Made by a program: the position numbers and the translations under genes. Under the pieces are notes generated by a model. The model saw only the letters and a program-made list of their open reading frames with translations, was not told the DNA's origin and did not search any database. From NCBI GenBank assembly GCA_025358575.1, contig JANYJA010000152.1, positions 1 to 32,860 on the forward strand: a stretch of 32,860 bases of DNA. Reading direction: 5' to 3'. How positions within the stretch are numbered: position 1 is the stretch's first letter; each line of letters opens with the position of its first letter. Origin of the DNA: Terriglobia bacterium (lineage in GTDB: Bacteria; Acidobacteriota; Terriglobia; Bryobacterales; Bryobacteraceae). Below are positions 1-32,860 of this stretch, one piece after another.

Positions 1-1
1 T

Positions 2-1333
2 TCAACGCGGAACCAACGGCAGTCGGAAGGCATGGAGGAAGCGCTCCGGCGTTTGTCGGAAGCCACTCGGGATATGAGCAGCGCATCTTCGGCGCAGCAG
101 CCGGGGCAAAAGGCGGGACAGCAGCAAAGTGCCCAAGGGCAAGGCGAAACGCAGGCGAGGCGGGCTGCCGAACGATTGCAGGAAGCGAGGCAGTTGCTGG
201 AATCGATGCGCAAACAGGAGACGGGAAACCAAGTATCCGACCTAGCTCACAAGGCACAGCAACTTGCCGCGCAGCAACAAGATTTCGACAACCGCATGCG
301 GCGGAATTTTTCCGGTGTGGACCCGGGTGCGCGTACGGCGGAACAGAGCAAGCAGCTTTCCGAACAGATGGCGCAAGAGAAACAGCAGATGCTGAACGAA
401 CTCTCAGCGCTGGAGAAGCAGTTGCAGCAGGCGACGCGGGATTTGGCATTGACGCAGCGGGAAGCGTCGACGAAACTGCGCGAGGGCATTGGGCAATTGC
501 AACAGAATGAACTGCAATCGCGAATGAAGTGGACGGTGGATTTCCTGAAGCGAGGGCTAGGTTCTTATGCAGTGATGCGTGAGGCACCGGTGACCCAAGG
601 ATTGCGGGACTTGAGCGACCGTTTGCACGATGCGCAGAGTGCGATGAGCAAAGGAAGCGCCGGACAAGACGGCGGGCAACAGGCGCTGGCGCAGGCTGAG
701 AAGCTCCGCCAGCAGGTAGAACAAATGGGGCGCGGCGCGGGCCAGCAAAGGGGACAACAGGCTGGACAACAGGCTGGCGGACAAAAACCGGGCGGGCAAC
801 AGCAGGCCGGCCAGCAGCCGGGCGATCGATCATCGGGTCAAGGCGGCCAATCTCCGAACGGAAGTCAGCCAGGCCAGCAATCCGGTCAAAGCGGGCAACC
901 GGGAGGCTCGCTTGGAACTACAGCTATTGGAGGACGCTACGGCGGGGCGGGCAACGGCGGCTGGGACGCGCGCACTATGGGCGACTGGCAGTCACCCGAC
1001 CCGGCTACGGCGGTGCGGAACTATAACGATCTGGTTCGGGATCTAGGGCGGCTGCAGCAGTCGGTTCACAACGATCCCGAAACGACGAAAGAAATTCAGG
1101 ACTTGATGCGCGAGTTGCAGCGGGTGGATCCGCGGAAGTTTACGGAGAATCCGCGGCTGATTGAAGATTTGCAGACGCGCGTTCTCGCTCAGGTGGAGCA
1201 GATTGAATTAATGCTGCGCCGCAAAGTGGACGGCCAGGAAGCCAGCGTTCGCAGTGCAACGCCGCAAGCCGTGCCGCCGGGATACAGCAACGCCGTCGCG
1301 GAATATTTTCGGAAACTGAGCAAAGCGCGCTAG
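2..1333 (+). CDS. Gln/Gly-rich coiled-coil protein, 3' part (DUF4175-like, uncertain)
   Basis: The reading frame is open from base 2 through the ATG at 32, so the gene almost certainly starts upstream of the window and is partial here. The visible 443 codons form long Gln/Glu/Arg-rich helices likely to be coiled coil (residues 1-210 counted from the ATG at 32). Next come a low-complexity Gly-Gln-Ser-Pro tract (about residues 230-292), a short Gly-rich turn (RYGGAGNGGWD) and a second helical C-terminal domain (about 325-430). No catalytic motif or membrane segment is visible in this part. The layout resembles the C-terminal portion of DUF4175-type proteins, whose N-termini carry membrane segments, but I cannot confirm that. 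The stop codon overlaps the stop of the convergent epimerase gene by 4 nt. The role is unknown; a structural or envelope-associated function is a guess. Confidence 0.7.
   Translation, partial: STRNQRQSEGMEEALRRLSEATRDMSSASSAQQPGQKAGQQQSAQGQGETQARRAAERLQEARQLLESMRKQETGNQVSDLAHKAQQLAAQQQDFDNRMRRNFSGVDPGARTAEQSKQLSEQMAQEKQQMLNELSALEKQLQQATRDLALTQREASTKLREGIGQLQQNELQSRMKWTVDFLKRGLGSYAVMREAPVTQGLRDLSDRLHDAQSAMSKGSAGQDGGQQALAQAEKLRQQVEQMGRGAGQQRGQQAGQQAGGQKPGGQQQAGQQPGDRSSGQGGQSPNGSQPGQQSGQSGQPGGSLGTTAIGGRYGGAGNGGWDARTMGDWQSPDPATAVRNYNDLVRDLGRLQQSVHNDPETTKEIQDLMRELQRVDPRKFTENPRLIEDLQTRVLAQVEQIELMLRRKVDGQEASVRSATPQAVPPGYSNAVAEYFRKLSKAR
735..905 (+). repeat. Low-complexity GQQ/GGQ-coding tract
   Basis: This stretch encodes a linker made almost only of Gly, Gln, Ser and Pro. 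It includes a perfect 12-bp tandem duplication (ggacaacaggct at 752-763 and 764-775). Such tracts expand and contract by slippage, so length differences between relatives are expected. It separates two helical domains of the host protein. Confidence 0.7.
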
Positions 1334-2430
1334 TTGCCGCGGCGCAAAAGACCTAAGCCCGGTCCGCTAGGCAGAATCAGTTTGCCTTTGAGCACGGTCA
1401 CTCCGGTCCAGGGGTCATTCGAGATGAGAAGGTTGCCATCGAGATCGGCGTAATCAACCAGCGGGGATAGCTGCGCGGCGGCGGTTACCGTGACCGAACT
1501 GGAAATCATGCAACCGAGCATGGTCTTCATGCCCAGCGATTTCGCAATTTGAATCATCCGGTAGGCTTCGAGCATACCGCCGCTCTTGTCCAGCTTGATA
1601 TTGACGCCGTCGAATGCGTTGGCGAGTCTGGGGATGTCGGACGCATGAAGGCAGGCTTCATCCGCGATGATCGGCATGTGCACGCGGCTGCGCACCCAGC
1701 GTGTCTCTTCGATCATTGCGGCGGGCATGGGCTGCTCGATGAACTCGACACCCTGCGTTTCGAGCCAGTTGATCTTGCGAACGGCTTCTTCTTTGTTCGT
1801 CCACCCTTCGTTGGCGTCGACGCGCAGCGGTTTCTTGGTAACGGCACGGACGGCTTCGATGGAGGCTTCATCGCTATCCAGGCCGACTTTGATCTTGAGC
1901 ACTGGGAACTGCGAGGCCTCTTCGACTTTGGCGCGGGTAGAGGACGGATTATCGATGCCGATGGAGAAGGTGGTAACGGGCGCATCGGCGGCGTCCAGGC
2001 CGAAATAGCGGTAGAGGGGGACGCCGAGATTTTGGCCCGTCCAATCCATGAGCGCAATGTCCAGAGCCGCTTTGGCGGCGTACTGACCGGGTACGCGACG
2101 GAAGACTTCAGCCAGGATTTTGGAAAATTGGCGCGGGTCAGCTGAGTTGAGATAAGGCTTGAGACCCTCAAGTGTTTCCCGCGCGGATTGAGCGCTTTCT
2201 TTGTAGCGGCTGATTGGGGCACCTTCGCCGTGGCCAGTGAAATTGTCGGCGGTATAGCGGAGATGGAGCGTGTCGCGGAAATCGCTGGAAGACATGACTG
2301 TCGTCCAGGTATGCTTCAGCTTGAGGCGGACGATTTCGGTTTCGACCTGAGACTGAGGGTCGGATGCGGAAGCCAAATTCAGAGCCGCTGAAGCAGCTAG
2401 AGGGAGTTTGAGGGCGTCTCGTCTTCGCAT
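1330..2430 (-). CDS. Dipeptide epimerase (enolase superfamily), exported
   Basis: This is a 366-residue member of the enolase superfamily, muconate-lactonizing/dipeptide-epimerase branch. The N-terminus MRRRDALKLPLAASAALNLA looks like a short Tat-type signal. The barrel carries the expected machinery: the KxK pair K179/K181, metal ligands D205 (DAN), E232 (EQP) and D257 (ADE), and the opposite catalytic lysine K279 (NIK). The D329-L-D331 motif near the C-terminus is the one that binds the dipeptide alpha-ammonium group in L-Ala-D/L-Glu epimerases. The likely role is epimerising dipeptides, for instance peptidoglycan-derived Ala-Glu, in the periplasm. The exact dipeptide cannot be read from sequence. 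A TATAAT box lies 18 nt upstream of the ATG. The 3' end overlaps the convergent upstream-strand gene by 4 nt. Confidence 0.88.
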   Translation of the reverse strand: MRRRDALKLPLAASAALNLASASDPQSQVETEIVRLKLKHTWTTVMSSSDFRDTLHLRYTADNFTGHGEGAPISRYKESAQSARETLEGLKPYLNSADPRQFSKILAEVFRRVPGQYAAKAALDIALMDWTGQNLGVPLYRYFGLDAADAPVTTFSIGIDNPSSTRAKVEEASQFPVLKIKVGLDSDEASIEAVRAVTKKPLRVDANEGWTNKEEAVRKINWLETQGVEFIEQPMPAAMIEETRWVRSRVHMPIIADEACLHASDIPRLANAFDGVNIKLDKSGGMLEAYRMIQIAKSLGMKTMLGCMISSSVTVTAAAQLSPLVDYADLDGNLLISNDPWTGVTVLKGKLILPSGPGLGLLRRGN

Positions 2431-2448
2431 GTTGTGACCGATATGACG

Positions 2449-2454
2449 ATTATA
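2449..2454 (-). promoter_or_regulatory. Putative -10 box (TATAAT) for the dipeptide epimerase gene
   Basis: A perfect TATAAT on the minus strand ends 18 nt before the ATG at 2430. No TTGACA-like -35 element lies at 16-18 nt spacing, so assignment rests on the -10 alone. Confidence 0.4.
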
Positions 2455-2562
2455 GTGGTGAGTTCGGGAGGGCTCGCATCATTACTCGCAAGATCCACGT
2501 GCGCCGATTCGTAGGCGCGGCAAGTCCTCCATGAGAAGCCGAGTCGCCTCTTCCATTCGCCG

Positions 2563-2808
2563 TTACCTTTCTTTCAGCTTTAGCCGGGCCCGATTCTCTT
2601 CGATAAAAACCTTGATCTCATCAGCCATCGCGAGCAGCTTTAGCCATTGCTCTTGATAGAGAGTCACCGGGAATCGGCCTAGCCCGTAAACGGATACGGC
2701 ACCTTTCTCGCTCACCTTCATCGAGACTGGGCTACCGCTTTTCTTTTTCAGAACCTCGTTCTCGGCTTTGAGCCGGGCGAGTTCAGCGTGGATATCTTCG
2801 TCTGCCAT
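2563..2808 (-). CDS. Small conserved hypothetical protein (81 aa)
   Basis: An 81-residue soluble protein. It has an N-terminal charged heptad-like helix (residues 1-22, ELARLKAENEVLKKK), then a compact segment with the phrase VYGLGRFPVTLYQEQW, and a charged C-terminal helix. I recall that phrase as a conserved core of short uncharacterised bacterial proteins, but no function is known to me. The frame is open 7 codons further to a GTG at 2829. The ATG at 2808 is preferred because AAGGAG sits 6 nt in front of it. It lies 64 nt downstream of the GH130-like gene on the same strand and could be co-transcribed with it. Confidence 0.7.
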   Translation of the reverse strand: MADEDIHAELARLKAENEVLKKKSGSPVSMKVSEKGAVSVYGLGRFPVTLYQEQWLKLLAMADEIKVFIEENRARLKLKER

Positions 2809-2872
2809 AATGTGCTCCTTAAGTGTCACTCAGTCGTCAGCGGCCAGGTCAGAGCGCCGCCTTCATCTGGGA

Positions 2873-3979
2873 TTATGTTTTTAAAGCCGTGAACGCCACG
2901 CCCACCAATGAGTCCGCGCAGCCGTAATAGAGGAACCAGTGCTTTTGGAAGTAGACCAAGCCTTCGACGAACGTGGTTCCGGCGGCGTATTGGCCAGAAC
3001 GCTCGAAGGGCAATTCAGGTTGGAAGAATGGTGAGTCCGAGCGCGCGATTAAGCGCGTTGGATCATTGGCCGAGAACAGGGCTTGCCCTGCACTGTAGGT
3101 GCTCGGCACCAATTTCATATCCCGATCGACATCGGCGTTCTTGCCGTTATAGATCATGACAATACCGCGCTGGGTGAGGACGGGCGGCGGGCCGACCTCG
3201 GGAAGAAAGCTGTCGAATCGGCCGGGACGCTTTTCTAGAAGGGCGACGGGCTCATTGCGGCTGTCTTCGACTGGTTGCCAGTCGGTTAAGTTTTTCGACG
3301 TGGCCAAACTAATCCGACCTTCGCCCCAATACATCCAGTATTTTCCAAGAATCCGGGCGGCGATCAGGTGTCCGCCGGAGAGCTTAGTCACAATAGCGGC
3401 CGACTTGTATTTCAGGTTGGAGTACTTGCCGCCATACGCTCTTGCGAGAGCCGGGCCATGTTTAGTCCAGTGGTGAAGATCACGCGAAGTAGCCACACCG
3501 ACATCGTAGGTAGAACGGTTCCATTGGGTGTACGTAAGCACGTAAGTTCCGTCCTCCGACTCCACGATCCGAGGATCTTCGCAGCCGCCTTCCCATTCGC
3601 GGGCCTTCTGAGCGTCATCCGCCGGATAGAGAACAGGCTGCGCTTCGGCCCGGAAATTCACGCCGTCATCGCTCACTGCCAGACCCAGCCGCGAGGTATG
3701 GCCACCGATGGACATCGCACCGCTGCTATCCTCGGCGCGATAGAGAACATAAACTTTGCCGTCGCGTACGATCGCCGCGGGATTGAAGGTGTGCAGGGCC
3801 TCCCACCGCACGGGGGCATTTCGCAGCGGGTCCTGGAAGACCGATGCTGCGTTGGGCTTGATCACCGGCTTGGCGTCAACCGGCCGTTGAAACGGGCCGA
3901 GGGTCCAATCCCCATTCTTGCCGCCATACGCAAGAGCGCCTACAATGCAAAGCATCGGGACCATCCACTTGCGCTTCAT
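2873..3979 (-). CDS. Secreted GH130-like glycosidase/phosphorylase (five-bladed propeller)
   Basis: A 368-residue protein with an N-terminal hydrophobic signal segment (residues 1-19) and a five-bladed beta-propeller of the GH130 type. The motif GGCEDPRIVE (D135 in EDPR) matches the family's catalytic-Asp region. FNPAAI (65-70) and the C-terminal VEGLVYF...FLYYGCAD segment are also typical. GH130 enzymes cleave beta-mannosides, either by phosphorolysis in the cytoplasm or by hydrolysis in secreted versions. The signal segment makes a hydrolase acting outside the cytoplasm more likely, but the substrate is inferred only from family membership. A ribosome-binding site (AAGGTGA) precedes the ATG. 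The gene is divergent from the Cas6-like gene across about 110 nt. Confidence 0.8.
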   Translation of the reverse strand: MKRKWMVPMLCIVGALAYGGKNGDWTLGPFQRPVDAKPVIKPNAASVFQDPLRNAPVRWEALHTFNPAAIVRDGKVYVLYRAEDSSGAMSIGGHTSRLGLAVSDDGVNFRAEAQPVLYPADDAQKAREWEGGCEDPRIVESEDGTYVLTYTQWNRSTYDVGVATSRDLHHWTKHGPALARAYGGKYSNLKYKSAAIVTKLSGGHLIAARILGKYWMYWGEGRISLATSKNLTDWQPVEDSRNEPVALLEKRPGRFDSFLPEVGPPPVLTQRGIVMIYNGKNADVDRDMKLVPSTYSAGQALFSANDPTRLIARSDSPFFQPELPFERSGQYAAGTTFVEGLVYFQKHWFLYYGCADSLVGVAFTALKT

Positions 3980-4088
3980 TACGATTCACCTTTTCTATCG
4001 CAGCTTTATCATACCTACTTGCTTTCGGGTTCTCGATATATAGTCCGGGCCCCATGAGGAGAAGATCGGATCCCTCCCGGGTGACAAT

Positions 4089-4934
4089 TTGAACAGGGAG
4101 GGAACCGCGCTGAATCTCACAGTAGTTCCGTTGCGGTTCCGTTTCATCGCGGTTGAGGTGCTATTTTTTCCGAGAGGCCGGGCGGCTAATTTATTCCGCG
4201 GCGCTCTCGGGAGCGCGTTTCACGCCATCTCCGCGGAGGTCTACGCGCGGTACTTCGAACCTGTCTCAGACACCGGTCCTAGTGGATTCGCCAACCCTCC
4301 GCGACCCTTCGTGCTGCGCGTTGACCACCTGGACAATTGCGAAATTCCCGAAGGACATATCTTCACTTTCGAGGTCAACTTGTTCGACGCGAGGCCGGAA
4401 GCAGTGCAGCATTTCGTGCACGCCGCCGGACTGATGTTCAACGTCGGACGCATCCCCGCGCGCCTCGACTCCCCAATAGAAGCAAATCCGATACGGCTGA
4501 ACTTGACTGCTCCCACACTTGAAGTCGGTCGCGTGCGTTTGCATTTCCTGACGCCCACCGTTCTCGATTCCCTTGAGTTCGGAGTGCTTTTCTCACGCCT
4601 TCGCGACCGTATCAGCAACCTGCGTCGCTTCTACGGAGATGGCGCATTGCCTCTGGACTTCCGCGAGATGGGCCAGCGGGCTGAAGTCGTCAAGCTGATT
4701 GCGAGCGATGTGCGGCGTGTCCGCGCCCAGCGCACCAGTCGCGCGACGGGCCAGACACATCCGCTCGGTGGATTCGTCGGCACAGCCGACTACGCTGGCG
4801 ATCTCACCGAATTCCTGCCCTTCCTAGAAGCGGGATATTGGACCGGCGTCGGCAGTCAAACCGTTTGGGGCAATGGCCAGATCGCAACTGAAGTCATTTC
4901 TCTGGCGAATCCTCACCCCGCGCCAGTCGCTTGA
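4089..4934 (+). CDS. cas6: Cas6-type CRISPR RNA endonuclease (orphan)
   Basis: This 281-residue protein has the layout of RAMP-fold Cas6 proteins, which cut precursor CRISPR RNA within the repeat. The N-terminal half has the phrase LFRGALGSAFHAISAEV (35-51) with His45 as a possible catalytic residue, then PPRPFVLR and a PEGHIF-VNLFD stretch typical of the first ferredoxin-like domain. The C-terminal half has GGFVGTADYAGDL (227-239) and the glycine-rich loop TGVGSQTVWGNG (252-263), the family hallmark. The cysteine-rich insertion seen in many relatives is absent. No CRISPR repeats or other cas genes are visible in the window, so its substrate is unknown. The start is probably the TTG at 4089; a CTG at 4110 behind GGGAGG is an alternative. 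The 3' end overlaps maf by 41 nt. Confidence 0.75.
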   Translation: MNREGTALNLTVVPLRFRFIAVEVLFFPRGRAANLFRGALGSAFHAISAEVYARYFEPVSDTGPSGFANPPRPFVLRVDHLDNCEIPEGHIFTFEVNLFDARPEAVQHFVHAAGLMFNVGRIPARLDSPIEANPIRLNLTAPTLEVGRVRLHFLTPTVLDSLEFGVLFSRLRDRISNLRRFYGDGALPLDFREMGQRAEVVKLIASDVRRVRAQRTSRATGQTHPLGGFVGTADYAGDLTEFLPFLEAGYWTGVGSQTVWGNGQIATEVISLANPHPAPVA

Positions 4935-5466
4935 GGCACGTATACACCAGCGACACCGGCAGCCCGACCACATTGCTATAGGACCCGTCAATGCGCTCGA
5001 TAAACTTCGATGCCAGCCCCTGGATCGCGTAGGCGCCTGCTTTGTCGAGCGGCTCGCCGGAGTTAATGTATTCTCCGATTTCCACGTCGCTCAACTGCTG
5101 GAACCATACAAGCGTGGTAGCCCAATCCGTGACGACATGCTCGCCCAGCTTGAGACAAACGCCAGTGAGCACCTCGTGCTTGCGGCCGGATAGAAGCCGG
5201 AGCATGCGCTCGGCGTCGGCAGCGTTGACCGGCTTGCCGAAAATCTCGCCATTCATCACGACGATGGTGTCCGCGCCCAGCACCGTCTCGTCCGCGGAGG
5301 CTGTTGCGGCGGTAGCTTTTTGCTGCGCTAGCCGCTTCACATGCTCCTCTGGATTTTCATCCGGGAAAGGCGTTTCATCCACATTCACCGGCCGAACTTC
5401 GAACTCGAGACCGGCACTCCGCAACAGTTCGCTGCGCCGCGGCGATCGAGAGGCAAGCACCAACAT
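4894..5466 (-). CDS. maf: Maf-family nucleoside triphosphate pyrophosphatase
   Basis: A 190-residue Maf protein, a cytoplasmic enzyme that hydrolyses non-canonical or surplus nucleoside triphosphates (dTTP/UTP type in the YhdE group) to monophosphate and pyrophosphate. The N-terminus MLVLASRSPRR carries the SxSPRR phosphate-binding motif. GADTIV holds the catalytic Asp, and GEPLDKAGAYAIQG and IDGSYSNVVGLP are the later family motifs. The frame continues 6 codons upstream to a TTG at 5484, but the family normally begins at this ATG. The 3' end runs 41 nt into the end of the opposing cas6-like gene, so each gene encodes part of the other's tail in antisense. Confidence 0.92.
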   Translation of the reverse strand: MLVLASRSPRRSELLRSAGLEFEVRPVNVDETPFPDENPEEHVKRLAQQKATAATASADETVLGADTIVVMNGEIFGKPVNAADAERMLRLLSGRKHEVLTGVCLKLGEHVVTDWATTLVWFQQLSDVEIGEYINSGEPLDKAGAYAIQGLASKFIERIDGSYSNVVGLPVSLVYTCLKRLARGEDSPEK

Positions 5467-5496
5467 TTGTCCAGTATGACCCAATCGACCGCATGC

Positions 5497-5502
5497 TAAA
5501 AT
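5497..5502 (+). promoter_or_regulatory. Putative -10 box (TAAAAT) for the DUF721-gatC-gatA cluster
   Basis: The octamer GCTAAAAT lies 27 nt before the ATG at 5530. The same octamer precedes ftsY and, on the minus strand, ispG. No good -35 hexamer is visible. Confidence 0.35.
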
Positions 5503-5529
5503 TCAAGCTCGAAACGTTGAGTGGATACG

Positions 5530-5931
5530 ATGGAACGAGCAAGTCTGCTGATCGGCAATCTGCGCACGCCGCAATCCGCGATCAGCGGTGAACAACTCGC
5601 GTGTACCGCCTGGGCGCGGGCTGTCGGCAAGAAGATTGCCATGCACACGCGCGCCGCGAAACTGGTCCGAACCAAACTGGTGGTTGAGGTGGAAGACGTG
5701 CTGTGGCAGCGCAATCTATTCGGCATGAGCCGCCATATTTTGGGAAATCTCGAACGCACCATCGGCCCCGGCGTTGTGGATGAGGTCGAATTTCGTATTG
5801 TGCCTCCCCGCCGCGAGCCGCAGCGCGCCGCGCAGAGTTTGCCCGGCCGTCTTTTCGACGAGGCGGACGAGATTCACGATCCCGTCCTTCGCAACATCTA
5901 CAAAGCGGCACGAAAGCGAGAATCGGCTTGA
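5530..5931 (+). CDS. DUF721 (DciA-like) protein
   Basis: A 133-residue protein of the DUF721 family. The N-terminal region has the family-typical helix-strand pattern, with CTAWARAVGKKIAMHTRAAKL (about 25-45) followed by LVVEVEDVLWQRNL. That Trp-x-x-x-L segment is characteristic. In some bacteria DUF721 proteins (DciA) load the replicative helicase; whether this one does is unknown. The C-terminal third is charged and probably flexible. The start is the ATG at 5530; a GTG three codons earlier at 5521 is also possible. The stop overlaps the gatC TTG start by 4 nt, so the two are probably translationally coupled. Confidence 0.75.
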   Translation: MERASLLIGNLRTPQSAISGEQLACTAWARAVGKKIAMHTRAAKLVRTKLVVEVEDVLWQRNLFGMSRHILGNLERTIGPGVVDEVEFRIVPPRREPQRAAQSLPGRLFDEADEIHDPVLRNIYKAARKRESA

Positions 5932-6230
5932 GTTTGACAGAAAAAGAAGTCCGCTATGTCGCGGATCTAGCAAATTTGAAATTGAACCCCGACGAATTAG
6001 AGAGAATGGTTGCCGACTTGGGCGAAATTCTCGGCCACATGGATCGCCTGGGGGAAATCAATACAGACGATGTCGCTCCAATGGCGCAGGTGCTCTATGA
6101 AGCGGATATTTCATCTACTCTCCGCGCCGACGTCCCCCGCGAAACGCTCGGCAATCAGGCTGCTCTGGCCAACGCGCCTCTTTCCGGCTCGGGCTATTTC
6201 AAAGTGCCGCTCGTGATCGAAAGATCCTAA
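5928..6230 (+). CDS. gatC: Aspartyl/glutamyl-tRNA amidotransferase subunit C
   Basis: A 100-residue GatC. This small subunit stabilises GatA and wraps between GatA and GatB in the enzyme that converts Glu-tRNA(Gln), or Asp-tRNA(Asn), to the amide form. The helical N-terminus with [18 protein letters not shown] and the central [14 protein letters not shown] segment are family features, and [16 protein letters not shown] at the end is the usual GatC tail. Translation starts at a TTG overlapping the DUF721 stop (TTGA). A second TTG at 5934 is possible. gatA follows after 11 nt. gatB is not in the window. Confidence 0.93.
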
Positions 6231-6241
6231 CTAATACGCGA

Positions 6242-7678
6242 ATGAACGCGAACACCATCTCCACTCTGACCGTTGACGGAATCCGCGCGGGTTTGCGCGG
6301 CCGCGAATTTTCCGCGCGTGAACTTGCCGAAGCCGCGCTGGCGCACGCGGAAGCGCAGAATCCCAAGACGAACGCGTATATCTTGCTCTCGCCGGAGCGC
6401 GCTTTACACGCGGCGGACCGCGTCGATGCGGCGCTCTCCCACGGCGAAGAACTTGGGCCTTTGGCCGGGGTCCCAGTCGCCGTGAAAGACGTCATTGTCA
6501 CTAAAGGCCTGCGCACCACCTGCGGTTCTAAGATTCTCGCGGACTACATTCCTCCGTATGATGCCACTGCGGTAATTCGTCTCGAAGCAGCCGGCGGCAT
6601 GATCATCGGCAAGACCAACTGCGACGAGTTCGCCATGGGCTCGTCTAACGAGAACAGCGCGTTCGGGCCGGTGCGAAATCCCGTAGCGCTTGATCGCGTT
6701 CCCGGAGGTTCCAGTGGTGGCTCGGCTGCCGTTGTGGCGCAAGGCACGGCTGTATTGTCTCTTGGCTCAGATACGGGCGGCTCTATCCGGCAACCGGCTT
6801 CGTTCTGCGGAATTATCGGCGTGACGCCCACTTACGGTCGCGTCTCTCGCTACGGGCTGGTAGCCTTCGCCAGCTCACTCGATCACATCGGCCCGTTTGC
6901 GCGAAACGTGCGCGACGCAGCCACACTTCTCGAAGTGATCGCCGGTCACGACCTGCTGGATTCCACTTCAGCGCCCGCGCCCGTCGAGCCATATTCTGCT
7001 GCGCTGACCGGCGACATCCGCGGGCTCAAGCTCGGCGTGCCACGTGAATACCTGAAAGATGCAACCGGCGAAACCGCCGCGCTTATCGCCCAGGCCATCG
7101 ACCGTCTGAAATCGCTCGGCGCCGACGTTCGCGAGATCAGTCTGCCTGCCACCGATTACGCCATCGCGTGTTACTACATCATCGCCACCGCCGAAGCCAG
7201 CTCGAATCTCGCGCGCTACGACGGCGTTCGCTACACTTTCCGGTCTGGCAGTTCCGACACTCTCACCGACATGTTCCAGAACACGCGCGGCGAAGGTTTT
7301 GGCGCAGAGGTCAAGCGACGCATCATGCTCGGCACTTATGTGCTGAGCCACGGCTACTACGACGCGTATTACCTGAAAGCTCAAAAGGTGCGCGCGCTCA
7401 TCGCCGCCGACTTCAAGAAAGCGTTCGCCGAAGTAGACGCCATTGTCGCGCCGGTCTCCCCGTTTCCCGCTTTCAAGCTAGGCGAAAAGACCAGCGATCC
7501 TATGGAAATGTATCTCTCCGATATCTACACCATCACCGGCAGTCTCGCGGGAATTCCCTGTATGAGCGTACCCTGCGGAAAGACGCAGGACGGGTTGCCG
7601 GTAGGTTTGCAGATTCTCTGCAACCATTTCGACGAAGCGCGCATGTTCCGCATCGCCGATGCATTCGAAAGAATGTAG
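6242..7678 (+). CDS. gatA: Glutamyl-tRNA(Gln) amidotransferase subunit A
   Basis: A 478-residue, full-length GatA, the amidase subunit that releases ammonia from glutamine for tRNA amidation. The amidase-signature region is intact. The Ser-cisSer-Lys triad is read as K82 (GVPVAVKD), S157 (in [10 protein letters not shown]) and S181 (in DTGGSIRQP), with the spacing expected for the family. The presence of gatCA implies that Gln-tRNA and/or Asn-tRNA are made by the indirect route. The gene lies 11 nt after gatC. The sodA start follows 28 nt after its stop. Confidence 0.96.
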
Positions 7679-7706
7679 GATAGGACTGTATTCAAAGGAT
7701 AAGACT

Positions 7707-8312
7707 ATGGCTTTCACACTCCCACCGCTCCCCTACGCAACTGACGCGCTTGAGCCGCACATCGATAAGACGACCATGGAAATTCATCATGGGAAGCACC
7801 ACAACGCGTATGTCACGAATTTGAATAAGGCTCTGGAATCCGCGCCCGATCTGTCGAACAAGTCCATCGAGGAATTGCTCGCCAACAACTGCGCCATTGT
7901 GCCGGAGAGTATCCGTACCGCAGTGCGTAACAACGGCGGCGGCCATGTGAACCACTCCATGTTTTGGCTGATCATGGGCCCGGGTGGCGGCGGAAAACCC
8001 ACTGGCGCCTTGTCCGATGCCATCGATAGCACCTTCGGCGGCTTCGATGCCCTCAAAGAAAAGTTCAATGCTGCCGGTGCTACGCGCTTCGGTTCTGGCT
8101 GGGCCTGGCTCGTCAAGAGCGCAGGCAAGCTGGAGGTGATCTCGACGCCTAATCAGGACAGCCCAATCATGGAAGGCAAAACGCCGGTCATGGGCATGGA
8201 CGTTTGGGAGCATGCCTACTACTTGAAGTATCAGAATCGCCGCCCCGACTATATGGCCGCGTGGTGGAACACCATCAACTGGGCCGAAGTCGCCAAGAGG
8301 TTCGGTTCGTAA
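7707..8312 (+). CDS. sodA: Superoxide dismutase, Mn-type
   Basis: A 201-residue Fe/Mn superoxide dismutase that converts superoxide to peroxide and oxygen in the cytoplasm (no signal peptide). The metal ligands are visible: H27 (in MEIHHGKHH), H83 ([10 protein letters not shown]), D165 and H169 ([10 protein letters not shown]). Gln150 in the NQDSP phrase and glycine (not Gln) next to the second His ligand favour the Mn form, though a cambialistic enzyme cannot be excluded. The ATG at 7707 is chosen because AAAGGAT lies just upstream and the protein then starts at the family position ([10 protein letters not shown]). An open frame of 16 codons extends back into the end of gatA. Confidence 0.95.
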
Positions 8313-8317
8313 AACGG

Positions 8318-8340
8318 GCCCCGGAAAGGGCAAGGTTTTT
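8318..8340 (+). terminator. Weak possible terminator after sodA
   Basis: GCCC (8318-8321) can pair with GGGC (8328-8331) around a 6-nt loop, followed after four bases by five T residues (8336-8340). The stem is short, so this is a weak candidate. It lies directly after the sodA stop and before the TPR remnant. Confidence 0.25.
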
Positions 8341-8850
8341 GTGCACGGAAGCGCTGCAAATTCGTAAGCGACTCGGGGATAGATCGGGCGAAGCCTGGTC
8401 GATTCATCTTCTGGGTGCCATCTACCAGCAAGCCCGTGAATTTCAAGACGCTTTAGCACTTTGTCTTACCAGCTTAGAAATCTTCGGCAGATTCACGATG
8501 AGCTCGGAATTGCGGGCACGCTTAACCGGTTGGGAATGATCGAGCAGGATCGCGGAAACCTGAGCCAAGCGGAAGCCAGGTATCGCGAGGCGGTCCAAGT
8601 GTTTACTAAAATTGGAGAACCCTCCGGCGTCGCCTTTAGTCAGTACCAACTGGGCGCAATTTTGGAAGATCAAGGCAACTTCGCCGAGGCGGCACGCCTG
8701 TTCGATCAAAGCCCGCAAACCAGGACAGCGATTGGCGACAGGCGCGGAAAATTCCTAAGTTTGACTCAACTCGGACGGCTTCAGCAACTGCAAGGGAATT
8801 TTCGCGAGGCGCTTGAACTATATACCGCGGCAAATCGGGAGATGGCCGGG
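8323..8850 (+). pseudogene. TPR-repeat protein remnant, frameshifted and truncated
   Basis: Two reading frames join into one run of tetratricopeptide-like repeats of about 40 residues. The first frame gives EALQIRKRLGDRSGEAWS up to LEIF. The sequence then continues in another frame as RQIHDELGIAGTLNRLG, followed by units with KIGEPSG and AIGDRRG. A single lost base near 8485 (ttc-ggc-ag in place of ttc-cgg-cag) would restore continuity. There is no start codon or N-terminal part, because the match begins just after sodA. The match fades near 8840, where the opposing GH63 gene ends. The repeat style resembles TPR tails of NB-ARC/CHAT-type regulators, but the original domain architecture is lost. 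Confidence 0.75.
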
Positions 8851-11493
8851 CTACTTTATCTGCTGCAAGTCCCCCAGACACCGCGCGATCAGCGCCGTCC
8901 ATCCCGTCTGGTGACTAGCCCCGCAGCCCCGGCCGGTGTCCGCGTGGAAGTATTCAAAAAACCACACCAGCCCTTGCCAATGAGAATTCCGCGCGAATAA
9001 CTGAGTTTCCCCTTGCCACGGAGTTACGCCCTTCTCATCCGGCAAAAATAGCCGCGCCAGCCGCGCATTCAACTCTCGCGCTACTTCCTTCAGGTTCATC
9101 TTGTTTCCCGACCCAACTGGACATTCCACCCGCAATTCGTCTCCATAGAAATGGTGATAACGTTCCAATGACTCAATCAGGAGATAGTTCAGCGGAAACC
9201 AGATCGGTCCGCGCCAGTTTGAGTTCCCTCCGAACAAGCCGCTGCGCGATTCGCCGGGCTCGTAATCCACCTGCTGCTCCTCGCCGTCGACATGGAGCAC
9301 AAAGGGATGCTCTTCATGAATTTTCGAGACCGACCGGATTCCGAATGGTGAGAGGAATTCATTTTCGTCCAGCATCCGCACCAGCACGCGTTCCAGCCTT
9401 TCGCGGGACGGTATGGCCAGAAGGCTATGGCCGTGAGTAATCTCGCCAGTGGTGGCCATCCAGGCAATCTGGCGACCGAGGTCCTTGCGATTTTCAAGAA
9501 ACCAGTTCATGCGGTTGCGGAAGCCCGGCAGTTTCTCGATCAGGTCCTGCTCTAAAACTTCAACCGCGAAAAGCGGAATCAGTCCGACCATGGATCGGAC
9601 ACGCAGCGGAATGGTCATCCCATCGGCTTGCAACTGGTCATAATAAAAACCATCCACCTCGTCCCAAAGACCGGTGCCGCCCAGCGTATTCATGGCGTCC
9701 GCGATGGCGACGAAGTGCTCGAAATATTTAGATGCCATATCTTCGTAGGCCGGATCCCCATCGGCAAGTTCCAGCGCCATGGAGAGCATGGTTGAGCAGA
9801 AGAAAGCCATCCACGCGGTGCCGTCGGCCTGTTCGAGCGCGTCGCCTGTTGGAAGGGGCTTGGAACGATCGAACACTCCGATATTGTCGAGGCCCAGAAA
9901 GCCCCCGGAGAACACCTGGTTGCCGGCGACATCCTTGCGATTCACCCACCACGTAAAATTCAGCGAAAGTTTTTGAAAAACACGCGCCAGGAAAGCGCGA
10001 TCCCGCTTCCCCGGCGGGGCACTTATTTTATAAACGCGCCAGCAGGCCCACGCGTGAACTGGCGGATTCACGTCCGAGAAAGCAAATTCATATGCCGGAA
10101 TCTGCCCGTTCGGATTCATGTACCATTCGCGCAGCAAGAGCACCAGTTGATCTTTCGCCGCGAAAGAATCCACATCCGCATACACAATCATGTGGAATGC
10201 CAGATCCCACGATGCGTACCACGGATACTCCCAAGTGTCGGGCATCGAAATCACGTCGCGGTTGAAAAGGTGCAGCCAATCGTGATTGCGCCCTTTCCAG
10301 CGGCTCGCGGGCGCTGGAGGCTGCCCGGGGTCGCCCTGCAACCAATCGGCCACGCTGTAGTGATAGAACTGGCGCGACCACAACAGCCCCGCGTAAGCCT
10401 GCCGGGCTATGGCATTTTCCGGATCGGCTTTAGGCAGAATATTTTGATAAAATTCGTCAGCTTCTCTAATGCGCCGCTCGAAGATTTCATCGAAAGCGGC
10501 TCCAAACTCGGCCTTATTGTCCTCACAATTCAGCCGAAACCGCAGTTGCGCGGAACCGCCGGACGGTATCTTCAACCGCGCGTGGGCCGCGACCTTGGTT
10601 CCGACGCCGCTTGGGTTTACGGCATCAGCCTCGTTGTGCACCACGTATGCATTGAATGCGTCCTTCACGTACTTGGATGGGTTCGGGCTTCCAAAAATAC
10701 GCTCCGCATTGGTCTCGTTTTCCGTGAACAGAAATTCGGCTTCAGTTTCCGCGGACAAGCGGAAGTTCCCCAGCGACGCATGCTCCGCCATCACGCTCGA
10801 TGAACTTTCACGCCAGATCTTCCCTTTCGGCCAGTAACCTTCGCCCGTGCGATTCCACGACCACGTGTTACGAAACCAAAGTGTGGGAAGCGCATGCAAA
10901 ACCCATTCCTCCGGCCCGCGATTTTCAAACGTCAGGCGAATCAGCAGGTCGTCGGGACCGGCTTTGGCATACTCTGCGGTTACATCGAAATAGCGGTCAT
11001 CGTCGAAGATACCGGTGTCCAACAGTTCGAACTCGCGATCTTGTTTGCCGCGGCGCCCGTTCTCTTCGCGCAGCGAGTCATAGGGAAATACGCGCTGCGG
11101 ATACTTGTACAGCCCTTTCAAATATGACGCTGTGGGAGTAGCGTCCAGATAAAAATAAACTTCTTTTACATCCTCGCCGTGATTGCCCTCTGGACCGGTG
11201 AGCCCAAAGAGGCGCTCTTTGAGGATGGGGTCCTGCCCGTTCCAAAGCGTAACTGAAAAGCACATCCGCCCCTCTCGGTCGCAGATACCCAGCAGGCCGT
11301 CCTCGCCCCAGCGATAGACGCGGCTGCGAGCATGATCGTGCGGGAAGTAATCCCAAACCTCGCCGGTTTCCGAATAATCTTCGCGGACCGTGCCCCATTG
11401 GCGCTCAGCCAAATAGGGACCCCAGCGTTTCCAATTTTTTTCGCGCCGTGCGGATTCTTCCAACCGATCGCACTCGGCGCCCTTGGCCCTCAC
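8851..11493 (-). CDS. GH63-family glucosidase
   Basis: An 880-residue glycoside hydrolase whose sequence matches the GH63 (processing alpha-glucosidase) group found in bacteria. The N-terminal beta-sandwich begins with KRWGPYLAERQWGTVREDYS. The (alpha/alpha)6 barrel carries WEYPWYASWDLAFH, with the likely catalytic-acid Asp in the SWD phrase, and later GGNSNWRGPIWFPLNYL, both typical. No signal peptide is seen, so it probably acts in the cytoplasm on alpha-glucosides; the substrate is not determinable from sequence. The GTG start overlaps the stop of the dehydrogenase gene by 4 nt (GTGA), indicating coupled translation. The family typically begins near this point. Confidence 0.88.
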   Translation of the reverse strand: MRAKGAECDRLEESARREKNWKRWGPYLAERQWGTVREDYSETGEVWDYFPHDHARSRVYRWGEDGLLGICDREGRMCFSVTLWNGQDPILKERLFGLTGPEGNHGEDVKEVYFYLDATPTASYLKGLYKYPQRVFPYDSLREENGRRGKQDREFELLDTGIFDDDRYFDVTAEYAKAGPDDLLIRLTFENRGPEEWVLHALPTLWFRNTWSWNRTGEGYWPKGKIWRESSSSVMAEHASLGNFRLSAETEAEFLFTENETNAERIFGSPNPSKYVKDAFNAYVVHNEADAVNPSGVGTKVAAHARLKIPSGGSAQLRFRLNCEDNKAEFGAAFDEIFERRIREADEFYQNILPKADPENAIARQAYAGLLWSRQFYHYSVADWLQGDPGQPPAPASRWKGRNHDWLHLFNRDVISMPDTWEYPWYASWDLAFHMIVYADVDSFAAKDQLVLLLREWYMNPNGQIPAYEFAFSDVNPPVHAWACWRVYKISAPPGKRDRAFLARVFQKLSLNFTWWVNRKDVAGNQVFSGGFLGLDNIGVFDRSKPLPTGDALEQADGTAWMAFFCSTMLSMALELADGDPAYEDMASKYFEHFVAIADAMNTLGGTGLWDEVDGFYYDQLQADGMTIPLRVRSMVGLIPLFAVEVLEQDLIEKLPGFRNRMNWFLENRKDLGRQIAWMATTGEITHGHSLLAIPSRERLERVLVRMLDENEFLSPFGIRSVSKIHEEHPFVLHVDGEEQQVDYEPGESRSGLFGGNSNWRGPIWFPLNYLLIESLERYHHFYGDELRVECPVGSGNKMNLKEVARELNARLARLFLPDEKGVTPWQGETQLFARNSHWQGLVWFFEYFHADTGRGCGASHQTGWTALIARCLGDLQQIK

Positions 11494-12599
11494 GCCGCGA
11501 TCTCGATCACGTTCTTGATTCCGTCATGGCTCGCGATCGGCGTCTCGAATTGATCCAGCGGGAAATGCCCCGTGATCAGAGAACGAACCGCGTCGGGCCA
11601 TTTCCGGTTAAAGCTCGCGAGGTCTCGGATGGCTGCCTCAAAAGCGTCGCGTCCGGCATTCACCGACCCTAGCAAACCCTGATTCTTCAAAACCATGTTG
11701 CGCATAATGAGACTGGTATCAATCGAGACGGGAGCATTGTGACCCGGTACTCCGGTAAATACGAATAGCCCGTTCACCCCAAGTCCGCGCAACACGTCAA
11801 AGGCAAACTGCGAGGCTCCGACTGCCTCATATACAAGGTCGATATTGCCCACTTCCGCCGCTAATCGGTCGACTGACTTGTCCTGCGATGAAATGTATTT
11901 CGCGCCAATGCTTGTGACGACGCTCGCGCCGGCACTCGGCTCGCGATCGCGTGAATACACCCACGTTTGGAACCCGGCATTCACCAGAGTCATCGCGCCG
12001 AGCAAGCCGACCGGCCCAGCTCCCAACACCACGGCTTTATGGCAATATTGGGTGCTTTGTCCCGGTGTCGGGCAGCCCCATGGCAGTCGCTGCTGAATCT
12101 GCAGCACCTCAATCAGCGCCTTCTCCGCAATGGTCAGGGGCTCAGTCAGGATCGCGATGTCGCGCAATTCCGAAGGAACATGGTTCATATATTGTCGTTC
12201 GTCCACCACCAACTCGGTCATGAAGCCATACCGCTGCTTAATACCGCGTTCCGTGAAATCGCCGGTGTAGCAAAAGTCCTGCCTGCCGGAGCGGCATGCC
12301 AAGCACTCTGGATGTGCGCACGGACGCCGCACCATCGGCACAACCAAGTCTCCCGGCTTCAGGTCGCTGACGTCCGGTCCCACCTCCACAACTTCGCCTA
12401 GCGATTCATGACCTAACACCAGAAACTCCGATCCATCCGGCGGGGTTCCATATTCAAACGAGCAAATCTCGCGGTCGGTGCCACAGACGCCAACGCGCAA
12501 AATACGAATCTTCACATCGTTAGCCAAGACTATTTTCGGCTCGTCCACGTCGACTAGGCCGATCGTACGTTTCCCCGGGTATACGGCTGCTGCTTTCAT
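11490..12599 (-). CDS. Zinc-dependent glucose 1-dehydrogenase-like MDR oxidoreductase
   Basis: A 369-residue medium-chain dehydrogenase most like the glucose dehydrogenases known from Thermoplasma and Sulfolobus. Catalytic-zinc ligands are C39 (VCGTDRE), H64 and E65 (GHES). The structural zinc is held by C94, C99, C102 and C110. The nucleotide fold has G193-A-G195-P-V-G198. The reaction is probably oxidation of an aldose such as glucose to its lactone with NAD(P)+. A strong ribosome-binding site (CCAGGAG) precedes the ATG. It overlaps the downstream GH63 gene by 4 nt, which suggests that glucose released by the glucosidase is oxidised here. Confidence 0.85.
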   Translation of the reverse strand: MKAAAVYPGKRTIGLVDVDEPKIVLANDVKIRILRVGVCGTDREICSFEYGTPPDGSEFLVLGHESLGEVVEVGPDVSDLKPGDLVVPMVRRPCAHPECLACRSGRQDFCYTGDFTERGIKQRYGFMTELVVDERQYMNHVPSELRDIAILTEPLTIAEKALIEVLQIQQRLPWGCPTPGQSTQYCHKAVVLGAGPVGLLGAMTLVNAGFQTWVYSRDREPSAGASVVTSIGAKYISSQDKSVDRLAAEVGNIDLVYEAVGASQFAFDVLRGLGVNGLFVFTGVPGHNAPVSIDTSLIMRNMVLKNQGLLGSVNAGRDAFEAAIRDLASFNRKWPDAVRSLITGHFPLDQFETPIASHDGIKNVIEIAA

Positions 12600-12657
12600 G
12601 GTTTCTCCTGGCGTAAAATGGCTCTGGTCGATACGCCTTCAATCTTAATCGCCCAAT

Positions 12658-13947
12658 TCATTTGCTCCAATGGGACGTGCCCTTGGCCGCTGGCAGTTTG
12701 AGTCCGAGAGCATCCGCCAGAGTCGGCGCAACATCCAGCATCGAAATCTCCCCCAAGCGCGTTCCAGCCTTTACTCCGTCTCCCCAGAGCACGAAACTGG
12801 CGCGGTAGCCCGGCCGCGTGGGCCACAAGTCGTTCACTCCTTTATGAGTCCCGAGGCCCACCGGAGCGCCCTTTTCTTCTTCGCTCGCGACGTAATTCGG
12901 CAAGGTGTCGAAGGCCGCGACCCATGTTGTCAGTTCGGGAGCGAACGCGCGCACCTCGCTAAGCGGCACCTCACGCGCGATTCCACTTTTCTTTCCGATT
13001 TCCTTGCGCAAGGCAGCCGCGACGCTGGGGTCGGTTGTGCCGATGAGGCCATGCCGCACCTCCGCGCTCCCGCGCGCCTTGGCTTGCTTCAACATCACTC
13101 TGGGCCGAACGACGTGGTCGGCTGTTTCAAAGCCGTGGTCGGAGACAATCGCTACCACGGCGTGCGGAGGAAGCACCTTCAGCGCGTTGCCGATCAGTTC
13201 GTCCTCGTTTTCAAGAAGGTCGCGCGAATAAAGGCTGAGCGCGCCCGTCTCGTGCTCCTCGACATCCAGATCGGTAATGTGAACCATCGTGAGATCGGGC
13301 TGTTCGAACCGCTCGAGATAAGTGGCAGCCTGCATACCGGTGCTATCGGTCCAAAGGGATTTGGTGAACGATGGATAGACGCTGGCAATGCGTTCTACTA
13401 GACCGCTGGTGCATTTGTCGGCGATCGGTGCGAACAGAACCTCCGAGCTGGCATGCGATTCCCAGAATTCCGGGCAGTCGAAATCGACGCGTGCCCCCAC
13501 GGTTGCGGGCCAGAAGAGCAGCGCCGTCGTCAAATGTCGAGCGGCCGCAGCCTGCCACAGCGTCTGACTGTTCACCGAGTCGGCTGAAAACCAGGCTGGC
13601 CGCTGCTTGTCGGCGGGTTCGTTGCTGGTGACTCCGTGAACCTTCGGAGGAACGCCCGTGACCAGAGTCGTGAGCGAGGGCCAGGAGAGTGCTGGCGTGA
13701 CGCCGATGACGCCATCGGCCATGGCGCCCTGGGCGATCATCCGCCGAAGGGTCGGGATCTTCAGTCGCATCCGGTCCGCGTCCTTAAGGAAGCGTGCGTC
13801 GAGTCCATCAATCGAAATCACGAGAAGTTTTCGCGAAACTTGCTCCGGAGCTTTCGCCGATATCCTGGCTTTGGGCCTGCGATGAACCGTTTGGCCGTTG
13901 GCAAGCGTCATGGCAACTAAGAGGATTGCAGTTGCGCAAAACTTCAC
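12658..13947 (-). CDS. Exported phosphodiesterase / nucleotide pyrophosphatase (alkaline phosphatase superfamily)
   Basis: A 429-residue protein with an N-terminal signal peptide (about residues 1-19) and an alkaline-phosphatase-type two-metal site. The metal residues are D47 (ISIDGLD), D228 and H232 (DVEEH), D270-H271 (VSDHGF) and H368 (GTHKG). The nucleophile position, Thr in most nucleotide pyrophosphatase/phosphodiesterases, appears to be Ser88 in TPALSWPSL. The likely role is periplasmic cleavage of phosphodiester or pyrophosphate substrates. The start is GTG, whose GTGA overlaps the stop of the upstream HD-domain gene by 4 nt. The dehydrogenase gene follows about 58 nt downstream on the same strand. 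Confidence 0.85.
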   Translation of the reverse strand: MKFCATAILLVAMTLANGQTVHRRPKARISAKAPEQVSRKLLVISIDGLDARFLKDADRMRLKIPTLRRMIAQGAMADGVIGVTPALSWPSLTTLVTGVPPKVHGVTSNEPADKQRPAWFSADSVNSQTLWQAAAARHLTTALLFWPATVGARVDFDCPEFWESHASSEVLFAPIADKCTSGLVERIASVYPSFTKSLWTDSTGMQAATYLERFEQPDLTMVHITDLDVEEHETGALSLYSRDLLENEDELIGNALKVLPPHAVVAIVSDHGFETADHVVRPRVMLKQAKARGSAEVRHGLIGTTDPSVAAALRKEIGKKSGIAREVPLSEVRAFAPELTTWVAAFDTLPNYVASEEEKGAPVGLGTHKGVNDLWPTRPGYRASFVLWGDGVKAGTRLGEISMLDVAPTLADALGLKLPAAKGTSHWSK

Positions 13948-14507
13948 GAAACGCCCGCCAGTCCTAGTGTGGCGGCTCTTTCTCGCATCGCGGCAATGCA
14001 GAATTCGATGTGTTCATCGAGACCCAATTTAAGCTCCACCGCTCCATTCACGATGTCGTCTCGGTTCACCGAACGCGCGAACGCTTTGTCTTTCATCTTT
14101 TTTCGGATGGACCGCGCGTCCACTTCCGCTACGCTTTTCGATGGCTTCACCAGCGCAACGGCGGAAATGAATCCGGAAAGCTCGTCACACGCGAATAAAG
14201 TTCTTTCAAGGAGCGACTCGCGGGTGACGCCGCTGTAATTCGCATGGGATAAAATCGCACGGCGGATTTCCGCCGATACACCGCGCGCTTCGAGGATGGG
14301 TTCACCCTTCATGGGATGATCCGGAGCGTCGGGATGCATCTCATAATCGAAGTCATGCAATAAGGCAGTGGCGGACCATTCCGTTTCATCCGCGCCAAAT
14401 TTGCGTGCATACGCGGCCACGCAGGCTTCTACCTGCAAGGCGTGTCTGCGAAGGCTTTCGGACTGTGTGAATTCGTGCAAAATGGCGAGCGCCTGGTCCC
14501 GATCCAT
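13944..14507 (-). CDS. HD-domain metal-dependent hydrolase
   Basis: A 187-residue HD-superfamily protein. The metal-binding pattern is visible as H22 (RRHALQVEA), H51-D52 (ALLHDFDYE) and a later HANYSG. No signal peptide or regulatory domain is attached. Related stand-alone HD proteins are usually annotated as hydrolases or phosphohydrolases acting on nucleotides, but the substrate is unknown here. I start at the ATG at 14507, where relatives begin (MDRDQALAILHEF). The frame continues 14 codons back to a TTG at 14549 that directly abuts the stop of the metalloprotease remnant. No clear ribosome-binding site precedes either. The gene is coupled by a 4-nt overlap to the phosphodiesterase gene. 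Confidence 0.75.
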   Translation of the reverse strand: MDRDQALAILHEFTQSESLRRHALQVEACVAAYARKFGADETEWSATALLHDFDYEMHPDAPDHPMKGEPILEARGVSAEIRRAILSHANYSGVTRESLLERTLFACDELSGFISAVALVKPSKSVAEVDARSIRKKMKDKAFARSVNRDDIVNGAVELKLGLDEHIEFCIAAMRERAATLGLAGVS

Positions 14508-14549
14508 ATGGAAAAAGTCTAGCAAACCGATGTGGCGCTGCTTGTCCAA

Positions 14550-15225
14550 TTAAAGCGGTGCGAAATCAAAATCGTCGTCACCGATCGGCTGGCCCGGCGG
14601 CTGCGGAGCCGGACGCGACATGCCCGTCTCTTTCGGATTGGCCTCAAAACGCTTGATCTGCGCCGCCGCCAACGCGTAGAACGCCGACAAATCAGCCTAG
14701 GCTGGCGTCGCGGAAGAGAGCCATTTCCGCACCTCGGAAAGTTGGGTGGACGCGGTGGCCCTCACCTGCGACGACGCCTTTTCATCAGCCGCCATTGAAT
14801 TAGATGAAACAACACTACGGCATTGACCGTCCACCTGCCCGGCTAGCCCGGGGACCGGTGGCGCTTCCCACGTGGAGCGTAGCAGCTTGTAAATCACGTC
14901 ATCCAGGCTGGGCGCGCTCGCATCTACAGCATGATATTGCACCAGCCGCGCCGCGCGCTGCGAATTCAGAATCAGGCCCTCCGTCAAATCCGCGGCGGAT
15001 TCCGTGGCTGCAACTGGATCGAATGTCAGCCCCGTATGTCCATCGAAATTCTCGCGCGACGCGGAAATCCAAGCGTACTCGGCGGAATCAAATTGAGAAT
15101 GCTCTCCGGCAGCGTCAGCGTCGACGGACTGATCGTTCGCAGCAGGGCGTCTTGGGCTCGCCGCTGCTCGTCACCCGGAATGTGCTCCGCCACGCGCTGC
15201 CCGTCGCCGCGATAGTTGGTAAGGA
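14550..15225 (-). pseudogene. Zinc-dependent metalloprotease C-terminal remnant (DUF4953-like)
   Basis: Translating the minus strand piecewise gives a continuous stretch recognisable as the end of the large DUF5117/DUF4953 zinc metalloproteases. In order it shows NYRGDGQ, ALLRTISPSTLTLPESIL, RENFDGHTGLTFDPVAA, ARLVQYHAVD with SLDDVIYKLLRSTWEAP, ADEKASSQVRA with KWL, then FYALAAAQIKRFE and a PPGQPIGDDD tail ending in TAA at 14550. The frame is broken by a shift near 15052-15062 and by an in-frame TAG at 14697-14699. The catalytic N-terminal part (HExxH region) is missing, because the match ends near 15225. Only about 220 of the usual 800 or more residues remain. Confidence 0.8.
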
Positions 15226-15287
15226 AGTTTAAGCGTGTGCGGCGATTACCTAAAGAACGATACAGAAGGCGCACTTCATGTGCCCGC

Positions 15288-15293
15288 TATAAT
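15288..15293 (+). promoter_or_regulatory. Putative -10 box (TATAAT) upstream of the aldo/keto reductase remnant
   Basis: A perfect TATAAT lies 67 nt before the ATG at 15361. No matching -35 hexamer is visible at 16-18 nt spacing. It may be the surviving promoter of the decayed gene. Confidence 0.35.
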
Positions 15294-15360
15294 CGCCTAG
15301 CCATCCACGAACCTTTTCATTGTGGAACAAAGGGCGCGACGACCGTTCCGAAGAGAAGCC

Positions 15361-16205
<845 letters not shown>

Positions 16206-16220
16206 ACCAAGCTTCGCAGA

Positions 16221-16661
16221 TTAATTCGGTTCGCGCCCCTGGTGATTCGCCATGAAGTGCTCATCAATTTCCTTGCGCCCCGCAAAACCTTCGTGGACTG
16301 AATGCCAGAACTGGATATCCGTCTCACCCATGCGCCAGCACAGATAGACTTCTTCACCCGACAGCAGCGTCGGAAAATCAACCAGCCCAGCGTCCAGATC
16401 CTTGATGATGCAGCCGATCTCCTGAATCTCTTCCAAGGCTGACTTCAATCGCTCGCCGCTCTTTTCACGCAAAGTTTTGTTGCGCTCCACAAGTTCCACG
16501 TCCACCAGGATTCCGCCCATGACCATGATCCTCTGCGCAAGCGCCTGCTGAAAATGTTCCGTTTTCTCGTAAAGACCCTTCGATGCGACGGCTTCGGCGA
16601 TCGTTCTTTCCAGCGTTGGGATGTGGTTGCGCGCTTCGTCGAGATTGAAGTAACGCGCCAT
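16221..16661 (-). CDS. DUF2203 family protein
   Basis: A 146-residue protein of the DUF2203 family. It has a long N-terminal helical part (residues 1-85) and the diagnostic C-terminal segment with IKDLDAGLVDFPTLL, GEEVYLCWRMGE and FWHSVHEGFAGRKEI. The family's function is not established. It is soluble, with no signal peptide. It follows the YjbQ-family gene by 8 nt on the same strand, so the two probably form an operon. Confidence 0.85.
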   Translation of the reverse strand: MARYFNLDEARNHIPTLERTIAEAVASKGLYEKTEHFQQALAQRIMVMGGILVDVELVERNKTLREKSGERLKSALEEIQEIGCIIKDLDAGLVDFPTLLSGEEVYLCWRMGETDIQFWHSVHEGFAGRKEIDEHFMANHQGREPN

Positions 16662-16669
16662 CGTTTGGT

Positions 16670-17182
16670 TTAGATTCCTGAAACCTGCACGGACATGGAT
16701 CGGCTCCTCGGACCGTCGAACTCAGCCAGAATGATGCTCTGCCATGTGCCCAACAGCACCGCCGAATTGCGCACCTGCAGGCAAAGCGTCGGACCCATCA
16801 TCATACCGCGCATATGCGAATCGCCATTTTGCCGCTCACAATCCGAATACTGCGGATCGTTGTGGCGCCAGTTGAATTCACGGGCCACCGCCGAATTCAA
16901 AAACGTTTTCGTGTCGTGAACCAGCGCGTCCTGCCACTCGTTGATAAAAACCGACGCGGTGGTATGAAGCGACTGCAAATGTACGATTCCTTCCCGCACG
17001 CCACTCTTGCGCACGATCTCGTTAATGCGATCGGTGATGTTGATCAGCTCCATCCGCTCATCCGTGATCCAATCGACAATCCGGTTGAAAATGCGATACG
17101 GACCCTGAACTAAATTCGGCGAACTTGCGCCGCTCACTCCATTTACCGCTGCTTCGCGTTCCGCCAGATTGACTGTAGCCAT
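16670..17182 (-). CDS. YjbQ / UPF0047 family protein
   Basis: A 170-residue protein. Residues 20-170 match the UPF0047 (YjbQ) fold, with LHTTASVFINEWQDAL (72-87), WRHNDPQ, the segment with NGDSHMRGMMMG and LGTWQSIILAEFDGPR near the end. Some members have weak thiamine-phosphate synthase activity and the family is often named that way. The in vivo role is unclear. A short N-terminal extension of about 20 residues precedes the core. It lies 8 nt upstream of the DUF2203 gene. Confidence 0.88.
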   Translation of the reverse strand: MATVNLAEREAAVNGVSGASSPNLVQGPYRIFNRIVDWITDERMELINITDRINEIVRKSGVREGIVHLQSLHTTASVFINEWQDALVHDTKTFLNSAVAREFNWRHNDPQYSDCERQNGDSHMRGMMMGPTLCLQVRNSAVLLGTWQSIILAEFDGPRSRSMSVQVSGI

Positions 17183-17245
17183 AGAGACGAGTGCACCCCT
17201 CGGTATTCTAGATACAGGAGACCTACCCCAAGTTCCAAAAGATTC

Positions 17246-18487
17246 TCAAACCGCCGCGGTTTCGGCCTCAACGGCCACGTAATGGCTTTCTACATACTGG
17301 TTCACCATGCCGATGAACTCGGCCACGATATGGTCGCCGCGCAGCGTCTTGACCAGCCGCCCGTCAACGTAAACCGGAGCCACCGGCTCCTCAAAAGTGC
17401 CCGGAAGCGAAATGCCCAGGTTGGCGTGCTTGGATTCGCCCGGCCCGTTTACGATGCATCCCATAACCGCCACCTTCATGTTCTCAACGCCAAAGTGACG
17501 ATCTTTCCAAGTTGGCATCTGGTCTCGCAGATAGTTCTGGATCTGGTCCGCCATGTCCTGGAAAAACGTGCTGGTGGTGCGTCCGCAGCCGGGGCAAGCG
17601 GTCACTTGTGGCGTGAAACTGCGGATTCCCAGCGATTGCAGAATCTGCTGGCTCACGATCACTTCTTCCGTGCGATCGCCATTTGGCAGCGGCGTCAATG
17701 ACGCGCGGATCGTGTCCCCAACACCTTCCTGTAGCAGCACCGAAAGCGCCGCCGTGGTCGCGACAATCCCTTTCGCTCCGAGTCCCGCTTCGGTCAATCC
17801 AAGATGCAGCGCGTAATCGCACTTCGCGGCAAGCTGACGATAAACATCGATCAGATCCTGCACGCCGCTGACTTTCGCGCTAAGAATAATACGGTTCCGG
17901 GAAAGTCCATGATGCTCGGCAGCGGCAGCCGATTCCAGCGCACTCACGACGATCGCGTCGATGGTCACCTCGCGCGCATCCTTCGGTTCGGGAAGCCGGC
18001 TGTTTTCATCCATCATGCGCGTCAGCAACTGGGCGTCGAGCGATCCCCAATTCACCCCGATGCGCACCGGGCGCTTGTACTCAACCGCCGCTTCGATCAT
18101 GGTGCGGAAATTGTCGTCGTGCTTCTTGCCGATGTTCACGTTCCCCGGATTGATGCGGTATTTCGCCAGCGCGCGCGCGCACTCCGGATACTTCTTCAGC
18201 AGCAGATGCCCGTTGTAATGAAAATCTCCGACAATCGGCACGCGCACGCCAAACATGTTCAACGTGCGGACGATTTTCGGAACCGCCTCCGCGGCGGCTT
18301 CCGTGTTTACCGTAACGCGCACCAACTCCGAGCCCGCTTGCGCCAGCGCCATCACTTGATTCACCGTGCCCGTCACATCGGCCGTATCCGTGTTGGTCAT
18401 CGACTGCACCACAATCGGGTAATTGCCCCCAACCAGGACGCCGCCAACGTCCACCGCCACCGCCGCGCGACGCGGTCTTACCGCCAT
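17246..18487 (-). CDS. ispG: 4-hydroxy-3-methylbut-2-enyl diphosphate synthase
   Basis: A 413-residue IspG (GcpE), the [4Fe-4S] enzyme that converts MEcPP to HMBPP in the non-mevalonate isoprenoid pathway. The cluster ligands are C298 and C301 (CPGCGRTTS), C344 (GCIVNGPGE) and E351. The N-terminal barrel begins with [10 protein letters not shown] and [10 protein letters not shown], as in the family. The ATG at 18487 is chosen because GGAGG precedes it with good spacing. The frame is open 21 codons further, but that part has no family similarity. A GCTAAAAT octamer lies about 38 nt upstream. The gene is divergent from the metallo-beta-lactamase-fold gene. Confidence 0.95.
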
Positions 18488-18524
18488 CCGATTTCCTCCA
18501 GAAGCCTGCGTGTCAAGAATACTT

Positions 18525-18530
18525 ATTTTA
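18525..18530 (-). promoter_or_regulatory. Putative -10 box (TAAAAT) for ispG
   Basis: GCTAAAAT on the minus strand, 37 nt before the ispG ATG. It is the same octamer that precedes the DUF721 gene and ftsY. The -35 is not recognisable. Confidence 0.35.
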
Positions 18531-18591
18531 GCATTTCGCCTCGCGCCCACCCTTCCACTGTTATAGACTGTGTGATTCGCGGAGGATCACA

Positions 18592-19533
18592 GTGAAGATA
18601 ACTCGATTTTGGACGGCGACTGTTTTTGCGGGCCTCGGCACCATGGCGTTTTTTGCCACTCGCACCCAGGCGGTCCCGAACGGCACCACCCAGATCGTGC
18701 CCGGTGTTTGGTTTCGCGAAGGCGACATTAAGAATCTGGGCCATTGCAACAACGTCTTGATCGAGATGAAGGACTACTTGATTGTGGTCGATGCCAATTT
18801 CCCTAGCGGCGCGCGTCTCGTAATGGAAGAAGCCAAGAAGCTTTCCACCAAGCCCGTCAAATATGTTTTCGATACGCACCACCACGGCGATCACGCTTAT
18901 GGCAACGCCGTCTGGACTGAAGCCGGTGCCATTACCCTCGCTTACAAAGGCGTTGCCGATGAGATGAAACGATACGAACCCGCTCGCTGGCTGAGCACGG
19001 CCAAAGAGCGCAAAGACGTTGGCGATCTTCATCGCGACACGGCCGAGCCGCCCAAGCAGACTTTCGACAAATCGCTGTTCGTGCTGAAAGACAGCACGCG
19101 CGAAGTGCAGTTTCGCTTTTTGGGTTGGGCGCACACCCGCGGCGACGCTTTCGTTTTCCTCCCAAAAGAGCGCGTTCTCTGTACTGGCGATGCCGTTGTG
19201 AACGGCGCTTACAACTACACGGCTGACGGCAACATCGGCAACTGGCCCAAAGTCGCCGGCGCCGCTCTGAAGCTCAATCCACTTCACGTGCTCCCCGGCC
19301 ATGGTGAGCCGGGCGGCCCGGAAATCCTCACCGGCCAGGCGAAATTCATGACCGATCTGCATGCAACCGTTGCCGCCGCCGTCAAGAACGGCAAGAAGCT
19401 CGACGATCTCAAATCTCTAACCTTGCCCGATGCCGATAAGAATTGGGTCGGCGATGGTCTCCAGGCCCAACTCAAAGACGCATTCAACGAAATCACCCAG
19501 AACAAGCCTACCGGCGACCTTCCTCACAAATAG
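18592..19533 (+). CDS. Exported metallo-beta-lactamase-fold hydrolase
   Basis: A 313-residue protein with an N-terminal signal peptide (about residues 1-27) and a metallo-beta-lactamase fold. The zinc motif is H96-x-H98-x-D100-H101 (THHHGDHAYG), followed by WAHTRGD, the bridging Asp in CTGDAV, and PGHGEPGG for the last His. Both metal sites look complete. It resembles exported MBL-fold hydrolases such as quinoprotein-relay (SoxH-like) proteins more than true lactamases. The substrate is unknown and resistance should not be inferred. It starts with GTG behind GGAGGA. ftsY follows about 50 nt downstream. Confidence 0.85.
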   Translation: MKITRFWTATVFAGLGTMAFFATRTQAVPNGTTQIVPGVWFREGDIKNLGHCNNVLIEMKDYLIVVDANFPSGARLVMEEAKKLSTKPVKYVFDTHHHGDHAYGNAVWTEAGAITLAYKGVADEMKRYEPARWLSTAKERKDVGDLHRDTAEPPKQTFDKSLFVLKDSTREVQFRFLGWAHTRGDAFVFLPKERVLCTGDAVVNGAYNYTADGNIGNWPKVAGAALKLNPLHVLPGHGEPGGPEILTGQAKFMTDLHATVAAAVKNGKKLDDLKSLTLPDADKNWVGDGLQAQLKDAFNEITQNKPTGDLPHK

Positions 19534-19568
19534 ATTCAGAACTCAAGGCCACGGAATACCTCACGCGC

Positions 19569-19574
19569 TAAAAT
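19569..19574 (+). promoter_or_regulatory. Putative -10 box (TAAAAT) just upstream of ftsY
   Basis: GCTAAAAT ends 8 nt before the ftsY ATG at 19583. Transcription would be expected to begin at or within about two bases of the start codon, giving a leaderless or nearly leaderless mRNA. No Shine-Dalgarno sequence is visible there. Confidence 0.4.
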
Positions 19575-19582
19575 AGTGTCGG

Positions 19583-20530
19583 ATGATTCAGACGCTGTTT
19601 GGCTCGGTAGAGCAGGAGCCAACCCTCCTTGAAAAATTAAAAAGTGGCGTACAGAAAACGCGTGCGGGCCTTGTCACGCGACTCGAAGACGCGCTTTCGG
19701 GAAAGAAAGAAATCGATGCCGATCTGCTCGATGAACTGGAATACACGCTCATCTCCGCGGATATCGGCGTCAGCACAACCAACGAAATTCTGGATCGCAT
19801 TCGCGAACGCGTGGATCGCAAGCTCATCGGTGATGCCTCCGAACTTCGTTCTTTAATCCGCGAACAGCTCCTAGAAATCCTGGAGGGCTCGGAGCGCCCC
19901 ATGCCGCACGTCTTCGAGCCTCCCGCCGTGGTCATGGTCGTTGGCGTGAACGGGGCGGGAAAGACCACCACCATCGGAAAACTCGCCAGCCGTTTCCAAG
20001 GCGAGGGCAGGTCGGTGCTGCTCTGCGCGGCCGATACTTTCCGCGCCGCTGCCATCGAGCAGCTTGAAGTTTGGGGTGAGCGAACTGGCACTGAAGTGAT
20101 CCGCCAGAAACCGGGCTCCGACCCCAGCGCAGTTCTGTTCGATGCCTTGCACGCGGCTCGCGCGCGCAAAGTGGACTACGTGATCGTCGATACCGCCGGA
20201 CGTCTTCAAACCAAAACTAACTTGATGGCCGAATTGGAAAAAATGCGCCGCACCGCGTCACGCGTAATCCCCGATGCGCCGCATGAAGTGCTGCTGGTGC
20301 TCGATGCCACCACCGGACAGAATGGTTTGGAGCAAGCCCGTAAATTTACTGAAAGTTCCGGTGTCACCGGCATCGTCCTCACCAAGCTGGACGGCACCGC
20401 GAAGGGTGGCGTGGTCGTGGCCATCGCGCGTGAGTTGCGGCTCCCCATTCGCTACATAGGCGTTGGAGAGCAAGCCGGCGACCTGCTGCCTTTCGAGGCC
20501 GAAAGCTTCATCGCATCGCTCTTCGAATGA
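19583..20530 (+). CDS. ftsY: Signal recognition particle receptor FtsY
   Basis: A 315-residue FtsY, the SRP receptor GTPase that docks ribosome-nascent-chain complexes at the inner membrane. The short N-terminus lacks the long acidic A domain of E. coli FtsY and goes almost directly into the helical N domain (residues 10-100). The G domain has the P-loop G121-V-N-G-A-G-K-T-T, the [11 protein letters not shown] insertion segment, D203-T-A-G-R and [10 protein letters not shown]. The C-terminal [13 protein letters not shown] motif is intact. The stop overlaps the ribD start (ATGA), so ribD translation is probably coupled to it. Confidence 0.96.
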
Positions 20531-21633
20531 TAAACGGCGATTTCATGCGCGAGGCGTTCGACCTTGCCAGGCAAGGACGCGCGCAGACCAGTCCCAACCC
20601 ACTTGTCGGCGCGCTTCTTGTCCAAGACGGCGAAGTTGTGGGGCGCGGCTTCCATACTTTCGCGGGGGTGAAGCATGCCGAGATCCTCGCTCTGGAGCAG
20701 GCGAGCGAACGCGCGCGCGGCGCAACACTTTACGTCACTTTGGAGCCGTGTTCTCATCAGGGCCGCACCGCCCCTTGTGCCGACGCGATCGTCGCCGCCG
20801 GTGTCCAGCGCGTGGTGAGCGCCATGCAGGACCCGAATCCCTTGGTCTCCGGCGATGGTTTCCGCAAGCTGCGGGCGGCGGGAATCGAAGTTGAAATGGC
20901 GCTTGGATTCCACGTGGAAGCGGAGCGTCTCAATGAGCCGTTCGCGCATTTCATGCGCACCCGCCGTCCCCTGGTCACGCTGAAAACCGCTCTGACGCTG
21001 GATGGGAAAATCGCCGCCCCCGATGACAATCGTGGCTGGATCACCAGCCCTATCGCGCGCGCGCATGTGCAGCAGCTTCGTCATGAATCGGATGCCATCC
21101 TAACCGGTATCGGCACCGTGCTGGCCGACGATTGCCTGCTGACCGACCGGACCAACCTGCCGCGCAGCCGCCCTCTGTTACGCATGGTCGTCGATTCTCA
21201 GCTTCGATTGCCATTGAGCTCCAAGATGGTCAAGAGCTTTGCGCGCGATCTGGTTGTGATCACCACATCGGCAGCATCCGCCGAGCGCCGGCGCGCCATG
21301 GCACAGCGCGACATCACCGTTCTGCAGTTCGATGGCCCTGGCGGCCGTGCCGATCTCCGGAGCGCGATCAACTGGCTGGGCGAGCAGAAATATCTTTCGC
21401 TGCTGGTTGAAGCAGGCAGTAAGGTTAACTGGGCGGTTTTAGAGACGCAAGTGGCGGATAAAATCTATTTCTATTACGCACCCAAAATTCTCGGTGGTTT
21501 GCAGTCGCTGCCGATGGCCGGAGGCGCTGGCCGCCGCCGTCGCGCCGATGCCATTCAGATTCGCGACCTGGTGTTGCATAACATCGCGCCTAACGAATTT
21601 GCCGTTGAAGGCTGGATTGAAAAGGATCTCTGA
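20527..21633 (+). CDS. ribD: Bifunctional riboflavin biosynthesis deaminase/reductase
   Basis: A 368-residue RibD, which carries out the pyrimidine deamination and ribosyl reduction steps of riboflavin synthesis. The N-terminal deaminase domain (1-145) has the zinc motif H50-A-E52 and P74-C75 through C84. The C-terminal reductase domain (146-368) includes [12 protein letters not shown] and [12 protein letters not shown]. The ATG overlaps the ftsY stop by 4 nt; a second in-frame ATG lies at 20545. The stop shares a base with the ribE start (TGATG). Confidence 0.95.
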
Positions 21634-22217
21634 TGTTCACCGGAATTATTGAAGAGCTGGGCTTCGTCGCGCAAGCCGGTTCGCACTTGGTGGTGAACTG
21701 CGCCACCGTGCTCTCGGACCTGCAACCCGGCGCCAGTATAGCCGTGAATGGCGTCTGTCTCACCGCCGTCGCGCTTACCGCCGATTCATTCTCCGCCGAT
21801 CTTGCTCCCGAGACGCTTGAGCGCAGCAACCTCGGCGATCTCGGTCTTGGCTCTCGCGTAAACCTCGAACGTCCCCTGTTGCCCACCACCCGCCTCGGCG
21901 GTCACATCGTCCAAGGACATGTCGATGGCACCGGCGAATTTCTCTCGCTTGAACTACTCGGCGAAGACAATTGGTGGCTTCGTATCCACGTCCCCGAAGC
22001 ACTTGATCGATATCTGGTTTATAAAGGCTCCATCGCAATCGACGGCATCAGCCTCACCATTGCGCGTCTGGAAGATAGTGTGCTGGCCGCCGCCATTATT
22101 CCGCATACGTACCATCACACCACGCTCGCAACCCATCTTCCCGGCAGCCGGGTGAATCTGGAATGCGATGTGCTCGCCAAGCACGTCGAAAAGCTCATGG
22201 CAAACTTGAGCCGGTAG
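21633..22217 (+). CDS. ribE: Riboflavin synthase, alpha subunit
   Basis: A 194-residue riboflavin synthase built from two lumazine-binding domains. The first begins [12 protein letters not shown] with VNGVCLTAV; the second starts near residue 98 with GHIVQGHVDGTG and includes SIAIDGISLTIA. It dismutates two lumazine molecules to riboflavin. It directly follows ribD with a 1-nt overlap. The lumazine synthase (ribH) and ribA/B genes are not in the window. Confidence 0.95.
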   Translation: MFTGIIEELGFVAQAGSHLVVNCATVLSDLQPGASIAVNGVCLTAVALTADSFSADLAPETLERSNLGDLGLGSRVNLERPLLPTTRLGGHIVQGHVDGTGEFLSLELLGEDNWWLRIHVPEALDRYLVYKGSIAIDGISLTIARLEDSVLAAAIIPHTYHHTTLATHLPGSRVNLECDVLAKHVEKLMANLSR

Positions 22218-22221
22218 AGCA

Positions 22222-22238
22222 ATCCGGTTCCTCCGGAT
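22222..22238 (+). terminator. Possible bidirectional terminator between ribE and the halogenase-like gene
   Basis: ATCCGG (22222-22227) pairs with CCGGAT (22233-22238) around a 5-nt loop between two convergent genes. An AT-rich stretch follows on the plus strand, but it is not a clean T run, so termination strength is doubtful. Confidence 0.3.
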
Positions 22239-22247
22239 CGATTAAAA

Positions 22248-23939
22248 TTAAGTCAGCGCTGGCTTCGTCCGCCATCGCGAGTGCGGGCTCATGGGATTGA
22301 TGTCCGCCATAATCCCCATGCTCATTTCCTTAATCTCAGGCGGCGCCGACGTCATGAGCCACTTCAACGTCTGGAAGATCGCGGGAATCGTCCCCTGATT
22401 AATGAACTTCGCGTTTGGATCGCCCAGCTTCAGCGAAGGAGGCGCGAACTTGCATTCCCGCATCCGACGGAATATCTCATCCGCAGTTTGCTGCGTGCTT
22501 GCGGACCCGGCGATCATCGCATCCACCTGCTGAGCGCAACTCTCGAATAACTCCCCGTAGCCTGCGTGCTGGCTAAAGAACAACCCCATCGGCTCTTCGG
22601 CATCCGGCAGAACCGATTCGTCGTGGCTTTTCTTGTATTTTCGATAGGCCGATGTCAACCGCAGATCGCCAAGACCCACGCCCAGCGCCCAGATCCGATA
22701 CCACGCGTTCCACGTTTCAAAGCTGCGAAAGCAGGCGTAGGAGGTGCTGGTCAAGCGGTCGTTAATGCGCATGTTCGCTTCTTCCACGCGCTCGAGGTAC
22801 TCAAATTTTTCGCGTGAGAAGTCGTCGTCTTTAACGGCTTTCAATAGACGCGACGCCAGCGCATTCAGAACCTCCGTGGAACTCGCCAGACCTCGCGAAA
22901 ACAGCGCGTCGATGAATCCCGACCCGTGCGCCGCCGCCGTCAGGCACCACCGATCCCCGACCGACTGCTTCGAAGACGTCTGCAACCGGTCGCTCGAAAT
23001 CCAGTCGCGCACCGGCTTGGCATCCTTGAACTGCTCATTGATGCTCGGATATTTGCTGAGAAACGAAGCCCATTCCTGCTCCGGAGTCATGTCTTTCGGC
23101 CTCGGGAAACGAATGTTGTCATAGCTCAGCCCGACGCTCACCAACTGATTCGTTGAACCCTTGCGATTGTTGAACGGTATCACCCAGAGCCAGCCGCCAT
23201 CGAAGATGTGGTGACAGGTCCCGTTGTACCAGCGCTCAGGATATCGCGGCACGCCGTTCGGCAGAACCAGATCGTCATACTCCTTGACGTCGATCATGTG
23301 CGTGAACAAGCAGCGCGTATTGAGTTTCAGGCGCGGCGGATTGTCGCGCAGATTGAGTGCGCGCGAAAGCACGCCGAAGCTGCCCGACGCATCCACCACA
23401 TAACGCGCGCGGAACTCCTCGCCCGCAGCCGTGCCAAGCCGCACGCCGCTGCCGTCGATCTCCACGTTATTTACGCTCGTGCGGTACTTAACGGTAGCGC
23501 CGTAGCGAACCGCCGTGTACGTCAGAAAACTATCGATATCTTGCCGGAATAGATGCGCTTCGTAACCCTCGCGAAATGGCGGAATCACCAACTGCGTCGC
23601 TTCAGTCGGATTTTGATGTTGCCCCTCGCGATGATAAATAAATCCGAAGTTTCGCTTCTCGCCGCAGGACGCGGCAACCGATGTATGCAGCCCGCTGGCC
23701 GAACTAAACTTATCCTTGATCTCAGGCACGCCAAAACGCTCGCCAATAATTTTCATCAGGCGAAACGTGTGACGCACGGTGGATTCTCCCAGCGCGAATC
23801 GAGGATGAATGGAATTATCCACCATTAGAACCTTCACGCCCTTGTATGCGAGGATGGCGCCTAACAATCCCCCCTCATACCCCGCGCCGATAATCGCTAC
23901 ATCGTATTGTTGTTTGGAATCGCTAGACATGCCGGTCAT
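22248..23939 (-). CDS. Flavin-dependent halogenase-like FAD oxidoreductase
   Basis: A 563-residue flavoprotein. The FAD-binding motif is G18-A-G20-Y-E-G23 near the N-terminus, followed by GEST (51-54), where halogenases have GES/GEA. The W250-L-W252-V-I254-P255 sequence fits the WxWxIP signature that marks flavin-dependent halogenases. K95 in CGEKRNFGF is a candidate for the catalytic lysine, but I cannot align it securely. A DASGSFG segment (183-189) is the second FAD motif. Such enzymes need reduced FAD from a separate reductase, and no obvious partner is adjacent. Halogenation of a small aromatic is a family-based hypothesis; the protein could instead be a related monooxygenase or reductase. 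AGGAG sits 8 nt before the ATG. The gene lies 61 nt downstream of the Mrp-type gene. Confidence 0.75.
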   Translation of the reverse strand: MTGMSSDSKQQYDVAIIGAGYEGGLLGAILAYKGVKVLMVDNSIHPRFALGESTVRHTFRLMKIIGERFGVPEIKDKFSSASGLHTSVAASCGEKRNFGFIYHREGQHQNPTEATQLVIPPFREGYEAHLFRQDIDSFLTYTAVRYGATVKYRTSVNNVEIDGSGVRLGTAAGEEFRARYVVDASGSFGVLSRALNLRDNPPRLKLNTRCLFTHMIDVKEYDDLVLPNGVPRYPERWYNGTCHHIFDGGWLWVIPFNNRKGSTNQLVSVGLSYDNIRFPRPKDMTPEQEWASFLSKYPSINEQFKDAKPVRDWISSDRLQTSSKQSVGDRWCLTAAAHGSGFIDALFSRGLASSTEVLNALASRLLKAVKDDDFSREKFEYLERVEEANMRINDRLTSTSYACFRSFETWNAWYRIWALGVGLGDLRLTSAYRKYKKSHDESVLPDAEEPMGLFFSQHAGYGELFESCAQQVDAMIAGSASTQQTADEIFRRMRECKFAPPSLKLGDPNAKFINQGTIPAIFQTLKWLMTSAPPEIKEMSMGIMADINPMSPHSRWRTKPALT

Positions 23940-24000
23940 GAACTGAACTCCTGTGGAATTGTCGGGTTTCTAACACTATAACACCCACTTTGGGATGGAT

Positions 24001-24831
24001 CTACTCGGAAATCGAGATTGTCGGTCCCGCGGGCTGGCCTTGTGCCTGCACTCGTTCCGCGACGACCCGGGCCAGCTCAATGAAACCGCGCGCGTGGGGA
24101 TCGTCGGTGCGCAAAGCTACCGGCTTGCCGGAATCGCCGCCCATCCTCACCTCGGGATCGAGTGCGAGTTCGCCCAGAAACGGCACCTTCATCTCATGGG
24201 CGGTGCGTTTCCCGCCGCCAGTGCTAAAAACGTCAATACGCTCCTCGCAATGCGGGCACTTCAGATAACTCATGTTCTCGACAATTCCAAGGATGGGTAC
24301 TTTCACCTGCGCGAACATGTGGACCGCTTTACGCGCATCTTCCAGCGAGACGGCCGAGGGCGTGGTGACCACAATCGCACCCGTGACCGGCGCGCTTTGG
24401 ATCAGCGTCAACTGCACATCGCCAGTCCCGGGAGGCAGATCGATGATCAGATAGTCCAGTTCGCCCCAATCGACGCCGCGCAGAAACTGCTGGATCACAC
24501 TATGCAGCATGGGTCCGCGCCACACTAGCGGCTTGTCGCCGGGATTGAGAAACCCCATTGACATCAGCTTCACACCGAAATTTTCGAGCGGCTGGATGCG
24601 CTCCCCATGCGCCATCGGCGTGCGGTTTACGCCCATCATCAAAGGGACGTTGGGCCCGTAGACATCGGCATCCATCAACCCCACGGCGTGGCCCATCCCA
24701 GCAAGGGCGATCGCCAGATTCACCGCTACTGTGGTTTTGCCGACCCCTCCCTTTCCCGAACCTACTGCAATTAAATTCTTCACTCCGGGAATAGGCAATT
24801 TTGGCGGCTGGGCTGGCTGATTTGGACTCAT
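24001..24831 (-). CDS. Mrp/NBP35-type P-loop ATPase (Fe-S cluster carrier)
   Basis: A 276-residue Mrp (ApbC)-type ATPase that carries and delivers iron-sulfur clusters in the cytoplasm. The deviant Walker A motif is GSGKGGVGKTT (24-34), followed by DADVYGPNVP, DLPPGTGDV and C192-P-H-C195, the cysteine pair that binds the bridging cluster in the dimer. The N-terminal DUF59 domain of longer Mrp proteins is absent; here only a 17-residue proline-rich leader precedes the ATPase. hemB lies 210 nt upstream on the same strand. Confidence 0.92.
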   Translation of the reverse strand: MSPNQPAQPPKLPIPGVKNLIAVGSGKGGVGKTTVAVNLAIALAGMGHAVGLMDADVYGPNVPLMMGVNRTPMAHGERIQPLENFGVKLMSMGFLNPGDKPLVWRGPMLHSVIQQFLRGVDWGELDYLIIDLPPGTGDVQLTLIQSAPVTGAIVVTTPSAVSLEDARKAVHMFAQVKVPILGIVENMSYLKCPHCEERIDVFSTGGGKRTAHEMKVPFLGELALDPEVRMGGDSGKPVALRTDDPHARGFIELARVVAERVQAQGQPAGPTISISE

Positions 24832-25041
24832 GGGCTAAGACCCAATACTAGCAACCGGAGTGGAGTATTCTCAGTTTATGCACCGCTCAGACAGCGGAAC
24901 CCGCTCAAATGGGCTGCCGGAAGACCGGAGAGCGGCCTTCCTGCCTCGGTCGAAATGGCCGTGTTAAGCCGCGATTTGTTTCAAATTCCCGTAGCGGAAT
25001 GGTCCGGCACATTGGCAACCAACCGATGAACACGTCGCCGC
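24832..25041. other. 210-nt intergenic region with small alternative hairpins
   Basis: This gap between hemB and the Mrp-type gene (both minus strand) would form the leader of the latter. CCGCTCA occurs twice (24883-24889, 24901-24907). Its complement occurs as AGCGG (24893-24897) and GAGCGG (24930-24935), so alternative short hairpins are possible. A CCGG-AAGA-CCGG hairpin lies at 24917-24928. None matches a known RNA family that I recognise. A 29-codon frame on the plus strand is not supportable as a gene. Confidence 0.3.
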
Positions 25042-26013
25042 TTACCCGAGAACCCGAGCGGCAGTGAGCGCAAAATACGTCAGTATGAAATCCGCCCCGG
25101 CGCGACGGATGGACGTGAGGCTTTCCATCATCGCTCGGTCGTGATCGAGCCAGCCGTTCCGCGCGGCGGCCTCAATCATCGAGTACTCGCCGCTGACTTG
25201 GTAAGCCGAGAGCGGCACATCGAAACGCTGGCGCGCCTCCCAAATCAGATCCAGATAGGGCATAGCGGGCTTAATCATGATCATGTCAGCCCCCTCTTCG
25301 AGATCGAGCTCGATCTCGCGCATGGCCTCGCGCGCATTGGCCGGGTCCATCTGGTAACCGCGGCGATCGCTGAACTGCGGCGTGGATTCCGCAGCCTCAC
25401 GAAAAGGGCCGTAAAATACCGAGGCAAATTTAGCAGCGTAGGAAAGAATCGGGGTGTTGCTGAAGCCATTCGAATCGAGCACACGCCGAATCGCGCCTAC
25501 GCGCCCGTCCATCATGTCGGACGGCGCCACGACATCGGCCCCGGCTCGCGCATGGGAGAGCGCGGTTTCGCCCAGCCATTCCAGCGTGGCGTCGTTGTCC
25601 ACATCGCCGTTTACAATCTTTCCGCAATGCCCGTGGCTGGTGTATTCGCAGTTGCAAACGTCGGTAATTACCAGCAACCCAGGAACTTCCTGCTTTACCG
25701 CGCGAACCGCTCGCTGCACGATTCCGTCCGGGGCGTATGCGCCCGACGCAAGTTCATCCTTGGATTCCGGAAGCCCGAACACCAGGACTCCGCCGACCCC
25801 CAACGCCCGTGCCTTTTCGCACTCGCCAACAAAATTCTCTATGGAGAGTTGGTACTGGTTCGGCATCGATCCGATTTCGCGACGTACGCCCTCGCCTGGG
25901 CAAACAAATAATGGCAGAATCATTTGCGCCGGGTGAAGCCGCGTTTCACGAACTAGCGAGCGGAGGCTCTCGCTGGATCGCAAACGGCGGGCCCGGTGAA
26001 TCGGAAATGGCAT
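25042..26013 (-). CDS. hemB: Delta-aminolevulinic acid dehydratase (porphobilinogen synthase)
   Basis: A 323-residue HemB that condenses two 5-aminolevulinate molecules to porphobilinogen in haem synthesis. The Schiff-base lysine is K248 ([12 protein letters not shown]), with the second active-site lysine K195 ([15 protein letters not shown]). The zinc site has three cysteines, C120, C122 and C130 ([14 protein letters not shown]), marking a zinc-type rather than magnesium-only enzyme. A TACAAT box on the minus strand (26023-26028) ends 9 nt before the ATG, so the transcript may have almost no leader. Confidence 0.96.
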
Positions 26014-26022
26014 CGCACTCGA

Positions 26023-26028
26023 ATTGTA
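26023..26028 (-). promoter_or_regulatory. Putative -10 box (TACAAT) for hemB
   Basis: TACAAT on the minus strand, 9 nt before the hemB ATG at 26013. The arrangement implies a very short or absent 5' leader. No -35 is clear. Confidence 0.3.
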
Positions 26029-26140
26029 GCGCCGCCAAAAGCCTCACGCATAGCGTCCTTGGCTATCGAATTGCTACTCTGCGCTGCACGAGGTTTTCGA
26101 GAAAAGGAGAAAGCATTTTGAAAATGATCATTAAACACCC

Positions 26141-26168
26141 TTGACAACGGGTGCTGGATCATTAGAAT
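26141..26168 (+). promoter_or_regulatory. Near-consensus sigma-70-type promoter
   Basis: TTGACA (26141-26146), a 16-nt spacer and TAGAAT (26163-26168). This is the best promoter match in the window. The expected start of transcription is near 26175, about 10 nt before the ATG of the zinc-ribbon-like microprotein. Confidence 0.6.
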
Positions 26169-26184
26169 AAATCGTATCTCGTTT

Positions 26185-26316
26185 ATGTGTGACCATAACC
26201 GTACGGAGATGATTGCGAGGCGCGACGGAGTTGATTATGTCGAGTGTCTCGAGTGCCGCGAAATTTTCGAGGCCGAGGATTTAGAGCCGATCGCTGTAGA
26301 AGAGGACGACGAGTAG
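26185..26316 (+). CDS. Zinc-ribbon-like microprotein (43 aa)
   Basis: A 43-residue open frame starting MCDHNRTEMIARRDG and ending in an acidic tail (VEEDDE). A CxH pair at residues 2-4 and CLEC near residue 24 form a CxH...CxxC set that could bind one zinc. The rest reads as a compact YVECLECREIFEAED strand-turn. It resembles short uncharacterised acidobacterial proteins that I recall only in general form. The near-consensus promoter just upstream supports expression. No good Shine-Dalgarno is visible in the roughly 10-nt leader. serS lies 91 nt downstream. Its function is unknown; an adaptor or RNA/DNA-binding role would be a guess. Confidence 0.6.
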   Translation: MCDHNRTEMIARRDGVDYVECLECREIFEAEDLEPIAVEEDDE

Positions 26317-26407
26317 TTCCGCATTTACTGTCTCACCATCCGCACGACTTTCCCCTCCCCATTCCGTTCACAGGAGATCTGCGCCCAGCCTGTTAGCATT
26401 GAACTGA

Positions 26408-27688
26408 ATGCATGATTTGGCCGAGTTTCGAAAGAATTTGGACCTGTTTTCTAAACGTTTGGCGACGCGGGGCGATACCGAATATCTCGCGCCCTTTCGC
26501 GAATTGGATCGGAACCGCCGCGCGGCCATCACGGAAGCCGAGGAGTTGAAAGCAGCCCGCAATGCCGCCAATTCGGAGATTTCGAAATTGCGCCGCGAAG
26601 GCGTGGACTCCGTCGAAGCGCAGCGCCGCAGCGCCGAAATGAAAGACCGGATCTCGACCCTGGACCGAATCGCCGAAGCTATCGAAGAGGAATTTCGTGG
26701 ATTGATGGCGGGCATTCCTAACCTTCCTCAGGAATCCGTTCCCGTGGGCCACAGTGCCAACGATAATATCGAACTGAGGCGCTCAGGCACGCCACGCACA
26801 TTCGATTTCAATCCTCAGCCCCATTGGGATCTCGGGCCCGCGCTGGGAATTCTTGACATGGCGCGCGCGGCCAAAGTTACTGGCGCGCGGTTCGCTTTTT
26901 ACATTGGGATGGGCGCGAAACTGGAGCGCGCCTTGATCAACTTCATGCTGGATGTGCATTCGCGCGAGCACGGTTATACGGAGGTGCTGCCCCCGTTTCT
27001 AGTCAATTCCGACAGCCTTTTCGGAACCGGCAATCTTCCTAAATTCGGGCAGGATTTGTTTAAATGCGAGAATCACGATCTCTGGCTGATCCCGACCGCG
27101 GAGGTGCCGGTCACTAATCTTTACCGTGATGAAATTCTGGAAGCTGAACAACTCCCCATTAGTTTTTGCGCCTTCACATCGTGCTTTCGCAGTGAAGCTG
27201 GCTCGTACGGACGTGACGTTCGCGGCATCATCCGCCAGCATCAGTTTCAAAAGGTGGAACTGGTCAAATTCACAAGTCCCGAACAGAGCCAAACCGAGCA
27301 CGAAAAGCTCACGGCGGACGCCGAGGACATCCTCATGCGCCTGGGCCTTCCGTTCCGCACCGTGGTGCTGTGCACCGGCGACATGGGATTTTCGTCGTCG
27401 AAAACTTACGACATCGAAGTGTGGCTGCCAGGCCAAAACGATTACAAGGAGATTTCGTCGTGTTCGAATTTTGAGGCTTTTCAAGCCCGGCGCGCTAATA
27501 TCCGGTGCAAAACCGCCAAAGGCAAAGCTGAGTTCGCGCACACCATCAACGGCAGCGGATTGGCTGTCGGACGCACTTGGGTTGCGATCGTCGAGAACTA
27601 TCAGCAGCAGGATGGAAGTGTCTTAATCCCGGAAGCACTGCGTCCGTATCTGAACGCCGAGCGAATTACAAAAGACGGCGTGAAGTAG
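26408..27688 (+). CDS. serS: Seryl-tRNA synthetase
   Basis: A 426-residue class II SerRS that charges tRNA(Ser). The N-terminal domain (1-105) is the long antiparallel coiled coil that clamps the tRNA variable arm. The catalytic domain has motif 2 starting at F260-R261-SEAGSYGRD and motif 3 near the end ([18 protein letters not shown]), with the TAEVP serine-site phrase at 230-234. The length is normal. A TAGCAT box (26394-26399) ends 8 nt before the ATG, another possible near-leaderless arrangement. Confidence 0.97.
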
Positions 27689-27724
27689 TTGTTTATTCCG
27701 CTTTGCCGTGCCGGCGATCCTTGC

Positions 27725-28375
27725 TCATGGGCGTCGTCCCGTGTGGGTGTGATCCGGAAATACCGCGAGGACTAAAAAACCTGCCAATACTCCGGTCGGC
27801 AAATCGATAAATTGATGCTGATACGTGGTCATTGTCGAGATTGCAACGAGAACAAGCCAAGCCCGCATCGCCATCCGCCAGAGCCCGCTCAGATGTGCCG
27901 AGAAAAAGCTCCAGAAAATAACCACAAGGCTGATGTGTAACGAGGGTGCCTGGTTGAAAGGCATATCGAAGAACAGCAAGACGTGAAACAACCAACCGAA
28001 AAACCCGCGCGTCTCGGGGCGTTCGAAAATGCAACGCAGCGGGAACACCAAAAAGCACAAAATTGAAATTACCTGTGCGGCGACGAGCCGTCTGGTATGT
28101 CTAACCAGCTCGCGGCGTGTGCTGCAGAGCAAAATCGAGGCCGCATAAAGCAGGTCACTAGACCAATAGGGAATGATTGTCCAAGGCCAGAAGGGCACAT
28201 GCGACTCCCACCCGAACGCCATGGAGGGAACGTGCGCCCGTCGGCCTGTGAACCAGTTTGCAAAATTGTAGCTCGCCAGGAAGAACAGAATTAAAAAAGA
28301 AAGCGACGTCAGCCGCGGTTTCCAGGAAAGCGGTTCCGCCGTGGCCGTCCACGCACTTTCAACCATCGTCTTCAC
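27725..28375 (-). CDS. PAP2-like membrane phosphatase / phosphotransferase
   Basis: About 216 residues with roughly six hydrophobic segments. The later part carries NQAPSLHIS and TYQHQFIDLPTGVLAG, which match the second and third PAP2 (phosphatidic acid phosphatase type 2) motifs in their Aur1/inositol-phosphotransferase-like form. A degenerate first motif may be FPLRCIFERP. Such enzymes act on lipid phosphates at the membrane surface. I use the GTG at 28375, which overlaps the glycosyltransferase stop (GTGA); an ATG at 28366 is an alternative. The frame is open 47 codons further into the glycosyltransferase gene without family similarity. Confidence 0.75.
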   Translation of the reverse strand: MKTMVESAWTATAEPLSWKPRLTSLSFLILFFLASYNFANWFTGRRAHVPSMAFGWESHVPFWPWTIIPYWSSDLLYAASILLCSTRRELVRHTRRLVAAQVISILCFLVFPLRCIFERPETRGFFGWLFHVLLFFDMPFNQAPSLHISLVVIFWSFFSAHLSGLWRMAMRAWLVLVAISTMTTYQHQFIDLPTGVLAGFLVLAVFPDHTHTGRRP

Positions 28376-29853
28376 AGGCCGCTTTTCTTCAGCACGGCGC
28401 GGCCGCCCTCCATTACGATGCGCGAGCCAGTGGCATTGGGCCCGCAATCGGGCAGCGGAGAGACTGAGTAATAGTTCAATCCGTAGCGCCAGTTTCGGTT
28501 CAGTTGATCGACGCAAACATTCGGAACAGCTTTCACCTCACGCCAGAGCTGGCGAGCCGACGCTTGCTGGTCAATCGCGGGCACAGTCGCATGTACCAGA
28601 TATACCAGCGCGACCGCGGCGGAGCCCGTTACTAGACCCACCGCCGCGTCGCGCCAACCTTTTCTATCGAAGACGAGACACGCGACGCCGATCAAGAAAA
28701 GCACCGGCAACCACAGTGCCGCGCGCGCGGCGACGGCCGGATCGACCGGATATACACTTTTGATTCCGGAGACGAGCGCCTCGGGCAAGACGCCTCCGAT
28801 CACGGGGATCAACACGAGGAGCATGACCGATGCGAGCAGCCATCCGCCGGCAAAGCGCGCCCTTGCGAGCGCAATTCCCATCAGCCCGGCGACGGCGGGC
28901 AACAGCGGCAACAGATATCCAGGCAGCTTATTGGTGGAGGCTGAGAAAAACAGCAATCCGAACAGTATCCAAGCAAGCAGGAAGCGCGTGCGAACGTCGT
29001 GAAACAGGTTTCGACGAACGAGCAACGCCAACAGAAAGCACCACGGAAATATCAGTCCAGCGACGACGGGGATGTAAAACCAAAACGGCTGCACGTGTTG
29101 CAAGTCGGGCGATGTGAATCGACCTACTTGATGCTGCCAGAAGAACGTCGCGAGAAACGGCATCCCATTTCGCACCGTGCAGAGAATGTACCAGGGCGAC
29201 GCCGCAGCCGCGAATAAAAACAGGAGCGCGGGTTGCAGGAGATCTGTAACTTGCCGTCTGCCGAACCACAGCGCGGGCAAAGCGAGAACCAGCGGCACCA
29301 GACCTTTGGCGAGCACCGCAAGTCCCAACAAAATAGCCGCGGCGGGAAGTGCGCGCCGGTCCCGCCGCGCGATCCACGGGAACGCCAGCAGCATCGCCGC
29401 GCCGAAGGTCGCGCTAAGCGGCATATCCGGAACACCCACGCGGCTGAACGCGAGCCATCCCGCGCTGGTCGCGAGAAGCGACGCGGAATACAACCCCGCG
29501 CGCGTTCCGAATTCGCGGCGGAGCCACCAAGCGAAGAAGATCAGAAAGGCGACGCCGAGAATCGCGCAAGGCAGTCGCGGCGCGAGATCATCCGAGACTC
29601 CGAGCCGCATCGCAAGCCCCGTCATCCAATAAAATAACGCCGGCTTCTCGAACCATGCGGCGCCCCACAAGCGCGGCGTGATCCAATCGCCCGACCATGC
29701 CATCTCCCGCGCGATCGACGCATAACGTGGTTCATCGGGGCCCACCAACCCCATTCCGGTGAGTTGGTGAGCGTAGACTCCGTACAAGGATCCGAGGGCA
29801 ATCGCGACGCTAACCGGCAACCATGGTCGCCGGCTCGCTGAGTGGGTGGGCAA
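28372..29853 (-). CDS. GT83 (ArnT-like) membrane glycosyltransferase
   Basis: A 493-residue polytopic protein of the PMT/ArnT superfamily. The first periplasmic loop has the diagnostic VGPDEPRYASIAREM (D40-E41) and FEKPALFYWM. About eleven hydrophobic helices follow, with a C-terminal soluble region from about 410. Members transfer sugars from polyprenyl-phosphate donors to lipid or protein acceptors on the outer face of the inner membrane. The donor and acceptor here are unknown. The start is a TTG at 29853; no in-frame ATG is nearby. It overlaps the PAP2-like gene by 4 nt, suggesting joint work on a lipid carrier or envelope lipid. Confidence 0.85.
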   Translation of the reverse strand: MPTHSASRRPWLPVSVAIALGSLYGVYAHQLTGMGLVGPDEPRYASIAREMAWSGDWITPRLWGAAWFEKPALFYWMTGLAMRLGVSDDLAPRLPCAILGVAFLIFFAWWLRREFGTRAGLYSASLLATSAGWLAFSRVGVPDMPLSATFGAAMLLAFPWIARRDRRALPAAAILLGLAVLAKGLVPLVLALPALWFGRRQVTDLLQPALLFLFAAAASPWYILCTVRNGMPFLATFFWQHQVGRFTSPDLQHVQPFWFYIPVVAGLIFPWCFLLALLVRRNLFHDVRTRFLLAWILFGLLFFSASTNKLPGYLLPLLPAVAGLMGIALARARFAGGWLLASVMLLVLIPVIGGVLPEALVSGIKSVYPVDPAVAARAALWLPVLFLIGVACLVFDRKGWRDAAVGLVTGSAAVALVYLVHATVPAIDQQASARQLWREVKAVPNVCVDQLNRNWRYGLNYYSVSPLPDCGPNATGSRIVMEGGRAVLKKSGL

Positions 29854-29881
29854 TGTCCATTATAGTTTTCAACTTTTCCGA

Positions 29882-29887
29882 TAGAAT
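29882..29887 (+). promoter_or_regulatory. Putative -10 box (TAGAAT) for the cytochrome c-PQQ dehydrogenase pair
   Basis: TAGAAT ends 18 nt before the ATG at 29906, in the 52-nt gap between divergent genes. It is the same hexamer as in the strong promoter at 26163-26168. The -35 is weak (TTATAG at 16-nt spacing). Confidence 0.4.
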
Positions 29888-29905
29888 AGACATCTAAACC
29901 TTAAA

Positions 29906-30694
29906 ATGAAGCTGCTCCCGGTCGCAGTCGCACTGCTATTTCCTTTTTTCATCTCAGCCCAAAACGGCAGCGAGCAGGACGTTGAACAAGGCCGCGCGCT
30001 GTTCCGCAGCAATTGCGCGTTCTGCCACGGTCTCACGGCCGGCGGCGGTCGCGGTCCAAGCCTCATCTCCGCAAAGCTTGTGCGCGGCTCCACCAACGAC
30101 GACATTAAGAACATCATCCGGAGCGGTGTCCCCGGCACTTCCATGCCGTCATTTGAAAACATCGAAAAGGACGATCTCGATAAGCTCGTACGCTACATCC
30201 GCCACCTCGGCGGCAGTAACGTGATCAGTGTTCCGGTGAACGGAGATGCCGACGCGGGCAAGCGCGTCTATGGGCGCAGCGGCTGCGCGGGTTGTCACCG
30301 CATCGGGGATGAAGGCAGCAATTTTGGACCGGACCTTTCGCGCGTCGGCTCCGGGCGCTCGTCCGACTACATCCACCAATCCATAGTCGAACCCTCTGCC
30401 GACATTCCAGCGGAGTACGAAGGCGTCACCCTCTTCACGAAAGACGGCAAGAAAATCACCGGCGTGCGCGTCAATGAGGACACGTTCACCGTTCAGCTTC
30501 GGCTTGGCAATGACCGCTTTGCTTTGTTCAATAAGTCGGAATTGAAAGAAGTTATCTATCCCAAACAATCGCTAATGCCCGCCTACAAAACGCTGCCGGC
30601 CAAAGATCTGCAAAATCTTCTAGCCTATCTCGATTCACTGCGCGGCCAGCAAACTTCCGGTGCGGACGCGATCAAAACGAAAGGAATCAAGTAA
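29906..30694 (+). CDS. Exported diheme cytochrome c
   Basis: A 262-residue protein with a signal peptide (residues 1-18) and two c-type haem sites, C37-A-F-C40-H41 and C127-A-G-C130-H131. The likely axial methionines are M80 (GTSMPSF) and M224 (QSLMPAY). The second domain reads like the haem-binding domain first noted in Pirellula/Verrucomicrobium proteins, with FGPDLSRVGSGRS, YEGVTLFTKDGK and a C-terminal KDLQNLLAYL. It overlaps the PQQ dehydrogenase start by 1 nt (TAATG), so it probably serves as that enzyme's electron acceptor in the periplasm. Confidence 0.9.
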   Translation: MKLLPVAVALLFPFFISAQNGSEQDVEQGRALFRSNCAFCHGLTAGGGRGPSLISAKLVRGSTNDDIKNIIRSGVPGTSMPSFENIEKDDLDKLVRYIRHLGGSNVISVPVNGDADAGKRVYGRSGCAGCHRIGDEGSNFGPDLSRVGSGRSSDYIHQSIVEPSADIPAEYEGVTLFTKDGKKITGVRVNEDTFTVQLRLGNDRFALFNKSELKEVIYPKQSLMPAYKTLPAKDLQNLLAYLDSLRGQQTSGADAIKTKGIK

Positions 30695-32274
30695 TGCGCA
30701 GACTGGCTCTGGGCTTGCTCGCGCTGGCTTCTCTTTCCGCACAACAAGTTACTTCCGACCGCCTCGTAAACGCGCTCAAGGAGCAGCAGAACTGGCTCAC
30801 TTACTGGGGCGATTACAGCGCGATTCGTCATCGTGACCTGAAACAGATCAATACCAGTAATGTAAGGAATCTGCGGCTTGACTGGATGTATCAAACCGGC
30901 GAAACCGGCGCATTCGAGACCGTGCCGCTGGTGGTGGATGGCGTCATGTACTTCACCGCGGCCCATGGCATTGCCGTTGCGCTGGACGCCCGCAGCGGAC
31001 GCCAGCTGTGGCAATACAAACACGCCTTTCCATCGGGCCGGAACGCCACCGCGGTCAATCGCGGGCTCGCCATTCTCGGAGACCGGTTATTCATGGTGAC
31101 CGCGGATTCAAACGTCGTCGCGCTGGAGGCAAAAACCGGGCGTAAGATCTGGCAAGCTGAGATGGCCCCGTGGGTGCCCGGCACCCATTACGCTTCCCTT
31201 GCGCCTTTGGTGATTAAGGACAAGGTAATCGTCGGAATCTCCGGCGGCGAGCAGGCCGTTCGCGGATTCATCGACGCTTACGACGCAAAAACGGGCGAAC
31301 GCGCCTGGCGATTCTACACGATCCCGCTGAAAGGCGAACCGGGCGGCGACACATGGCTTGGCGATTCCGCGCAGCACGGAGGCGGTCCCGCGTGGATGAC
31401 CGGCACCTACGATCCCCAGCTAAACTCCCTTTATTGGGGCGTCGGCAATCCCGGTCCCGACCTGTTCGGCGACGTGCGCAAAGGCGACAATCTATACTCC
31501 TGCTCGTTAGTTGTTCTCGATCCCGATACGGGAAAACTGAAGTGGCATTTCCAATTCACGCCGCATGACACGCACGATTGGGATGCGGCTGAAACTCCCA
31601 TGCTTCTCGACATTGACTGGAAGGGAAAGCCGCGGAAGGTTGTAGTGCAAGCTAATCGCAACGCTTTTTTCTATGTGCTGGATCGCGAAACAGGCGAGTT
31701 TCTAATGGGCAAGCCTTTTGCCCGCCAGACATGGGCCAAGGAACTCGATAACAAAGGCCGTCCTATTTTGATGGCGAACACCGAACCGAATACCGATGGC
31801 AATCGCGTGTGTCCAGGTCTAGCGGGAGCGACTAACTGGATGGCTCCTTCTTACAATCCGCAGACGAAGTTGTTTTACTTGGCGGTCCGCGAGCAATGCG
31901 ACATCTTCTACGCCGCGCCGCCTGTCTTGATCGAAGGCAAGTCATATTGGGGCAGCGTCTTTCGCGGCGTCACCGACGAGAAAGAGTCCGGAAGTCTGAC
32001 CGCTCTCGATCCCGCGACCGGTGAAACGAAGTGGGCCTTCAAGTATTTCAAAGCGCCGTGGGCAGGGACCCTATCTACCGCGGGCGGCCTCATTTTCTCA
32101 GGCGATGAGGACGGCTATTTGATGGCGTTCGATGCCGCGACGGGGGAGAATCTCTGGAAAATCAATACCGGCACTCGACTGGTAACTTCGCCGATGACTT
32201 ACATGGTGGGTGGGCGGCAATACGTCACGATGCCCAGCGGAGGCAGCATCCTGACTTTCGCTTTGCCGCAGTAA
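30694..32274 (+). CDS. PQQ-dependent quinoprotein dehydrogenase
   Basis: A 526-residue exported beta-propeller enzyme (signal segment about 1-17) of the quinoprotein alcohol dehydrogenase group. Recognisable sites are E76 (FETVPLVVDG), metal ligands E186 (GISGGEQAVRG) and N252 (WGVGNPGPD), and the catalytic-Asp region HDTHDWDAAE (291-300). The vicinal disulfide Cys-Cys typical of methanol dehydrogenase is absent: the corresponding position reads NATAVNRGLA (117-126). No haem domain is fused, consistent with a separate cytochrome partner. The alcohol substrate cannot be read from sequence. The stop lies one base from the stop of the opposing dehydrogenase. Confidence 0.88.
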   Translation: MRRLALGLLALASLSAQQVTSDRLVNALKEQQNWLTYWGDYSAIRHRDLKQINTSNVRNLRLDWMYQTGETGAFETVPLVVDGVMYFTAAHGIAVALDARSGRQLWQYKHAFPSGRNATAVNRGLAILGDRLFMVTADSNVVALEAKTGRKIWQAEMAPWVPGTHYASLAPLVIKDKVIVGISGGEQAVRGFIDAYDAKTGERAWRFYTIPLKGEPGGDTWLGDSAQHGGGPAWMTGTYDPQLNSLYWGVGNPGPDLFGDVRKGDNLYSCSLVVLDPDTGKLKWHFQFTPHDTHDWDAAETPMLLDIDWKGKPRKVVVQANRNAFFYVLDRETGEFLMGKPFARQTWAKELDNKGRPILMANTEPNTDGNRVCPGLAGATNWMAPSYNPQTKLFYLAVREQCDIFYAAPPVLIEGKSYWGSVFRGVTDEKESGSLTALDPATGETKWAFKYFKAPWAGTLSTAGGLIFSGDEDGYLMAFDAATGENLWKINTGTRLVTSPMTYMVGGRQYVTMPSGGSILTFALPQ

Positions 32275-32275
32275 G

Positions 32276-32860
32276 TTAAAGCGTCAGCCCGCCATCGATA
32301 GTGAGCACTTGGCCTGTAACATAGTTATCCGGCTCCAGCAGGAATCGAACCGTGCGAGCTATGTCTTCGGCCCTGCCGAAGCGCGAAATCGTGCCATCTG
32401 TAATGTATCGGTCATATTTGCCGCTGGCGATACTCGCCGAAGCCATTCCGGCCTGCATAACGCCCGGGCAGATCGTATTTACTCGCACATTGGCTGGACC
32501 GCGGCATTCCTTGGCCAGTATTTGCGCTCCATGCACGAGCGCGGCCTTACCGGCGGAATACGCCGTGGATCCCGGAAAAAGAGCCACCGCTTGCATGGTT
32601 CCAAATAGGACAATAGCACCTGCGGTTCCTTTCTCTTTCATGCGTTCCGCGGCCTCCCGGGCCAGAAGCAGCGGCCCGGCGCAGTTCACTTCAAAACCCT
32701 GTGTTAAAGTCTCCCGCGGTGAACCGGTGCGCACGGGATCGCCCGCGAACACTACCAATCCGTAAAGCTCGCCAGTTGCATCCAGAAGCCGCTGGCGATC
32801 GGCGGCGCTCTGGAGATCCGCTTGCAAAACCATGGCGCGCTCCTTCCACACTTCCGCGCG
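32276..32860 (-). CDS. Short-chain dehydrogenase/reductase, 3' part
   Basis: The reading frame runs off the right edge, so the 5' end with the TGxxxGIG nucleotide motif is outside the window. The visible 194 codons show the SDR core: a NCAGP strand, the catalytic YxxxK (AYSAGKAAL), ICPGVMQAGM and the C-terminal phrase YVTGQVLTIDGG. The residue 13 before the catalytic Tyr, normally Ser, is Thr here (FGTMQA). SDR enzymes are NAD(P)-dependent oxidoreductases, and the FabG-like C-terminus does not fix the substrate. Confidence 0.85.
   Translation of the reverse strand, partial: RAEVWKERAMVLQADLQSAADRQRLLDATGELYGLVVFAGDPVRTGSPRETLTQGFEVNCAGPLLLAREAAERMKEKGTAGAIVLFGTMQAVALFPGSTAYSAGKAALVHGAQILAKECRGPANVRVNTICPGVMQAGMASASIASGKYDRYITDGTISRFGRAEDIARTVRFLLEPDNYVTGQVLTIDGGLTL

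Follow-up and report, generated by a model that had tools for sequence, protein, structure and literature searches.

CRISPR effectors are normally patchy in distribution and tied to arrays. The closest described relatives of the protein reported here are the Cas6 endoribonucleases (PF10040), among them Thermus TTHB231 (4c9d) and S. thermophilus Cas6 (6fjw), with which it shares the fold over nearly the whole chain and a C-terminal glycine-rich loop; unlike them, it has no adjoining array and no conserved histidine in the first helix, with an invariant histidine, H224, instead. CRISPR-linked Cas6 proteins of Bryobacteraceae, the family of soil bacteria to which the host belongs, are of the same protein family and agree with it at columns whose conservation across rows reaches at least 90%, but their loci (L101 to L105, I-A type; L070 and L148, I-D) carry effector genes together with Cas1, Cas3, and Cas4, an array being visible as well at L101, L103, L104, and L148, and their four-cysteine cluster is missing here. 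Type III-A (Csm) systems resemble a second locus of the same genome, which encodes Cas10, Csm2, Csm3, Csm4, and Csm5 in order. That operon differs in that the family's Cas10 is about 485 residues long and lacks the HD half in relatives (we take this half to be a frequent, not universal, feature of type III-A Cas10), Csm2 has a glycine- and arginine-rich tail, no adaptation gene is seen, and the operon is nearly universal in the family.

Subtype III-G, as described in PMC12669027, has no array in its loci, its crRNA being thought to be supplied in trans, and combines Csx26, an apparently active HD nuclease, and a Cas7 without the conserved catalytic aspartate. The family operon is similar as an effector locus without adaptation genes or array but has Csm2, no HD (in relatives), and a retained Csm3 aspartate. 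A large type III survey excluded incomplete genomes and Cas10 proteins below 500 residues (PMC11229360), so surveys may have missed the Bryobacteraceae Csm, whose Cas10 is of about 485 residues in relatives. Among the matches listed for open-licence literature on lone Cas6, on Cas6 or type III systems in Acidobacteria, on CRISPR and RAMP genes in Solibacter, and on HD-less Cas10 with RGG Csm2, there was no such description. We present here a lone Cas6 that, together with a stripped-down csm operon, hints at an RNA-guided machine departed from CRISPR immunity. If true, Csm and Cas6 behaving like core genes across the family, often without Cas1 or recognizable repeats, would offer a CRISPR machine outside defence that lends itself to study and would raise the question of its guides and targets.

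The window, meaning the whole stretch of 32,860 nucleotides that was analysed, is the entire contig C215 of a 4.77-Mb, 261-contig, 95.6% complete assembly of an organism described as a soil bacterium. Its cas6-like gene (4089 to 4934, forward strand) runs unbroken for 281 codons from a TTG at 4089 to a stop ending at 4934, in agreement with the intact frame reported in a preliminary description of this DNA. The true start may be the CTG at 4110 to 4112 (forward strand) rather than the TTG, because GGGAGGG lies 7 bases upstream and most relatives begin, in the alignment, about 7 codons after the TTG. A promoter scan around the gene gave three consensus matches nearby and no terminator. PF10040 (CRISPR_Cas6) matched residues 151 to 265 at 49.1 bits (cut-off, 25), and PADLOC Cas6 models matched at values down to 3.3e-47; the narrower NCBIfam model TIGR01877 stayed below its cut-off (16.7 versus 58.65 bits). 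With a structure model of mean pLDDT 93.2, the top 33 Foldseek matches were all Cas6, Cas6-related, or Cas6-fusion chains, and VIA-align likewise ranked Cas6 chains first, the best of them at Z values of 17.9 to 17.5. Kinship to solved Cas6 is read from profile and fold, since phmmer against PDB sequences matched no Cas6. Profile and fold rule out both a chance open reading frame (ORF) and another RAMP-like family, and the preliminary assignment to Cas6 stands: as judged from sequence and model, the gene encodes a Cas6-family RAMP protein, a predicted RNA endonuclease.

Contig C215 has no direct repeat family, no CRISPR array, and no match to ten I-A/I-D cas queries, five Csm queries, or Rfam families, and a genomic link of the Cas6 to an array or cas operon was not found within it. 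As a Cas6 may work in trans, the result weakens the case for a CRISPR locus nearby and nothing more. The gene is convergent with maf (4894 to 5484, reverse strand; PF02545, 214.6 bits), the two 3′ ends overlapping by 41 bases (4894 to 4934), and divergent from a gene for a GH130-type glycoside phosphorylase (2873 to 3979, reverse strand; PF04041, 121.9 bits). The cas6 loci of 39 relatives were examined, mostly with flanks of 8 to 9 kb. Neither maf nor GH130 had a match in these loci, which excludes a conserved neighbourhood of that kind; the position beside maf, which the preliminary description had suggested checking in relatives, is therefore not kept, and the window gene does not hold the same location in different genera. 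Among five window neighbours looked for in the 39 loci, only gatA recurs, about 7 kb away in L060 and L061. The neighbours of lone cas6 genes vary without conservation across Bryobacteraceae, and a conserved partner gene was rejected, synteny being confined to small groups of relatives. A defence island around the lone copies found no support when 140 genes flanking 38 loci (at most two ORFs per side, none above 900 residues) were run through PADLOC: the best 25 of 177 matched families hold at most six members each, and one of these 25, a CAS-associated PD-DExK model, has two, single cas matches being possible beyond them.

The Cas6 is no oddity of one genome; it is family-wide, with relatives in 171 of 200 Bryobacteraceae (Acidobacteriota) genomes at E values up to 1e-3, six of them weak (E above 1e-15). 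An Acidobacteriota-wide sample gave matches in 41 of 396 genomes, 3 of which belong to Bryobacteraceae; the other 38 matches are distant (E above 1e-17), except that of genome G335 (4e-29). Cas1 is present in 108 of the 200 family genomes, and Cas6 and Cas1 are distributed independently (both, 94; Cas6 alone, 77; Cas1 alone, 14; neither, 15; p = 0.55). Arrays and cas query matches were absent from 38 of the 39 relatives' loci, the exception being L070, and in a second set of 20 loci, drawn from the remaining matches, cas genes occur in 8 (L101 to L108) and in none of the other 12. In a quick tree of 144 rows, where "unlinked" means not known to be linked and many rows have short flanks, the window copy lies in a group of 33 rows without a CRISPR-linked member (SH-aLRT, 92; not starred). 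Family rows with at least 4 kb on both sides comprise 7 linked and 48 not linked, and on a quick tree the linkage label needs at least 7 changes, so unlinking arose, or was reversed, more than once. Unlinked Cas6 copies in relatives are under purifying selection, with dN/dS of 0.06 to 0.25 in 14 of 14 pairs labelled unlinked (certain sequences enter more than one pair, flanks are short in some, and L168 and L194 belong to a single assembly); three more pairs with one linked member gave 0.09 to 0.22. The proposal that the protein is maintained is thus borne out for copies labelled unlinked elsewhere; the nearest identity to the window Cas6 in the tree set is 49%. One CRISPR locus, L103, has two adjacent cas6 genes (5676 to 6620 and 6663 to 7607), one of which clusters for the most part with copies lacking known linkage.

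The protein's N-terminal RAMP helix, NLFRGALG (residues 34 to 41; 4188 to 4211, forward strand), has invariant N34, R37, G38, and G41 and no conserved histidine in family rows. The segment RTSRATGQTHPLGGFVG (residues 215 to 231; 4731 to 4781, forward strand) contains R215, S217, H224, G228, and G231, invariant across the family. H224 is present in every family row, CRISPR-linked (11 of 11) or other (108 of 108), and in 8% of 25 outgroup rows; it is a candidate catalytic residue. The glycine-rich loop, GVGSQTVWGNG (residues 253 to 263; 4845 to 4877, forward strand), lies where a C-terminal loop had been noted at 252 to 263; an alignment of 46 rows shows no variation at G253, G255, W260, G261, and G263, and R256 of the family is S here. 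N34, R37, H224, and the loop glycines are fixed alike in CRISPR-linked and unlinked family rows. The window copy retains every residue that the 46-row alignment shows as invariant. Of 63 conserved columns it breaks 5 (D69N, E158V, loss of a K, P162L, and R256S), a tied rank of 5 among 119 where the median is 1. Its branch is long (1.2); it is among the more diverged family Cas6 proteins and may be weakening. The second cas6 of the same genome is a C-terminal fragment only (C180:1312-1524; L072), which reads RRSTRTGQRHPLGG and GVGRQTVWGKG and matches the family consensus where the window copy departs.

The missing cysteine cluster, remarked on in the preliminary description, is a genuine difference. 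Around residues 45 to 56, at least four cysteines are present in every CRISPR-linked family row (11 of 11) and in all but one of the 25 outgroup rows, and fewer than four in 64 of the 108 family rows without known linkage, the window copy included. CRISPR linkage is seen in 0 of 64 cysteine-poor versus 11 of 55 other family rows (p = 1e-4) and, with adequate flanks, in 0 of 28 versus 7 of 27 (p = 0.004), both p values being too small owing to shared ancestry.

A search for RAMP proteins found matches in 186 of the 200 Bryobacteraceae genomes, two of them on contig C172 of the window's own genome (binning, in an assembly of 261 contigs, places the two contigs together). This 5.6-kb contig encodes, in order, Cas10 (cut by the contig end), Csm2, Csm3, Csm4, Csm5, a small membrane protein, and the start of glmS. 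The cut Cas10 matched TIGR02578 at 1.5e-35 and 123 bits, under the cut-off of 170; Csm2 (43.2 bits; cut-off, 30.6), Csm3 (200.7; 90), Csm4 (135.3; 55), and Csm5 (51.5; 38.3) all scored above theirs. The preliminary statement that the gene stands without any CRISPR locus is accordingly right for contig C215 but not for the genome, which has this operon, though no Cas1 (PF01867, 0 matches); the genome scan that it advised yields effector cas genes on C172 and no arrays of the kinds sought. A Csm3 orthologue (E up to 1e-60) is present in 169 of 184 family genomes, including 124 of 129 of good quality, and is single copy in 167 of the 169. Outside Bryobacteraceae, just 16 of 393 genomes of the phylum have a Csm3 match at 1e-10, with identities of at most 47%, bar one short stretch at 59%.

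An operon of the C172 type is found in 18 of 19 relatives' csm stretches; the nineteenth, L214, is a distinct canonical type III locus in a genome that has a Csm3 orthologue elsewhere too. The relatives' Cas10 is short and lacks the HD half. As called, it has 450 to 543 residues, about 485 (18 of 18), and the best stretch of TIGR02578 starts at model position 480 in L209 (487 residues; 175.9 bits) and 489 in L219 (492 residues; 168.1 bits; cut-off, 170) of 753, versus position 4 for the canonical Cas10 of G098 (834 residues). A model of the L209 Cas10 (pLDDT 82.5) matches Csm1 structures. The cyclase motif is GGDD in 18 of 18 relatives; the Cas10 on C172 (L203:2-1051) reads SGGND, possibly a loss of the cyclase in the window's lineage. 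Csm3 D43, the aspartate of a DNPV motif, is invariant in 15 of 15 aligned rows; we take this aspartate to be the RNA-cutting residue in other Csm3 proteins. In 10 of the 18 relatives, those with alignment confined to about 110 residues, the Csm2 core is 79 to 90% identical, and in L204 to L222 this well-conserved core follows glycine- and arginine-rich, low-complexity N-terminal tails of variable length. No adaptation gene was seen in the csm operon, which in the cases checked adjoins housekeeping genes: glmS in the window's genome and, about 16 bases away in L204, a uroporphyrinogen methyltransferase/synthase gene with hemC next to it.

Cas6 and the Csm3 orthologue tend to occur together (both, 151; Csm3 alone, 18; Cas6 alone, 6; neither, 9; n = 184; p = 2e-5, inflated by incomplete genomes), while Csm3 and Cas1 show no association (p = 0.29), and we count this contrast in favour of a partnership. 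In other Acidobacteriota families, cas6 adjoins csm genes or lies no more than about 2.5 kb from them at five loci (L313 to L317), which were picked for having both matches on one contig and whose Cas6 is on the outgroup branch, not in the window's clade. Three observations count against a partnership. No family locus examined joins the two, there being no Cas6 relative in the csm stretches L203 to L222 and no csm gene in the cas6 loci compared. Eighteen of the 169 genomes with a Csm3 orthologue have no Cas6 relative, among them G039 (85% complete), whose Csm3 is the closest among the matches listed (84% identity). Finally, the closest Cas6 relative outside the family sits not with csm but in a type I locus (L321) that has an array and encodes Cas3, Cas1, and Cas4, so the window's Cas6 clade probably came from a type I locus.

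Arrays in view beside CRISPR-linked Cas6 genes of the family have repeats made of CCCC, 8 bases, and GGGG, followed by the 8-base tag AYTGAAAC or a close variant. A run of three tags at array spacing was detected in 42 of 200 genomes (39 of 108 Cas1-positive and 3 of 92 Cas1-negative genomes; reversed control, 0 genomes), and the window's genome has no such array. A covariance model of the family repeat matched 61 genomes at E up to 0.1, the window's genome not among them; Cas1 is absent from 15 of the 61, with values below 1e-4 in 8 of those, and the family-wide run of this model (R2) used stricter filters by which weak matches were lost. Both pattern and model seek family-type repeats, and other repeat types would escape them. 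Where Cas1-negative genomes were inspected, the repeats occur singly or in pairs, some of them at contig ends, and share no contig with cas6 or csm as far as the positions of these are known; such solitary or paired repeats (L276, L279, L284, L289, L293, L295, and L299) could be remnants or guide genes. Neither Cas1, tag array, nor repeat-model match was found in 74 genomes, of which 62 retain a relative of the Cas6 and 65 have a RAMP gene. CRISPR arrays are absent from the 20 csm stretches (L203 to L222), an apparent one in L216 being a 54-base tandem repeat. Solitary repeats as guides beside lone cas6 or csm genes were also rejected, R2 giving nothing convincing there (best values, 0.63 in L059 and 1.3 in the window). 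A single family-type repeat in L287 (1501 to 1537) closely follows a tRNA-like sequence, with a cas6 match about 200 bases off, in genome G029, whose contig C356 also carries Cas1.

The explanation we prefer, at slightly under an even chance, is that a trans-acting Cas6 serves a family-wide type III-A Csm complex detached from CRISPR adaptation. The window protein, a predicted RNA endonuclease, would work in trans, its likeliest partner being the Csm complex encoded by the single-copy operon elsewhere in the genome. The lone Cas6 would cut the CCCC-8 bases-GGGG hairpin just before the AYTGAAAC tag and pass the tagged guide to Csm, with guides drawn from small, solitary, or still undetected repeat loci. 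The complex would then act by cleaving target RNA and by signalling, not on DNA, since the Csm3 aspartate and GGDD are kept and the HD half is missing in relatives. It has probably been released from adaptive immunity, because adaptation genes and recognizable repeats were not found in many genomes, including the window's own. More tentatively, and as rather less likely than not, we suggest that Bryobacteraceae may have domesticated a type III-A effector, in which HD-less Cas10, Gly/Arg-tailed Csm2, Csm3 to Csm5, and a detached, cysteine-poor Cas6 would form a core-genome, RNA-guided complex for RNA cutting and signalling, using chromosomal guides for a housekeeping or regulatory task and not for adaptive immunity. 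Against the preferred explanation we count the window's genome itself, which shows no substrate repeat, has a Cas10 motif of GGND and a Cas6 with 5 of 63 departures, and owes the pairing of C172 with the window to binning.

Much of this could also be seen if Cas6 and Csm provided normal type III immunity with old spacers, the arrays lying elsewhere in the genome and having been lost in assembly or gone unrecognized. We hold this to be unlikely, though the fragmented, incomplete assembly favours it, as does the detection of tag arrays in only 39 of 108 Cas1-positive genomes, by which many must have been missed; the 15 Cas1-negative genomes with repeat-model matches point the same way, and Cas6 provided in trans is said to be used by most type III systems (PMC12669027). 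It accords poorly, however, with the scarcity of tag arrays in Cas1-negative genomes (3 of 92), with the retention of Cas6 and RAMP genes in most of the 74 genomes without Cas1, array, or repeat match, and with the lack of arrays in the 20 csm stretches. Recruitment of the Cas6 fold to process another cellular RNA, unconnected with Csm, would explain why Cas6 occurs independently of Cas1, why absence of the cysteine cluster is confined to rows without known CRISPR linkage (of 64 cysteine-poor rows, 0 are linked), and why lone cas6 neighbours are so varied; we consider it quite improbable, because Cas6 goes with the Csm3 orthologue, conservation falls on the same residues whether rows are linked or not, as a similar substrate would lead one to expect, and no conserved neighbour indicates another pathway. 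Least probable, and a rather slim chance in our estimate, is that the window copy is a decaying remnant of a lost CRISPR locus. Its broken columns and long branch, the cas6 fragment on C180, and the GGND of Cas10 would fit such decay, but the frame is open over 281 codons with the invariant residues retained, and unlinked copies elsewhere are under purifying selection, the closest of the tree set being 49% identical to the window copy.

In L204, the csm locus also holds an ATPase gene (5223 to 6110) like the XrtA/PEP-CTERM one (TIGR03015, below cut-off; L204 alone was profiled). Related ORFs are present in nine more csm loci; counting L204, the gene lies within 163 bases after csm5 in eight loci, 502 bases after it in L211, and 6.4 kb after it in L217.
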